Shown here: one piece after another, positions 1 to 59,200 of the stretch
Layout of the letters: the number at the start of each line of letters is the position of its first letter
Position numbering within the stretch: the first letter of the stretch is position 1
Source: an uncultured Bacteroidales bacterium
GTDB lineage: Bacteria; Bacteroidota; Bacteroidia; Bacteroidales; FEN-979
NCBI GenBank assembly: GCA_903875045.1
Contig: CAIQUS010000007.1
Location: 1 to 59,200 of the forward strand
Length of the DNA stretch: 59,200 nt
Reading direction: 5' to 3'
The notes under the pieces: model-generated
What the model saw: only the letters and a program-made list of their open reading frames with translations
Database searches by the model: none
What the model was told of the DNA's origin: nothing
Position numbers and translations under genes: made by a program

Positions 1-115
1 AGCGGTTCTCTGGATTGAGTGTCTGATCAAAAGGGGTCTGGAAACCATCCAACAAAAGTTGGCTAGGGCTAACATATTTTGGTGTTGGTGCACGCTTTTT
101 GAGGGCTTTTTTCAT
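1..115 (-). mobile_element. IS5-type transposase, N-terminal fragment (runs off left edge)
   Basis: Reading the minus strand from an ATG at 113-115 gives 38 codons that stay open to the window edge. The predicted peptide contains SPSQLLLDGFQTPFDQTLNP followed by ENR. This matches the start of Bacteroidetes/Chlorobi IS5-family transposases, which usually begin with a PSQL...GF.TPF...L...NRWV pattern. The DDE catalytic domain would lie outside the window. The sequence around 170-192, with a TTTTTAAGCAGACCC core, may be the element's terminus; this is inferred from its position and cannot be confirmed without the other end. The identification rests on pattern memory of the family. Confidence 0.6.
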
Positions 116-184
116 ATATCCTTGCACTTGTAAGACCAAATATCGGCATAAATATCTTACGTTCAGCTAGCAAGGGGTTTTTAA

Positions 185-490
185 GCAGACCCTATTTATC
201 ATCAAATTATTTGGGAAGGTTTACCAAATATGTACAATGATCATTTTCAAGTAGTAATTGGAGTTCAGCCAAATACAAAGGGTGAAATTGATAGTATCCT
301 GTGGGATTTTTCGTATTGTATTTCGATATCCGGCATACAATCGAATAAGGATAATCCATTTATAAAAGAAGCAGTTAGAATTGCCTATTTAATTCCTGAA
401 TGGGATGTAATTGTTCAAAGAGGAAGGGTTGTTCCACGATCCCTGACTTTACTATTTGATATAAATCAAAGGAAAAAATACACCGACTAA
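185..490 (+). pseudogene. Open frame next to IS end, possibly the 3' part of a disrupted gene
   Basis: An ATG at 230 gives an 86-residue protein, but the frame is open back to 185, just inside the presumed IS terminus. That pattern fits a gene whose 5' part was cut off by the insertion. The predicted protein has no signal peptide, membrane segment or motif I recognise. Its middle is mixed hydrophobic and polar, with a short IRIAYLIPEWDVIVQ-like stretch. It could equally be a small intact hypothetical gene starting at 230. No function is proposed. Confidence 0.35.
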
Positions 491-536
491 TTAACATTTT
501 CATTAATAATTGTGATAAATATTTATTTCTGTCAGA

Positions 537-1289
537 ATGAAAAAACAAACTATTAATTGGATAATTCTTTCAATCGGAATAGAACTCTTATTGATTTTGT
601 CAGGGAGTTGCAAGAAAAAGGACAACAACACAAATCCACCCGACACAAATAATTGTGTAAGTAGCGCTATTTTTAATTCAAATAAAACTTATGGAGCTTT
701 AATTGATATTGATGGCAATAAATATAAGACCATCACCATTGGTTCGCAAACATGGATGGCAGAGAATTTACGTACAACAAAATATCGCAATGGTGACCCA
801 ATTGAGAAAGCCAATGCTGTTTCAGCCTGGCGTTCAATTATTTCAGGTGCATACTGCAATTTTTTGAATACTGATAATTGTGATACAATTGTCACTTATG
901 GTAGATTATATAATTGGTATGCGATGGCTGACAGTAGAAATGTTGCACCTCCGGGTTGGCATGTTCCCACACACGAAGATTGGATAACATTGATTACTTA
1001 CTTAGGAGGAGAAGATAGTGCTGGTGTAAAACTCAAGGAATCAAGTACAATCCATTGGTCCATTCCGAACACTAGCTCGAACAATGAAACAGGTTTTACG
1101 GCCTTACCCGGAGGTTTTCGCGGGGATCAAGGATGGTATTATCCAATGGGTTATAATGGTGCCTGGGGTACTTCCACCGAAATAGGTTCATATGTGTGGC
1201 ATGTTTATATGAACTCGGGGCACAGTTATGTACACCCTGAACCTGGGGTTAAAAATGAAGGAGTGTCTATTCGCTGTATGAAAGATTAG
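537..1289 (+). CDS. FISUMP-domain lipoprotein
   Basis: A 250-residue protein with a lipoprotein signal: a hydrophobic stretch and the lipobox LSGS before Cys25, then a Lys/Asn-rich linker. It is probably anchored in the outer membrane or at the surface. From about residue 55 it carries the Fibrobacter succinogenes major paralogous (FISUMP) domain, recognised by GSQTWMAENLRT, YGRLYNWYA, PPGWHVPTHEDW and the closing VSIRCMKD. The domain is common in Bacteroidetes exported proteins and its function is unknown. Two further FISUMP proteins lie at 20670 and 21727. The gene opens an AT-rich stretch beside the IS fragment. Confidence 0.85.
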   Translation: MKKQTINWIILSIGIELLLILSGSCKKKDNNTNPPDTNNCVSSAIFNSNKTYGALIDIDGNKYKTITIGSQTWMAENLRTTKYRNGDPIEKANAVSAWRSIISGAYCNFLNTDNCDTIVTYGRLYNWYAMADSRNVAPPGWHVPTHEDWITLITYLGGEDSAGVKLKESSTIHWSIPNTSSNNETGFTALPGGFRGDQGWYYPMGYNGAWGTSTEIGSYVWHVYMNSGHSYVHPEPGVKNEGVSIRCMKD

Positions 1290-1352
1290 GTGCGACCAAA
1301 CTGTAGCGCTTCATTATATGCCTTCAAAATTATCAAATAAACAGTAGTTGTT

Positions 1353-2900
1353 ATGAGGAAAAAAATTGGTTTTATCTCGACTGTAATTATTTTGATTAAC
1401 CTCATCGTAAGTATTAATCTGCAAGCTCAGGAAAAGAGTAAAATACCTGGCCTGGATACCTGTATTTCCAACAAATTTAAAAATTTACAAACCGGCTCAA
1501 TGCCGGGAGCTTCGGTATTGGTTGCCCAAAACGGAGATATTGTATATCAAAACGGATTTGGGTATGCCGATATTGAAAAGAAAATTCCGGTTACGCCTGA
1601 TACAAAGTTTAAAATAGGTTCTGTTTCAAAACAATTTACGGCTGTTGCTATTCTCAAACTTCAGGAAGAAGGAAAGATAAAAGTTGAAGATAAATTGTCA
1701 AAGTACATCCCCGATTTCCCTCGTGGTAATGAAGTGACTATATATCATCTTCTTACGCATACATCAGGAATCCATGATTATAGTTCGCAACCTGATTTTG
1801 ACATGAACAAACCTGTTACTCCTCAGGCATTACTTGATATTATTAAAAAGCTTCCGTACGATTTTAATCCCGGAGAACGCTACCTGTATAACAATTCCGG
1901 TTATTTTATTTTAGGTTATATCGTTTCGAAGCTTTCAGGTAAAACTTTAAGTGAATATCTAAACGAAACATTTTTCAAACCGCTGGGCATGAAAAATACA
2001 GGTATTTATGAAACCAATATTGTATTGAGTAATGAAGCGCAAGGATACAGTATGAATGGTGAAACAGTAAAGAAAGCTGACTTTCAGGAAATGTCGTGGA
2101 CTTTGGGAGTTGGAAGTATTTATTCGACCACAAAGGATTTGTATAAATGGAACGAAGCTGTTTTTAATGGAAAAGTCTTATCAAATGCCACTTTAAAAAC
2201 AGCTTTGACACGGGCAGTTTTAAATAGTGGCGGCAAGATTGACTATGGGTTTGGTTGGTTTTTAAGCACAAACAGGGGACTTGACTTTATACAACATTCG
2301 GGCGTTTCCAACGGTTTCTATTCTTATCTTGAACGCCAACCGGAAAATAAACTAACCGTTTGTGTTTTGATAAACGCACTTCCAACACCCCAGGATATTA
2401 ATCCGATCTTGAATGGTCAGGCCATATCTGAATTTATACTTGAGGATAAAATGGAAAAGCAGGAGATCGGTGCGGGCAAGATTGTCAGCGAAAATATTTT
2501 GAAAAAATATGTGGGCAGGTATAATTATGGGCAAGGGATGGCCATGTGGGTAACCCTGAAGGACAAACAATTATTTGGACAAATGACAGCCATGGAAGCA
2601 AGTCCTTTGACACCCATTTCTGAAAATGAATTTTATTTCAAGGCCAGGAATGCCAAAATTAAATTCATATCAGACACATCCTCAATGGTTGATCGTTTAT
2701 TTCAATATCAAGACGGTTTATTCTTTGAAGCATCCAGACTTAAAGATGAAACTCCGGTAAAAATTAATCCTGACTTTTTTGATAAATTGATTGGGAAATA
2801 TGATTTTGGAAATAATTACGTAATTGAGATAAAAAAGGAGAATGACAAATTATTTGTATTCTGCAAAGAAATCATTAAATGGAGAAAATTAAAGATTTAA
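1353..2900 (+). CDS. Secreted class C beta-lactamase-like serine hydrolase
   Basis: A 515-residue protein with a signal peptide (residues 1-26, ending LQAQ), so it acts in the periplasm or outside. The beta-lactamase/penicillin-binding fold is shown by the SxxK motif (S90-V-S-K93), a YxN motif (Y179-N-N181) in a YNNSGY context, and a late HSG (QHSGVSNGF). Such proteins are usually esterases or D-amino-acid peptidases rather than antibiotic-degrading enzymes. The last 150 residues form the extra domain seen in this family, with NILKKYVGRY and a second LIGKYDFG repeat. The 3' end overlaps the next gene by 22 bp in another frame, so the C-terminus may be altered. Substrate unknown. Confidence 0.85.
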   Translation: MRKKIGFISTVIILINLIVSINLQAQEKSKIPGLDTCISNKFKNLQTGSMPGASVLVAQNGDIVYQNGFGYADIEKKIPVTPDTKFKIGSVSKQFTAVAILKLQEEGKIKVEDKLSKYIPDFPRGNEVTIYHLLTHTSGIHDYSSQPDFDMNKPVTPQALLDIIKKLPYDFNPGERYLYNNSGYFILGYIVSKLSGKTLSEYLNETFFKPLGMKNTGIYETNIVLSNEAQGYSMNGETVKKADFQEMSWTLGVGSIYSTTKDLYKWNEAVFNGKVLSNATLKTALTRAVLNSGGKIDYGFGWFLSTNRGLDFIQHSGVSNGFYSYLERQPENKLTVCVLINALPTPQDINPILNGQAISEFILEDKMEKQEIGAGKIVSENILKKYVGRYNYGQGMAMWVTLKDKQLFGQMTAMEASPLTPISENEFYFKARNAKIKFISDTSSMVDRLFQYQDGLFFEASRLKDETPVKINPDFFDKLIGKYDFGNNYVIEIKKENDKLFVFCKEIIKWRKLKI

Positions 2901-4150
2901 TAGAAAAAAAGGTTTTTAACACCCCATTCATTGATACTCATGAGCATTTGATAGATGAGTGTGAACGCCTGGATTGTATAAAACCAATCATTCCGTGTGA
3001 TGATTGGGCATTATTACTTAATCTTTATTTTAGTTTTGACTTGATTTCAGCAGGAATATCAAAAGAACAGATTGATTGTTTATTTTCAAACCGGGTTAAT
3101 CCAAATAATAAATGGGGAATCTTAAAGGAGTATTGGCCACATTTAAAAAACACAACTTCAGGAATAGTATTTCGACATACCATTAAAAGACTTTATGAAA
3201 TCGATGATATTTCCGGGGATAATATCAGAGAACTACAAAACAGATACGAACAAACAAGGAGAAAAGGATTTTATAAATATATCATTCAAGATGTTGCAAA
3301 TATTACGCATTGTCATGTAAACTCTCCGAATATTGCATGTAAAAAAAGTGAGTCTCCCGACTTATTACTTCAGGATATCGGATTAAATGGATTAATTCAA
3401 GTAGCGATAAATGGATATTCCGTTCCTGGAAACTTTCAGATTAATAGTTTATCTGATTGGCACGCACTTATTGATTGGTGGTTTTCTGAATATGGCAAGA
3501 ATGCGAAAGCCGTGAAAATTGGGAATGCCTATTTCCGAAAGCTTGATTTTGAAAGAACAGAGGCCAACGAAGTTGAAAAAATCTTTTTAAAAAAAATTAA
3601 ATTACAAGTAAATAGTCCCGAAGAAGATAAAAAACTTCAAGACCATTTGTTCTGGTATTCTGTTGATAAAGCTACAGAATATGGATTACCAGTAAAACTA
3701 CATACCGGACAATGGGCCATGAATAATGTGATGAATATGCGGTGGGTAAAAGATAATCCATCGGATTGTGCATCACTGTGCAGGAACTCACCGGATACAA
3801 AATTTATTTTTTTTCATCTTTGTTATCCTCATTATGAGGAAATGCTTTCCCTGGCAAAAAATTACGCGAACGCCTACGTTGATATGTGCTGGTCCTGGTC
3901 TATGAATCCTTTGGCAGCTAAAGATTTCCTGAAAAAATTTATACTTGCCGTCCCAAACAATAAAATCTTCACTTTCGGAGGCGATGATAAGATTGTCGAG
4001 AATGTAATTGGACATGCATTTGTTGCCCGTAAAGGAATTGCTCAGTCTTTGACGGAATTGGTAACTGAAAATTGGATAACAATGAGTGATGCATTGGATT
4101 TAACAGATGATTTAATGTATAAAAATGCGGAGAAAACATTTAATAAATAA
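2879..4150 (+). CDS. Amidohydrolase-family protein
   Basis: A 423-residue cytosolic protein (no signal peptide). The metal-dependent TIM-barrel amidohydrolase type is supported by an N-terminal metal-binding pair FIDTHEHL (H21, H23), a later LHTGQW (about residue 273), HLCYP (about 312) and a late FGGDD acidic motif (about 366). The layout fits the amidohydrolase-2 / uronate isomerase-like group. Its start overlaps the serine hydrolase by 22 bp, so the two are probably co-transcribed and perhaps translationally coupled. The substrate cannot be read from the sequence. Confidence 0.75.
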   Translation: MEKIKDLIEKKVFNTPFIDTHEHLIDECERLDCIKPIIPCDDWALLLNLYFSFDLISAGISKEQIDCLFSNRVNPNNKWGILKEYWPHLKNTTSGIVFRHTIKRLYEIDDISGDNIRELQNRYEQTRRKGFYKYIIQDVANITHCHVNSPNIACKKSESPDLLLQDIGLNGLIQVAINGYSVPGNFQINSLSDWHALIDWWFSEYGKNAKAVKIGNAYFRKLDFERTEANEVEKIFLKKIKLQVNSPEEDKKLQDHLFWYSVDKATEYGLPVKLHTGQWAMNNVMNMRWVKDNPSDCASLCRNSPDTKFIFFHLCYPHYEEMLSLAKNYANAYVDMCWSWSMNPLAAKDFLKKFILAVPNNKIFTFGGDDKIVENVIGHAFVARKGIAQSLTELVTENWITMSDALDLTDDLMYKNAEKTFNK

Positions 4151-4165
4151 AATAAAACCATCAAT

Positions 4166-5107
4166 ATGCAAACAATATTAGGATCAGGAGGAGCTATTGG
4201 AATACCATTAGCCAAAGAATTAAAGAAGCATACCAATAAAATTCGTCTGGTAAGCAGAAACCCCAAAAAGGTTAATGAAACAGATGAACTTTTCCCAATT
4301 GATGTAAACGATCTCGCTCAGATTGACAAAGCAATAGCCGGAAGTGATGTGGTTTATGTTGTTATTGGTTTCGAATATAAGCTAAGTGTATGGCAAAATA
4401 CCTGGCCCCGATTTTTGAAAGAAGTAATCAATGCGTGTAAAACGTATAATTCCAGACTTGTCTTCTTTGACAATGTATATATGTATGATAAATCGGCCAT
4501 ACCATTTATGACCGAGACTTCTCCTATTCAGGCTCCGAGCAAAAAAGGAGCGGTAAGACAACTGCTGCATGAGATGATCATGAACGAAGTGGAGAAGGGC
4601 ACCCTGACAGCACTTATAGCAAGAGCAGCTGATTTCTATGGGCCTGAAAATAAAAACAGCGCCTTGAATATGATGGTTGTTGATAATATTCTGAAAGGGA
4701 AAAAAGCACAAGCATTTGGCAACATCAACAAAATTCATACATATACTTATACACCGGATGCAGCAAAGGCAACAGCATTGCTTGGAAACACTGCAGAAGC
4801 GTATAACCAGGTATGGCATGTTCCGACAACAAAAGAAAAATTAACGAATCTGCAATGGATTCAGTTAATTGCAGATGAACTCAAGTCAGAGGCTAAAATT
4901 CAAACCGTACCTGTCTGGTTGATAAAAATACTTGGATTGTTTATTCCCATAATGAAGGAGTTTCCGGAGATGATATATCAATATGAACAAGATTATATAT
5001 TAGACAGCACTAAATTTGAGAGGCATTTTGGAATTACTGCAACTGCACCAAAGGAAGGCATCAGAATTCTAATTGAAAATTTAAAAAGACAGAATGCCAG
5101 CCGTTAA
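4166..5107 (+). CDS. NAD-dependent epimerase/dehydratase family protein
   Basis: A 313-residue protein beginning with a Rossmann nucleotide-binding loop, MQTILGSGGAIGIPLA, followed by the usual extended-SDR features: an Arg after strand 2 (LVSRNPKK), an acidic DVND, VVYVVIGF, FFDNVYMYD in place of the classical YxxxK region, and ARAADFYGPENKNS. It probably binds NAD(P) and acts on a sugar or other small substrate in the cytoplasm. It starts 16 bp after the amidohydrolase in the same direction, so the two likely share a transcript. The non-canonical Tyr/Lys spacing leaves catalytic activity open. Confidence 0.75.
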   Translation: MQTILGSGGAIGIPLAKELKKHTNKIRLVSRNPKKVNETDELFPIDVNDLAQIDKAIAGSDVVYVVIGFEYKLSVWQNTWPRFLKEVINACKTYNSRLVFFDNVYMYDKSAIPFMTETSPIQAPSKKGAVRQLLHEMIMNEVEKGTLTALIARAADFYGPENKNSALNMMVVDNILKGKKAQAFGNINKIHTYTYTPDAAKATALLGNTAEAYNQVWHVPTTKEKLTNLQWIQLIADELKSEAKIQTVPVWLIKILGLFIPIMKEFPEMIYQYEQDYILDSTKFERHFGITATAPKEGIRILIENLKRQNASR

Positions 5108-5225
5108 CAAGGGCTTTTGTACATCCATCAAAAGAAAAATATCTGAACGTTATGGTTAAAGGAACCAAAAGAGAGAAATAAGAACGGAAACTCATTTACA
5201 GATAATACACTTGAAACAGTTCGAA

Positions 5226-5804
5226 ATGAATAAAATACTTATTATTAACGGGCATCCAAATAAAGACAGTTTTTGTTCTGCCATAGCACAAGCCTACAAA
5301 AAGGGAGTATTGGCTGCAAAAGTTGAAGTAAATGAGATTACAATCAGTGATCTGAAATTTAATCCGAATTTACAATTTGGTTATCAGAAACGAACTGACC
5401 TTGAACCCGATTTGATTGAGTCGTGGGAAAAAATCAAGTGGGCAGACCATTTGGTCTGGATTCATCCGGTTTGGTGGGGTGGCCTGCCTGCCATAACCAA
5501 AGGGTTTATCGACAGGCTTTTTTTGCCAGGTTTCACTTTTCAGTACCGCGAAAATTCTGTTTGGTGGGATAAATTACTCCTCGGTAAAACAGCACACATC
5601 ATCACGACACTCGACCAGCCAAGCTGGTATTACCGCTATGCGTTTGGTAGCCCAAGTGTGAACCAGTTAAAGAAATCGGTTTTGGGATTTTGCGGTGTGA
5701 AACCCGTAAAAGTAACTTATGTCGGACCAATCAAAAATTCTTCTTCTGATTTCCGAACGAAATGGTTAAGCAAAATCGAAAAAATGGGAACCGGGTTAAA
5801 ATAA
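5226..5804 (+). CDS. NAD(P)H dehydrogenase (quinone), flavodoxin-like fold
   Basis: A 192-residue cytosolic flavoprotein of the KefF/MdaB/NQO type. It opens with the FMN/FAD-binding loop ILIINGHPNKDSF and has the conserved WADHLVWIHPVWWGGLPAI followed by KGFIDR. Members transfer two electrons from NAD(P)H to quinones or other electrophiles. I prefer the ATG at 5226 over an in-frame TTG at 5211, because the flavodoxin strand starts right after it. The preceding gap of 118 bp has no recognisable gene. It ends the AT-rich plus-strand run and converges on the next gene. Confidence 0.85.
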   Translation: MNKILIINGHPNKDSFCSAIAQAYKKGVLAAKVEVNEITISDLKFNPNLQFGYQKRTDLEPDLIESWEKIKWADHLVWIHPVWWGGLPAITKGFIDRLFLPGFTFQYRENSVWWDKLLLGKTAHIITTLDQPSWYYRYAFGSPSVNQLKKSVLGFCGVKPVKVTYVGPIKNSSSDFRTKWLSKIEKMGTGLK

Positions 5805-5874
5805 AACCAGGGATGAAAAGGTAAATAGTTACCCCTGTTGAACAATTTTCTTCAGCAAAAGGCCTGGCCCGACA

Positions 5875-7536
5875 TCATTTCTTCATGAATTTTCCGATCA
5901 GTACGCCCTGTTTACTGACCAACCGTGCGAAATACCAACCGGTGGGAAGGGTACTGATGTCGAGCCGGGAGGGAGTTCCGGTCACATCCTGCTCCAGACA
6001 TTGTTGTCCTTCGAGATTGAAAACTGTTACCCGGCCGATGGCTGCCCACGGAAGGGATTTAATCGTGATCCGGTCCACTGCAGGGTTCGGGAAGAGCGAC
6101 AGATGTGTGAAAATGGAGAATTCACCGATACCCGTGATGTTGTCGTTCAGCACGGCCAGAAAATAATCGCCGCCGCCCGAATTATGTAACGTATCGGAGC
6201 CAAATGTGATGACGGGGCTGGTAAACATGCCCGTCATGAATATGTTACCGGTTGCATCCGGCGCAACAGACATACCGTTATCGTCGTCAGTGCCCCCGGT
6301 ACGGAGGGCCCATAGAACACTGCCTGCCGGGTCGTATTTCACGAGAAAAATGTCCGAATGGGAATTTGTATTAACCAGGGTGGTTGAACCAAAGGTGATG
6401 GTATCACTATAGAAATAACCTGTGGAAAAAACATTTCCTTCCGCATCTGTTGCAACCGAATTGGCCATGTCATTCTCAATTCCCCCGGCACCGGTGGCCC
6501 AGACTACATTCCCGGAGCCATCGTATTTGGCAAGGAAGATATCTGTTGTGGGATACCAACCAGCAGAATTCATCAGGTTAAATGTGCCGAATGAGATTGT
6601 CTCGCTCCTGAACATACCCGTTATATATGCATTCCCGGCACCATCTGTCGCCACTGAATAGCACCCGTCCTCCCGGGATCCACCTTCACTTTTCGCCCAG
6701 AGTACATTCCCCGATTCATCATATTTGGCTATGAACAGGTCATCCAGACCTTTGTTGGTCACAGTCAGGGGACCAAAAGTCATGAGGGGTCCGGTAAAAG
6801 ATCCTGCTATGTATACATTTCCTGTCTGGTCGGCAGACAGAGACGATGGCAGGTTGTTTCCTGGTCCTCCGGCTGCATCGGCCCACAACACATTTCCACC
6901 TGAATCGTACTTTACCAGGAATGCATCATAAATACCAGCCGCAGAATTCGTCAGGATAATGGAACCGAATGTGATGGAAGGACTTCTGAATGACCCCGCA
7001 AGGTAAATATTTCCGGAGCCATCCAGGGCAAGGGCATGGGCATTGTCCCAATCGGCACCTCCGGCTCTTTTCGCCCATATCACGTTCCCAGCGGCATCGT
7101 ACTTCGTCAGGAATGCATCCTCTATTCCTGCATTGGTCAGACTGATGGAACCAAAAGTGATCACAGGGCTTGAAAAAAGCCCTGCCACCAACACATTTCC
7201 CGATGTATCCGTTGCTACGGCATAAGGCATATCGTAACCTGTCCCCGGAGGGCTGGTGGCCCAAAGTACATTCCCGAAGATATCGTATTTCGCAAGGAAT
7301 ATGTTGCAACTACCCGTCCGGGTCAGGGTAAAAGAGCCGAGTGTGAGGACCGGACTTTTGAAATATCCTGCCACCGAGGCATTCCCGGATGCATCGGTGG
7401 CAACGCAAACTCCCATTTCATCATTGAGACCCCCGGCACTTTTGGCCCACAACCATTCGGTAGATTGGGAGAAGGACGACCCGGCAAGCAGGCAGAAAAG
7501 ATCGATGAAAGCCAGGTGGAGGATCGGATTTTTCAT
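5875..7536 (-). CDS. Secreted SBBP-type beta-propeller protein with T9SS tail
   Basis: A 553-residue protein with a signal peptide (about residues 1-24). About eight repeats of roughly 50-55 residues follow, each with the pattern VATD..GN.Y.AG.F.S..ITFGS..L.N......FL.KYD..GNVLWA. This is the SBBP (beta-propeller) repeat. The last 80 residues (LFPNPAVDRITIKS onward, ending GKFMKK) are a type A T9SS sorting domain, so the protein should cross the outer membrane and be attached to the surface or released. No catalytic residues are apparent; a binding role is likely. It faces 5226-5804 tail to tail. Confidence 0.85.
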   Translation of the reverse strand: MKNPILHLAFIDLFCLLAGSSFSQSTEWLWAKSAGGLNDEMGVCVATDASGNASVAGYFKSPVLTLGSFTLTRTGSCNIFLAKYDIFGNVLWATSPPGTGYDMPYAVATDTSGNVLVAGLFSSPVITFGSISLTNAGIEDAFLTKYDAAGNVIWAKRAGGADWDNAHALALDGSGNIYLAGSFRSPSITFGSIILTNSAAGIYDAFLVKYDSGGNVLWADAAGGPGNNLPSSLSADQTGNVYIAGSFTGPLMTFGPLTVTNKGLDDLFIAKYDESGNVLWAKSEGGSREDGCYSVATDGAGNAYITGMFRSETISFGTFNLMNSAGWYPTTDIFLAKYDGSGNVVWATGAGGIENDMANSVATDAEGNVFSTGYFYSDTITFGSTTLVNTNSHSDIFLVKYDPAGSVLWALRTGGTDDDNGMSVAPDATGNIFMTGMFTSPVITFGSDTLHNSGGGDYFLAVLNDNITGIGEFSIFTHLSLFPNPAVDRITIKSLPWAAIGRVTVFNLEGQQCLEQDVTGTPSRLDISTLPTGWYFARLVSKQGVLIGKFMKK

Positions 7537-8037
7537 CTTATTTGATATTAAGGTCCAGCGGGATACTATTTCGTTCGATGAAATGAACCCTGAGTCCCCT
7601 CCGAAAAGTCATTTATCAAATTATCATCTAAAAAATTGTTAAACCGCAGAGAACACAAAGAAAAGCAAAGATCTACAGAGATAACTCGCAGATAATTATA
7701 ACTTTGTGGCCCTCTGCGAAAAAACTCTGCGGCCCTCTGCGGTAAAATTATTTGTCATCACACTTATCGGATTGTCCTCAATCTTAAGTCTATACAAATA
7801 TAGGATAAAAAAGTGAAAACCTGCTCTGCCGAATTCATGTCAAGAAATCAAAAGTTGCCAATAAGCGAACATTTAGGATATAGCTTTGGTAAATGACTTA
7901 ACAACAGTGAGAAATCATCTCAAAAAGGAAGGAATTAGATGATAGAAGAATAACCAGATAGTTTGCCTGGTCTTCGAAATTTTGCGAGTTTTAACTATCT
8001 TTGAAATCAAAAGGGATATTGATAAAAAAGAGCGTAT
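7537..8037. other. 500-bp intergenic region, no gene recognised
   Basis: Both flanking genes point away from this region, so it should hold two divergent promoters. I see no convincing coding frame. Its clear content is the nested inverted-repeat element at 7643-7743, listed separately. The remaining sequence is AT-rich. Confidence 0.5.
7643..7743. repeat. Nested inverted-repeat element
   Basis: An outer pair of arms, ACCGCAGAG (7643-7651) and CTCTGCGGT (7735-7743), encloses a second pair, CACAAAG (7654-7660) and CTTTGTG (7702-7708). Extra copies of CTCTGCG lie between 7712 and 7733. The roughly 100-bp unit could fold into a long hairpin. Similar CTCTGCGGT/CTTTGTG repeats occur between genes in many bacterial genomes; this is from memory, not a search. 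Confidence 0.6.
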
Positions 8038-8661
8038 ATGAAACATGAGTGGAAAAAATCCGAGAAGAATTTTTATGTGCCGAAAAACAAGCCTGAGAAA
8101 ATTGTTATCCCAAAGTTTCAATTTTATTCAATTAAAGGGAAAGGGAATCCAAATGATTCTTTCTTTTCTGAATACATTGGCGTACTGTATTCTTTATCAT
8201 ATTCCATCAAGATGAGTTCAAAATCTGGTCCATTCATCCAGAATTATTATGATTATGCTGTTTATCCTTTGGAAGGGGTTTGGGATATTGATGAAATTTC
8301 CAAAGCCAAAGGGATAAAAGCTTTTGATAAAAATTCCCTGGTTTTTAACATTATGATCCGGCAACCCGAATTTGTTACAAAAGAAATTGCATCTGAAATT
8401 ATTGACAGGACAAAAAAGAAAAAGCCTCATGAATTATTGGATAGTGTACAATTTGAAATGATAGAAGAAGGGGCATGTGTTCAAATGTTGCATCACGGGA
8501 GTTATGATGATGAGCCGGAAAGCTTCAACCAGATGGAATCATTTGCAATTGAGCACAATTTAAAAAGAAAGTATCATGTTCACAGGGAAATATATTTATC
8601 TGATGCCAGAAAAACAATACCGGAAAAGCTTAAAACGGTATTGCGGTTTCAGGTAGAATAA
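8038..8661 (+). CDS. GyrI-like small-molecule-binding domain protein
   Basis: A 207-residue cytosolic protein. The whole length fits the stand-alone GyrI-like (SOUL/AraC-effector-binding type) group: an N-terminal KIVIPKFQFYSIKGKGNPN strand, a central YPLEGVWDI segment, MIRQPEFV, the ligand-pocket region MIEEGACVQMLHHGSYDDEP, and the typical end YLSDARKTIPEKLKTVLRF. These proteins bind or hydrolyse small hydrophobic or cyclopropanoid ligands. There is no DNA-binding domain. The frame after its stop codon stays open for 74 codons (see 8662-8883). Confidence 0.8.
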   Translation: MKHEWKKSEKNFYVPKNKPEKIVIPKFQFYSIKGKGNPNDSFFSEYIGVLYSLSYSIKMSSKSGPFIQNYYDYAVYPLEGVWDIDEISKAKGIKAFDKNSLVFNIMIRQPEFVTKEIASEIIDRTKKKKPHELLDSVQFEMIEEGACVQMLHHGSYDDEPESFNQMESFAIEHNLKRKYHVHREIYLSDARKTIPEKLKTVLRFQVE

Positions 8662-8883
8662 AAAAATCCACTTGAACCAGAAGCAATACTTAGCGCACTC
8701 TCTGATTATTTATGTTACTGGCGTGACACTTTTTATTTGCCTGCCAGGCCTGACATTTCGGAACATGACCAAATACTGGCAATAGAAAACATTTTAACAT
8801 TCATAACATTTTTACAGGACGCTCCAAAATTTGTTCGCTTCAGGATAAGGAATGATGCAGAAAAAAAGCAGCAGAATTGGGAA
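8662..8883 (+). pseudogene. Open frame in phase with the preceding gene, no start codon
   Basis: Directly after the TAA of the GyrI-like gene, the same frame is open for 74 codons up to TAA at 8884-8886. Its translation looks protein-like (ILSALSDYLCYWRDTFYLP, then an acidic segment and ITFLQDAPKFVRF), but there is no ATG. It may be the relic of a neighbouring gene or of a C-terminal extension lost by a stop mutation. I do not recognise the family. It fills most of the 306-bp gap before the CheB/CheR gene. Confidence 0.35.
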
Positions 8884-8967
8884 TAAAAGAACAATTCCTT
8901 CCTTTATTGACTATCTTTACCAAACCTTTTCTGAATTTACTGCGATCGATCGCGAAATTTCCATCCC

Positions 8968-11904
8968 ATGGCTACCAGGAAGCAAGCCTCTGCCGACACC
9001 AGCAACACAAAAACAGCCGAAAAAACCGATAACAGCCAGTTTCCCATTGTGGGTATCGGCGCTTCGGCTGGCGGCCTCGAAGCATTGGAGCAATTTTTTG
9101 AAAACACGCCCGAGCACAGCGGCATGGCCTTCGTTGTTATTCAACATCTTGATCCCAACCATATTGGTATCATGCCGGAGTTGTTGCAACGAATTACCAA
9201 AATGAAGGTATTTCAGGCAACAGATGCGCTTAAAGTTAAGCCAAACTGCGTTTACGTGATACCACCAAACAAGAGCCTGTCCATATTAAATGGGGCTTTG
9301 CATCTGTTTGATCCGGTTGAATTACGTGGTTTGCGTTTACCTGTTGATATTTTTTTCCGATCACTGGCCAGCGACCGGCATGAAAAAAGTATTGGTATCA
9401 TCCTCTCGGGAATGGGATCCGATGGCAGCCTAGGGTTGAAGGCCATAAAGGAAGAAAACGGCGTAGTTCTGGTACAGGATCCTAAATCAGCCAAATTCGA
9501 CGGAATGCCCCGCAGCGCGATTGATGCCGTAATCGCCGATATTGTGGCCCCCCCCAATGAATTACCTTCCAAACTGATCAATTTTCTTAAGTATATCCCG
9601 CCTGTTCAAACCGATCCCATACTGGATGGGAATAGTAAAAGCAACCTTGATAAAATTATTATCCTGCTCCGTGAAGTTTCTGGTCATGACTTTTCCCTGT
9701 ATAAAAAAAACACCCTGTTCCGCCGCATTGAAAGGCGAAAGGGCATTCACCAGATTGACAAGTTACAGAACTATGTCCGCTTTTTACAGGAAAATCCCAA
9801 AGAGGTCGAAATACTTTTTAAAGAGTTGTTAATTGGTGTGACCAGTTTTTTCCGCGACCATGACGTTTGGCTGAAACTTCAGGAAACGATTCTTCCTGAC
9901 CTTATAAGAGAATTGCCTGACAACCATCTGCTCCGTGCCTGGGTTGCCGGCTGTTCAACAGGGGAAGAGGCCTATTCACTGGCCATTGTTTTCAAGGAGA
10001 TTTTGGAGAAATCGGCAAAATATAAAAATCTGACATTCCAGATATTCGCCACCGATCTTGATCAGGATGCCATTGACATTGCCCGCCGCGGATATTTTCC
10101 TAAAAATATCGCTGTCGATGTATCGCCCGAACGGATCAGCCGGTTTTTTATTCCTGAAGGTGAAACCTACCGGGTGGATGCAACCATACGCGAAATGGTG
10201 GTTTTTGCCCCTCAGAATGTAACCAAAGACCCGCCTTTCACCAAACTGGACTTGCTTACCTGTCGCAACATGTTGATTTACATGGAGCCGGAATTACAGA
10301 AAAAAGTGATTGGCTTGTTCAATTACAGCCTTAATCCGGGAGGGATCATGATGCTTGGCAGTGCGGAAACCCTTGGCAGCTATAAAGAAGGGTTTGAAGA
10401 GCTGGACACCCGGCTCAAATTTTATAAACGAACAGTATCTCCACTTCAGGTGGAACCAGTCGATTTTCCCAGCTCGTTTTATCCTAAAAAGAACATGGCT
10501 GCTGATAAGACAGCACTCTATAAACCGACAGAAAACATACAAACGCATGCTGATCAGATTTTGATTCAGCGCTTTGCCCCTGCCAGTGTTCTGGTTACTG
10601 AAAACGGCGATATCATATACATGACCGGCCAAATCGGGAAATACCTTGAACCGGTTGCCGGTAAGGCTAACTACAACATTTTTGTGATGGCACGTGAAGG
10701 ATTGCGGGAGGTGCTTTCTGCCCCTTTCCGAAAGGCATTGCAAAGCTTTGTCCCTGTGATCTCACGACATGTAAAAACAGGCAGCAATGGAAGAACTTTG
10801 TTGGTTGATATTACCCTTCAACGCATTGAAAACCCTGACTTGTTAAGAGGGATGGTTATGATTGTATTTACGGATGTGCAGGAAATACCTCTGCGGGGTG
10901 AAGTGAACCCGAAAGAGGGAAAGCGGAAGTCAACAGGTCAGCAAAAGGAATTGGAAATGAAATTGCTGCGAAGTTATGAAGACCTGCAATCCACCCGGGA
11001 GGAGATGCAAACATCGCAGGAAGAACTGAAATCAACCAATGAAGAGTTGCAGTCAACCAATGAGGAACTCCAGTCAACCAACGAGGAACTTACCACTTCC
11101 AAGGAAGAGATGCAGAGTCTGAACGAAGAGTTACAGACCATGAATCTGGAACTTCAGACCCGGGTGAGTGATTTTGTGCGGGCCAGTGATGACATGAAAA
11201 ATCTCCTTAACAGTACCGAGATTGCCACCCTTTTCCTCGACAGGGATTTGAATATCCGAAGGTTTACCGATCAGGTAACCAAAATTTTCAAACTTCGCAA
11301 TACCGATATCGGCAGACCTTTTACCGAACTGGCCACCAGTTTACTGTACCCCGAAATTGACAGTCATGCCCTGCAGGTACTTCAATCGCTGATACCGGTT
11401 GAAACGATTATTAAAACACACGACGGACGATGGCTGACCGTCAGGATTATGCCCTATCGAACGCTTGATGACCGGATCGACGGAGTGGTCATTACATTTT
11501 TCGATATCACTATAGCCAAACAGGCTGAGCAGGCGATGACCGCCTCCGAAACCCGTTACCGGCGACTATTTGAAACGTCAAAAGACGGGATTCTCATCCT
11601 CGATGCAGAAACAGGGATGATTACAGATGTGAATCCGTTTTTGATGGAGATGCTGGGGTACTCAAAAAATCAATTCATTGAAAAAACCATCTGGGAAATC
11701 GGATTTTTTAAAGATATTATCGCCAACAAAGATAAATTTTCAGAATTGCAGAAGAGGGAATTTGTCCGGTATGAAAATTTGCCGCTTGAAACCTCGGATG
11801 GACGAACGATCAAGGTTGAGTTTATCAGCAATGCCTATCTGGTAAATAATATCAGGGTGATGCAATGCCAGGTTCGGGAGACCAACGAACATTTCCATCC
11901 TTAA
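8968..11904 (+). CDS. CheB-CheR-PAS hybrid signalling protein
   Basis: A 978-residue soluble protein. Residues about 25-205 are a CheB methylesterase domain with the catalytic triad visible: S33 in GASAGG, His in VIQHLDPNH (about 59) and Asp in SGMGSDG (about 151). Residues about 215-480 are a CheR methyltransferase with LLIGVTSFFRD and the SAM-binding GCSTGEEAYS (about 327). A coiled coil (about 670-730) made of repeated STNEELQ units follows, then two PAS domains (about 744-850 and 857-968). The CheB receiver domain is missing. Such fusions usually work outside classical chemotaxis, and no chemoreceptor or CheA lies nearby. A PAS histidine kinase follows 39 bp downstream. Confidence 0.9.
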   Translation: MATRKQASADTSNTKTAEKTDNSQFPIVGIGASAGGLEALEQFFENTPEHSGMAFVVIQHLDPNHIGIMPELLQRITKMKVFQATDALKVKPNCVYVIPPNKSLSILNGALHLFDPVELRGLRLPVDIFFRSLASDRHEKSIGIILSGMGSDGSLGLKAIKEENGVVLVQDPKSAKFDGMPRSAIDAVIADIVAPPNELPSKLINFLKYIPPVQTDPILDGNSKSNLDKIIILLREVSGHDFSLYKKNTLFRRIERRKGIHQIDKLQNYVRFLQENPKEVEILFKELLIGVTSFFRDHDVWLKLQETILPDLIRELPDNHLLRAWVAGCSTGEEAYSLAIVFKEILEKSAKYKNLTFQIFATDLDQDAIDIARRGYFPKNIAVDVSPERISRFFIPEGETYRVDATIREMVVFAPQNVTKDPPFTKLDLLTCRNMLIYMEPELQKKVIGLFNYSLNPGGIMMLGSAETLGSYKEGFEELDTRLKFYKRTVSPLQVEPVDFPSSFYPKKNMAADKTALYKPTENIQTHADQILIQRFAPASVLVTENGDIIYMTGQIGKYLEPVAGKANYNIFVMAREGLREVLSAPFRKALQSFVPVISRHVKTGSNGRTLLVDITLQRIENPDLLRGMVMIVFTDVQEIPLRGEVNPKEGKRKSTGQQKELEMKLLRSYEDLQSTREEMQTSQEELKSTNEELQSTNEELQSTNEELTTSKEEMQSLNEELQTMNLELQTRVSDFVRASDDMKNLLNSTEIATLFLDRDLNIRRFTDQVTKIFKLRNTDIGRPFTELATSLLYPEIDSHALQVLQSLIPVETIIKTHDGRWLTVRIMPYRTLDDRIDGVVITFFDITIAKQAEQAMTASETRYRRLFETSKDGILILDAETGMITDVNPFLMEMLGYSKNQFIEKTIWEIGFFKDIIANKDKFSELQKREFVRYENLPLETSDGRTIKVEFISNAYLVNNIRVMQCQVRETNEHFHP

Positions 11905-11943
11905 TTCACAATACCGTTAATGCCTGGTGGTTAGTACCGCAAC

Positions 11944-13662
11944 ATGAAAAAAACAACCAAATCAGAATCCGCCATCCTTCGTCAAAAGGCAGAAGCGCTT
12001 TTGAAAAGCAAACCCGGGAAAGAGGCTACACAAATTTCTCACATTGAAATTCTGAAATTGGTTCATGAACTTGAGGTGCATCAGATAGAGCTGGAATTGC
12101 AGAACGATGACCTGAAACTGGCACGGTCAGCTGCGCTGGAAACTGCCGAAAAATTTGTTGAATTATACGATTTTGCACCTTCCGGTTACCTTACACTTTC
12201 CAAAGATGGAAAAATCATGGAATTAAACCTGAACGCGGCAGAAATGCTGGGGAAAGAACGCGCTCATTTAATAAACCGGACATTGGTTTTTTTTGTTTCC
12301 ATCGATTCCAAGCCTGTCTACAATCTGTTTCTTGGGAAAGTATTTAACAATAAAATCAAAGAGTCGTGTGATGTGTCCCTGTCGGCAAATGATAACCAGA
12401 CCATTTATGTTCATCTTACGGCAACTATTGCTCCAAGCGGTGAGAATTGTCTTGTGACCATGTTGAACATCACCGAACGCAAGCTTGCCGAAAAGTTGAT
12501 TCAGGAGAGTGAAATGCGTTTCCGGAATTTGTCGGATAGTGCACCTGTATTGATTTGGATGTCGGGCACAGATGCATTATGCAATTATTTCAATCGGATC
12601 TGGCTTGAGTTTACAGGGCGTACCATGGAACAGGAGATGGGCAATGGCTGGGCTGAAGGTGTCCACCCGGATGATTTTCAACATTGCCTTGACATTTACC
12701 TGGGCTCATTCAAAACGCGGCAACCCTTCAGAATGGAGTACCGGCTGCGGCGAAACGATGGCAAATTTCGCTGTTTGTTGGATCATGGCGTACCAAGGTT
12801 TTCGCCCGACGGTCAATTTGCCGGGTATATCGGGTCATGTGTGGATATCACAGAGAGTAAAGAGGCCAAAGATGAACTGCGCAATTTGAACGAAACCCTT
12901 GAACAGCGTGTTGCCGAACGAACAAAGGAACTCGAAGCTACCAACAGGGAACTCGAATTTCATGTAAAGGAAATAGAGCAGTTTACATACATCGCTTCGC
13001 ACGATCTGCAGGAACCGCTCAATACGCTCACCAACTTTACCCGGCTCATTCAGGAAGAATATGCCGGGAGACTGGATGAGGACGGCAATAAAAGCATTGA
13101 ATTTATCTGTTATTCTGCTACCCGGATGAAAACCCTGGTCAAGGGGATTCTCGATTATTCAAGATTGGGTAAGGATAGTATCCTGACCATGGTTGACTGC
13201 AATAAAATTGTTGGGGATGTATTGGCTGACATGCCCGATTCAATTAAGGGATGCAATGCAAATATAAAAATACAACAACTACCGGTGATAAGCGGATATG
13301 AGACTGAATTGAGGCTGTTATTCCAAAACCTTATTCACAATGCAATCAAATTCCAGTTCCCCGGTGTTCAACCGGAGATAACTATTTCTGCCGAAAGCCT
13401 GGATATGGATTGGAAATTTGCCATTACAGACAATGGTATTGGCATTAAGGAACAAGACAGGGAAAAGATTTTCGTTATCTTCAAACGGATGGTCAAACGC
13501 AGTGAATATGAAGGAACAGGCATTGGTTTGGCACATTGCAAGAAAATAGTGGAATTGCATGGGGGTAAGATTTGGGTGGAGGCGGCACCCGGGACCGGTA
13601 GTACTTTTATGTTTACGATACCCAAAAAGCAGACGCTATCTTACGCCATGGTGGACTGGTGA
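11944..13662 (+). CDS. PAS-domain sensor histidine kinase, cytosolic
   Basis: A 572-residue protein with no membrane segment. The N-terminus holds the helix HELEVHQIELELQNDDL that precedes PAS in this group. Two PAS domains follow (about 65-185 and 190-300, the second with YRLRRNDGKFRCLLDHGVP). A coiled linker leads to HisKA with the phospho-acceptor His in IASHDLQEPL (about 353) and to an HATPase_c domain with N in HNAIKF (about 464), DNGIGI and GTGIGLAHCKKI. It should autophosphorylate and pass the signal to an unlinked response regulator, since none is adjacent. It is likely co-transcribed with the CheB-CheR gene. The ligand is unknown. Confidence 0.9.
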   Translation: MKKTTKSESAILRQKAEALLKSKPGKEATQISHIEILKLVHELEVHQIELELQNDDLKLARSAALETAEKFVELYDFAPSGYLTLSKDGKIMELNLNAAEMLGKERAHLINRTLVFFVSIDSKPVYNLFLGKVFNNKIKESCDVSLSANDNQTIYVHLTATIAPSGENCLVTMLNITERKLAEKLIQESEMRFRNLSDSAPVLIWMSGTDALCNYFNRIWLEFTGRTMEQEMGNGWAEGVHPDDFQHCLDIYLGSFKTRQPFRMEYRLRRNDGKFRCLLDHGVPRFSPDGQFAGYIGSCVDITESKEAKDELRNLNETLEQRVAERTKELEATNRELEFHVKEIEQFTYIASHDLQEPLNTLTNFTRLIQEEYAGRLDEDGNKSIEFICYSATRMKTLVKGILDYSRLGKDSILTMVDCNKIVGDVLADMPDSIKGCNANIKIQQLPVISGYETELRLLFQNLIHNAIKFQFPGVQPEITISAESLDMDWKFAITDNGIGIKEQDREKIFVIFKRMVKRSEYEGTGIGLAHCKKIVELHGGKIWVEAAPGTGSTFMFTIPKKQTLSYAMVDW

Positions 13663-13687
13663 AAGCACTTTAACCTTTTATGAAGAC

Positions 13688-13723
13688 CCAGGAACCAAAT
13701 TCCAGGAACCAAATTCCAAGGAG
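13688..13723. repeat. Short direct repeat GGAACCAAATTCCA
   Basis: Two adjacent copies of GGAACCAAATTCCA lie just downstream of the histidine kinase stop codon. They resemble the other short tandem repeats in this window and have no known role. Confidence 0.6.
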
Positions 13724-13764
13724 AAAATAAAACAGAAAAAAGCAATAAAAGTAAGGATTTGTAA

Positions 13765-13914
13765 AATGTGGCTAAAGCCGGAAAACATGAATCATCACAT
13801 AAACAGTTGGCTAAAGCCAACTGCAACAGATGCTACATCCGGCGAATCTATTGCAGTCAGCTTTAGCTGACTGTTCTAGTGATAGGCGATGTAAACCGGG
13901 GCTTTAGCCACATT
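13765..13914. repeat. 150-bp composite palindromic element
   Basis: Outer arms AATGTGGCTAAAGCCGG (13765-13781) and its near reverse complement (13896-13914) enclose two inner hairpins. One is a perfect palindrome-like stem around TTGGCTAAAGCCAA (13805-13822). The other is CAGTCAGCTTTAGCTGACTG (13854-13873). All share a GGCTAAAGC core or its complement. It fills most of the gap before the next gene and may be a REP/MITE-like element or a transcript-end structure. Confidence 0.7.
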
Positions 13915-13953
13915 AAATATCGTCTGAATTTGAACCATTAAAACACAAATAAC

Positions 13954-15360
13954 ATGAAAACAATCGTTGGCATTTTATTGTTGATGGTATCCGTGTTTGC
14001 TTATCCTCAGCAAAGGTGTAACAGACCTTTGGCATCGGATCATACCTGGCAAAATGTCGGGCAAGCGGGGTTTACTGCCGGACAAGGGTATTATACCAGT
14101 CTTGCTTTCAGCCCGGTTGATGGTCAGCCTTATGTGGCGTTTGTTGACATTCCGCAGGGTCCCGGGAATACTGGTCCAGGAACAGTTATGAAATTTGACG
14201 GAACCCAATGGGTCAATGTCGGAGTTGCAGGGTTTACAGGTGTAACCATAGGTTATACCAGCCTTGCTTTCAGCCTGGTGGATCATCTTCCTTATGTGGC
14301 TTTTGCCGCCGGCTGTAGCAGCACGCTACAGGCTTCGGTGATGAAATTTGACGGGACCAACTGGATATATGTTGGTAACGGAGGATTTTCTCCGGGTACT
14401 GCAGCCTATACCAGTCTGGCCTTTAACCCGGTAAATGGTCAGCCTTATGTCGCGTTTATGGATTTGATGAATTCCGGCAAAGTTTCGGTGATGAAATTTG
14501 AAGAAAACAACTGGGTATATGTCGGGGTACCCGACTTTTCTCCAGGAGAAGCATGGTTCACCAGAATCGCCTTCAGTCCGGCAGGTACTCTTTATGCGGT
14601 ATATCAGGAAATGGCCACGACTCTAGATGTAACTGTCATGAAGTTTAATGGAAGTAGTTGGGAGGCAGTTGGTTCGGCAGGATTCACCTCCGGTCATGCA
14701 GATGAAATAGGGTTTGGGGTAAGTCCGATCGATGGTCAGCCTTATGTGGCTGTTGACGATGCTGCGAATTTTCATCAGATTAAGGTCATGACATTTGACG
14801 GATCCAACTGGGTCACTGTTGGGGATATGGGTTCTACACAAGGATGGGCCACCCGAATGTGCCTTGCTTTCAGTCAGTCAGGTCAGCTTTATGTGTCTTA
14901 TTGGGATAGTTCATTCCCGGGGATATGTGTCAAAACATTTAATGGGACCAACTGGATAAATGTCGGGAATACTGGTTTTTCAGCAGCGTATATTGATTAC
15001 CCAAGCTTTCTTCTCAGTGCCTCCGGTATACCTTATCAGGCATATATGGATGAAGCAGACTCAAACAGGGTAACCGTAAAGAAATATGATTTTCCAACCG
15101 GATTTGGTGAACAGTCTGAACGAGGTATCTTTTTGTATCCGGATCCGGTGACGAAATTCCTGACACTTAAGTTCACCAATAGGGATAATTTCCCCAAAAA
15201 CATTGAAATTTATGATATTGGAGGAAACAAAATGATGGCTGCTCAAACCTCCGAAAACAAGTTTATTGTAAATACGGGAGATTATGCAGCTGGTATGTAT
15301 ATTATAAAAGCCAAAACAGAAAAAAGTGTTTATGTTTCAAAATTTTTGAAGAAGAACTGA
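13954..15360 (+). CDS. Secreted repeat (beta-propeller-like) protein with T9SS tail
   Basis: A 468-residue protein with a signal peptide (about 1-19, ending YPQQ). Seven repeats of about 50 residues follow, with the pattern YTSLAFSPVDGQPYVAF..........VMKFDG..WVNVG..GF. This is a propeller-like architecture. The C-terminal 80 residues (LYPDPVTKFLTLKFTN to SKFLKKN) are a T9SS sorting domain, so it should be exported to the cell surface. No enzyme motif is visible. It follows the composite palindrome by 40 bp and likely has its own promoter. Confidence 0.85.
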   Translation: MKTIVGILLLMVSVFAYPQQRCNRPLASDHTWQNVGQAGFTAGQGYYTSLAFSPVDGQPYVAFVDIPQGPGNTGPGTVMKFDGTQWVNVGVAGFTGVTIGYTSLAFSLVDHLPYVAFAAGCSSTLQASVMKFDGTNWIYVGNGGFSPGTAAYTSLAFNPVNGQPYVAFMDLMNSGKVSVMKFEENNWVYVGVPDFSPGEAWFTRIAFSPAGTLYAVYQEMATTLDVTVMKFNGSSWEAVGSAGFTSGHADEIGFGVSPIDGQPYVAVDDAANFHQIKVMTFDGSNWVTVGDMGSTQGWATRMCLAFSQSGQLYVSYWDSSFPGICVKTFNGTNWINVGNTGFSAAYIDYPSFLLSASGIPYQAYMDEADSNRVTVKKYDFPTGFGEQSERGIFLYPDPVTKFLTLKFTNRDNFPKNIEIYDIGGNKMMAAQTSENKFIVNTGDYAAGMYIIKAKTEKSVYVSKFLKKN

Positions 15361-15470
15361 CAGGGCTAAGCCAACGGCAACATCCATTCAAACTAATTTT
15401 GAAAAATTCCGGAAATTATCCGTACCTTGTACGAATTCCATAGATTTTATGGTTTACAAACAAGCGAAAA

Positions 15471-15701
15471 ATGAAAAAAGACACGTTGGAGTACAGGATG
15501 ATGCAAGAGCATAATCGCTTAAAAATACCCGATTCAAAACTACTCACCGGATCGTTGATCGGCAAATATCCCGTAATCCTTGATGGCGGGAAAACAACCA
15601 TATTTATTTCGGATAAAAGCAAGGAGTCGGAGACAAGAAAGAATTATGAAATGCGAATGGGGAACAGGTTTATGATGTTTGCAAAAAAACCCAAAACATA
15701 A
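15471..15701 (+). CDS. Small basic hypothetical protein
   Basis: A 76-residue protein rich in Lys and Arg, starting MKKDTLEYRMMQEHNRLKI and containing a Gly-rich turn GKYPVILDGGKTTIFIS. No signal peptide, membrane segment or known motif is seen. It lies 47 bp upstream of the aldo/keto reductase on the same strand and could be part of that transcript. Supported only by length, codon pattern and position; I do not recognise a family. Confidence 0.45.
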   Translation: MKKDTLEYRMMQEHNRLKIPDSKLLTGSLIGKYPVILDGGKTTIFISDKSKESETRKNYEMRMGNRFMMFAKKPKT

Positions 15702-15748
15702 AACGGGAGTTTCCGGTTTTTCGGAGAGGCTCCAACCATACATCATCC

Positions 15749-16651
15749 ATGAAAAAAATAAAGCTTTCAAAAGATTTTAAATGTTCGAGAATCGTTCATG
15801 GGCATTGGAGATTGGCCGAATGGAAACTGTCGGACCAGGAGCTGTTACAATTAACCGAACAAGCCATAGAATCCGGGGTAACCACTTTTGACCATGCTGA
15901 TATTTATGGCGATTACCGGTGTGAAAAATTATTCGGGGATGCGATTGCGCTGAAGAAAAGTTTGCGGAATGATATTGAGATCGTAACCAAGTGCGGGATC
16001 AAATTGATTTCAGGGAAGTATCCCGACAGAAAACTCAAGTATTACGATTACAGTTTTGAGCACATCGTTTCTTCGGTTGAAAATTCATTAAAAAACCTGG
16101 GAACCGATTATATAGATTTACTTCTGTTGCATCGCCCTGCTCCGTTTTTTGATCCGGAATCCGTTGCAAAAGCATTTTTTGCCCTAAAAAAAAGCGGAAA
16201 AGTATTGCATTTTGGGGTGTCCAATTTCAGCGCCATGCAATTTTCCATGCTGAATTCGTACACGGATGAAAAGCTTGTAACCAATCAGGTGGAGATTTCA
16301 CCTTTATGCCTGGAGCACTTTGATAACGGCAACATCGACTATTTTCTGAAAGAAAAAGTAAAGCCAATGGCCTGGTCGCCATTGGCTGGTGGCCGGCTGA
16401 TGAACCCACAGGACGAAAAAGGACGGAGAACAGGTGATGCGCTTTGGGCAGTTGCCGGGGAATTAAATGTGGATGCCATTGATAAAGTCATTTTCAGTTG
16501 GTTGCTGACACACCCAGCCTCCATTCTCCCCATTGTTGGCACCAGCAAAATTGAGCGTATCCGAAATGCGGTTGAAGCAGGAAATATTGTGATGACCACA
16601 GAGCAGTGGTATAAAATATATACGGCTTCAACAGGGAAAGACGTGCCATAG
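15749..16651 (+). CDS. Aldo/keto reductase (YdhF-like)
   Basis: A 300-residue cytosolic NADPH-dependent oxidoreductase of the AKR superfamily, reducing aldehydes or ketones. The (beta/alpha)8-barrel and catalytic tetrad are visible: D48 and Y53 in TTFDHADIYG, Lys in EIVTKCG, and His in LLLLHRPAP. VLHFGVSNFS and AWSPLAGGRLM are the usual barrel motifs. The C-terminal LPIVGTSKIERIRNAVEA contributes to the 2'-phosphate pocket. Length and the SGVTTFDHADIYGDY context are closest to the YdhF group. The physiological substrate is unknown. Confidence 0.9.
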   Translation: MKKIKLSKDFKCSRIVHGHWRLAEWKLSDQELLQLTEQAIESGVTTFDHADIYGDYRCEKLFGDAIALKKSLRNDIEIVTKCGIKLISGKYPDRKLKYYDYSFEHIVSSVENSLKNLGTDYIDLLLLHRPAPFFDPESVAKAFFALKKSGKVLHFGVSNFSAMQFSMLNSYTDEKLVTNQVEISPLCLEHFDNGNIDYFLKEKVKPMAWSPLAGGRLMNPQDEKGRRTGDALWAVAGELNVDAIDKVIFSWLLTHPASILPIVGTSKIERIRNAVEAGNIVMTTEQWYKIYTASTGKDVP

Positions 16652-17004
16652 CTGATTTAAACGATCTTGCCCTTGATGGCTTTTCCAACCGCTTCCGATT
16701 TGGAATGAACCTGAAGTTTTTTGTAAATGCTTTTCACATGGGTGCTGATCGTGTCCAGACTGATAAAACACTTTTCTGCTACTGCCTTGTATCGTTCGCC
16801 AGCGGGATGACCAAGTAAATCCGCTGCTGTTTGTGGCTCCTGTATTAAGGGGTAATTTGTGCGATGTACCTGCTTCTTTCATTTTACCGCATTCGTCTGT
16901 TCCACGCGCCCAACCTGTTGTTTCGGCCTGCGCCTGCGACATCCCGAGACTCATCTCAGGTGTTTTCCATTCAGCATCTTTAGGTAGGTGCCAGCCCGTT
17001 CATG
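16652..17004. other. Gene-free gap with a LuxR relic
   Basis: A 353-bp stretch between the aldo/keto reductase and the next minus-strand gene. Its right half (about 16880-17004) shows no convincing gene. The left part holds the degenerate LuxR C-terminal segment listed separately. Confidence 0.5.
16657..16878 (-). pseudogene. LuxR/NarL-type HTH domain, C-terminal relic
   Basis: Read on the minus strand from 16878 down to a TAA at 16657-16659, the frame encodes a recognisable LuxR-family C-terminus: GERYKAVAEKCFI, then SLDTISTHVKSIYKKLQVHS, then KSEAVGKAIKGKIV. This is the recognition helix and dimerisation helix of the GerE/LuxR HTH. There is no start codon, the first HTH helix is poorly preserved (LIQEPQTAADLLGHPAG), and the receiver domain is absent. 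I interpret it as the decayed end of a response-regulator gene. Confidence 0.65.
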
Positions 17005-18396
17005 TTATTTTATCACAAGCATCTTGCCTGATAAAATTACTCCTTTCCATCTGAGGGTATAGGTATAAATGCCACCGGGCAAATCAGTGGGTTCAAACCT
17101 GCAAGTGTGGAAACCTGCCGTCTGAATCCCATCCACCAGCTTTGAAACCAGGTTTCCATTTATGTTATAAACATAAAGCATTGCATTTCCTGTTCCCGGG
17201 ATGAAGTAAGTTATCGATGTACTGGTATTTACAGGATTCGGAAAATTCTGCATAAGATAAGGTGCATCTCTGAGGAGGTTTCCCTGATCCGGAACTACGA
17301 CGCTCCCTTCCTGATACCGGCCTACCGTGATTGCCCAAAGGTGCGTCGGTCCAAGAATGTACGGACTGATGGTAGTTACACTTTGAACAGGTGGTTCGAA
17401 AATATACCCCATTGGTGTTTCATTGGACGGGTCTGCCATGATCCACAAGGTGCCATGACCAATGCCGCTCATGAAGATCCGGGAGTCATTGAAATGCGCA
17501 TGCTTACCACTGCAGTCGAAAACCGGAGTTGCATAAACATGGTATGTGCTCAGAAAACTGTTGATTGAAGCGGCAGAAACATTCGGATAGTATTTGTGGA
17601 TGGTATCATACCCGATGAGGTAGGGAGTGTTGGCGATCACCATGAAATGACCGTTTGAAGCACCCCCTGGTCTGTAGGAAAAGGATAGAATATCGCCAGG
17701 AACGGCATTGTTATATCCTGCTTTATTAATCCCGTTGTAAGTGTTCAGTGTTGGAACTGTACGATGGTTGTATGCATTGATCGAGTCGGCAAGGACACTT
17801 CCGGCGACATATCCCCAACCGGTGGCATTTACAGCAGGAAGAGTTGCAAATGCAGCCCCGATTTCATACGCGGATGCCACCCATCCAGGGGATGCGAACA
17901 TAGTGGTGTTGGCTTGTTTTATCGTTGTGATCAGCACGCGGTAAGAGTTCCCTGCCAGAGATGTATCGCCTACTGATGATAGCAAACGGGTGCCGTAACC
18001 TACACAATCGGCCAGGGAATTAAACACTGAATCGCTGTATTTGTAAAGGACATTGGGGATTCTGGCCGGCCACACCGATGCCAGCGACTGGATCTGATAT
18101 GATGCATATTCAGATGCATCCAGATAGTAATGGTTAGTGTTGCCAGTAACTGGATTCTGATATTCACTGTGAACCTTGTAATGTTTGCCCTCAAAGGCTA
18201 ACAGCGAATCATGAAAGACCGTGACCCCCGGCATGGTCAGGACTTTCTGCATCAGGAAAAACGGTTTCCCGACTCCTTCAGCAGCAGAGACAACGGTATT
18301 GTAGAACATCGGGTTATAGCCCGGCAGAAGTTGGGCATGGGTGGTGCATACTCCCCCAAAAGCAAAAAAAATGAAAAACAAGGCCGATTTTTTCAT
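17005..18396 (-). CDS. Secreted protein with NlpC/P60-like features and T9SS tail
   Basis: A 463-residue protein. I chose the ATG at 18396 because it begins MKKSALFFIFF, a clear signal peptide (cleavage near THAQ), rather than an in-frame codon at 18426. The middle has an apparent papain-like Cys/His layout: SLADCVGYGTRLL, then AVPGDILSF, then SNGHFMVIAN. These resemble the DCSG, PGD and GH.GIY motifs of NlpC/P60 peptidases, so cell-wall or peptide hydrolysis is possible but not proven. The last 80 residues (NFPNPVNTSTSITYF to GKMLVIK) are a T9SS sorting domain. Confidence 0.7.
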   Translation of the reverse strand: MKKSALFFIFFAFGGVCTTHAQLLPGYNPMFYNTVVSAAEGVGKPFFLMQKVLTMPGVTVFHDSLLAFEGKHYKVHSEYQNPVTGNTNHYYLDASEYASYQIQSLASVWPARIPNVLYKYSDSVFNSLADCVGYGTRLLSSVGDTSLAGNSYRVLITTIKQANTTMFASPGWVASAYEIGAAFATLPAVNATGWGYVAGSVLADSINAYNHRTVPTLNTYNGINKAGYNNAVPGDILSFSYRPGGASNGHFMVIANTPYLIGYDTIHKYYPNVSAASINSFLSTYHVYATPVFDCSGKHAHFNDSRIFMSGIGHGTLWIMADPSNETPMGYIFEPPVQSVTTISPYILGPTHLWAITVGRYQEGSVVVPDQGNLLRDAPYLMQNFPNPVNTSTSITYFIPGTGNAMLYVYNINGNLVSKLVDGIQTAGFHTCRFEPTDLPGGIYTYTLRWKGVILSGKMLVIK

Positions 18397-18466
18397 GGGA
18401 TGCGATTGATTTCTATGAACAAACAATGTTATTGGTCATAAGTAAGTGGGTAAATTTACGAAAAAT

Positions 18467-19243
18467 CTATAGTCCGAACACCAGGTCAACCACGGGCAGC
18501 AAATGCCACTGCGGCCCGGCGGGATATTTTCCGAAACAAAGCTTGTACCCTGCTTCGATGCGCAGGGTCTCTTTTTTGGAGGTGTAGGCCAGAACCCCTT
18601 TGTTTTCGATGAAGTAATTTTGTTTGGTACCGCAAACGATAAAATTCTCTACATTGAACAGCCACCCGAAACGTGGAACGAATTTTCCGCGGAAATCGAT
18701 GCCCGCATCCAATTCAGGTTCGTTGTAAAAAACGGCAAGCCGGGGATAAATGATGGGAAGATCGATGGTGGTTCGTCTGTCGAGCGGCCCGAATTTAATG
18801 GCGAAGGAGATACCGCCATGCGCGGTAAGAAGTGCGTTGCGAAAGGGCTTGTAAGAGACCAGGAACCTGTTGGATATGGCGAACATTTGCGGGATGGTGA
18901 ATTCAGGGGAGATAAGGCCGCCGGTTCCCTTGGTAGCGACCAGGCGCATAAACTGGGTGGGATAGAAGATGCCATGCTCTGTAGCCAGCCGGAAACCGGC
19001 ATATTCGCCCCAGCCAACCTTGATCTTTACCTGTGGCATCACGAAAACCATCAGCGGATGGGCCGAAAGTTCCAGCCTATCGGTGATGCCGTATCTGGAT
19101 GCCGTAAACAAGCCGAGTTCCCACCGGTGCTTCGGGATATTACAAGCGGTTCCATCGGTCCAGTAGCTCTTTGTGATGGAATCCTGCGAAAACAGGGTTG
19201 TGCATATCATTAATCCGGTCAGAAAAAGGAGTAGTTTTTTCAT
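18467..19243 (-). CDS. Putative outer-membrane beta-barrel protein
   Basis: About 258 residues when started at the ATG at 19243, which begins MKKLLLFLTGLMICTTLFSQ, a classical signal peptide. A frame extension to 19312 would add a non-signal leader. The mature part alternates hydrophobic and polar residues with many Gly and aromatic residues (ITDRLELSAHP, YAGFRLATEHG, RFGWLFNVENF) and ends in GL after VVDLVF, as expected for a small transmembrane barrel. No specific family is recognised. It starts 11 bp after the stop of the nuclease-like lipoprotein, so the two probably form an operon. Confidence 0.6.
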   Translation of the reverse strand: MKKLLLFLTGLMICTTLFSQDSITKSYWTDGTACNIPKHRWELGLFTASRYGITDRLELSAHPLMVFVMPQVKIKVGWGEYAGFRLATEHGIFYPTQFMRLVATKGTGGLISPEFTIPQMFAISNRFLVSYKPFRNALLTAHGGISFAIKFGPLDRRTTIDLPIIYPRLAVFYNEPELDAGIDFRGKFVPRFGWLFNVENFIVCGTKQNYFIENKGVLAYTSKKETLRIEAGYKLCFGKYPAGPQWHLLPVVDLVFGL

Positions 19244-19253
19244 GGCTGCCGGG

Positions 19254-20387
19254 TTATTTGGGTAAAATAAAAAAAGCACTGACCGGCGCATGATCCGATT
19301 CTTTGGTGGCATCCTGATGCGTCACTACGGAGTTTTCAACCCACTGGTTGTTGGTGAAAAGGTAATCAAGGGTGCGGTCCCAGAAATGGGTTCCCCGGGT
19401 GGTGTGGGTAAAATACTGATACTGGTTGGTTACATAAACACTGGTGGGAACGGCACATCGGTATGCGGCATAAAGCGTATCCAGCCAGTGCTTTTCCGGC
19501 TCATAGTTGCTACCCTCCTTGTGCATCGGATCATCGCCTTCGCTGTGATATGATTCCCATGAACACATATCCTGGATGCAATAATCGGTGGTATCGGAAC
19601 CCGGTGGAAGGGTGTTGAAATCGCCGCCGGCAACAAAATATCCGCCGGCACCATCGATGCGGTCGAGTTCGGTTTTTAACTGAATGATCTGAGTCTTTTT
19701 GGTATCATCGGTTGCAAAAGCTGAAATATGGACGTTTACCGCATAAAGATTGGTTACATCAGGGATTTCAATGCGGCCGGTCACCACGCAGCACCGTTCA
19801 TAAAAATAGCGGGTAAGTTCATCCTGGTCTTTACGCAGGGCAAGCTGGATCCGTTTGGCATCGCTGATTTTCCAGCGCGACAGGATGGCATTTTCCTCAT
19901 CCATCCGGCCCAGTCCGTCGCTGGGGATAAACTGTGCTTTCCATTGCGAACCGCAAACCGCGTAATTGAAATAGGTGTGATCGAGGAGCCATTGCAACTG
20001 ATCGATGTAACCCGACCGTTTCGACTTCAGGTCAACCTCCTGGAGCAACAGGATATCAGGTTTGACTTTATTGATATAACCGGCAATAGATTGCAGGGAA
20101 CGATATACTTCATCCTCCGAAAGGATCACCCGGTCGCCGCAGGCATCGCCAAACCAGGGTAATCTTCCGGCGCCGAACCGGATATTCCACGTCATGACCC
20201 TCACGGTCGAAAAGGTGTCGGGAACAGGAACAAGTGTTCCGGCGGTATAATAGATGGCTTCACTCGTATCATCGAAATCGGTTGCGAGAGGTTCACAGGA
20301 AGTGATAAGGAATATAAAAGCAGAGATGAGAATCGCTGACAGTGGCATTCGTAACAGAGAGGTGTGATAAATCGGCTGGTTATCCAT
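19254..20387 (-). CDS. Endonuclease/exonuclease/phosphatase-family lipoprotein
   Basis: About 377 residues from the ATG at 20387; an ATG at 20348 is an alternative, and both leave an intact lipoprotein signal ending FLITSC. The catalytic domain has the DNase I-like motifs in order: VMTWNIRFG, LLLQEVD, VNVHIS, VAGGDFNTLPPG, LDYLFTN and ESDHAPVS. Members are metal-dependent nucleases or phosphodiesterases. A surface-lipid anchor suggests use of extracellular nucleic acid or lipid phosphodiesters. A second member of the superfamily is at 50734. Confidence 0.85.
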   Translation of the reverse strand: MDNQPIYHTSLLRMPLSAILISAFIFLITSCEPLATDFDDTSEAIYYTAGTLVPVPDTFSTVRVMTWNIRFGAGRLPWFGDACGDRVILSEDEVYRSLQSIAGYINKVKPDILLLQEVDLKSKRSGYIDQLQWLLDHTYFNYAVCGSQWKAQFIPSDGLGRMDEENAILSRWKISDAKRIQLALRKDQDELTRYFYERCCVVTGRIEIPDVTNLYAVNVHISAFATDDTKKTQIIQLKTELDRIDGAGGYFVAGGDFNTLPPGSDTTDYCIQDMCSWESYHSEGDDPMHKEGSNYEPEKHWLDTLYAAYRCAVPTSVYVTNQYQYFTHTTRGTHFWDRTLDYLFTNNQWVENSVVTHQDATKESDHAPVSAFFILPK

Positions 20388-20669
20388 GATGCTGACCTGT
20401 GAAAGACAAAGATATGACAACCTTTCCGGAGGAAAATAATTGCAGGCCACTTTTCTTTGGGGTTTTTTGCAAATTCCGGATTAAAATTTTGCATAAATCA
20501 ATAAAAAAAGGAGCAGACCGGAAGCAATTAGTAAAAAATGACAAAAGTGTCCATGTAAGTGGTTGTATTTAGGATTTTCTGCAACAATTGTTTTTTTCGT
20601 CTTTGAAATCCGTATTGAAAACAAGTCGACTGAAAGTAATTTTACCATCAGAACAATAACAAGGAAACC

Positions 20670-21713
20670 ATGAAAACTCTCATCGCGTGTACCATTTTTA
20701 TTCTGTTGTTCAATGTTACATCCCGGGCACAAACCGATTCCATTGTGCTGAATAAATTTTATCACACCTGGATTATTCCGGAGAGGGGGCACAAAGGGAA
20801 GTCGGGAATACTTTATGAAATAAAAGATTCGGCGGTAATGGTATCGAATTCGCCATGGGAGGAAGATTATCACAAAAACAATATTGATGTGACCAAAATG
20901 GATATCAGGAACATCAAGGAGATCAGGGTCAGGCGGCAAGGCCAGGGATTTTCGGTGCTGGTTGGCGGTTTATCAGGAATGGTCGTTGGCACGCTTATTT
21001 CAGCGTACTATATTGACTATCTTAAGAAATCAATGCATACATTGGAGTTTGCATTTGGTGGTGCTTTGCTGGGAATTATTCCATTTATTGTCTCCACGGG
21101 AACTGGATTTGGCGTTGGTGCCGCTTTTAGTCAGAAAATAAAAATTCCGATCAGAGGAAGCCAGGATAATTTCGACAAAAATAAAATAAGGTTGAATGAA
21201 TACGCTTTAAAAGGCAATGCCATGTCGGTTTTGTTCAACGGAAAATCATTTTCCAAATTCCGCGATACGGTGGTTGACTTCGATGGCCATGTTTACAATA
21301 CGCTTGTGCTGGGCGGGCAGATATGGATGGCCGAAAACCTCAAGACAAAGCACTATCGCGACGGAAGCATCATATCGGATGTAACCAGTGATTATTATGG
21401 AAACAACACAAGGTATAGCTGGCTCGCGGTGAACAGTGAACGCAACCTCTGCCCGTTGGGCTGGCATGTACCCACTCTCACCGAATGGACCTCGCTTTTC
21501 AATTCGCTGGGAGGGGAGGAGAGTGCCGGGCGCCGGCTGGAGGAAGGTTTTTCGACCACTGGTGCGATCGGTCAATGGTGGTCATCAACAGCCATGGACA
21601 GCACGCGTGCCCAAACCTTTTACCTGAACAATGCTTCATTCGGGGTCATGTTTTCCGGGGTATCGAAAAGTTCGGGATTGTCGGTGAGATGTATGAGGGA
21701 TAACCAGCGCTAA
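20670..21713 (+). CDS. FISUMP-domain protein with glycine-rich hydrophobic region (copy 1)
   Basis: A 347-residue protein with a signal peptide (MKTLIACTIFILLFNVTSRAQ). The N-terminal half includes two Gly-rich hydrophobic segments (about 92-112 and 127-152, for example VGGLSGMVVGTLISA) that may insert into a membrane. The C-terminal half (about 205-345) is a FISUMP domain: GGQIWMAENLKT, LCPLGWHVPTLTEW, LGGEESAG and LSVRCMRD. It is followed 13 bp later by a paralogue with the same layout. Function unknown. Confidence 0.8.
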   Translation: MKTLIACTIFILLFNVTSRAQTDSIVLNKFYHTWIIPERGHKGKSGILYEIKDSAVMVSNSPWEEDYHKNNIDVTKMDIRNIKEIRVRRQGQGFSVLVGGLSGMVVGTLISAYYIDYLKKSMHTLEFAFGGALLGIIPFIVSTGTGFGVGAAFSQKIKIPIRGSQDNFDKNKIRLNEYALKGNAMSVLFNGKSFSKFRDTVVDFDGHVYNTLVLGGQIWMAENLKTKHYRDGSIISDVTSDYYGNNTRYSWLAVNSERNLCPLGWHVPTLTEWTSLFNSLGGEESAGRRLEEGFSTTGAIGQWWSSTAMDSTRAQTFYLNNASFGVMFSGVSKSSGLSVRCMRDNQR

Positions 21714-21726
21714 ATCTGATAAAACC

Positions 21727-22917
21727 ATGAAAACACTTTTATTGGTCCCTGCTTTTATCCTGTCAAATTTTCTTATGATTCGTGCACAACAGGACCAGCA
21801 TTCCCCGAAGAAACTCTACAAAGTCTGGATCTCTGTTCAGGGTGAGCCAGGTAAAATAAAAGGGGCACTGTTTGAAACGAGGGATTCATCAATTCTGATA
21901 TCCGGTTCATTGCAGAAGTCAGATTACTTCAAGGGAAACTATGACATTGAAAAGTTGAATGTAAAAGACATAGATGCCATATCAATACTGAGAAAAAATG
22001 CCAGCGGAAGGGGGGCGCTGATTGGCACCTTGTCGGGCGTTGGATTAGGTATTTTACTCGGGCTGGCTACCTCGAATCCGAATGCGGTAAATGGTCAGGA
22101 AAATGCCGGCACAAAAGTTGGCGCTTCCATTGTCTTTTCAATTTTCTTTGGAGCGACTGGTGCTGTTTTCGGGGCAGTTTTCGGAACGATCAGGAATAAA
22201 ATGTATATCCATGGAAATCAGCAGCAATTTGAGAACAAGATGGGCAAACTCAACGTACGTTCCTTGACTTACGATCCGTTGATGGCAGGACAAAGGCTGA
22301 CGACATTTTCACATTTGCGCGAAACCGTAACCGATGCTGACGGCAATGTATATCACACGGTTGCGCTGGGATCCATGGTGTATATGGCTGAAAATCTGAA
22401 GGTAACACATTTCAGGAATGGCAAGAAAATTCCAATGGCAAAGGATACGGCCAGCTGGAGAAAGGCAGATCGTGCGGCCTTTTGCAATTACAAGAATGAT
22501 TCTGTCGGTGTGGCTGTTTATGGAAGGCTTTACAATGGATATGTGGTCGCAGATACTTCCGGAATTTGTCCAGCAGGGTGGCATGTTCCCTCGATTGATG
22601 AATGGACCTCGCTGGTGATGTGCCTTGGGGGAAAAGACAATGCAGGTGGTTATCTGAAAGAGTCGGGTACTTTACACTGGGGCAATCCGAACAATACCAT
22701 GTTTACAGAGAACACCTTTGCACTCCCATCAGGAAGCCGCGACCGGAAAGGGGCTTTTATGGTTAACGGACGGATCTGTCAATGGTGGGCTGCAAAAGAA
22801 AATAACACAGAAGGATTTCAGGGCGTGTTGCTGACCAATGAAACTACTGCAATCACCATGACAAAACCGGATAAGAATGCCGGATTATCGGTGAGATGTA
22901 TCCGCGATGGGCAGTGA
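21727..22917 (+). CDS. FISUMP-domain protein with glycine-rich hydrophobic region (copy 2)
   Basis: A 396-residue paralogue of the preceding gene with the same order: signal peptide (to IRAQQ), a KVWISVQG-type N-domain, Gly-rich hydrophobic segments (GALIGTLSGVGLGILLGLA and IFFGATGAVFGAVFG), then FISUMP (LGSMVYMAENLKV, YGRLYNGYV, CPAGWHVPSIDEWTS, LSVRCIRD). It has diverged considerably, so the duplication is old. Its stop codon is directly adjacent to the stop of the convergent HTH gene. The pair is probably one transcript. Confidence 0.8.
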   Translation: MKTLLLVPAFILSNFLMIRAQQDQHSPKKLYKVWISVQGEPGKIKGALFETRDSSILISGSLQKSDYFKGNYDIEKLNVKDIDAISILRKNASGRGALIGTLSGVGLGILLGLATSNPNAVNGQENAGTKVGASIVFSIFFGATGAVFGAVFGTIRNKMYIHGNQQQFENKMGKLNVRSLTYDPLMAGQRLTTFSHLRETVTDADGNVYHTVALGSMVYMAENLKVTHFRNGKKIPMAKDTASWRKADRAAFCNYKNDSVGVAVYGRLYNGYVVADTSGICPAGWHVPSIDEWTSLVMCLGGKDNAGGYLKESGTLHWGNPNNTMFTENTFALPSGSRDRKGAFMVNGRICQWWAAKENNTEGFQGVLLTNETTAITMTKPDKNAGLSVRCIRDGQ

Positions 22918-23931
22918 TCAGATCGAACGTTCAATCCGGACCCGGAGGGCTTTGATCTTTTCGTGGAGCGTTTTGAAAAACCGGTGGCGTTCTTTGGCAG
23001 AAGTACCACTGATCAGGGTGGATTTCTGCATGAGGTTCCGCAGGGAGTTATCAATCTGGTCGCAAAACACCGGGTTAGTGGTGATCAATTGGTTGATCAC
23101 GTTATAGGTGTTGTACGACGTTTTCAGGCCATCTGTGTTCACCAGAATGGTATTGTCGGTTACAAGCACCTCATTGTTGAAAAGTTGATAATTGCCTTTA
23201 ATCCCCTCGCAGGATGACCCAAGCCTGAAATGAGATCCGCATTCTGCCTGAAGTTGAACGTGGTCAAGCCATGATTCCAGCACATCACACAGTTTGAAAA
23301 CATCATCGGTCCTGGCGAAAAAACCTGAAGCAAAACAATATTCTATCTGACGAAGAACGCTGGAAATCGTCTCTTCGCTCCAGATTTCGATGGTTGGTAT
23401 TTTGATGTAATGGTCGAGGAGCAGCCGGCCGGTTTCATATAAACCTTCAGGAGCATCAAGGGTCAACATTTTATTTTCGTAACCACTTGCCGGTATGAGG
23501 GTTTTGTTCCAGAAATAGATCTTGAAAGCCGCAATTTCAGGGAATTCAAAAAAGTAGAACACAGGGATATCTTTGGCCGCATAAATAATCTCCCTTTCTT
23601 TGGCCGCATAAATCTGCTTAATGGCCCCCAACAGCGATTTCAGCCAGTGTTCAATGCTAAAGCCATTTTCCCCGATAGCTAAAGAAGTGAAAATTACATG
23701 GTTGCTTTTTTGGTTGAAGAGGGCGTCGATTGAAATTTTGTAATGAAGGCAGATTGTTTTCAACTCATCGAGCGATAATTCTTTCTCTCCCCTGATCCTG
23801 CGGTAAGCACTGTCGTAGCTGATCGCCAAAAGTTCAGATAGTTCGTGGACAAAAGAGATGTTTGGGGTCAGTCTGCTTTTGATTAACTGAAAAAGGATTT
23901 CCTGAATTGAGTTTTGCGGTTCCATCTTCAT
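22918..23931 (-). CDS. HTH-domain transcriptional regulator
   Basis: About 337 residues. I chose the ATG at 23931 (MKMEPQNSI) over the longer frame to 24003, whose extra residues are hydrophobic and untypical. Residues about 25-70 form an HTH of XRE-like type (SELLAISYDSAYRRIRGEK, then ELSLDELKTICLHYKIS). The remaining 260 residues, with FYFFEFPEIAAFKIYFWNK and an IEYCFASG segment, match a Bacteroidetes group of HTH proteins with a helical effector domain. Its ligand and targets are unknown; adjacent FISUMP or A2M genes are candidates. Confidence 0.7.
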   Translation of the reverse strand: MKMEPQNSIQEILFQLIKSRLTPNISFVHELSELLAISYDSAYRRIRGEKELSLDELKTICLHYKISIDALFNQKSNHVIFTSLAIGENGFSIEHWLKSLLGAIKQIYAAKEREIIYAAKDIPVFYFFEFPEIAAFKIYFWNKTLIPASGYENKMLTLDAPEGLYETGRLLLDHYIKIPTIEIWSEETISSVLRQIEYCFASGFFARTDDVFKLCDVLESWLDHVQLQAECGSHFRLGSSCEGIKGNYQLFNNEVLVTDNTILVNTDGLKTSYNTYNVINQLITTNPVFCDQIDNSLRNLMQKSTLISGTSAKERHRFFKTLHEKIKALRVRIERSI

Positions 23932-24032
23932 TATTTTTTCCGATGGTGTAAAGATATGCCAAAAAATAATATTTATGAAGAAATTCATTTTGTTTGTCAG
24001 CAATGAACAAGATTATTCACTGCTGACAAACA

Positions 24033-27000
24033 TTACTTTACACAGATCCTGATTCCCTCCGAATGAGCTGTAAATTCAGGGGCGTAGATGCACTGAATGG
24101 TAGTGATGCCATTGGAATAATCACCGGCTGCATTCACCACAAGTGCATACTCAAAAACATACGTGCCTTTTGGAAGATAGTCAAAAAAGAAGTTGGTTGC
24201 CTGGTCGGTGGTGCTTTGGTAATAACCCAGTCCGTCCTGATAACGGTATCCAGACAGGCCGGTATCGGAGCCAACTCCCTGATTTTGTAAGTTTGTCGGG
24301 GGGATGGGTTCAAACCCACTTGCCCGCATATCTTTCATGTGGACGAACTCAAGGTTTCGGTCGACGGTAAGGACGATGCGGACAATGATTTTATCACCGG
24401 GTTTTATTTGGAAATTGGAAATTGGAAATTGGAAATTGGAAATTGGTTCAAGTACAGGACCGGAGGGGGTGTTTTTTTCGAGGAACAGCTTTTTTTCCAG
24501 TTTCATGGGTGTGGAGGCAGGGGTGATTTTATCGAGGTTTTCAAAATATTGCCAGTAAACGGCACCCCAGGCCACACCCTCGCCTGATTTTGAAACAGTG
24601 ATGTTCCCCATTTCCGGTTTGATCTCATTTCCCGACCAGGATAGCTGGAAATAGCCTGTACCAGCCTCTTTTTTCACATCTGTGAACTTTTCGGAATTGA
24701 TTTTTTCGTTGCCAAGTGTGATTTTAACACCCGGATCATCGGAAAGCAGATCTGTTCCCCGAAGCAACAAGGCATAGCATGATTCGAGGGTTGCGCGCGG
24801 TGAACGCCAATTTTGTGTTTGCTTTTGTTTCAACAACCAGATTTTCAAATCTTCCACCGTGTTTTTATCCTGAGTTATCTCGTCAAAGGCTTCGATCATC
24901 AATGCCTGGGTTTCAATGGGCGCCTGATACCAGAAATATCCCGGTTCCCCTGCCCAATACATGCCTGTTTCGCTTGAATGAATCGCCTTTTCTGAAAGTG
25001 ATTTCAGGATGAGGGCAGGAACCTCTTTGTTTCCGAGGCGGTTCAACGACAGAGCAATCATGCCCTGTAAGTAGCGGTCATTTGGCAACCAGTATTTTTC
25101 ACATTGTTTTTTATAAAAGCTGAAGGCTTCATTGAATTGAGGCCCTGGTCCGGGAATGCCCGATACCGGATTGGCCATGAAATATGACCGGGCATACAAA
25201 TACTGAATCTGTGAATTGCCCAGGTGGTTGCCTTCCAGGTTATTTGTCTGATACCGTTTCAGGTATTCATAATCTTTTTGAATTTCACCGTCCAGAAAAC
25301 CAATGGCTTTTATGACCATTTTACGGGAAGCCTCGTCATTGAGTATATTGGTGACACCAAGGTGATAAAGTTTACCCAATCCGGTCAAAATATTCTGGGT
25401 GATATACCTGTTTTCGGGCATGCCGGGGAACCAGGTCCATCCGCCATTCGGTGATTGCAATTGCTGTAATTTTGAGAGGTTTTCACGCAAGTTCGTTTCG
25501 ATGTTGTCGTGGTCGAAAAAGATCCCCAGCTTTTGTTTACGGGCTGTTTCATTCGATGCCACCATTACCCATGGAGTTTCCTGGAGCAGGGCTGATTTCA
25601 ACGCCTGGTTTTTGGAAAGGTTTGAAAGCAGTGCATCGGGGGTAAGATTTTTCCAGGATTCAAATACGGCACGGATTTTTGGGTTTGAATTGGCGATGAA
25701 AGTAGCAAGACTGTTTGACCAAAAGGCTGAAAAAATGGCATCGGCATTTTCATATTGGTTGTCGTTCAGCGATGGCAGGGCCTGTATGGCATACCAGGCC
25801 GGGTTGGATGCAAATTCGAGGGTAAGTTTGTAATTTTTGAGTGTCTGATCTGCTCCACCTGCCGAACCGGATTTCAACAGTTTGTCGAAGGTAAAATCAA
25901 AGGTTCCTTTTCCACGGACGGGCAAAGGCAACGACTCTGTAACAAGCATCCGGTTGCTGAGCACCGGAATTGCCTTCTCTTCCCCATCGCTGAAACTTCC
26001 TGAAACAGCCGTTATACGGTATTGAAGCACGGTGAGGCCGGAGGTGGCCGGGATGATCAGTTTCCAGGAAATTGCGGCGCTCTGGCCTTGTTTCACGATA
26101 AATGGTTGCTGAACGGGCCTGGACAGCTGGCCAGGTGAATTGTCGATCAGATTATCGAGGGATTTGAGGGTCATGGCATCCGCCAAAGCAAGGGTGACAA
26201 CACCGGAAAGGTCGTGGTCGGAGAGGTTGACAATTTTCGTACTGAAAATTACCGTATCGCCTTGCCTGACAAACCGGGGGGCATTCGGAAAGACCATCAG
26301 ATCTTTCCGGGTTACGAGTTCCTTTTCGATCAGTCCGTTATCAAGGTTTTTCGTGTGGGCCAATCCAAGGAATTTCCATTTGGTGAGTGATTCGGGAGCC
26401 GTAAACTGGAGGATAAGGCTGCCGGTTGAATCGGTTTTCAGCGATGGATAGAAAAAGGCGGTTTCACGGAAATCGCGGCGAATTTGAAAGGCAGTTTCCG
26501 GTTGTGTTTTTATTGGACGGGGTTCATTACCAGGAAGCGTGGCATCTTCGACCACCATTTCATTTACCATTTCAGGGGGTGATGGCATTCCGGCTGCTTG
26601 TTCTTTCGCTATTGCCGGTTTATCCATCATGCCAGCCATCATCACTTCATCCCTTCCTCCGGCAGATGCCCTGGCATACCTGACAGAGCTGCCAAAATAG
26701 TTGGTACCAAACCAGTTTAATTTCAATCCGGGATGAAATATATAGTTCTCAACAGGTTGCATCGAAGAAAACAACTGTCCCGGGGATGTCCGAAAGGCAT
26801 TGTCGATATCCCATGGAAAGATCCCGGAATAGTGTTGATAAAGATTGAACGTCCAACTGTGCGTGCGAAAGAGGTCAAGCGAGGCATCGTACATTCCGGC
26901 CAGAAATTCGGCATCAGCCGGTTTTCCATTTGGGGATGAAATTTTTATTTTCCAGTTCTCTTTTGCACCGGGATCCAGCTTATTGCGGAAAGTTTCGAAT

Positions 27001-30000
27001 GAAATCCCCAGCTTTTTACTGATATGCGGCACACTGACCACCTGGCTGTTTTGAAATGCCCGGTTGTGTTTGACAAACACGAAATCGACAGAAAAATTTC
27101 CACGGTATTGTTCTTTGATCGGAATTTCAAGCACCATCGCCCGGTTGTTCAATTTTATCATTTCACGTGAAACCAGGCTGTCGTCCAACCTGATTTCGTA
27201 AATCATGTTCACATTGTCTTCCCTCGATCCAATGAGAAACCGGGCAGTTTCACCCGGTACGCCTGATGTTTTCAACGGAACATACCAGCTGAGCGTATTG
27301 ATGGGAACTTCCTTTGAAACAGGGGAGAAGGCAGTCAGGTATTTTTTAACTTCCACCACTTCGCCAAAGGGATCGGTGGCTTTGAGAACCAGCAGATAGG
27401 ATCCGGGAAGCGGAAACCGGTAGGCAGGATCAAGGAGGTTGAGCAACGTATCACTGGCTGTATTGATCTGTTTTTTAAACACATCTGTTGCAATCGGCCA
27501 GGTGGCGGGGTTGTTTTCATCTGCATAAATGTTGTAAGGAAACTGTGCATGGAATTCATCACTTGTCATGATTTGCAAATCGGGACGGTCCCACAATCTC
27601 GTTTTGAATGGCCGGTCGGGCTGACGAAGCCGTTGCAGGGTGATGGTAACCATCGACGGGGTAGGCCGGCCATTCAGGTTGGTTGCCGAAATCTTCATCA
27701 GGGTATCTTTTGTGAGGTTGACCATTTCGGGGATCTCCGTTTCAAGAATCAACGCTTTATATCCCACAGAGACGGTTTGTTCCACCGATTGTGTTTCACC
27801 ATTGAGGTCGGTCACATTGGCATAAACAGTAAAATCAAATACGGGCCACGATTCTTTGTTTACTTCAGAGTCGGGGATGGCTGTGAACGAAAAAGTGAAT
27901 TTCCCGGAGGCATTGGTCGTCGCGGAGCCATTGGTGATTTCAATTTCCGGGGAGGCGGGCATGGGCCAACGCCAGCCCCAATCCCAGAAAGGAAACCGGG
28001 CAGTTCGCACAACACGGTATTTTACCTGGCCGGCATCGACGGGGTTTCCTGCAAATGCAAGGGCTTTGCCGGTAATGGTGAGCAGTTCGCCCAGTTTGTA
28101 GTTTCCTTCCAATGGATCACAGGAAACTTCAAAAGTCGGGCGTTTATATTCTTCCACGGAAAAAGAGGTTGATCCGGATTCATTGGAGATGGTCATCTGT
28201 CCTAATAAAACACCGGATGGTGCGATAAAAGAGCCATTGAATGATCCGAAATCATTGGTAGTAAAATTTTGATCAGCGATTTTTTGCCCGTTTACATCCG
28301 TAAATACCACCTTTGTGGCATGGTTTGTTTTAATCTTTGATCTTTCGCCGGTCCGTTCAAGCAAAATCCCTTTGAAATAGACGGTTTGTCCGGGGCGGTA
28401 TATCGCACGGTCGGTGTAAAACATGGTTCGAAGGGAAGTTTGTTCCTGGTTTTTATAAACAGGATATTGATAAAAATTATCGGTGATCAGAAAATCATCT
28501 TTATCATAGATCTTTAAATATTGATTTGCGCTGTGCCTGTTATTTTCAGAAGGCGGGATCAGAAAGAACCCTTGTGCATCGGTGGTGAAACTCTGAATTT
28601 TTACATTCCTGTATTTCCGTTCCTGGTAGTTATAATTTTTCTCCCAGGCTTCTGCGCGAACATTTTTCAGCGGGGAGCCTGTTACCCGGTCAAGTAAAAA
28701 ATAGCCATAACTCCCGTCGATGTTACGTTTGCTGATATAGCTGATCTGTGTGGACCAAAACGGGGTGAATGAAAAAACTGTTTTTGAATCGGAAAAATCT
28801 TTGGTCTGGGTACATAACAGCACCCAAAACCCGGCAGGGACTTCGGGAACCGTGATTTCAGCCTGGTGTTTCTGGTAATCCCCGTCATCGGGAAAATTTA
28901 GCACCCACGACTTTTCGGCAGGCAGATCTGTCAGGAATTTAATTAACCCTGAGTGACCGAGGGTACCCGATTTTTCAGGATAGGTTTCGGGATCAACCCT
29001 GACCAGGCGAAAAAAGAGTTTTTTAAGATTTTTCACCCCGAGAAGTGCGAGGGAAGGTTTATTTACCGGGACAGCGGTTTCGGTTGTTACCTGAAGAAAA
29101 GGTTCATTGATGGATGTTTTCAGAATGGTACAGTTTTTTGATCCCTCCGAACCTGGGAAGCGCTGAATGGCTTTATCACACACTTCGATTGCCGAACGGA
29201 GTTCCCATTTGTGCAGGTCTGAAACCAGGGGTTGGTATTGCTGGCCCTGAATGTTGTAAAATGATGCCAGGGTAAATGAAATCAGTGCACTCCTGGGAGA
29301 TTCAATCTGTGCCTGTTCAAATTGCTTCAGTGCCGACAGATAGAGGCTGTCTTTGCCCGGAAGGGTGTATTTTTCATGAACAAAAGCCAGCCTTTTCAGT
29401 TCGCAGTCGATCAGGGCAAGGGGATCTTTGTCACGGAGATGGAAAGATGCCAGTTCGCGGAATATCCGCAATGCAAAACTGGCGGGAGAAGCAGAATCGG
29501 CCGGAATCATCATTCTGTTCATGGCAAAATTGAAGGATGGCGCGAAATACCATGGCTGGTTGACTTCAAAGCGCTGTGCCGGCAAGGCCGGGGCAACCTC
29601 ACGGGATGTAAAAAAATCAAGGGCACGGCCGGCGAGGAAATCATAGAGGGTCGGGCTAAACCTGGTTGCAGATGCAACCAGGGTGTCCTGTTTGCCGGGA
29701 TCAAAAATCTCCAGTTCAATGATGGCATCAAATTTCCCGGTAGGGATATGTTGCAACGTATCGGCATGATCGATTGACAGCAGATAGTTGCGGGTGATGG
29801 CGCCGGAGATGGTTGCCAGGTCCCAGGTTTCAAGACTGTCGGGCTGGATGGGTTTAACCTGGGTGCGGTTGCGAAAACGGTATTGGTTGTTCTGGTAATA
29901 TTTCCAGTACACCTCGGCGAGGATTGATTGCAACACCTGTTTGCGGGGCTGAGAGGAAACGGATATCTCTTTTTGAAGGCCGGTGATGGTTTTTTCCAGA

Positions 30001-30326
30001 AAATTCTCCTGGAAGTCGGAATTAAGGCGGATGCGGTAAATGATGGCTTTGATCAGTTGCGGATCGTTATTTTCGGCTTTGGCCTGCGCGTATATCTGGT
30101 CAACGAGCACAAGCGCCGATTTCGGTTGACCGAGGTTGGCGAGGGAATCGGTTTGTTTCCACAAGAGGGTGAACGGGTGAACGGGTAAACGGGTGAACGG
30201 GTGAACGGGTGAGCTGGCGGGTTTGGCGGGTTGTTTGCGTTGCTGGTTCCGGGGATTTCCGTTGACAGTCCATGTAAACAACAGGAAAAAAGCAGCCAGG
30301 AGCGGGAAAGAAAGATTGATTTTCAT
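24033..30326 (-). CDS. Alpha-2-macroglobulin family protein, thioester-less
   Basis: A 2097-residue exported protein with a signal peptide (MKINLSFPLLAAFFLLFTWT), a helical region to about 480, an MG2 domain with TDRAIYRPGQTVYFKG (about 635), the A2M domain near 1300 (TDSTGSLILQFTAPESLTKW), a helical TED-like region (about 1520-1800), and a C-terminal receptor-like domain with HMKDMRASGFEPI. Bacterial A2M proteins trap foreign proteases in the periplasm. At the usual thioester site (CxEQ) this protein reads NQYENADAIFSAFWSNSL, so Cys and Gln are missing and covalent trapping is unlikely. Two short-repeat tracts interrupt the gene (30167-30214 and 24408-24446). Both preserve the frame. Confidence 0.88.
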   Translation of the reverse strand: MKINLSFPLLAAFFLLFTWTVNGNPRNQQRKQPAKPASSPVHPFTRLPVHPFTLLWKQTDSLANLGQPKSALVLVDQIYAQAKAENNDPQLIKAIIYRIRLNSDFQENFLEKTITGLQKEISVSSQPRKQVLQSILAEVYWKYYQNNQYRFRNRTQVKPIQPDSLETWDLATISGAITRNYLLSIDHADTLQHIPTGKFDAIIELEIFDPGKQDTLVASATRFSPTLYDFLAGRALDFFTSREVAPALPAQRFEVNQPWYFAPSFNFAMNRMMIPADSASPASFALRIFRELASFHLRDKDPLALIDCELKRLAFVHEKYTLPGKDSLYLSALKQFEQAQIESPRSALISFTLASFYNIQGQQYQPLVSDLHKWELRSAIEVCDKAIQRFPGSEGSKNCTILKTSINEPFLQVTTETAVPVNKPSLALLGVKNLKKLFFRLVRVDPETYPEKSGTLGHSGLIKFLTDLPAEKSWVLNFPDDGDYQKHQAEITVPEVPAGFWVLLCTQTKDFSDSKTVFSFTPFWSTQISYISKRNIDGSYGYFLLDRVTGSPLKNVRAEAWEKNYNYQERKYRNVKIQSFTTDAQGFFLIPPSENNRHSANQYLKIYDKDDFLITDNFYQYPVYKNQEQTSLRTMFYTDRAIYRPGQTVYFKGILLERTGERSKIKTNHATKVVFTDVNGQKIADQNFTTNDFGSFNGSFIAPSGVLLGQMTISNESGSTSFSVEEYKRPTFEVSCDPLEGNYKLGELLTITGKALAFAGNPVDAGQVKYRVVRTARFPFWDWGWRWPMPASPEIEITNGSATTNASGKFTFSFTAIPDSEVNKESWPVFDFTVYANVTDLNGETQSVEQTVSVGYKALILETEIPEMVNLTKDTLMKISATNLNGRPTPSMVTITLQRLRQPDRPFKTRLWDRPDLQIMTSDEFHAQFPYNIYADENNPATWPIATDVFKKQINTASDTLLNLLDPAYRFPLPGSYLLVLKATDPFGEVVEVKKYLTAFSPVSKEVPINTLSWYVPLKTSGVPGETARFLIGSREDNVNMIYEIRLDDSLVSREMIKLNNRAMVLEIPIKEQYRGNFSVDFVFVKHNRAFQNSQVVSVPHISKKLGISFETFRNKLDPGAKENWKIKISSPNGKPADAEFLAGMYDASLDLFRTHSWTFNLYQHYSGIFPWDIDNAFRTSPGQLFSSMQPVENYIFHPGLKLNWFGTNYFGSSVRYARASAGGRDEVMMAGMMDKPAIAKEQAAGMPSPPEMVNEMVVEDATLPGNEPRPIKTQPETAFQIRRDFRETAFFYPSLKTDSTGSLILQFTAPESLTKWKFLGLAHTKNLDNGLIEKELVTRKDLMVFPNAPRFVRQGDTVIFSTKIVNLSDHDLSGVVTLALADAMTLKSLDNLIDNSPGQLSRPVQQPFIVKQGQSAAISWKLIIPATSGLTVLQYRITAVSGSFSDGEEKAIPVLSNRMLVTESLPLPVRGKGTFDFTFDKLLKSGSAGGADQTLKNYKLTLEFASNPAWYAIQALPSLNDNQYENADAIFSAFWSNSLATFIANSNPKIRAVFESWKNLTPDALLSNLSKNQALKSALLQETPWVMVASNETARKQKLGIFFDHDNIETNLRENLSKLQQLQSPNGGWTWFPGMPENRYITQNILTGLGKLYHLGVTNILNDEASRKMVIKAIGFLDGEIQKDYEYLKRYQTNNLEGNHLGNSQIQYLYARSYFMANPVSGIPGPGPQFNEAFSFYKKQCEKYWLPNDRYLQGMIALSLNRLGNKEVPALILKSLSEKAIHSSETGMYWAGEPGYFWYQAPIETQALMIEAFDEITQDKNTVEDLKIWLLKQKQTQNWRSPRATLESCYALLLRGTDLLSDDPGVKITLGNEKINSEKFTDVKKEAGTGYFQLSWSGNEIKPEMGNITVSKSGEGVAWGAVYWQYFENLDKITPASTPMKLEKKLFLEKNTPSGPVLEPISNFQFPISNFQIKPGDKIIVRIVLTVDRNLEFVHMKDMRASGFEPIPPTNLQNQGVGSDTGLSGYRYQDGLGYYQSTTDQATNFFFDYLPKGTYVFEYALVVNAAGDYSNGITTIQCIYAPEFTAHSEGIRICVK
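24408..24446. repeat. 7-bp tandem repeat (TTGGAAA) in A2M gene
   Basis: Five complete copies of TTGGAAA plus a partial copy lie within the coding region near the 3' end of the A2M gene, encoding ISNFQFPISNFQ on the minus strand. The same 7-bp unit occurs in hemW at 56131. The frame is kept only when the number of copies is right. Confidence 0.9.
30167..30214. repeat. 8-bp tandem repeat (GGGTGAAC) near the 5' end of A2M gene
   Basis: Six copies of GGGTGAAC (the third is GGGTAAAC and the last GGGTGAGC) lie in the coding region just after the signal peptide. They encode a Pro/His/Phe/Thr repeat (SPVHPFTRLPVHPFTLL). Eight is not a multiple of three, so gain or loss of one unit would shift the frame. 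Confidence 0.9.
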
Positions 30327-30430
30327 GGGAAAGGATTGGATTGAATGAAAACAGATACAATATTAAGAAAACGGAGGAGTCTTACAAAGATTATACCGTA
30401 ACCGGAAAGCTTTATGGTAGTTTACGTGAA

Positions 30431-31804
30431 ATGAAGGATTCATGGTACGATGATATCGAAATTTTGCGTAAGTTTGAAAGTGGGAATAATTCTGAATTAA
30501 TCTTTACCGGATTGAAAATCCAGAAAAGAAACCATTTCCGGTATTTCCGGATATTCATTTTACTGCTTTATCTGGCGGGGTCTGCCTCTGTTGCCCAGAA
30601 ACAATACAATTTTTTTTATGGGAAGATTTTTGAGGCGGGGAAAAAAACGGGGATTTCCGGTGTAAACCTTGCGATAGAAGGATCGCATATCGGAACGGTA
30701 ACCGATAAAACCGGTGCTTTTTCGTTTTTCATCGATAGTCTTCCGGCCACATTGATTGTGAGCTACATCGGTTTTGAAACAAAGACCATTTTGCTTGATG
30801 CCACCTCCTTTTCGCTCACATTGTATCTTAGCCGAAAGGCTACCGAATTGCAGGAAGTGGAGATCAAGGCCAATATTCAGGAGGCCTTTTTTAAGGACGA
30901 CCACTATGCGGTTCTTGACTATGAAACGGATAGTAACATGATATATTTGCTGATTTTCAGGAACTACCTGTCAAAATCTGAATTGATCTGTAAAAACCTC
31001 CTCGGTGATACTGTTGCAACATCGGCCCCTTTTTATTTCAAACCTGAAAGATTGTTCAAAGATTGTCTGGGCGTTATGCACGTGTTGAGCCACGATTCAG
31101 GGTTCCAGGTAATGCGTCAGGGCAAGGAGTTTCACCTGATCTATCCGGTCAACCTGAAAAAGTTTGATAATGTTCTGAAAAATTGTGTTGCGGCAACCCC
31201 GGAGGTTTTGTTTTTTAAAAAAATTACTGACCGCGGACTGGGGGTCGAATACTTTGGCGTGAACAGAAAGACGCTCCTCATAAGCGCTGTGACCCAGATA
31301 AAGGATGAGGAAAAATTGAAGATGCTGCGGCGTAACCCGAATGATGCGCAGTTGCTCGGAAGTGCCATGCATCCTAATTCGAGGGAAGATTTTTTGACCT
31401 GGAATTACGTTCATAAAATTCTGTACCGGCCCATAAAGACATCGCTGTACCGGATTGGCGATTACACCTGTATATTTAATACAATAGAGAAGCGGATGGA
31501 GTTTTACGATCATACGGGCAGTTTTTCGTATAAACTTGCCTTGAAAATCGATCAGGTCAATGATGGCAAGTGGACCAATGATATTTTGATTGATGAGACG
31601 GATGGGAAGGTTTATACAGTTTTTAGCCGTAACGGGACATTCAGTGTATATGAAATAAATATAAACACCGGGATATTGAAAAAACGGCTTTCCTTATTAC
31701 ATTTGTATCCAAGGAAAGTGAAGATATACAATGGTTGGGTTTACTATTTGTATGATGTGGCAGGCGACCCGGATAATAAGATGTTGTTCAGACAGAAATT
31801 TTAA
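30431..31804 (+). CDS. Exported protein with carboxypeptidase-regulatory-like domain
   Basis: The frame is open from a TTG at 30341 but would nearly touch the divergent A2M start. The first ATG is at 30431. A TTG at 30512 gives the best signal peptide (MKIQKRNHFRYFRIFILLLY, ending SASVAQ), so translation may start there. After the signal a CarboxypepD_reg-like Ig domain follows: FYGKIFEAGKKTGISGVNLA, TVTDKTGAFSF, LIVSYIGFETKT and LTLYLS. The remaining 300 residues are unrecognised. Such domains occur at the N-termini of TonB-dependent and other Bacteroidetes surface proteins. It is divergent from A2M and upstream of a membrane protein. Confidence 0.75.
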   Translation: MKDSWYDDIEILRKFESGNNSELIFTGLKIQKRNHFRYFRIFILLLYLAGSASVAQKQYNFFYGKIFEAGKKTGISGVNLAIEGSHIGTVTDKTGAFSFFIDSLPATLIVSYIGFETKTILLDATSFSLTLYLSRKATELQEVEIKANIQEAFFKDDHYAVLDYETDSNMIYLLIFRNYLSKSELICKNLLGDTVATSAPFYFKPERLFKDCLGVMHVLSHDSGFQVMRQGKEFHLIYPVNLKKFDNVLKNCVAATPEVLFFKKITDRGLGVEYFGVNRKTLLISAVTQIKDEEKLKMLRRNPNDAQLLGSAMHPNSREDFLTWNYVHKILYRPIKTSLYRIGDYTCIFNTIEKRMEFYDHTGSFSYKLALKIDQVNDGKWTNDILIDETDGKVYTVFSRNGTFSVYEININTGILKKRLSLLHLYPRKVKIYNGWVYYLYDVAGDPDNKMLFRQKF

Positions 31805-31823
31805 CCCTTAAAAAATAAACGCA

Positions 31824-32507
31824 ATGGAAATCATTCAAAACGACCAGGTGAAGAATCAATCACCCCTGCCGGAACCTACGGTTTCCGCTGTATTCGGACA
31901 CGGCTGGGAAACCCTTAAAAAGTATTTCCCGGAGTTATTGCTGGTATTATTGGTTCAATTTCTGCTTTCCGCCCCCATGGGATTTACCAGCGTGGTTTTT
32001 AACGTTGACTATATGGGGAACTTTACCAGCGGGTTATTTAATTTTATTTATGGCGTATTGGTGCTGATGCCCGTCAGTTATGGTTGTTCGTGGGTTTATC
32101 TGAAGGCAGTAAGGGGCGAACCGTTTAAAGTTCAGGATATATTTTTCGCTTATCAGTCGTTTGGAAACATCCTCCTGGCAAATGTCCTGGTTTATTTAAT
32201 TGTCGGGGTCGGGATTGTTATGCTGATCGTTCCCGGAATTATTTTTGCCTGCAAGCTATCCTTTGTGCCATACCTTGTGATGGATGAAAAAATGGCAGCC
32301 GTAGATGCAGTGAAGAAAAGCTGGAATATGACCAATGGCCATGCCGGAACGATTTTCCTGATGGGCATTGTAAGTTTTTTTGTGGGATTGGGCGGCTTAA
32401 TTTGTTTTTTTGTAGGTATTATACCGGCCAGTATATGGATCAGTCTGGCATTTGCAGCGATTTACATGGTGGTAGCCGGAAAACAGAAACGGGAAACGGG
32501 CGCATAA
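31824..32507 (+). CDS. Multi-pass inner-membrane protein
   Basis: A 227-residue protein with about five or six hydrophobic helices: a paired helix near 38-60, one near 68-88, a long one near 113-140 (ANVLVYLIVGVGIVMLIVP), and two near 172-222. The LIVPGIIFACKLSFVPYLVMDEK segment followed by AVDAVKKSW resembles the YciC/DUF975 or glycerophosphodiesterase-membrane-domain group, which lacks catalytic residues. It starts 19 bp after the preceding gene and ends at a strong bidirectional terminator. Function unknown. Confidence 0.7.
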   Translation: MEIIQNDQVKNQSPLPEPTVSAVFGHGWETLKKYFPELLLVLLVQFLLSAPMGFTSVVFNVDYMGNFTSGLFNFIYGVLVLMPVSYGCSWVYLKAVRGEPFKVQDIFFAYQSFGNILLANVLVYLIVGVGIVMLIVPGIIFACKLSFVPYLVMDEKMAAVDAVKKSWNMTNGHAGTIFLMGIVSFFVGLGGLICFFVGIIPASIWISLAFAAIYMVVAGKQKRETGA

Positions 32508-32518
32508 AACCGGTGCAT

Positions 32519-32559
32519 AAAAAAAGGCTGTTTCAAGTCATTTGAAACAGCCTTTTTTT
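32519..32559. terminator. Bidirectional intrinsic terminator
   Basis: A strong hairpin with stem AAAAAGGCTGTTTCAA and its reverse complement, loop GTCAT, is followed by T-runs on both strands. It lies between convergent genes (membrane protein on plus, S46 peptidase on minus) and can stop transcription from either side. Confidence 0.9.
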
Positions 32560-32575
32560 ATGGGTATAAAGAGGG

Positions 32576-34771
32576 TTACTTCACCAAAGTCAATTCATTG
32601 ATCAGATTGACGGCGCCTGCATATTTGTCGATAATAAAAAGCACGTAGCGGATATCAACGTTGATGGTTCGCTGCATGTCGGGTTCAAACATGATGTCGC
32701 CGCTCATGGCTTCCCAGTTGCCGTCGAAGGCAAGACCGATGAGTTGTCCATCGCCATTGATGACCGGGCTGCCCGAGTTTCCGCCGGTGATATCGTTGGT
32801 GGTCAGGAAGCAAACAACCATTTCACCGTTTTCGCCGTATTGTCCGTAATCTTTGGTTTTGAAAAGATCTTTCAGTTTCTGGGTAACGATAAATTCATCG
32901 TTGGTGGGGTCTTCTTTTTGCATCACCCCCTTCAGGGTGGTTACATAGTCGTAATGAACGGCATCAGCAGGAAAATAGTCAAGCACACTTCCGTAGCTCA
33001 TACGCATTGTTGAGTTTGCATCAGGATATTTGACCAGATTCGGGTTCATTTCACGTAAACCACCTATAAACAGACGGTTTGCCACACTCACATTTCCCCT
33101 GGCAGCACCGTAAGCGGCTGCGTATTTGCCCATGGCCTCCTCCATTGATTCGGTAAGTTGCCATCCAAGGTCTTTTTTAAATACTTTCAGACTGGGTTTT
33201 TCGATGAATTTGTTCGCGTTTTCTGGAGTTGCAAAAACGGAACTTTCATAAACCGCATTGGCAAAGGCTGTATAATCATTGTTGTAATCTTTTGCGATTG
33301 TTGCAAAGATGGAAGGCAATTCAGCCGCAGCAACATCAGTTGCATACATCCGGAGCATCTCCGCAAGGGTTTTTCTGGCAATGGCCATGTCAAATTCTTT
33401 AAAATGCTCTTTAACGGCATCTTTAAGACCAGACTGAGCTTCTTTCAGGGCATCTTTGTTCTTCTTTTCAAGTGCGCTTTTTAAACTACCAAACTGGCTG
33501 GCCATTTGAACAACATCAAGTGCATTTCCGGCAAGGTTGGCATAAAAGAATGGAATGGCCACCTTTTTCATGTCGGCATAATTCTTTTGAAGGTTTTCAA
33601 GCACCTTTCCATATTTTTTTTCTGATGCAGGACTTTTGCCATACCAACTGATGAAATCCTGCTCAATCAGTTTTTTCTTATCTTCCACTTTATTGCGGAC
33701 AAGCATCCGTTTTTGGCCGATAAAATTTTTCCAGGTATTGGCTATTCCTGCGTAATTGGCGGCATAAGCAATTTTGACAGCGTTATCCTGGTCCATACGT
33801 TCCTTCATAATTTCCAGTTCTTTTCCAAACAGTTTGATCAGGGTCGGGTAAAAAATCTGAAGGTTGTAGTCGATGCCATAAGAGGTAACATAGCGGGTTG
33901 TTGATCCCGGGTAACCCCAGATCATGGCAAAATCGTTTTTCTTAATGCCTTTCAGGCTGATGGGTAAGTGGTAAGCGGGTTTTAAGGGGATATTTTTTGC
34001 GTCATATTTGGCCGGGTTTCCATCGGGATCGGTATAAACGCGCAGAATAGAAAAATCGCCGGTATGACGGGGCCACATCCAATTGTCGGTATCTCCGCCA
34101 AATTTTCCGATGGAAGAGGGTGGAGCGCCTACCAATCGCACATCCTTATAGGTTTTGAAAACAAAGAGGTAATATTCATTTCCGCCATAAAACGACTTGA
34201 CCGAGGCTTCATATTTCCCATCCTCTTCAGCCCTTTTCCGGATGCGGGATGATATTTCTTTAATTTTTGCACTGCGTGCGGTCTCTTTCAGGGTATCAGC
34301 CAGCAGGGGGATGATAGAATCGGTTACATTTTCGATCCGCTGAAGAAACGAGGCACACATGTCCTCATTGGATAACTCTTCACTGAACGACTTTGCCCAG
34401 AAGCCATTGGTCAGGTAGTCATGTTCGGTTGAACTATGGCTTTGTACAGCACTATAACCGCAATGATGGTTGGTGAAAAGCAAACCCTGGCCGGAGACCA
34501 GTTCGGCGGTGCAGAAGAATCCGCCACCGCCGCCACCGTTGGAGAGTCCCACAATGGCATCTTTGAGACTGTTATGGTTGATACTGTATAACTCATCTGC
34601 GGTGAGATGAAGTCCCATCTTTTGCATGTCGACATAATTCAGGCGTTCGAGCAGAAGGGGCAGCCACATTCCTTCATCAGGCGGATTTTCTGAATATCCG
34701 AATGATCCGCCGGAAACAAAAAGAACCAATGCGACCAAAGCGATTTTTAATTTCTTTAATCCTGTTTTCAT
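32576..34771 (-). CDS. S46-family dipeptidyl-peptidase (DPP7-like)
   Basis: A 731-residue periplasmic serine peptidase with a signal peptide (about 1-26). The S46 catalytic motifs are present: His in LLFTNHHCGYS (about 102), the DNWMWPRHTGDF region for the Asp, and Ser in TGGNSGSPV. Members remove dipeptides from the N-terminus of oligopeptides, feeding amino-acid use in asaccharolytic Bacteroidetes. The residue distinguishing DPP7 from DPP11 appears as Gly in LIGLAFDGNWE, where DPP11 has Arg, which suggests a preference for hydrophobic P1 residues (inference). The gene stands alone between the bidirectional terminator and the repeat region. Confidence 0.92.
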   Translation of the reverse strand: MKTGLKKLKIALVALVLFVSGGSFGYSENPPDEGMWLPLLLERLNYVDMQKMGLHLTADELYSINHNSLKDAIVGLSNGGGGGGFFCTAELVSGQGLLFTNHHCGYSAVQSHSSTEHDYLTNGFWAKSFSEELSNEDMCASFLQRIENVTDSIIPLLADTLKETARSAKIKEISSRIRKRAEEDGKYEASVKSFYGGNEYYLFVFKTYKDVRLVGAPPSSIGKFGGDTDNWMWPRHTGDFSILRVYTDPDGNPAKYDAKNIPLKPAYHLPISLKGIKKNDFAMIWGYPGSTTRYVTSYGIDYNLQIFYPTLIKLFGKELEIMKERMDQDNAVKIAYAANYAGIANTWKNFIGQKRMLVRNKVEDKKKLIEQDFISWYGKSPASEKKYGKVLENLQKNYADMKKVAIPFFYANLAGNALDVVQMASQFGSLKSALEKKNKDALKEAQSGLKDAVKEHFKEFDMAIARKTLAEMLRMYATDVAAAELPSIFATIAKDYNNDYTAFANAVYESSVFATPENANKFIEKPSLKVFKKDLGWQLTESMEEAMGKYAAAYGAARGNVSVANRLFIGGLREMNPNLVKYPDANSTMRMSYGSVLDYFPADAVHYDYVTTLKGVMQKEDPTNDEFIVTQKLKDLFKTKDYGQYGENGEMVVCFLTTNDITGGNSGSPVINGDGQLIGLAFDGNWEAMSGDIMFEPDMQRTINVDIRYVLFIIDKYAGAVNLINELTLVK

Positions 34772-34946
34772 AGATAATACGTGTTAATTGTTATGGTTGA
34801 TAATTTTCTTTTATGCGTGGTTTGTGGCTGATTAAAAACGAATTGCAATAATAGTGACAATTTCAGCAAAAGGGTCTTTTTTTTGACCAATGGCGTATTT
34901 TCTCGATGATCCGATTCATTTGGCAGGTAAAAGGCCAAATATTAAA
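34772..34946. other. Intergenic stretch, no gene recognised
   Basis: This 175-bp AT-rich region upstream of the S46 peptidase presumably carries its promoter. No coding frame or RNA gene was seen. Confidence 0.4.
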
Positions 34947-35070
34947 GCACCTCAACCCCCGGCCCCTGCAATAAAAGGCACCTCAACCCCTGGCCCCTGC
35001 AATAAAAGGCACCTCAACCCCCGGCCCCTTCAATAAAAGGCACCTCAACCCCCGGCCCCTTCTCCTCAAG
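34947..35070. repeat. 31-bp direct repeat, four copies
   Basis: Four tandem copies start at 34947, 34978, 35009 and 35040, each beginning GCACCTCAACCCC and joined by AATAAAAG. The last copy runs into the hairpin at 35056-35079. The unit contains one half of the DUF559 flanking repeat, suggesting stepwise duplication of that end. Confidence 0.92.
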
Positions 35071-35566
35071 GAGAAGGGGAGGTGGGGCGGTTCAGGGTTA
35101 TTGTAAAGGAAATAATTTCCTTGAGCACTGTTTCAAGGTTTTGCATGATTTGCTCGTTACTGAACCTGATGATGGTTATTCCCAGGCGGTCGAGTTCCGC
35201 TGAACGGTTTTCGTCGTGTTCCTTCACCAGTGGATTGTTATGGATACCGCCGTCAACCTCGATGATCAGGTGTTTTTCATGACAATAAAAATCAGCAATA
35301 TACAGGTGAACCGGATGTTGTCGTCGAAATTTCAATCCGTTCAATTTGCGATTTTTTAGTTGGAACCAAAGTGTGTTTTCAGCCTCTGTCATTTTATGAC
35401 GCAAAGCCTTAGCCCTTTGAAAAATCTCTTCTCCTGCTTCAAGATGCAGTAAAAACTCTCTTGATTTGCCTAAATATGCCATACCGTTTCAATTTTCAAC
35501 GTTGTTTCGATCCCACCTCCCCTTCTCCTTGAGGAAAAGGGGTCGGGGGTTGAGGTGCTTTTTATG
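35034..35566. mobile_element. Inverted-repeat cassette carrying a DUF559 gene
   Basis: The left end (35034-35086) and right end (35514-35566) are near-perfect reverse complements of about 50 bp. Each consists of CACCTCAACCCCCG followed by a hairpin: CCCCTTCTCC-TCAA-GGAGAAGGGG at 35056-35079 on the left, and a version with one mismatch at 35519-35542 on the right. They enclose only the DUF559 gene. The DUF559 stop codon lies in the loop of the left hairpin, so the last residues of the protein (NRPTSPSP) come from the repeat. Together this looks like a small transposable or mobilisable unit. No target duplication or transposase is visible. Confidence 0.6.
35066..35482 (-). CDS. DUF559 (Vsr-like endonuclease fold) protein
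   Basis: A 138-residue protein of the DUF559 family: AKALRHKMTEAENTLWFQL, LKFRRQHPVHLYIADFYC, LIIEVDGGIH, then RSAELDRLGITIIRFSNEQI. The ADFYC/IEVDGG residues (Asp, Glu, Asp) match the PD-(D/E)XK-like active site of Vsr-type nucleases, so it may cut or nick DNA. The family is common but its biological role is not established. It is enclosed by inverted repeats and its C-terminus is encoded by one of them. It is isolated from its neighbours and has no partner methylase. Confidence 0.9.
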   Translation of the reverse strand: MAYLGKSREFLLHLEAGEEIFQRAKALRHKMTEAENTLWFQLKNRKLNGLKFRRQHPVHLYIADFYCHEKHLIIEVDGGIHNNPLVKEHDENRSAELDRLGITIIRFSNEQIMQNLETVLKEIISFTITLNRPTSPSP

Positions 35567-35603
35567 AAGGGGGTTGAAGGTTGAGATGCTTATCCCAGAA
35601 GTA

Positions 35604-36530
35604 CTACACCTCCCGTGAAAAACGTAAAAACACACCCAGCGGGAGTTTTCGGGCGGCACGATCAGGAAAGAAGAACTCCCCTGACTGAAGGTTTTGGATG
35701 TCGCCGAAGCGGGTTTTGACAAGGTTTTCGGGAATCAGGGACGAAAATCCCATGGAATATAAACTGAGTACGAAAAATCCGTGTCCGGGGTCGAGCAATT
35801 GTTTGCAGATGGCAATGATTTCGTCGATGGAATCTTCCAGAATCCATTTCTCCCCGTCAGGACCTCTTCCATAAGCAGGAGGATCAAGGATGATTCCATC
35901 GTAAATATTGCCCCGCTTCACTTCCCGGCGAACAAAATTCATGGCATCTTCGACCACCCACCGGATATTGTCGAGACTGCTGGCCTCCATCATCTCTTTG
36001 GCCCATGTAATCACCTGTTTTACCGAATCCACATGCACAACATCCGCCCCGGCGGCTTTTGCTGCCAGGGAGGCACCTCCGGTGTAAGCAAAAAGGTTTA
36101 AGACTCGTGACGGGGCAGGGGATGATTTTTGATTTTTGATTTTTGATTTTTGATTAACCAGATCGTAAATATAATTCCAGTTAATGGCTTGCTCAGGGAA
36201 TACGCCGATGTGGCCAAAAGCGGTTAAACCAAGCCTGAAGTTCAGTTTCATCTGTTTGTATTTGTATCCGATGATCCATTGATCGGGCATTTTTGGCTTT
36301 TTGGTCCATGATCCACGTTCGTAGTCATCACCGGCTGTTTTTTTGCCTTTCATGCGTACATAGCGGGCGTGTGAAATTTTTTCCCATTCGCTTTCAGGCA
36401 ACGATTTCTGCCACACAGCTTGTGGTTCCGGACGTATAAGGATATATTTTCCAAACCGTTCCAGCTTTTCACGGTTGCCGGTATCGATCAGTTCATATTC
36501 GGTCCAGTCGGGAGAGGTGAGGATTTCCAT
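35604..36530 (-). CDS. Class I SAM-dependent rRNA methyltransferase (RlmI-like)
   Basis: A 308-residue protein. The N-terminal region (about 1-100) is the small beta domain of this group (LIRPEPQAVWQKSLPESEW). The Rossmann methyltransferase domain begins VLNLFAYTGGASLAAKAAGA (motif I), then VVHVDSVKQVITWA, MNFVRREVKRG, and the DPPAYGRGPDGEKW catalytic loop. Members methylate 23S rRNA cytosine or related targets; the exact site is not inferable. A 7-bp repeat tract (36124-36155) encodes NQKSKIKNQKS between the two domains. The start was chosen at MEILTSPDW. It precedes the SNF2 gene's end by 84 bp. Confidence 0.85.
   Translation of the reverse strand: MEILTSPDWTEYELIDTGNREKLERFGKYILIRPEPQAVWQKSLPESEWEKISHARYVRMKGKKTAGDDYERGSWTKKPKMPDQWIIGYKYKQMKLNFRLGLTAFGHIGVFPEQAINWNYIYDLVNQKSKIKNQKSSPAPSRVLNLFAYTGGASLAAKAAGADVVHVDSVKQVITWAKEMMEASSLDNIRWVVEDAMNFVRREVKRGNIYDGIILDPPAYGRGPDGEKWILEDSIDEIIAICKQLLDPGHGFFVLSLYSMGFSSLIPENLVKTRFGDIQNLQSGEFFFPDRAARKLPLGVFLRFSREV
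36124..36155. repeat. 7-bp tandem repeat (GATTTTT) in methyltransferase gene
   Basis: Four copies of GATTTTT plus a partial unit lie inside the methyltransferase gene, encoding a Lys/Asn/Gln/Ser tract (NQKSKIKNQKS). A change of one unit would shift the frame. A related GTTAAGT tract lies at 36538-36565, just upstream of the start. Confidence 0.9.
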
Positions 36531-36537
36531 GAAGAAA

Positions 36538-36565
36538 GTGTTAAGTGTTAAGTGGTTAAGTGTTA
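36538..36565. repeat. 7-bp tandem repeat (GTTAAGT) upstream of methyltransferase
   Basis: Four imperfect copies of a GTTAAGT unit lie in the 84-bp gap just upstream of the methyltransferase start. Variation could alter promoter or leader spacing. Confidence 0.75.
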
Positions 36566-36614
36566 CTGGGGGTTTGGGTTGCGGTTCAGATCAAAGGTAG
36601 GTTTTATTTTTATT

Positions 36615-39539
36615 CTATCTCAGGAGCTCTTCAATTTCCTGTTTCGACATGTTTTTCAACGGGTTTCCGGATGGGAGAAATGTGTCGGACAGGGTTTGTT
36701 TCCGTTGTTGCAGCAATAGCATCTTTTCTTCGATGGAGGCGGAAGTGATGAATTTATAGGCGATTACTTTTTTATCCTGACCGATGCGGTGGGCACGGTT
36801 GATGGCCTGCATCTCTGCAGCCGGGTTCCACCAGGGATCGAGGAGCATTACGTATCCGGCTTCGGTAAGGTTGAGACCGATGCCTCCGGCCTTAAGCGAA
36901 ATCAGAAAAAACTGCCGGGCGGGATCTTCCTGGAATTGTTTAACTACCATTTCACGGTTGGTTGTGGCACCGGTGAGTTGGGAATAGGGTATTCCTTCAG
37001 CGTCGAAATAGGTAGCAACCAGTTTAAGATGTTTGACAAAAGACGAGAAAACAAGGGTTTTGTGGCCCTCTTCGCGAAGGGTTTGTGCCATACGGATAAT
37101 CTCCTCAAATTTACCGCTGCCGTACTGATATTCCGGATCGGCCAGCTTTGGATGATTTGCCATTTGCCGTAGCCTGATCAACGCTTTTAGCACCATCAAA
37201 GAGGTTTCCGCCGATTTACCCGATTCGATTTGCTGCAAAACTTCGTTACGCACAGCTGATTTCTCTATTTCATACCGTGATCGTTGGTCATCAGTCATTT
37301 CGCAATACAACTCTTCGATGGTAAGTGAAGGGAGATCCGGCTCCGCTTCGCGTTTGGTACGTCGCAGGATAAATGGTGCAACCAGTTTCTTTAACCGTTC
37401 AGAAGCCTGGTTGGATGTGTCGTGGTCCCTTTTTCCGGGAGAGGATACATTGCGATCGGAATCAGGTGGCGACCATGCGGAAATATAGCGTTTCTGAAAC
37501 TTTGCCAATGAACCAAGCAAACCGGGGTTAAGAAATTCAAGCTGCGACCAGAGGTCGGTGAGGGAGTTTTCGATGGGGGTGCCGGTAAGTACCAGCCGGT
37601 ATTCCGATTTCAGCTGGCAAACAGCGCGGCTGATCATTGCGGAAGGGTTTTTGATCACCTGGCTTTCATCGAGCACGATATAATGAAACCGGTATTGCAG
37701 GAAGAGGTCGAGGTCGTTGCGAAGTGTTCCATACGTTGTAAGGATTACATCTGCCGTTCCGAAAAATCCGGTGGAGGTTGTACGTTGCATCCCGGTATGT
37801 TCCAGTATGGAAAGTGAAGGTGCAAAACGCCTGATCTCATTCCGCCAGTTGTGAATCAATGATGCCGGCATCACAATTAATGAGGTGGCATTCGATTCGG
37901 CATGGCATGAGAGCAAAAGGGCGAGTGTCTGAATTGTTTTTCCCAGGCCCATGTCATCGGCCAGACAGCCACCAAACCGGTTGTTATGCAGGAACATCAG
38001 CCATTGCAACCCTTCTGCCTGATAGGGTCGTAAAATGGCATGCAATGTTTCCGGGATGATCACCGGAAGTGCCTGACCCGGATCCAATTGGGTTAACCGG
38101 ACTGCAAGATTTTTATCTTCAGAGGCGCCAAGGTCCCTGATTATTTGAACATGATGCTGTGGCAGACGTAAATGTTGGTCAACATCTACAGAAAAATAGA
38201 GTAAATCACTGTAACGTGTAAACCATTCCCATGGAAGCACCACTATCTCCCCACCAGGAAGGGGAAATTCGCGGATACCATCCAGGATATAATGCCGGAG
38301 TTGAATAAACGGGACTTCAAGGTCGCCGAAATAAACCACTGCTTTCAAATCAAACCAATCTTCACCGGGAACCACTGTTATTTCGGCTGAAACGCTGCCA
38401 GTAAAAAAGGTAAATGGTGCCCGGTCGGTGGTTATAACCACCCCCATTTCATTAAAAACCATTGAGTGGGTGTTCAACCACTCAATAAGCTGGTAAAGAT
38501 CAAAATTGCCGATACCGGAAGCGTACGGGAGGATGAAAGTGTTTTCGTTGAGCCTGGCCAGTCCGGAGGTAAGGCATTGAGCGATCATCCCGGCTTCCCA
38601 GGCCGGATCCCGATCGGTTTTAAAAAACACGACCTCATTATCGTCCATCTTCAGGTCAATAAAGACTTTTTGGGATTTACCTGCCATGATCCTTTTTTCG
38701 CCATACCGGAAATAGATCACCAGAATGGCTTTTCCCTGCCAGTCAACCTCGGCAGAGAGTTCCATCCTGCGGGAGGGGTTCAACGCCTGAACCTGAAAAC
38801 CATTGGCTATTACCTGTCCGGTTTTCAGGGTTTTCATGATGAAAGTCTCAAAGTATTTTTTCTCGGCGGTGGCTGGTATCAGAATGAGATCTTTGTTTAA
38901 AAAGGGGTCAATTTTTTTACCGTCAAAACCTTCCGGGAAATGGAGCAACCTGTTTTCTGCCCTGAACCAGCAGGGATTTCGGCAAATGATTTTGTTGCCG
39001 GGGGCTTTCAGGCGGATTTTCTGTTCCTGCTGATATAGTTCGAGCACATAGTTTGATCCTTCGGTTGTTTTGGTGAAGCAAAACCAGGGCTCGGCAGGAT
39101 CCGGGAAGATCGTCAAACGGTTTTTATAGTAAACCCTTGAAGAGCCTTCATGTATGAACACCGGAATATGGTGCTGAATAGCAAGCCTGAGTATTTTATC
39201 CATCTGCCGTTCGATGAACGGACGGATTTGCAATAAAAGCAATTCTTCGGGCACAGTCCTTAAAAAGTCTTTCATTGAAACCCTGTTCCGGGCAAATTGC
39301 CGGTGTATTTCGGTGTCTGAAAAGGTTTGTGCAAGGGAGATTATTTCGTTGAAGGCATTGCTCCGTTCCTGTTTTGATTCGACAGGAGCCGACCAATGCA
39401 AACGGTTTTGCAGTACAAACCAGCCTGTTGCATCCCGTGCAACTTCCCAGGGGGCTACCATAGCACCAAACTGGCGGTGGAAGGAGATCAGAAGAATAGC
39501 ATGGTCATCGGTTTTCAAGCCATCCATAAACGGTTTCAA
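36615..39539 (-). CDS. SNF2-family DNA-dependent ATPase/helicase
   Basis: A 974-residue cytosolic protein with no signal peptide. The first 500 residues are a divergent N-terminal region with a SWIM-less substrate domain. Residues about 500-960 are the SNF2 core: LADDMGLGKTIQTLALLLS (Walker A, about 530), YIVLDESQ (Walker B, DESQ instead of DEAH), LTGTPIENSLTDLWSQL, then the C-terminal lobe with LVFSSFVKHL, SLKAGGIGLNLTEA, DPWWNPAAEMQAINRAHRIG and Q. It should translocate on double-stranded DNA using ATP and may remodel protein-DNA complexes or RNA polymerase. The frame begins with TTG at 39539; ATG at 39527 is the alternative start. Confidence 0.9.
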   Translation of the reverse strand: MKPFMDGLKTDDHAILLISFHRQFGAMVAPWEVARDATGWFVLQNRLHWSAPVESKQERSNAFNEIISLAQTFSDTEIHRQFARNRVSMKDFLRTVPEELLLLQIRPFIERQMDKILRLAIQHHIPVFIHEGSSRVYYKNRLTIFPDPAEPWFCFTKTTEGSNYVLELYQQEQKIRLKAPGNKIICRNPCWFRAENRLLHFPEGFDGKKIDPFLNKDLILIPATAEKKYFETFIMKTLKTGQVIANGFQVQALNPSRRMELSAEVDWQGKAILVIYFRYGEKRIMAGKSQKVFIDLKMDDNEVVFFKTDRDPAWEAGMIAQCLTSGLARLNENTFILPYASGIGNFDLYQLIEWLNTHSMVFNEMGVVITTDRAPFTFFTGSVSAEITVVPGEDWFDLKAVVYFGDLEVPFIQLRHYILDGIREFPLPGGEIVVLPWEWFTRYSDLLYFSVDVDQHLRLPQHHVQIIRDLGASEDKNLAVRLTQLDPGQALPVIIPETLHAILRPYQAEGLQWLMFLHNNRFGGCLADDMGLGKTIQTLALLLSCHAESNATSLIVMPASLIHNWRNEIRRFAPSLSILEHTGMQRTTSTGFFGTADVILTTYGTLRNDLDLFLQYRFHYIVLDESQVIKNPSAMISRAVCQLKSEYRLVLTGTPIENSLTDLWSQLEFLNPGLLGSLAKFQKRYISAWSPPDSDRNVSSPGKRDHDTSNQASERLKKLVAPFILRRTKREAEPDLPSLTIEELYCEMTDDQRSRYEIEKSAVRNEVLQQIESGKSAETSLMVLKALIRLRQMANHPKLADPEYQYGSGKFEEIIRMAQTLREEGHKTLVFSSFVKHLKLVATYFDAEGIPYSQLTGATTNREMVVKQFQEDPARQFFLISLKAGGIGLNLTEAGYVMLLDPWWNPAAEMQAINRAHRIGQDKKVIAYKFITSASIEEKMLLLQQRKQTLSDTFLPSGNPLKNMSKQEIEELLR

Positions 39540-40270
39540 TGGGAAACGGCGACCTTCCTGCGTACGATTGGATTGTGGTCAACCCAAAGCGTACATAAAT
39601 ATACCCCGGAAGGAAGTTCGGTGGTGCAGAAGGTAACGGTTCCGGAAAGGAGGACAATTTCGACGTGTGAAACCAGTTTTCCGGACAGGTTACTAAGTTC
39701 AATGCGGCCCTGCTTTCCCTGTGGCAATGTATACCTGAAATCGATTTGATGGTCGGCCGGAATCCTTCCTGCAACAGAAAGTGACAACGGCATAAACGGA
39801 CTGGTTTCTGTAGTTGCAGCAGGGAAGGTAGAATAATGTACGGTGATACTGACAGAATCAGTTGGATTTGCTTCGTTATAAAAACCCCAGCGAATGACAC
39901 TAACTCCTCTGCACCCGTTTGGTCCGAAATGGCCAAAACATCCTGAAACCGTTTCACCCGGAAGCATGGTGAGGGGGAAGGTTGAAACCGTCATGTCGGG
40001 GCCATAGCAGTAACCCGCCCAGCAGATGGAAGAACTCCCGCCCGGCAGCATCGTTAAGTTCTCCTTCTTCATCATCACCTGCCGGGTATTCGTGGTTTTG
40101 TTGGTGATATGGAGCCAGGTAATCAGTTGCAGGGTATCTGAGGGACCGGATTGAAAAATTTCGGAACCGTTTTTCAGTACACCAAAGTCATCTGCAAGGC
40201 TGAAACTCTGTGCAAAGCAGGCTACACCTGAAGCGAATACAAGAATAAATAACAGGATGGTTTTTTTCAC
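39536..40270 (-). CDS. Secreted protein with T9SS tail
   Basis: A 244-residue protein with a signal peptide (to CFAQ). The N-domain (about 20-165) has four or more Cys residues and beta-rich patterns (LQLITWLHITNKT, SSSICWAGYCYGPDM, SGCFGHFGPNGC) but no motif I can assign. The C-terminal 75 residues (LSLSVAGRIP, FRYTLPQGKQGRIELSN, LPSGVYLCTL) are a T9SS sorting domain. Its stop codon overlaps the TTG start of the SNF2 gene by a few bases, suggesting co-transcription, though their functions look unrelated. Confidence 0.75.
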   Translation of the reverse strand: MKKTILLFILVFASGVACFAQSFSLADDFGVLKNGSEIFQSGPSDTLQLITWLHITNKTTNTRQVMMKKENLTMLPGGSSSICWAGYCYGPDMTVSTFPLTMLPGETVSGCFGHFGPNGCRGVSVIRWGFYNEANPTDSVSITVHYSTFPAATTETSPFMPLSLSVAGRIPADHQIDFRYTLPQGKQGRIELSNLSGKLVSHVEIVLLSGTVTFCTTELPSGVYLCTLWVDHNPIVRRKVAVSH

Positions 40271-40314
40271 GGATCAAAGGTAGGAATTTTACGCGAATAC
40301 AAATCACGATTTTG

Positions 40315-41844
40315 TTAATCTTTGATAATCATCTTCTTATGTCTGGATGCCAGCCACCAGGAAAAAAATCCGCTGAGAAGGACAAAAAGGGTCGCCAAGC
40401 CAACCAACGGGACAACAAGGATGTAAAATGGTCCGAGGATGGGTTCAAAAATGCGTCCGGTATGGATTTCCAGAGAAGTATTCCAAAGTGAAATGGGGCT
40501 GGCGTTCACAATTGTTGGCGGAACAACAGCGAACGGGTTTTTCCCATCCAGAGGGATCGCCCCATGGGCATAATCAAAAAGAATCCTGGTGGAGTCGTTA
40601 CTCCTGATATAACCGGCAACAGTCACATTGCCAAATGGAGGACCGGCTGCACCCGAATCGTGATATGTATTTCTGGTTATATAATCGATGGTTTGACCCG
40701 ATGCCGGTTCCCATTCAAAGATTCCACTGAATGACCCGACAAGGTAATGACCCGGACTTATCTTATCAAAAACATTGATTCCCATTACGCTGACAGGAGG
40801 CTGGAAGGTAAATAGTTTTAATTCGCCGGAGAAATGATGATCTGAATAATAAATGCCATCGCTGGTTGCAACAAGGTACCGCCCCAAAGCGGCATCATAC
40901 AGTAAATCACGAAACCGGTCGAACCAGGGATTGGGGTTGTCAAGTTCGGTGTACTTCAGTTTTGTAACCCGTTCTCCGGCTATCGGGATCAGCAGCGGAG
41001 GTCGCAGAAACATTCCTGTGGCTGTGTTAAGAAGGAGGATCAGGATAGCCCAGGACCCAATCACATTATGCCACTTCAGCGAGGATTTATTAAAACGCTT
41101 CAGTTTTGACCGTTTCAGGCCATCTTTCAGTTTTTTTAAACGGTAGGGAACGAGAAACCAAATCATCCCCGTGACACAAAGGATAATAAATAGGATGCCC
41201 GCACCATCAACGATTATTTTTCCGGCCAACCCATAAATTTCCCCACTGTGAATGACCCATAAAGTTTTAAAAACACCCACCTTCCCGTCGCTGTCTTCGC
41301 CCTTTGGGACCAGAATTTCACGGAAATTGCGGAAACCGGAAGACCTGGTGGCAATATAAAGATTGGAGCGGGTCATTACCAGCAAACTATCGCCCTGCGG
41401 CAGAATCTTTACTATACGGGCACCCTCCTTTGGCAGTGAAACCTTTTTCCAGAATTTACCCTGAAACCGGTAAAGTCCGAACAGGGTACCTGCGTAAAGA
41501 CCGGTAACCTTTGACCATGAAAGTGAATTGATTTTTCGGTTATCGATCCCTTCAGGAAAACCGTTATTCAGATTGCGAAACGTTTTAAATGTGCTGTCGG
41601 TCAGCCAAACACCAATATTGCCGTATACCAGGATGCTATCGCCACCAATGTTAACCGATCCTTTCACTGCGGCAAGATTCCAGTTATAATAACGGTATGC
41701 CGGTGGCAGGAATTTTCTGTCAACATCAATCCCTGACAACAATTCACGGTGATTCAGGATAATTCCCGAAAAAGCAAATGACAAGATGAATAAGGCAGCA
41801 ACAAGGCTGAACCACTTATGGTATTTGCGAAAAAATTTCACCAT
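40315..41844 (-). CDS. PepSY-associated membrane protein
   Basis: A 509-residue inner-membrane protein. An N-terminal helix (FRKYHKWFSLVAALFILSFAFSG class) is followed by a large periplasmic part with beta-propeller-like LYAGTLFGLYRF and YLVATSDGIYYS repeats. Helices near 210-230 (IIVDGAGILFIILCVTGMIW), 255-280 (WHNVIGSWAILILLLNTATG) and the C-terminus (ILVVPLVGLATLFVLLSGFF) fit the PepSY_TM family, often linked to iron or heme and respiratory genes. The start codon lies inside an 8-bp tandem repeat (41837-41892). It is the last gene of the NO cluster, and its role there is not proven. Confidence 0.8.
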   Translation of the reverse strand: MVKFFRKYHKWFSLVAALFILSFAFSGIILNHRELLSGIDVDRKFLPPAYRYYNWNLAAVKGSVNIGGDSILVYGNIGVWLTDSTFKTFRNLNNGFPEGIDNRKINSLSWSKVTGLYAGTLFGLYRFQGKFWKKVSLPKEGARIVKILPQGDSLLVMTRSNLYIATRSSGFRNFREILVPKGEDSDGKVGVFKTLWVIHSGEIYGLAGKIIVDGAGILFIILCVTGMIWFLVPYRLKKLKDGLKRSKLKRFNKSSLKWHNVIGSWAILILLLNTATGMFLRPPLLIPIAGERVTKLKYTELDNPNPWFDRFRDLLYDAALGRYLVATSDGIYYSDHHFSGELKLFTFQPPVSVMGINVFDKISPGHYLVGSFSGIFEWEPASGQTIDYITRNTYHDSGAAGPPFGNVTVAGYIRSNDSTRILFDYAHGAIPLDGKNPFAVVPPTIVNASPISLWNTSLEIHTGRIFEPILGPFYILVVPLVGLATLFVLLSGFFSWWLASRHKKMIIKD

Positions 41845-41892
41845 TTCGCCATTTCACCATTTCACCATTTCACCATTTCGCTATTTCGCTAT
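41837..41892. repeat. 8-bp tandem repeat across a start and a stop codon
   Basis: Seven copies of TTCACCAT (variants TTCGCCAT and TTCGCTAT) fill the gap between two minus-strand genes. On the minus strand the unit reads ATGGTGAA. The leftmost copy supplies the ATG of the PepSY gene and the rightmost copies supply the TAG of the DUF2249 gene. Confidence 0.9.
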
Positions 41893-42140
41893 TTCTTAAA
41901 AAAGGTATGCACCATGCCATCTTCTCCCGACTCGGAGTGCGTTTCAAACCCTGCTGCCGACATCTTGTCTATCATTGGGACAGGTGAAAACGGGGTGATA
42001 ATTTCAAAAATTTCGTCCTGTTTCATGGCGGCACATTCCTGTTGTACCTGTTCAAACGGATGAATTCCCTGAGCAAGCAACGGCCTCGCATCAAGAGAGA
42101 TTTTTACTTTATTTCCGGTAAGCCAGACTGGTTGGTTCAT
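41889..42140 (-). CDS. DUF2249 domain protein
   Basis: An 83-residue cytosolic protein. It matches DUF2249 along its length: ISLDARPLLAQGIHPFEQV, IITPFSPVPMIDKMSAAGF and an end HTFFKK. This TusA-like small fold is frequently encoded next to hemerythrin-like, DUF438 and norB genes, and is thought to take part in redox or nitrosative stress responses; the biochemical function is unknown. The stop codon comes from the tandem repeat. The start is 44 bp after the DUF438 gene, and a palindrome lies in the gap (42160-42179). Confidence 0.85.
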   Translation of the reverse strand: MNQPVWLTGNKVKISLDARPLLAQGIHPFEQVQQECAAMKQDEIFEIITPFSPVPMIDKMSAAGFETHSESGEDGMVHTFFKK

Positions 42141-42159
42141 TTATTTTTCCTCCTTGTAT

Positions 42160-42179
42160 CGCCGGGATGAATCCCGGCG
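42160..42179. repeat. Palindrome CGCCGGGAT/ATCCCGGCG
   Basis: A 9-bp perfect stem with a GA loop lies between the DUF438 and DUF2249 genes, five bases from the DUF438 stop codon. It could act as a transcript-end or processing structure. Confidence 0.75.
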
Positions 42180-42184
42180 TTGGG

Positions 42185-43414
42185 TTATCGATAGGATAGC
42201 AGTCTCTGGTCTCCGCTGATCTTCCGCTTTTCGGTGAGATCCTGCGACATTTCAAGGGTTCCCAGATATTCCCCTTTTTCATTTCTGAGGGCAAAATACT
42301 CAATATGGATAAATTTCCCACCCATCTGGATCCAGAAGGGAGCGCTGTCGGCTTTGCCATTCCTGAAGTCGCTGATAATCTGATCAACTATATGAACGCT
42401 TGAAGGCGGATGACACATTCGAACATCGCGTCCTAGGATGGCCCGGTTCCGGTCGAAAATACGCTCTTTGCCCTGCGAGAAATATTTTACTTTGTCATTG
42501 CAGTCAACAAAGGTGAGATCAACCGGCAGGGTATTCAGAATTGCCAGCAACTCTTCTGAAGTGAATTTTCCGCTGGGAAGGCTGACGGACCCTTCCCGGG
42601 CAGATGTTTCCTCTATGATCTCAACTCCCTGTGGATTCCATGTTATAGTTGGATCATACAGGCAGTAACCTATTTCATTGGTTTGCCGGTAAATCTCGTA
42701 CCAGTCGGTTTCTGTGAGTTTATCCAGGGTCATAGGCAACAGAATTTCCTCCTCCTTCATAATCATGTCAGTAATGGCTTTGACTGCCGGGTTGAGGTGG
42801 AGTTCAACCTTCATCTGCATCATTTCACGGGTAAACTGACCGGGCATGTTCAGCACATTATTCGCATTTTTCAACAGATCGCGTGTTTCATCGTGCTTGC
42901 CCCACATTACCTTGGGCGGGCCGGTAATCCCATATTTTTCGAGGAAGGGAAACAAGAGGTTTTCCTTACGGCGGTAATGCTTTTCAACATCCATCAGTTT
43001 ATTGAAAAGTTCTTTCACCGTATTGAGATATTTCTCGCTTGCGGATACGGGAAGTTCAGTTTCGGCCTGGCTGAAGAGTTTATGAAGTTCTTTAACGACG
43101 TTCTCCAATTCGCGGTTTTCCCTTCGGAAAGTATCAACCGGATGGCCTGGTGCCACAATTTTCATCCCTGAAAGGTCGATATGGCCTTCCAACGCCTGAC
43201 TGTGGATATCACAAAGCCGGAGTACTTCCGACTCGGGCAGGCCTTCACTGATAAGTTCCTGCTCAACCTCAACGACCTCACCGTAAGGTATTTTTGTTAA
43301 AAGTTCGATCATCCGTGCCCGCACTGCCTCCGGTGCAACGCCTTCGTGCAGCTGAAGGATCATGTGCTTAAGCAGATCTTTTCTGCCCTGGGAGTTGTTG
43401 ATTAGTTCGCTCAT
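42185..43414 (-). CDS. DUF438 protein with hemerythrin and PAS domains
   Basis: A 409-residue soluble protein. The N-terminal 75 residues are DUF438 (LKHMILQLHEGVAPEAV, CDIHSQALEGHIDLSG). Residues about 95-245 form a hemerythrin-like helical bundle with metal-ligand candidates EKHYRRKENLLFPFLEKYG, WGKHDETRD and KEEEILLPM. The C-terminal part (about 285-400) is a PAS domain (PSGKFTSEELLAILNTLP, LTFVDCNDKVKYFSQGKERI, GRDVRMCHPPSSV). The di-iron site and PAS suggest sensing or detoxifying oxygen or NO. It is encoded next to DUF2249, cupin and norB. Confidence 0.88.
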   Translation of the reverse strand: MSELINNSQGRKDLLKHMILQLHEGVAPEAVRARMIELLTKIPYGEVVEVEQELISEGLPESEVLRLCDIHSQALEGHIDLSGMKIVAPGHPVDTFRRENRELENVVKELHKLFSQAETELPVSASEKYLNTVKELFNKLMDVEKHYRRKENLLFPFLEKYGITGPPKVMWGKHDETRDLLKNANNVLNMPGQFTREMMQMKVELHLNPAVKAITDMIMKEEEILLPMTLDKLTETDWYEIYRQTNEIGYCLYDPTITWNPQGVEIIEETSAREGSVSLPSGKFTSEELLAILNTLPVDLTFVDCNDKVKYFSQGKERIFDRNRAILGRDVRMCHPPSSVHIVDQIISDFRNGKADSAPFWIQMGGKFIHIEYFALRNEKGEYLGTLEMSQDLTEKRKISGDQRLLSYR

Positions 43415-43470
43415 AGTTGTTGTGGTGTTGGGTTGGGGTGAGGCCAGGAGACTGGATTCTGGGGGAAGGC

Positions 43471-43490
43471 CCCCAGGCTGAAGCCTGGGG
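43471..43490. repeat. Palindrome CCCCAGGCT/AGCCTGGGG at cupin stop
   Basis: A 9-bp stem with a GA loop directly abuts the TAA of the cupin gene (43491-43493), in a position suited to ending or protecting the transcript. Confidence 0.8.
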
Positions 43491-43820
43491 TTAGCCCTTG
43501 ATCATCGTCAGGACCATCTTAAACTTTTCCAGCGCATTGACTGCATGCGGGATTCCTGCCGGCATGATGATGGCCTCGCCGGTGGATAAAATGAATGGAA
43601 CATCGCTGATTACAACTTCGGCTTTCCCTTCAATGACCTGTAACATGGCATCGTAGGGGGCAGAATGGGTACTCAATCGCTGACCCTGATCAAATGAGAA
43701 AAGGGTTACCGTCCCGACAGGACGATCAATTACCCGTTTGCTGATGATTCCCTCGGAGGAATATTCTACCTTCTCGGGGAACCGGAATACGTTGGAGTGT
43801 TCGAAAATGCTTTTTTCCAT
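43491..43820 (-). CDS. Cupin-domain protein
   Basis: A 109-residue single-domain cupin. The typical motifs are visible: motif 1 TLFSFDQGQRLSTHSAPYDAM and motif 2 GEAIIMPAGIPHAVNALEKF, with His and Glu candidates for metal binding. Cupins of this size occur next to norB and hemerythrin-like genes in anaerobes and may bind metal or protect an enzyme; the activity is unknown. It lies between norB and DUF438 on the same strand and is probably part of the same operon. Start at MEKSIFEHSN. Confidence 0.85.
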   Translation of the reverse strand: MEKSIFEHSNVFRFPEKVEYSSEGIISKRVIDRPVGTVTLFSFDQGQRLSTHSAPYDAMLQVIEGKAEVVISDVPFILSTGEAIIMPAGIPHAVNALEKFKMVLTMIKG

Positions 43821-43825
43821 GGTTG

Positions 43826-43875
43826 TGGGGTTAAGCCCCAGACAGAAGTCCGGGGTTTCCAGACAGAAGTCTGGG
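43826..43875. repeat. Palindromic repeats at the norB stop
   Basis: Two short stem-forming units lie in the 55-bp gap between norB and the cupin gene: TGGGG...CCCCA (43826-43840) and CCAGAC...GTCTGG with related GACAGAAGTC copies (43839-43875). The last copy touches the norB stop codon (43876-43878). Confidence 0.75.
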
Positions 43876-46125
43876 TTAGTTGTTTTTTGTTAGTGACCAG
43901 CCTCCTTTTAATCCGAAAACAAACCAGGCCAATGCCAGCGAACCTGCTGCAAAGACAGTGTCGCCAATTACCCTGAGCCAGCGAAAGAACGCGATGGTGG
44001 GATCCTGCATGAAATCGGCCGACCGGGCGTACCACATGCCGGTTTTCACGCTTACCCATGTCTGTGCCAATCCGACGGGAAGAACGCTTATTAATACCAT
44101 TAAGGCCAATCCGACATTAATGGCCCAGAAAGCAAATTTAACCCATTTTTCGTTCCATATTTTTTCAGGTTCCATGCTTTTTAAAACAAAAAGCATCAGT
44201 CCGATTCCGAGCATTCCGTATACTCCGAATAAGGCAGTATGGCCGTGAACCGGTGTGGTATTCAGTCCCTGCATGTAATAGAGAGCGATGGGCGGGTTGA
44301 TGAGAAATCCGAAAATGCCGGCACCTACTAAATTCCAGAATGCAACCGCAAGGAAAAAGTATATAGGCCATTTATATCCGGCTATCCAATTCCTGCTTTG
44401 GGATATTTTATAATTTCCGTAACCTTCAAATCCCATCAAAACAAGCGGAACAACTTCAAGTGCACTGAAAGTTGCCCCAAGCGCCAGAACAGCTGTAGGT
44501 GTTCCTGTGAAATACAAATGATGGAAGGTTCCAAGGATTCCCCCTGATAAAAACACAATGGTGGAGATAAGCACACTCGCAGTGGCAGTTGCTATGCGGA
44601 CTAACCCAAGTCGGACAAACAAAAATGCAATGGCTACGGTGGCAAAGACTTCAAAAAATCCCTCAACCCAGAGGTGAACTACCCACCAGCGCCAATATTC
44701 GGCAATGGCAAGGTTCGTTTGACGGCCCCACATCAGACCAGCGCCATAAAATGCCGCAATAGCGATGGTTGAAATTAAAAACATGGTGAGCAATGACTTG
44801 TTTTCCGATTTGGCCTTCAATGCTGGCATGAGCCCCCGGGCCATTAAAACCAGCCAGATAATCAACCCTACAAACAGGAACAATTGCCAGAAACGGCCAA
44901 GATCAACATACTCATATCCCTGATGTCCGAACCAGAAATTGCCAACCAGCCCTAAACGCTGCATTACACCAAACCATTGGCCAACAAGGGAGCCGACAAC
45001 AATTACCAGCAGTGCGACAAAGAGGAAATTCACACCAAGCGCCTGAAATTTAGGCTCTTTTCCCGAAACAGCAGGAGCAAGGTACAAACCAGTAGCAAGC
45101 CAGGATGTGGCAATCCAGAAAATGGCCAGTTGAATGTGCCAGGTCCTGGAAATAGAATAGGGCAATAAACCGGAAAGCGGCAATCCGTAAAAAGCCTGTC
45201 CTTCTACTCCATAGTGCGCAGTTATTACACCCATCAGTATCTGAACCAGGATCAGGGCTGTTACAACCCAGAAATATTTTAAGGTGGCTTTCATCGAAGC
45301 GGTGAAAATTCCTCCTAAAAGTGGATCCTTCGCAGGAATTTCACCCGGAGTGAGACCTTCCTCCTTACGGGAGGCATAATACCAGCTCATGAGGCCGATG
45401 CCGGCAATGAGCATAATAACACTGAAGCCTGTCCACAGGATCAATGAACTTGTGGGCTTGTTGTCAACCAAATCCTCCGATGGCCAGTTATTGGTATAAG
45501 AAATTTCGCTATCAGGACGATTTGTAACACATGTCCATGAAATCCAAAAAAAGAAAGCGTTCATCTTGCTCATACGGCCCGGATCTTTTATCGTGTTTGG
45601 CGGAATAGCATAGGCATTGCGCAATGTTTCCAGTTTCGGGTCGGCCATGAATAATCCTGCGTAATGCTCCCCGACAGCCTTGATCGCCTGTGAACGTAGT
45701 GGCGAAATAACAACTTTTCCGGAAGCAGCATCATAGGTGTTTGTGCGTAGTTCGTGCTGCAACCTGATTTTTAGCATCGCTTTTTGCTCATCTGTTACAT
45801 CGGCGTAGGTTTTGTGATACGATGTGTCAGCAAGATAATTCAGGATGTACTCCGATTCGCGATGAAGCCAGTCGGCTGACCAGTCGGGAGCCACATAGGA
45901 GCCATGTCCCCATACCGTTCCAACTTCCTGTCCGCCGATCGATTGCCAGATATTCTGTCCATCTTTAACGTCCTGCCCCGAAAATAATACGGTTCCGTCC
46001 GTTGTTACAACTTCCGAAGGTATCGGGGGAGCCTGTTTGTATATCTCCCGGCCATAATATATCAGAACAGAGAAGGAGATTGTCATAACGGCGATAAAGC
46101 CGAACCAAAGTTTTCTTGTTTGCAT
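43876..46125 (-). CDS. norB: Quinol-dependent nitric oxide reductase (qNor)
   Basis: A 749-residue inner-membrane enzyme reducing two NO to N2O with electrons from quinol. The long N-terminal periplasmic extension specific to qNor is present (GQDVKDGQNIWQSIGGQEVGT, VWGHGSYVAPDWSADWLHRE), fused to the 12-14-helix catalytic core (HLWVEGFFEVFATVAIAF, FHHLYFTGTP, GHTALFGVYGMLGIG). Conserved His ligands for the heme b and non-heme iron lie in those helices. It likely detoxifies NO rather than supporting complete denitrification, since no nitrite or nitrous oxide reductase is in the window. Gene order Rrf2, ferredoxin, norB suggests NO-responsive control. Confidence 0.95.
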   Translation of the reverse strand: MQTRKLWFGFIAVMTISFSVLIYYGREIYKQAPPIPSEVVTTDGTVLFSGQDVKDGQNIWQSIGGQEVGTVWGHGSYVAPDWSADWLHRESEYILNYLADTSYHKTYADVTDEQKAMLKIRLQHELRTNTYDAASGKVVISPLRSQAIKAVGEHYAGLFMADPKLETLRNAYAIPPNTIKDPGRMSKMNAFFFWISWTCVTNRPDSEISYTNNWPSEDLVDNKPTSSLILWTGFSVIMLIAGIGLMSWYYASRKEEGLTPGEIPAKDPLLGGIFTASMKATLKYFWVVTALILVQILMGVITAHYGVEGQAFYGLPLSGLLPYSISRTWHIQLAIFWIATSWLATGLYLAPAVSGKEPKFQALGVNFLFVALLVIVVGSLVGQWFGVMQRLGLVGNFWFGHQGYEYVDLGRFWQLFLFVGLIIWLVLMARGLMPALKAKSENKSLLTMFLISTIAIAAFYGAGLMWGRQTNLAIAEYWRWWVVHLWVEGFFEVFATVAIAFLFVRLGLVRIATATASVLISTIVFLSGGILGTFHHLYFTGTPTAVLALGATFSALEVVPLVLMGFEGYGNYKISQSRNWIAGYKWPIYFFLAVAFWNLVGAGIFGFLINPPIALYYMQGLNTTPVHGHTALFGVYGMLGIGLMLFVLKSMEPEKIWNEKWVKFAFWAINVGLALMVLISVLPVGLAQTWVSVKTGMWYARSADFMQDPTIAFFRWLRVIGDTVFAAGSLALAWFVFGLKGGWSLTKNN

Positions 46126-46180
46126 TTTTTATGTTTTAATGGTTAATACTGAGAGGGGTCAGAGACCCGTTTGGACGGAT

Positions 46181-47056
46181 TCAGATCCAATCCTCTTCCA
46201 GTACATCCCCCTGAAGGCTGACAATTGCCTGTTTAATGGGAATATTACGGCCTGCATTGGTACGTGCCGTCTGGGCCATCTGAAGGAGGCCCCCACAGCA
46301 GGGGACTTCCATCATCACCACGGCAAGCGAGTTTATTTTCGTATCGGTGATCATGGATGTGAGTTTCTGAATGTAGGATTCTTTATTGCTGTCCAGCTTC
46401 GGACAAGCAATGGCGATGGACTTTCCTTTGAGGAATCTTGCGTGAAAATTTCCCATGGCAAAGGCCGCACAATCGGCAGCAAGCACCACATCGGCATTTT
46501 TGAAATAGGATGCCTGGGGGTTGAGCAAATGCAGTTGAACGGGCCATTGGCGTAATTCAGATGGGGCGTTTAGCAGAGACGGGTTTAAACCCGTCTCTGC
46601 ATGTTCCTGTTTGACATTTTGTTCGTGAAAATCCCTGGTCATTGAACCAGGGCATCCACATTCGGCCTTTGGAGACGGGTTTAAACCCGTTTCTACAGAT
46701 TTTTCAAGGTTCATCATCATGTTTTTTTCGTTTAAAAATTCGATTGCCTGTTGTAAAAATTCCGTTTCGTTGTGATCCCGAAGATGATCCAGGTGGGCGA
46801 GGATCGTGTTTCTTCCTTTTGTAATCATAATTTCCATCACTTTTCGCTCATTATATGGCTCCGCCTCCCGTTCAATGATTTCGATCGCACCTTCGGGGCA
46901 ATGACCAATGCATGCACCAAGGCCATCACAGAACAGATCACTGATCAGCCTGGCTTTTCCATCGATGAGCTGCATGGCCCCTTCATGGCAGTTGGGAATG
47001 CAAATGCCACAACCATTGCATTTTTCTTCATCGATCTGAATGATTTTTCGCTTCAT
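46181..47056 (-). CDS. 4Fe-4S ferredoxin with C-terminal domain
   Basis: A 291-residue protein. Residues 1-60 contain two Fe-S motifs: CNGCGICIPNCHEGA and CDGLGACIGHCPEGA (CxxC.xxC type). A helical linker (about 70-115) is followed by a C-terminal domain with QWPVQLHLLNPQASYFKNAD, VVLAADCAAFAMGNFH, SIAIACPKLD and a CCGG motif. This domain occurs in ferredoxins next to NO-stress and hybrid-cluster genes. Two palindromes (46573-46600 and 46672-46693) lie in frame in the coding region, giving ETGLNPS twice. The start is MKRKIIQIDEE. It is the first gene of the norB operon. Confidence 0.88.
   Translation of the reverse strand: MKRKIIQIDEEKCNGCGICIPNCHEGAMQLIDGKARLISDLFCDGLGACIGHCPEGAIEIIEREAEPYNERKVMEIMITKGRNTILAHLDHLRDHNETEFLQQAIEFLNEKNMMMNLEKSVETGLNPSPKAECGCPGSMTRDFHEQNVKQEHAETGLNPSLLNAPSELRQWPVQLHLLNPQASYFKNADVVLAADCAAFAMGNFHARFLKGKSIAIACPKLDSNKESYIQKLTSMITDTKINSLAVVMMEVPCCGGLLQMAQTARTNAGRNIPIKQAIVSLQGDVLEEDWI
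46573..46600. repeat. 28-bp perfect palindrome inside the ferredoxin gene
   Basis: GCAGAGACGGGTTT and its exact reverse complement form a 28-bp perfect palindrome within the coding region. On the minus strand it encodes ETGLNPS. A second copy with one mismatch lies at 46672-46693, encoding the same residues. Confidence 0.92.
46672..46693. repeat. Second palindrome copy in the ferredoxin gene
   Basis: A 22-bp palindrome (GAGACGGGTTT and its complement, one mismatch) in the same frame as the first, encoding ETGLNPS. The two copies are separated by 71 bp (about 24 codons, CGCPGSMTRDFHEQ region). Confidence 0.9.
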
Positions 47057-47107
47057 AATTTATAGATGTAATTAGGTATCTGATTGCCTTATTAGGGGTA
47101 AAAAAAT

Positions 47108-47506
47108 TTAGAGATACGATTGCAACGTTTGTTCGTTCAGGAATTTTTTAAATTCTGCAGTTAGTTTATTCACGACTGTTCCCATCAGGCAGCGGTCAAA
47201 ACCGCAAAGATCATAAGACAAAGGGCATTCACCCACATCGAGTTGACCTTCGATTGATTGATAAATATCGAGCAGGCTGACATTTTTAGGATCCATTTTC
47301 ATTGAAAACCCGCCGGAAGGGCCCCGAACCGATTTAAGCATGTCGTTCTTTACCAGACGTTGTAAAACTTTTGCAATGTGGTTCTTTGAAAATCCTGTAA
47401 TTTCGGCGATCTTTACCGCATTGATCCCATTTCCTGAACGTGCAATCAAAACCATGCTGTGAATGGCGATCGATGAGGCTTCAGAAAGGGCAAAAATCTT
47501 GGACAT
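47108..47506 (-). CDS. Rrf2-family regulator, probable Fe-S (NsrR-like)
   Basis: About 132 residues from the ATG at 47506 (MSKIFALSEASSIAIHSM, the usual Rrf2 start); the frame extends upstream to 47563 without family similarity. The HTH (GINAVKIAEITGFSKNHIAKVLQ) is followed by the wing VRGPSGGFSM. Three cysteines (GECPLSYDLCGFDRC) in the C-terminal part match Fe-S-cluster Rrf2 proteins such as NsrR or IscR. Next to the norB operon, a role as NO-responsive repressor is likely (inference). It is transcribed in the same direction as the ferredoxin gene, with a 51-bp gap. Confidence 0.85.
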   Translation of the reverse strand: MSKIFALSEASSIAIHSMVLIARSGNGINAVKIAEITGFSKNHIAKVLQRLVKNDMLKSVRGPSGGFSMKMDPKNVSLLDIYQSIEGQLDVGECPLSYDLCGFDRCLMGTVVNKLTAEFKKFLNEQTLQSYL

Positions 47507-47515
47507 GAATAATTC

Positions 47516-47529
47516 AGGTATTTGAATAC
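47516..47529. promoter_or_regulatory. Candidate operator near the Rrf2 start
   Basis: An imperfect inverted repeat AGGTATTTGAATAC with GTATT/AATAC arms lies just upstream of the Rrf2 start codon. A related AGGTATCTGATT lies at 47074-47085, upstream of the ferredoxin gene. Similar sequence and placement before both genes would fit binding by the Rrf2 protein. Confidence 0.3.
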
Positions 47530-47658
47530 GCAAATGTACAGACAATTTTTTTATCTCCGACAAACATGCAAATTTTTTTTATTACTGTTGTATCTTGTTG
47601 GTATTCAAAGCAAACGAAGATGAAATCCTGTTTCGCTTAAGTTATTTGTAAAAAATAA

Positions 47659-48828
47659 ATGATGAAGACTGTTTATTTAATAACGCTATTTTTAGGATTT
47701 TCGATATTTTGCAGATCACAAAACGATCCGATTGGTCACCGCACCATCACTTTTACTGATGTAGCGCGGGGAAACCGTCCGATCCCGTCAGAAATTTATT
47801 ATCCGGCAACTTTGGCCGGAGAAAGTACGCCTGTTGCAGCGGGGTTGTTTCCGGTGGTTGTATTCGGCCATGGGTTCCAGATGGGTTACGATTCCTATTT
47901 CTATTTTAAAAATGCCCTCGTTCCGTCCGGATACATCATGGTGTTTCCGAAAACCGAAACATCCCTTGCGCCAAACCATGTTGAATATGGTGCCGACCTT
48001 GCCTTTCTGGTAGTGCAAATGTATTCGGAAGGATCGGACCCGGTTTCACCTTTTTTCCAGCATGTCGACAGCACCTCGGCGATCATGGGTCACTCCATGG
48101 GTGGGGGTGCTTCATTCCTTGGATGTAAGAACAACATCATCCCCACTGCCATGATTACCTGGGCGGCAGCCGAAACGGTACCTTCTGCCATCAGTGCCGC
48201 CCGTGACATCACCATTCCATCGCTGGTATTTTCAGCTGATCTGGATTGCATCACACCTCCGATATCCAATCAGATCCCGATGTATGATTCACTCGCCAGC
48301 GATTGCAAAGTATTTATCAACATCAAAGGGGGAGGTCATTGTTATTTTGCAGATGCCAGTTTTCTTTGCTCCCTGGGAGAGTTTGGATGCCCCGGTTTTA
48401 CCATCACCCGGGAGCAACAACATGCCACGACCCTCGATTTTACAAAACCTTTCCTGGACCATTATTTGAAAAGTCAAGCCAACGCCTGGACGATTTTCAA
48501 TGATTCGCTGAACAACTCTCCCCGCATTACCTTTCAGAGATCATGCACCACAACCTCGGTAAACCCTGATGTGCCACAAATACTTTTTCATGTTTTTCCG
48601 AATCCCTCAGGTGATGTAGTTTCGCTAACCGGCACCATTTCAGGGAAAGAAAAAATTTCCGTCGACATCTCAGATATTTCCGGCAGAAAGGTTCATGGTT
48701 TTGTGCTCAACCCTTCTGAAAAGCAATTCCGGATGATGCTCAACATGGATACCTGGGCCAACGGAATCTATTTTGCAGAGATCCGGAGTTCACAGGAAAT
48801 ACAGGTGGTAAAAATTGTCAAAAACTGA
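47659..48828 (+). CDS. Secreted alpha/beta-hydrolase (chlorophyllase/DLH-like) with T9SS tail
   Basis: A 389-residue protein with a signal peptide (to IFCRS). The catalytic domain shows the nucleophile elbow MGHSMGGGA, the preceding FPVVVFGHGFQMGY oxyanion segment, a DLDCITP loop for the acid and GGHCYFAD for the His. Members are esterases or lipases, and the fold is close to chlorophyllase or dienelactone hydrolase. The C-terminal 80 residues (VFPNPSGDVVSLTGTI to VVKIVKN) are a T9SS sorting domain. The ATG at 47662 is an alternative start. Substrate unknown. Confidence 0.82.
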   Translation: MMKTVYLITLFLGFSIFCRSQNDPIGHRTITFTDVARGNRPIPSEIYYPATLAGESTPVAAGLFPVVVFGHGFQMGYDSYFYFKNALVPSGYIMVFPKTETSLAPNHVEYGADLAFLVVQMYSEGSDPVSPFFQHVDSTSAIMGHSMGGGASFLGCKNNIIPTAMITWAAAETVPSAISAARDITIPSLVFSADLDCITPPISNQIPMYDSLASDCKVFINIKGGGHCYFADASFLCSLGEFGCPGFTITREQQHATTLDFTKPFLDHYLKSQANAWTIFNDSLNNSPRITFQRSCTTTSVNPDVPQILFHVFPNPSGDVVSLTGTISGKEKISVDISDISGRKVHGFVLNPSEKQFRMMLNMDTWANGIYFAEIRSSQEIQVVKIVKN

Positions 48829-48843
48829 TATCATTCATTTCCA

Positions 48844-49653
48844 ATGGTCAAATTCATTTCAAGTTTGCAGAACCCACTGATAAAAAACGTGCTTTTACTC
48901 GGCGAAAAACCCCGTGCACGGAAGGAGCAAAACCGGATTGTGATCGAAGGACAACGGGAGATCAGGCTTGCGATTTCGGGCGGATTCAACATCACCAATC
49001 TTTTGTATACCCCTGATCTGGTTTCATCAGCCGACCTGAAACTGCTGGTACCTTCCGGCAGCCAGATTGAACTGACCGAGGTTTCGCCGGAGGTTTTTAA
49101 CCGCATGGCTTATCGCAAAGATACAGGTGGGGTAATCGCCCTGGCTGAACCGCGAAGACTGGTACTTGGCGACCTTAAACCTTCCCCTTTGCCACTGTTG
49201 CTTGTTCTTGAAACGGTTGAAAAACCCGGAAACCTGGGCGCCCTGCTCCGCACAGCCGATGCAGCCAGTCTTGATGCGGTAATTATCTGTGATCCGCAAA
49301 CAGATATCTACAATCCCAACGCCATTCGCTCCAGCATCGGGTGTATCTTCACCATGCCTGTAGTTACTGTTTCTTCGGAAGATGCGATGGCCTGGATGCG
49401 TACTTTGGGAATTAAAATGTTCGCTACAGCCTTAACTGCCACCCGGTTTTATCACCGAACCGACTTCAACCAGCCGGCGGCCATCATCATGGGTTCAGAA
49501 GCCAACGGGTTAAGCAACAACTGGCTTGAAGGGGCCGATGATCTGATTAAAATCCCAATGATGGGAAAAATTGATTCGATGAATGTTTCGGCATCAGCCG
49601 CAATAGTGGTTTTTGAAGCAATGAGGCAGCGGGGGTTTCAACTTCAGGTTTGA
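48844..49653 (+). CDS. SpoU/TrmH-family RNA 2'-O-ribose methyltransferase
   Basis: A 269-residue protein. Residues about 1-90 are the substrate-binding N-domain (SLQNPLIKNVLLL, RIVIEGQREIRLA). The SPOUT knot follows: VLETVEKPGNLGALLRTADA (motif 1), IIMGSEANGLS (motif 2) and IKIPMMGKIDSMNVSASAAI (motif 3). It transfers a methyl group to a ribose 2'-OH in tRNA or 23S rRNA; the exact position cannot be told. It starts 15 bp after the alpha/beta-hydrolase on the same strand. Confidence 0.92.
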   Translation: MVKFISSLQNPLIKNVLLLGEKPRARKEQNRIVIEGQREIRLAISGGFNITNLLYTPDLVSSADLKLLVPSGSQIELTEVSPEVFNRMAYRKDTGGVIALAEPRRLVLGDLKPSPLPLLLVLETVEKPGNLGALLRTADAASLDAVIICDPQTDIYNPNAIRSSIGCIFTMPVVTVSSEDAMAWMRTLGIKMFATALTATRFYHRTDFNQPAAIIMGSEANGLSNNWLEGADDLIKIPMMGKIDSMNVSASAAIVVFEAMRQRGFQLQV

Positions 49654-49669
49654 GGGACGGAAGTCAGGT

Positions 49670-49790
49670 CATCGGGGGCCCCACCCAGGTACCACCAGGT
49701 GGACACCGGGCCCCCCCGGGTACCACCCGGTAGCCATCGGAACCCCACCTTGTAAGGTGGGGCTGCGGAACCCCACCTTGTAAGGTGGGG
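49670..49790. repeat. Cluster of palindromes between convergent genes
   Basis: A GC-rich stretch with CCACCAGGTGG and CCGGGTACCACCCGG units, then two copies of the palindrome CCCCACCTTGTAAGGTGGGG (49743-49762 and 49771-49790). The second directly abuts the TAG of the pseudouridine synthase gene. Confidence 0.85.
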
Positions 49791-50666
49791 CTACTTGTAC
49801 TTCTCGTCGGCTGGCTTTAGTTCAAGGAACCCCTTGGGCATCTTGCTTTTGAAGTCGATGAGTTTTCCGGTAACGGGATGACGGATAGAAAGATAGAAGG
49901 CATGTAACCTAATCCGGCGTTCGAAGGTGGCATCTGCACCGTAACGACGATCACCAACCACCGGACACTGCATCTCCGACAAATGAACCCTGATCTGGTT
50001 TTTGCGGCCGGTTTCCAATTCAACCTCCAGAAGTGCATAATCGGGGGTGCGGTCCATCACCCGGTAATGGGTTATTCCCAGTTTGGCTCCTTCCTCTACC
50101 TTCACGGAATACACCCGCTGATCATGACCTTCCACCAACCAGCTCCGAATGGTTCCCTTGTCCTCTTTTGGTTGTCCCTCTACCAATGCGTAATACAACT
50201 TCTTCGTGTCCATCCAATGGTTTTTGATCTCCTCCTGCAGTTTCTCACTCTTGGCGAAAAGCAGGATTCCGGAAACCTCCCGGTCGAGCCGGTGAACCAC
50301 AAACAAACGCTCTTTCCCTTTCGAATTTTCCTTGACATAAGCCGCCATCTGCTGGTAAAAAGAGGTACCCCCGAGCCCACGGTCGCCGATGGTAAGCAAT
50401 CCGGCCGGTTTTACCGCCACCAGTATGGCATTATCCTCATAAAGTACCTGGTAGGGAGGTTTAACTTTATTAATCTTCACCGCCTGCTTCACATATTCAA
50501 CAGCATCGCCTGCCTTTAGCATCACCGCCGGATTGGTTACCATTTTGCCGTTCACACGCACATTGCCATGCACGATTTTGTTCTTCACGGTTGTTTTTGA
50601 AGCCGATTGAAGCTCCGCCAGCAAATGCTCCAGCAGGGAGGTCTCTTTTGTTATTTTTACTTTCAT
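49791..50666 (-). CDS. RluA-family pseudouridine synthase
   Basis: A 291-residue cytosolic protein. Residues about 10-65 are an S4 RNA-binding domain (VKNKIVHGNVRVNGKMV). The catalytic domain contains HRLDREVSGILLFAKS with the catalytic Asp, plus LETGRKNQIRVHLSEM and the closing LHAFYLSIRHPVTGK. It isomerises uridine to pseudouridine in 23S rRNA or tRNA; the specific site is not inferable. It converges on the SpoU-type gene, with palindromes between. A short tandem repeat lies just upstream. Confidence 0.92.
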   Translation of the reverse strand: MKVKITKETSLLEHLLAELQSASKTTVKNKIVHGNVRVNGKMVTNPAVMLKAGDAVEYVKQAVKINKVKPPYQVLYEDNAILVAVKPAGLLTIGDRGLGGTSFYQQMAAYVKENSKGKERLFVVHRLDREVSGILLFAKSEKLQEEIKNHWMDTKKLYYALVEGQPKEDKGTIRSWLVEGHDQRVYSVKVEEGAKLGITHYRVMDRTPDYALLEVELETGRKNQIRVHLSEMQCPVVGDRRYGADATFERRIRLHAFYLSIRHPVTGKLIDFKSKMPKGFLELKPADEKYK

Positions 50667-50699
50667 TGTATTCGTTTAAGTTCCTTTCAGAGTCTGTTT

Positions 50700-50733
50700 G
50701 TCCACCTGCCCACCTGCCCACTTGCCCACCTGC
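50700..50733. repeat. 9-bp tandem repeat (CACCTGCCC)
   Basis: Four near-identical copies of CACCTGCCC (one reads CACTTGCCC) lie in the 67-bp gap between the pseudouridine synthase start and the end of the EEP gene. This is another short-period tandem array of the kind seen across the window. Confidence 0.85.
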
Positions 50734-51810
50734 CTACAACCCCTCCTTCAACCTCACCCCCATTACCACAGGTTCATGATCAGAGAAGGCAAACCCCATC
50801 GGAATGGTTGAGATATGTGTTACTTCAATATTCGGTGAAACAACAAAGAAATCGATGATGGTTGTTTTGGTCACTCCTTTTTTATAGGGCATATTGAGGT
50901 AACGGTTACTTGGTTTAACGGGGTCAAAAACAAATTGCCAATCGGGCAAAAAATTGGATTCTATCGGGGGATCCACCGAGGTAACCTGATCATCCGTGGT
51001 AATTGAAGAAACATTAAATCCACGGGGATTGCTGTTCCAGTCGCCCCCGGCAACCACATAATTGCCCTGATGATATTCCGATTGCATGGCCGAATCAAGC
51101 ACAAACAGCTCTCTTTTTCGCAGAGACCCGGTAGAGTCAAAGGCTGAGTTGTGTGTGTTGATGATCACCAACTCCCTGCCGTTGTCCAAACCAAACCGGA
51201 GCATCACAAAGCACCGCTTCAGGAATGCAAGGCGTGTTGGCCATGGAAAGAATGCATCGTAATAATCCACTCCTGCTGAGGCTGGCTTGAATTGTGAAAA
51301 GATGGCTAAACCGGAGACCACCCTTCCCATGGGATCCTGAAGAGGCATGGGGACAAACCGGCAATCGTAGTTAATTGCGGTTACCGATGAAAAAGCGGGC
51401 AAAACTGATGTAAGACCGGCCGGTTCATCGGTGTACCATGATCGCCTGGCTTTTATGTCTATTTCCTGCAGAAAAAGGAAACTGGCCGTATCATTGGCTT
51501 TCACCATTTGTTTTATGCCTTCAAAATAAAGGGAGCATTGTTCCCTTCGGGGGAGGACCATTTTGCCGCCATCATAGAAAAAATCCTGCTCCCGTCCCAG
51601 TCCGGCATAGCCGATATTCCAGGTAAGAAAGGAGAATTTACGCAGGGCCGGGTCAAAAGTTTTTCCATTTCCCTTGACTTCGGGAACCGAATTTTTTGCC
51701 GGAGTGAATTCGGTCAACATTAAAAAAACGAGTAAACCCACAATGATCAATATGCAACCCCCTGCGAATATTCCCAAGCCCCAAAAAATCTTCCGAAATA
51801 ACTTTGGCAT
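50734..51810 (-). CDS. Membrane-anchored endonuclease/exonuclease/phosphatase
   Basis: About 358 residues from the ATG at 51810 (MPKLFRKIFWG); the frame continues to a GTG at 51873. A single N-terminal membrane helix (GIFAGGCILIIVGLLVFLM) is followed by the DNase I-like domain: FLTWNIGYAGLG, LFLQEIDIKARRSW, VINTHNSAF, VAGGDWNSNP and FSDHEPV. It probably acts on the outer side of the inner membrane as a phosphodiesterase. It is a second member of the superfamily, distant from the lipoprotein at 19254. The C-terminus lies beside the CACCTGCCC repeat. Confidence 0.83.
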   Translation of the reverse strand: MPKLFRKIFWGLGIFAGGCILIIVGLLVFLMLTEFTPAKNSVPEVKGNGKTFDPALRKFSFLTWNIGYAGLGREQDFFYDGGKMVLPRREQCSLYFEGIKQMVKANDTASFLFLQEIDIKARRSWYTDEPAGLTSVLPAFSSVTAINYDCRFVPMPLQDPMGRVVSGLAIFSQFKPASAGVDYYDAFFPWPTRLAFLKRCFVMLRFGLDNGRELVIINTHNSAFDSTGSLRKRELFVLDSAMQSEYHQGNYVVAGGDWNSNPRGFNVSSITTDDQVTSVDPPIESNFLPDWQFVFDPVKPSNRYLNMPYKKGVTKTTIIDFFVVSPNIEVTHISTIPMGFAFSDHEPVVMGVRLKEGL

Positions 51811-51921
51811 ACGACTAACTTTTAAAATGATGTTTATTCCCGACCGGTGAAAGTTTAAAAATCGAAAGTACACAATATTTACTAACTTTACCTACTCAAT
51901 TTAAGAAATTAAGCCAGCCAG

Positions 51922-53466
51922 ATGCCACTCCTTGGTTCAATCATCCGCAAAGCATACGAATTGCGCCAGTTTCCCATTGATATCCTCACGATCGACCCTG
52001 TCAGGGAACAAGAGAAAGTACTAAAAAAGTTATTGATCAAAGCCCGGAATACTGCTTTTGGTGAATGCTACGACTTTGCGGTAATGGCCGACCAACCTGA
52101 TTTCATGAGCCTTTTCAGGGCCAGGGTCCCCGTACATGATTACAATGCCATGTTCAAAAACTGGTGGTACCGAAGTCTGAACGGGGAGCCTTACGTAACC
52201 TGGCCGGGCAAGGTAAAATATTTTGCACTGACTTCGGGAACCTCGGAGGCCTCCTCCAAACATATCCCGGTAACCCCCGACATGCTGCGGGCCATCCAAC
52301 GGGCAAGCATACGCCAGCTGGTCACTACCACAAAATATGACTTTCCCGATGAGTTTTATGAAAAGGGTATTCTGATGATTGGCGGGAGCACGCACCTTCA
52401 ATACAACGGGACCTATTACCAGGGAGATCTTTCGGGGATTACCGCAAAAAACATCCCTTTCTGGTTTCAACATTTTTACAAACCTGGCCGGCTCATCTCC
52501 CGGGAACACGAGTGGACGGTAAAGTTGAATGAAATTGTGCGAAATGCAAAAAACTGGGATATCGGGATCATTGTTGGCGTACCGGCCTGGATCCAGATCA
52601 TGATGGAAAAAATTATTGCCCATTATCACGTCCAGACCATTCATGACATCTGGCCCAATCTTGCAGCTTATGTTCACAGCGGAGTATCCTTTGAACCCTA
52701 TATCCGGAGTTTTGAGAAATTGCTGCGGCACCCGATCCTTTACAACGAATCGTACCTGGCTTCCGAAGGTTTCATTGCCTACCAGCAGCCCGGCAATCTG
52801 AGGAGCATGGAAATGATCCTCAACAATGGCATTTTTTACGAGTTCATTCCGTATACGGATGCCAATTTCGACAGCGAAGGCGAGTTGAAGCCAAATCCTG
52901 AAACACTTACCATCGCTCAGGTTGAACAGGGCAGGGAATATGCTTTGCTTCTGTCGACCTGTGCCGGTGCCTGGAGATACCTGATCGGAGATACCATTAA
53001 ATTTGTTTCCGGGGGAAGGAGTGAAATTATCCTTACCGGCCGGACAAAGCAATTTATCAGCCTGTGCGGCGAACACGTTTCACAGGATAATATCAACCGG
53101 GCAATCCGGATGCTTCAGGACGAATTGAATGTAAAGATCAGCGAGTTCACCATCACCGGGGTTCGTTACGGAAACCTTTTTGCACACCGATGGTATCTTG
53201 GAACAGATGACCACCTCGACCCGGAACTGGCTGCATCCCGGCTGGATGATTACCTGAAGGTACTCAACGACGATTACCGTGTTGAGCGAATTGAAGCGAT
53301 AAAAAACGTATCGGCAGAAATATTACCTTTGCAGGTGTTTCATGACTGGATGAAAGCCCGCGGAAAAGAGGGGGGAGCCCACAAATTTCCCCGGGTCCTT
53401 AAAAATGGTCAGCGGGAGCAATGGGAAGAACACGTTAAATCATATATAAATCAATCGAATTGTTGA
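51922..53466 (+). CDS. GH3 family (auxin-responsive-like) protein
   Basis: A 514-residue cytosolic protein of the GH3 superfamily of ATP-dependent acyl-acid amido synthetases. The adenylation motifs are present: YFALTSGTSEASSKHIPVT (phosphate-binding loop), NESYLASEGF (motif 2) and YRLGDTIKF in the form YLIGDTIKFVS, then LTGRTKQFISLCGEHVS. In plants GH3 enzymes conjugate amino acids to hormones; bacterial members are uncharacterised in most cases. The next gene overlaps its stop codon, so the two are probably translated together. Confidence 0.92.
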   Translation: MPLLGSIIRKAYELRQFPIDILTIDPVREQEKVLKKLLIKARNTAFGECYDFAVMADQPDFMSLFRARVPVHDYNAMFKNWWYRSLNGEPYVTWPGKVKYFALTSGTSEASSKHIPVTPDMLRAIQRASIRQLVTTTKYDFPDEFYEKGILMIGGSTHLQYNGTYYQGDLSGITAKNIPFWFQHFYKPGRLISREHEWTVKLNEIVRNAKNWDIGIIVGVPAWIQIMMEKIIAHYHVQTIHDIWPNLAAYVHSGVSFEPYIRSFEKLLRHPILYNESYLASEGFIAYQQPGNLRSMEMILNNGIFYEFIPYTDANFDSEGELKPNPETLTIAQVEQGREYALLLSTCAGAWRYLIGDTIKFVSGGRSEIILTGRTKQFISLCGEHVSQDNINRAIRMLQDELNVKISEFTITGVRYGNLFAHRWYLGTDDHLDPELAASRLDDYLKVLNDDYRVERIEAIKNVSAEILPLQVFHDWMKARGKEGGAHKFPRVLKNGQREQWEEHVKSYINQSNC

Positions 53467-54134
53467 ATCCGGTATTGCATCCCCTGTTTGAAGGGATTAT
53501 CCTTGGGTTGACAGTAGCCATTTCCGTTGGTCCTGCGTTGTTTGCGTTGCTGCAAACGAGCATCAAACATGGGGTAAAAGTGGGGATATTTCTCGCTGCC
53601 GGGATTTTTGTCAGCGATCTTGCGCTGGTGGTTGGGTTCTATTTCGGTGCCTCTGCAATTGTTACCAATCCAAAATATCATCTGGTCCTTGGCATCATCG
53701 GCGGAATTGTGATGACCGTGTACGGTATGTATACCTTTTTTAAAAAGGTTCCCATGACCGAGCAGGTTGAGGTGATCAATGAGATAAAAGTGAAGAAAAA
53801 AGGAAATTTCCCTTACTTTTTTAAAGGTTTCGTGCTGAATTTCGCCAACCCGTTTCTTTGGGTTTTCTGGATCACCTCCATGCTTGCCATCAACGCGACT
53901 TATGGAGGAAATCAAAAATCAGTCGCTTTGTTCTTTGCCGGAAGCCTGTCGGTAATTCTCATGACCGATATCCTGAAGGTGGTTCTGGCCAACAAAATCA
54001 AAATTGCCGGCAATCCTCAGGTAAAACTATGGATGAACCGGATCGTTGGGCTGTTGTTCATGATCATTGGCGCATTCATTATCAGCGGGTCGCTGCTTGA
54101 ATATTTCAGGGGAATTTCGTTGCAGATTCCTTAA
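53460..54134 (+). CDS. LysE/RhtB-family amino-acid exporter
   Basis: A 224-residue inner-membrane protein with about six helices. The first contains the family motif GLTVAISVGPALFALLQTSI with HGVKVG, and a later one has LNFANPFLWVFWIT. Members export basic amino acids, homoserine or other small amines. It starts with TTG at 53460 (or 53463), overlapping the GH3 stop codon by seven bases, so the two are likely translationally coupled. Co-transcription with a GH3 synthetase could mean export of an amino-acid conjugate (inference). It overlaps the LytTR gene's stop by four bases. Confidence 0.88.
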   Translation: MLNPVLHPLFEGIILGLTVAISVGPALFALLQTSIKHGVKVGIFLAAGIFVSDLALVVGFYFGASAIVTNPKYHLVLGIIGGIVMTVYGMYTFFKKVPMTEQVEVINEIKVKKKGNFPYFFKGFVLNFANPFLWVFWITSMLAINATYGGNQKSVALFFAGSLSVILMTDILKVVLANKIKIAGNPQVKLWMNRIVGLLFMIIGAFIISGSLLEYFRGISLQIP

Positions 54135-54847
54135 ATCGACTTAATCAACTTTTCAAATTCTGCCTTGAAATTGGTTCCGATCGGAATCAGCCGGTCTTTG
54201 ATTTTCACATGGTTTCCTTCAATCAGGTCGATGCGCGACAGGGCGATGATAAATGATTTATGGATCCGGGGGAAGGAACCGGAGGGCAGCAGGGTTTCAA
54301 TGTTTTTCAGCGACTGGTAGCTGATGATCATTTTATCGGAGGTGTAGATTTTAACGTAATCTCCCAGCGCTTCGATATAGAGGATTTCATCGAGGTTGAC
54401 CTTATAGGTTTTTTTACTTGATTTGATGAAAATGAAGGTATCATCCTGCTTCTCCGGCTCCCTGGGTTCAATATTCCGCTGATCTTTTCCCTTGATCAGT
54501 TCCTCAGCCTTTTGAATGGCTTTGTAAAAGCGGTCAAAAGCAAATGGTTTCATCAGATAATCAACCACATCAAGTTCGTAACCCTGGATAGCAAACTCGG
54601 CGTAAGCAGTGGTTACAATGACAAGTGGTGGATTCTTCAGGGTTTTCAGAAAGTCCATCCCGTTTAACCGGGGCATGTTGATGTCGAGAAATAAAAGGTC
54701 TACCTCGCGGTTATGCAATACATCAATGGCTTCTAAAGCGCTGTTGCATTTCTGAACGATTTCCAGGAAGGGGATGTTCTCGGCATACCGCTGAATGACA
54801 CGCTGTGCCAGGGGCTCATCATCTATGATCAAACATTTGATAGTCAT
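54131..54847 (-). CDS. LytTR-family response regulator
   Basis: A 238-residue protein. Residues 1-120 are a receiver with the phospho-acceptor D55 in LLFLDINMPRLNG, acidic D9/D10 and a Lys in YLMKPFAFDRFY. The C-terminal LytTR DNA-binding domain (about 140-235) shows IFIKSSKKTYKVNLDEILYIEALGDYVKIYT and FPRIHKSFIIALSRI. It controls genes through direct repeats. It is encoded after its kinase with an ATGA overlap of start and stop codons, so both are translated together. Targets are not known. Confidence 0.93.
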   Translation of the reverse strand: MTIKCLIIDDEPLAQRVIQRYAENIPFLEIVQKCNSALEAIDVLHNREVDLLFLDINMPRLNGMDFLKTLKNPPLVIVTTAYAEFAIQGYELDVVDYLMKPFAFDRFYKAIQKAEELIKGKDQRNIEPREPEKQDDTFIFIKSSKKTYKVNLDEILYIEALGDYVKIYTSDKMIISYQSLKNIETLLPSGSFPRIHKSFIIALSRIDLIEGNHVKIKDRLIPIGTNFKAEFEKLIKSI

Positions 54848-55899
54848 ACAGTAAAAATTGTTAATTCTACCCGATAAATGGTTACTGACTCACTGATAAT
54901 CAATTCATGTTTACCGGGATAAAGCAGTTCGAGTCGTTTTTTAACATTCGACAAACCAAAGCCTCCGCCATTTCGCTTCCCCTGGAAAGGGTCTCTTCGG
55001 TTTTCGATGGAAAAGATCACCCGGTCATTGTGCTCAAGGTTGAAGGCAATATGGATGTATGGGTGATCACATTCCACTTTTGCACCGTGTTTAAATGCAT
55101 TTTCAATAAATGCCAGGAAAATGAGTGGCGCAATTTTAATCCGCAGGTGGTCGCCCTTAATTTCAAACCGGATATCGAGGCTTTCCTGAGAACGCAATCG
55201 TTCCAGGTACACATAGCTCTGCAGAAACTCCAATTGTTTTTCAACAGAAACCAGATCGTCAATGGATTCATAGATCACATATCGCATCAGGTCAGAAAGT
55301 TTCAGGATCAGTTCCGGCGCTTTTTCCGACTTGTCGAGGCTCAATGCATAAAGGCTGTTCAGGGTGTTGAAAAAGAAATGAGGGTTTACCTGCGCCTTAA
55401 GTGCCCGGAGTTCTGCTTCTATTTTTTGCTTTTCCACCTCCTTCATGCGCAACTCCACATCCTGCAACGTGATAGAATCGCGCATAAACTTCAGCAAAGT
55501 TGACATAATCAGGAATAACAGCACAAGGATAAACTCTGCCAGAAATTCCATGAGAAAATTTGCCGGATGCCTGCCACCTTCAAAAAAGTAGGTTACATAA
55601 TAATTCAGCAGGATGAATAAGAGGATGTTGGCAATCTCAAGAAGGGTGAATATCAGGTACCGTCGTTTATTGAAAAATGCCGGGATAAGCCAAAGCAGGT
55701 TGATATACACGGAAATAGCAAGGAATCCAATGGTAATCAGAATGTTCATCGCCATGCGCAGGTCGATGTTGTAAAAATTAAAATCGCCACGGGTATAAAT
55801 CAGCACAACGGTAAAGAGGATCATACTGATCAGCCAGAAAAATACCTGCTGAAAAATAAAATGTTTCTTGCTTTTTTGGTAAAGTTCTGTAAAACCCAT
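54844..55899 (-). CDS. LytS-type sensor histidine kinase
   Basis: A 351-residue membrane kinase. Four hydrophobic helices occupy the N-terminal half (about 15-35, 45-70, 80-100 and 115-138). The His_kinase (PF06580) phospho-acceptor region reads ALKAQVNPHFFFNTLNSLYA (His about 172), followed by an HATPase_c domain with FIENAFKHGAK, GGFGLSNVKKRLELLYPG. It phosphorylates the LytTR regulator encoded next to it. No extracellular sensor domain is present, so a membrane or cytosolic signal is likely. It faces the hemW gene in the same direction, 98 bp away. Confidence 0.93.
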   Translation of the reverse strand: MGFTELYQKSKKHFIFQQVFFWLISMILFTVVLIYTRGDFNFYNIDLRMAMNILITIGFLAISVYINLLWLIPAFFNKRRYLIFTLLEIANILLFILLNYYVTYFFEGGRHPANFLMEFLAEFILVLLFLIMSTLLKFMRDSITLQDVELRMKEVEKQKIEAELRALKAQVNPHFFFNTLNSLYALSLDKSEKAPELILKLSDLMRYVIYESIDDLVSVEKQLEFLQSYVYLERLRSQESLDIRFEIKGDHLRIKIAPLIFLAFIENAFKHGAKVECDHPYIHIAFNLEHNDRVIFSIENRRDPFQGKRNGGGFGLSNVKKRLELLYPGKHELIISESVTIYRVELTIFTV

Positions 55900-55997
55900 G
55901 GCGCTGAATTTTTTACAAAAGTGGTAATGATTTTGGAATTATCGAATATTTTTTGATGACGGGCATTAAATACCTGACGAACCCCCCTGTTTTATCC

Positions 55998-57221
55998 TTA
56001 TTCCGTTAAAAACAACTCAGATGTGATCATGTCGGCAAAGAGCTTTCCTTCATCGGTGAGGAAATAGACACCGGATGTTTCAGAGAGAAGACCGCGTTTA
56101 AGAAAGACCGAGGCGCGGTTGAGGAAGTAGTTGGAAATTGGAAATTGGAAATTGGAAATTATTTGTTCCAGGCTGCATCCACGGATTGTTCGCAGAGAGG
56201 TCATCACATATTCGTTGTATTTCTGGGCGGGGGTTAAGATCTCTTCTTCAAAAAGGCAATCACCCTTTGCCAACCTTGTGATATATTCAGAGAGGTTCGC
56301 AACATTCCATCGCCGGGAAGAACCATTGAAATTGTGAGCCGACGGACCCAGTCCCAGATAAGGAACACCGTTCCAGTAATTGGTGTTGTGGATGGCATGG
56401 TGGCCGGGTTTGCAGAAGTTTGAGATTTCATATTGCAGAAAACCTTGTTCCTTCGTTTTATTGATCAGCATTTTGTATTGCTCCACCTGGGATTCATCGT
56501 TAACGGGTTCCGATTTTTGCCTGTCGATCATCCAGGCCAGAGGGGTTTTTGGTTCGACGGTAAGCGAATATGCCGAAATATGAGGTACATTCAACGAAAA
56601 AGCAATTTCAAGATTCTCCTGCCACCGGGCCGGGGTGGAGGATGGAATTCCGTAAATCAGGTCGATGCTGATGTTTTCATATCCTGCATTATGTAACAAT
56701 TTTACGGCGTTCAAGGCTTGTGCCGCTGAATGTGACCTGTTCAGGGAGATGAGATCCTCCTCAAAGAACGACTGCACTCCCAGGCTGAACCTGTTGAACC
56801 AGGTATCCTTCAGTTCCTCAACATATTCCTCCGTCACATCCTCCGGGTTCAACTCTATTGTTATTTCTTTATCAATCGCCGAAAAGATTCTCCCCTCTCC
56901 CCGGGGAGAGGGGTCAGGGGGTGAGGGGTTTTTGATGCAGTCGGGAGAGGGGTCAGGGGGTGAGGGGTTTTTGATGCTGTCAGGAGAATCTATCCCCGCC
57001 ATCACCTCCTGCAACTCCGCTGGCCTGTAAACCGAAGGTGTTCCGCCTCCAAAGTAGATGGTATTCACCGGCTCCCCTGCCAGGTAGCCCCGGGTAAGCG
57101 CAATTTCTTTTTTCACAGCATCTAAAAACGGCTCCTTCAGTTTTTGAGAAGCCAGCGAAAAGAAGTTACAATAATGGCATTTTCGCCTGCAAAAGGGAAT
57201 ATGGATATAGATTCCGGACAA
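55998..57221 (-). CDS. hemW: Radical SAM protein HemW (heme chaperone), with repeat insertions
   Basis: A 407-residue protein of the HemN/HemW family. The radical-SAM cysteines are C11, C15 and C18 in FCRRKCHYC, followed by NTIYFGGGTPSVY and IELNPEDVTEEY and a C-terminal HemN-type domain (MTSLRTIRGCSLEQ). HemW delivers heme to respiratory enzymes rather than oxidising coproporphyrinogen; the lack of an extra N-terminal region with CX3CX2CX(1)C favours HemW. An in-frame insert from about residue 80 to 115 repeats DSIKNPSPPDPSP, encoded by a GC-rich palindromic repeat (56890-56990). A second repeat tract (56131-56158) lies near the 3' end. It is 4 bp after the upstream kinase. Confidence 0.85.
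   Translation of the reverse strand: MSGIYIHIPFCRRKCHYCNFFSLASQKLKEPFLDAVKKEIALTRGYLAGEPVNTIYFGGGTPSVYRPAELQEVMAGIDSPDSIKNPSPPDPSPDCIKNPSPPDPSPRGEGRIFSAIDKEITIELNPEDVTEEYVEELKDTWFNRFSLGVQSFFEEDLISLNRSHSAAQALNAVKLLHNAGYENISIDLIYGIPSSTPARWQENLEIAFSLNVPHISAYSLTVEPKTPLAWMIDRQKSEPVNDESQVEQYKMLINKTKEQGFLQYEISNFCKPGHHAIHNTNYWNGVPYLGLGPSAHNFNGSSRRWNVANLSEYITRLAKGDCLFEEEILTPAQKYNEYVMTSLRTIRGCSLEQIISNFQFPISNYFLNRASVFLKRGLLSETSGVYFLTDEGKLFADMITSELFLTE
56131..56158. repeat. 7-bp tandem repeat (TTGGAAA) in hemW
   Basis: Four copies of TTGGAAA lie within the hemW coding region, encoding ISNFQFPISN. The same unit, in the same coding phase, occurs in the A2M gene 32 kb away (24408-24446). Confidence 0.9.
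56890..56990. repeat. GC-rich palindromic repeat inserted in hemW
   Basis: A 22-bp perfect palindrome (CCCCTCTCCCC and its complement, 56892-56913) overlaps two copies of a 39-bp direct repeat (starting 56906 and 56945) with the core GAGAGGGGTCAGGGGGTGAG. It is in frame and encodes two 13-residue repeats. The consensus (CCTCACCCCCTGACCCCTCTCC on the other strand) resembles the DUF559 cassette ends. Confidence 0.88.
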
Positions 57222-57225
57222 GAGG

Positions 57226-58725
57226 TTATTTTTTCAGGATAATGCGGAAAGTGGTTCCTTTGTTGATGGTCGACGATTTCACAAAGATTTTACCGGAGTG
57301 ATAATTCTCCACGATCCGTTTGGTGAGGGTGAGCCCAAGGCCCCAGCCACGTGCCTTGCTGGTATATCCGGGGCGGAAAATGGTTTTAAACCGCGATTTT
57401 GGAATTCCCTTGCCGGTATCGCCGATATCGATGTGAATGTGGTCAACATCATCGGTGATTTCAATATTTACGTTTCCATTGCCATCCATGGCATCCACCG
57501 CATTTTTACAGATATTTTCGATGACCCATTCAAAAAGGTGAAGGTTCAGGGGAATCATTATTTCGTGGCCGGGTCCGGGTTTGATATCGAAAATAATCTT
57601 CGCGGAGATCCGTGAACGGATATACCCGACCGTATCATAAACCACGGCAACGATGTTTGTTTTTTCGAGTTTGGCGGTTGACCCGATCTTTGAAAACCTG
57701 TCGGTGATGGTTTCCAGCCGTTGAACATCCTTTTCAATTTCGTGGATGGTTTCTTCATCGAGACCCTTCAATTTTAACAATTCCATCCAGGCAACCATCG
57801 ACGAAAGCGGTGTACCAAGCTGATGAGCTGTTTCTTTGGCCATGCCGACCCACACCTGGTTTTGTTCCGATTTGCGTGCATAACTGAACAGCAGGTAGGC
57901 GATCATTAAAAAAACAAAAATAACCCCTAATTGCACGATCGGGTAATATTTCAGCTGGGTGACCAGAAATGAATCCTGGTAAAAAATATAATGCACACCC
58001 GTATCAGCCAGGTCAACTTTGATGGGTGTATTTTGTGAAGTCATCGTTTTCAGTGTTGCCGCTACCCAGGCTTTATCCTGAAGTTTCTTTTCCGGTATAT
58101 TGCCCGACTGATATACATATTTCCCGGTGCTGTCGGTAATGATCACCGGCACAGAGGCCGAATTGAGCACCACTTCTGAAAAGAATGAGCGGATGAGTCC
58201 GTCCAGCCCTTTTTTTAGCTGGGCAAAAATGTTGGAATCTTTATAATAGAGGTAGATTTGCTTATTGAGATAGTAGGTGATGACGATGGGGGGATACACG
58301 GAAAATTCCTGTTTCAGGTCGCCTTCAAGAATTTTACCCGGATCAACACTGATGTTACGGGCATTCATAATTTTACCCGTTTCATCGGTCACGATAACCG
58401 GAATGGTATTGTTTTCGCCGATGATGCTGAGAAAGAAATTCAAATCTTCATTGGAGGTGGCTTTAAAAATACGGCGTTGGGCTTCTGCAACAATGGATAC
58501 CCTTTTGCGCTCTTCGTTTTTGATCTGTTCAAACAGGTCGTTGGTAAAGTTTACCAGGTCGGCTTTCTGATGGATGGCATCAGCCCAGATCTCCACATTT
58601 TTCCGTTCATCCTTCCTGATCTCATTCACCAGGATGGTGGTATAATAGAGAGATGCCGCCACAATGAGCATTGCGAAAGCAAACAGGAAGAGTTTCCAGC
58701 GGCGTTTTCTGAGGTATATGTCCAC
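57226..58725 (-). CDS. Membrane sensor histidine kinase
   Basis: A 499-residue protein with two membrane helices (about 14-33 and 265-284, YPIVQLGVIFVFLMIAYLLF) and a periplasmic sensor region between them. The kinase core begins with the phospho-acceptor KETAHQLGTPLSSMVAW (His about 299), then HATPase_c: NICKNAVDAMDG (N box), IDIGDTGKGIPK and GWGLGLTLTKRIVENY. The start MDIYLRKRRWK is followed by a typical membrane anchor. The H-box type is common in Bacteroidetes. No adjacent response regulator is present. It is 4 bp upstream of hemW on the same strand, so it is likely co-transcribed. Confidence 0.9.
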   Translation of the reverse strand: MDIYLRKRRWKLFLFAFAMLIVAASLYYTTILVNEIRKDERKNVEIWADAIHQKADLVNFTNDLFEQIKNEERKRVSIVAEAQRRIFKATSNEDLNFFLSIIGENNTIPVIVTDETGKIMNARNISVDPGKILEGDLKQEFSVYPPIVITYYLNKQIYLYYKDSNIFAQLKKGLDGLIRSFFSEVVLNSASVPVIITDSTGKYVYQSGNIPEKKLQDKAWVAATLKTMTSQNTPIKVDLADTGVHYIFYQDSFLVTQLKYYPIVQLGVIFVFLMIAYLLFSYARKSEQNQVWVGMAKETAHQLGTPLSSMVAWMELLKLKGLDEETIHEIEKDVQRLETITDRFSKIGSTAKLEKTNIVAVVYDTVGYIRSRISAKIIFDIKPGPGHEIMIPLNLHLFEWVIENICKNAVDAMDGNGNVNIEITDDVDHIHIDIGDTGKGIPKSRFKTIFRPGYTSKARGWGLGLTLTKRIVENYHSGKIFVKSSTINKGTTFRIILKK

Positions 58726-58832
58726 TTGCTAAATTGGGTATAAAAATCTGTTGAACAATTTTATCAGTATGTTTATCCCTGTTTAATAAAAAATGTCACC
58801 CCTTCGGGGTTTATTATCAGGATCTGCGTTTG
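58726..58832. other. Short spacer with a CCCCTTCGGGG hairpin
   Basis: Spacer upstream of the kinase gene and before the tandem array; a CACCCCTTCGGGGT stem-loop (58797-58810) resembles the CCCTTCGGG core of the following repeats and may be a degenerate first copy. No gene is visible. Confidence 0.5.
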
Positions 58833-59200
58833 TTTTTCTACAATCATATCAGCCCTTCGGGCTTTGTTTTCGTGTTCAGCACGGGTTTTTCTACAATCAT
58901 ATCAGCCCTTCGGGTTTTGTTTCCGTGTTCAGCACGGGTTTTTCTACAATTATATCAGCCCTTCGGGTTTTGTTTCCGTGTTCAGCACTGGTTTTTCTAC
59001 AATTATATCAGCCCTTCGGGCTTTGTTTTCGTGTTCAGCACTGGTTTTTCTACAATTATATCAGCCCTTCGGGTTTTGTTTCCGTGTTCAGCACTGGTTT
59101 TTCTACAATCATATCAGCCCTTCGGGTTTTGTTTCCGTGTTCAGCACTGGTTTTTCTACAATCATATCAGCCCTTCGGGCTTTGTTTCCGTGTTCAGCAC
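58833..59200. repeat. 53-bp tandem repeat array, at least seven copies
   Basis: Copies start at 58833, 58886, 58939, 58992, 59045, 59098 and 59151; the last is cut by the window edge. Each contains TTTTTCTACAAT, the hairpin core CAGCCCTTCGGG and a GTGTTCAGCAC end. The period is exactly 53 bp, with a few variable sites (CAT/TAT, GGGC/GGGT, TTTTC/TTTCC, ACGGG/ACTGG) whose combinations differ between copies. No unique spacers and no cas genes are present, so it is not a CRISPR array. Confidence 0.95.

Follow-up and report, generated by a model that had tools for sequence, protein, structure and literature searches.

The window, that is, the whole stretch of 59,200 nucleotides that was analysed, contains a compact cassette in which a gene for a DUF559 protein is enclosed by two arms that are inverted copies of each other (Table 1). 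The open reading frame matches PF04480 (E 7.9e-37; the corresponding COG is presumably COG2852), and it is the sole gene between the arms, as the initial annotation had noted. Each arm consists of an unpaired head of the CACCTCAACCCCCGG type followed by a hairpin, the stem of which has 10 pairs in the left arm, one of them being broken in the right arm, and both arms fall within a larger inverted repeat (78 nt, 86%). The intertwining of gene and repeat that had been described at the outset is borne out: the stop codon (35066-35068) lies within the TCAA hairpin loop of the left arm, and the C-terminal residues SPSP of the protein are encoded by this arm. Four 31-bp half-arm copies had been counted in front of this arm; there are indeed four heads in total, but only three of them are extra, the final one being the head of the left arm itself. 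The half-arms of the array each carry an identical, locus-specific linker of the AATAAAAGG type. The 20-nt arm head occurs five times in the window, versus 0.00 expected from 100 dinucleotide shuffles. The folding of the left arm beats 200 of 200 shuffles (z -3.4); that of the right arm is unremarkable (z -1.3, with 21 of 200 shuffles equally good). The scanned neighbours of the cassette encode a peptidase S46 and a SAM-dependent methyltransferase that matches PF10672.

Table 1. Coordinates of the DUF559 cassette and its repeats in the window
Feature	Position	Strand	Description
Core element: arm, DUF559 gene and inverted arm	35041..35557	.	517 bp; arms from repeat search
DUF559 nuclease gene	35066..35482	-	138 aa; starts with ATG; stop codon within the loop of a hairpin
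Left arm	35041..35086	+	46 nt; head CACCTCAACCCCCGG, hairpin CCCCTTCTCC-TCAA-GGAGAAGGGG, inner AGGTGGG
Right arm	35512..35557	-	46 nt; structure of the left arm with two changes, one breaking a stem pair
Tandem half-arm array	34947..35060	+	period 31 bp; Tandem Repeats Finder 3.7 copies, 96%
Additional, degenerate half-arm beyond the right arm	35566..35589	-	GCATCTCAACCTTCAACCCCCTTC; outer part of the inverted repeat

Three further repeats of the window were recorded: a 39-bp repeat in two copies (56904-56987) with the related sequence GGGAGAGGGGTCAGGGGGTGAGGGG, which is probably another member of the palindrome family; a 28-bp palindromic unit in exact double copy, CGGAACCCCACCTTGTAAGGTGGGGCTG (49738-49792), which is unlike the cassette arms; and a 53-bp tandem repeat with seven copies (58832-59200), which reaches the contig end and may explain why the contig stops there.

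The sole protein of the cassette was initially proposed to be a Vsr-like nuclease, and the fold comparison agrees, grouping it with the homing endonuclease I-Bth0305I and Vsr, so that it has the catalytic fold of a homing endonuclease family. Its conserved residues D64, E75 and D77 are candidates for the catalytic site. The accompanying statement that DUF559 has no established role is outdated, since the Caulobacter DUF559 protein VsrA is reported, in the available part of the source, to cause an SOS response in cells that lack a cytosine methyltransferase (PMC12907096). A literature search, which largely did not cover subscription papers and is thus weak as a negative, retrieved nothing that links DUF559 to such repeats among the matches listed.

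The arms are not confined to the cassette. A search of the host genome (6.0 Mb in 253 contigs) that allowed up to three mismatches yielded 61 arm matches, versus none for the reversed control, and nearly all of them lack a nuclease gene. Only two DUF559 copies were found, that of the window and one on contig C27, which has kept the arms and both gene ends and has lost its middle by deletion. The 30 arm loci that were fetched, out of the 61 matches, represent 23 distinct sites, or possibly one fewer, as the sites on C149 and C189 may be one site counted twice; these two lie on short contigs and have a common upstream flank, indicating that the region is duplicated or that the bin mixes variants of the strain (L011 and L017). 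At 14 of the 23 sites the arms form inverted doublets with the partner head at 75-76 nt (13 of the units are 75 nt long), and thus the genome contains dispersed head-plus-hairpin repeats in inverted doublets, as is typical of REPs. The tetranucleotides GTAG and CGTC of the REP superfamilies were not seen on the cassette heads that were inspected by eye (up to 14 nt). A consensus-like 75-nt unit is predicted to fold into a clover in which a stem closes off a pair of hairpins (z -5.0). Only one of the 23 sites falls within an open frame that is 150 aa or longer; measured on mechanically called frames, the median distance of the units to facing 3' ends is 9 nt (16 cases) and to facing 5' ends 86.5 nt (26 cases), a bias to which selection at promoters could contribute. 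Tandem half-arms are present at 13 of the 23 sites. Their linkers differ among the window array, L019, L010 and L012, and the arrays look as if the head, one stem strand and the adjacent DNA had been multiplied locally, on the hairpin's outer side.

The association of the gene with inverted arms recurs in other genomes. PF04480 is present in 49 of 100 genomes, the own genome included, and 70 distinct domain hits were collected after exclusion of three duplicate loci and of frames longer than 600 aa; 66 of the 70 are full, 54 of these with sufficient flanking sequence. With the threshold for the inverted repeat set at 35 bits, strong arms surround 34 of these 54 standalone genes and none of 292 control windows (highest control 31.5); 20 of the 54 genes are without strong arms. 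The stop codon lies inside an arm in 15 of the 34 armed genes. Among 39 armed cassettes or fragments, a perfect stem measuring 7 bp or more was found in 33 left and 33 right arms, compared with 16 of 780 shuffled arms, and pairing is kept throughout 13 different left-stem sequences. In named genomes, represented by the best 80 of 573 confirmed loci, a sample that leans toward relatives of the cyanobacterial query, 25 of the 78 hits with enough flank have inverted arms, versus none of 239 controls (highest 29.5), and 53 have no strong arms. The armed hits within these best 80 of 573 loci belong to cyanobacteria, Chloroflexi, Bacteroidota, Planctomycetes, Gammaproteobacteria, Desulfuromonadales and candidate groups; the same sample includes two Methanophagales archaea with DUF559 in HsdR-like frames, for which the arms stay below the threshold (29.5 and 23.8 bits). 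Strong arms are also missing at six of eight loci from a plasmid collection, including both E. coli loci. The divergence of arms and nucleases is correlated across 29 cassettes (Mantel r 0.65, reached in 0 of 2000 permutations), which physical linkage alone would also produce.

In E. coli, the DUF559 gene is ycjD (sapF-ycjD-fabI; L144, L145 and L152), which is also found in K-12. The gene is followed by palindromes of the CCCTCACCCTAACCCTCTCCC type, one of which, by eye, apparently separates its body from what was once a C-terminal segment. At least 80% of a 901-bp ycjD query is covered in 3364 of 5426 E. coli genomes, and parts of it, presumably the palindromes, match a median of four places per genome. 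The locus was discarded as a strain-level test for an empty site, the alternative allele holding efflux genes (four genomes; PMC12817139, as far as the accessible portion of the source goes). Azospirillum copies (L147-L149) are also located among palindromes, and the DUF559 gene of a Sphingomonas plasmid (L151) has carA, GatB-YqeY, dnaG and rpoD in its neighbourhood.

The architecture of the arms and of the 75-nt doublets resembles that of REPINs, and it is conceivable, albeit unlikely, that the arms are REPs moved by a host RAYT, a transposase of the Y1/HUH type, and that the DUF559 gene is a passenger that was caught between two of them. The own genome encodes three Y1 genes of the RAYT type, all of them outside the cassette. 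When genus g8 is left out, the presence of arms in the family tracks Y1, which was found in 25 of 29 genomes with arms and in one of six without (p 0.002, compared with p 0.08 for arms and DUF559). Across all 43 family genomes, the association of arms is significant for DUF559 (p 6e-5) but not for Y1 (p 0.12). Because the outcome flips once g8 is omitted, co-occurrence was rejected as a proof of the mobiliser, and help by a RAYT may be compatible with the counts. Individual genomes depart from either association. Against a RAYT as the mover, four genomes have arms and no detected Y1, three of which have DUF559 (G011 with 6 arms, G015 with 11 and G034 with 4), and nine carry Y1 but lack arms (eight of these belong to g8; G036 has eight Y1 genes). 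DUF559 was not found in four genomes with arms, three genomes have DUF559 and lack these arms, and G021 has eight arms and neither of the two genes was detected in it. It also speaks against a RAYT that other repeats, different from the cassette arms, lie near each of the three own-genome Y1 genes (L062, L063 and L064), and that DUF559 genes between inverted arms are found in other phyla as well.

DUF559 domains are not restricted to small standalone genes. Among the best 80 of the 573 confirmed loci from named genomes, 32 have the domain within a frame of more than 230 aa. Pfam identified the host as HsdR (L167, L170, L173), HsdM or its N6 methylase domain (L178, L184, L194, L199, L204, L208), HsdS (L220), LeuRS (L213, and also L040 and L042 from the relatives), MmeI, type ISP, DUF1156 and other methylases (L160-L163, L176, L219, L239) or an FGE-sulfatase domain (L172); motifs alone pointed to HsdR in L171, L183, L202 and L223 and to LeuRS in L231 and L237. 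Pfam gave only families of the DUF559 type, and no host domain, for L174 and L188, and four candidates (L211, L228, L229, L230) look more like read-through between neighbours than like insertions. Families of inteins were absent from the Pfam results for the insert-bearing frames that were scanned (E up to 0.001).

For three hosts, HsdR, HsdM and LeuRS, the insertion was established by comparison with uninterrupted homologs. In the HsdR of G010 the cassette is situated between ESTLRAAGF and GDRKGGVVWHTQGSGKS, and the HsdR proteins with insert (L240 and L241) were aligned with seven uninterrupted ones (two from within the genus, G001 and G015, and five from G025, G031, G054, G061 and G063). The same G010 protein (L240) has a second insert at residues ~740-781, a gene-less tandem palindrome of ~36 aa, which is absent from the HsdR rows that align there, and the presence of both suggests that one gene was hit more than once. 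Relative to the solved protein 3khk, HsdM L199 likewise contains a gene-less unit (22 aa) in addition to a full cassette, both of them in frame. In G090, related copies (538 bp aligned at 75%) reside in unrelated genes, encoding an HsdR and a DNA methylase. The HsdR inserts of several phyla are near the Walker A motif, which may reflect homing or merely a tolerant loop; a nuclease tree built to follow the entry into HsdR (156 rows, 111 columns) was set aside as poorly resolved, with 6-7 changes needed and two forced by well-supported branches. The LeuRS inserts lie directly before the editing domain (L213 versus a solved LeuRS), at one site in several genera and with weak arms, and on this alignment evidence some insertions are old and inherited. 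The in-frame insertions and the wide taxonomic spread go beyond what the reading of a single window could show.

Similar cassettes occupy different genomic sites. In the window's genus, the cassettes of G010, G011/G006 and G009 have a common block of ~517 bp with 80-91% identity, and at the thresholds used no similarity was detected among their flanks, so that the similarity ends where the cassette ends. A block of similar size (517-524 aligned columns, e.g. positions 790-1306) is common to loci of other species with unlike flanks. A second cassette type (G002, G014, G016) has a common block of ~640-720 bp (84-91%). G006 and G011 are orthologous at the cassette (93-95%, with common flanks); this pair was not retained as a pair of close strains, the CACCTC-type arms that were searched occurring only at the cassettes. 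One G011 pair reflects a segmental duplication. The nuclease has been under purifying selection, with dN/dS values of 0.03-0.29 in 13 of 13 chosen pairs.

Neither of the outcomes that the initial annotation had named as a refutation came about: the arms recur in the genome, and there are orthologous sites that lack the element. The site behind the methyltransferase gene (35604-36530 of the window) was compared in 19 genomes of the genus, all of them draft assemblies of many contigs. A full cassette is present in the window genome (G000) and in G017, a shortened remnant in G018 and a gene-less unit in G003; the contig of G001 ends with the gene and could not be assessed, and 14 of the 19 genomes have no adjacent arm. 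G009, G012 and G016 have an arm ~0.9-1 kb beyond this site. The downstream neighbour in the window is unlike that of most relatives, and G000 and G017 may therefore have one common insertion or two separate ones. On visual inspection of the sequences around L037 and L039, with no nucleotide-exact empty site of a close strain as reference, no target duplication was noticed. On the basis of these sequence comparisons, mobility of the cassette is well supported.

It should be noted that the DUF559 protein could instead be a repair enzyme of the host, as VsrA is, with the palindromes being terminators or mRNA-stabilizing repeats that gathered nearby by chance or selection. The match of its fold to Vsr, the role of VsrA in the DNA-damage response of its host (PMC12907096, in the part of the report that is accessible) and the position of the arms, which abut stop codons, are in accordance with this explanation, which we regard as slightly less probable still than transport by a RAYT. 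It is at odds with the patchy presence of PF04480, with the confinement of similarity between species to the cassette, with the internally deleted cassette copy in the host genome and with the in-frame insertions in unrelated genes. It is highly improbable that the cassette is an ancient locus unable to move, passed on by vertical descent, whose arms were multiplied through slippage and recombination: the tandem arrays with their locus-specific linkers do resemble local amplification and some insertions such as those in LeuRS are inherited, but similar cassettes are found at different genomic sites and orthologous sites, including that in HsdR, are filled in some genomes and empty in others.

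Taken together, the cassette is probably a copy of a REP-like mobile element, the sole protein of which is an endonuclease of the Vsr/EDxHD type (DUF559), and which would spread by break-and-copy. The initial annotation had proposed a self-mobilizing element with the logic of REP/TnpA-REP units and a Vsr-like nuclease; the logic of the element and the kinship of the nuclease have held up, whereas mobilization by the nuclease itself is a matter of inference. According to the mechanism that we infer, DUF559 itself drives the movement: the nuclease would recognize its own arms (head plus hairpin) and nick or cut the DNA at the arms or at the target, and host repair would then copy the element in, in the fashion of homing endonucleases. 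The gene-less 75-nt clover units would be non-autonomous passengers, and insertions would persist at sites where they do no damage, either immediately after a stop codon or, when in frame, in a protein loop that tolerates them. The element is likely to be autonomous. PD-(D/E)XK enzymes hydrolyse DNA and, unlike RAYTs, are not known to rejoin strands, and therefore break-and-copy is preferred over transposition in the manner of RAYTs.

The nearest described systems each have part of these features. REPtrons and REPINs with their RAYT (TnpA-REP) likewise have head-plus-hairpin repeats, inverted doublets with a clover fold, a gene flanked by repeats and many gene-less, mostly intergenic copies, as far as can be taken from the accessible text of two sources (PMC3116915, PMC3733652). 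In contrast, the DUF559 cassette encodes a Vsr-like PD-(D/E)XK nuclease and no Y1/HUH transposase, and cassettes can be present several times per genome and in frame inside genes. The catalytic fold is that of the EDxHD homing endonucleases (I-Bth0305I; PMC3943268), which are compared here together with free-standing homing endonuclease genes. Unlike these, the DUF559 element was observed with neither an intron nor an intein, its 138 aa include no extra DNA-binding region, it has palindromic arms and many sites, and the inserted peptide seems to remain in the host protein. Rickettsia palindromic elements are also palindromic units in frame within unrelated genes, like the gene-less units in HsdM and HsdR; in the available portion of the source they are ~150 bp long and encode a peptide (PMC10969869), whereas the DUF559 element encodes a nuclease and spans several phyla. 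Vsr and VsrA differ in being mismatch-repair enzymes of the host (by prediction in the case of VsrA), and flanking repeats are not mentioned for them in the accessible part of the report (PMC12907096).

The DUF559 element was not filed under REPtrons or insertion sequences because their defining enzyme is absent; DUF559 alone is encoded between the arms, and no transposase of the kind that serves insertion sequences and MITEs. By analogy, the element would work like a functional mixture of a REPtron and a homing endonuclease, and an element of this sort looks to be undescribed. The chances are about evenly balanced that DUF559-REP elements constitute a separate, autonomous class in many bacterial phyla, and perhaps in archaea, with a nuclease that recognizes its own arms, spreads by break-and-copy and also persists as an unspliced in-frame domain in HsdR, HsdM and LeuRS.

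If autonomy is true, the DUF559 element would be a class of its own, and a nuclease of an unrelated fold would be added to the enzymes to which the movement of palindromic repeats is ascribed. A widespread domain without an assigned function thereby gains a testable role, and the proposal accounts for the nuclease domains inside essential and restriction genes and offers a possible origin for the CCTCACCCC-type palindromes that are scattered in these genomes.
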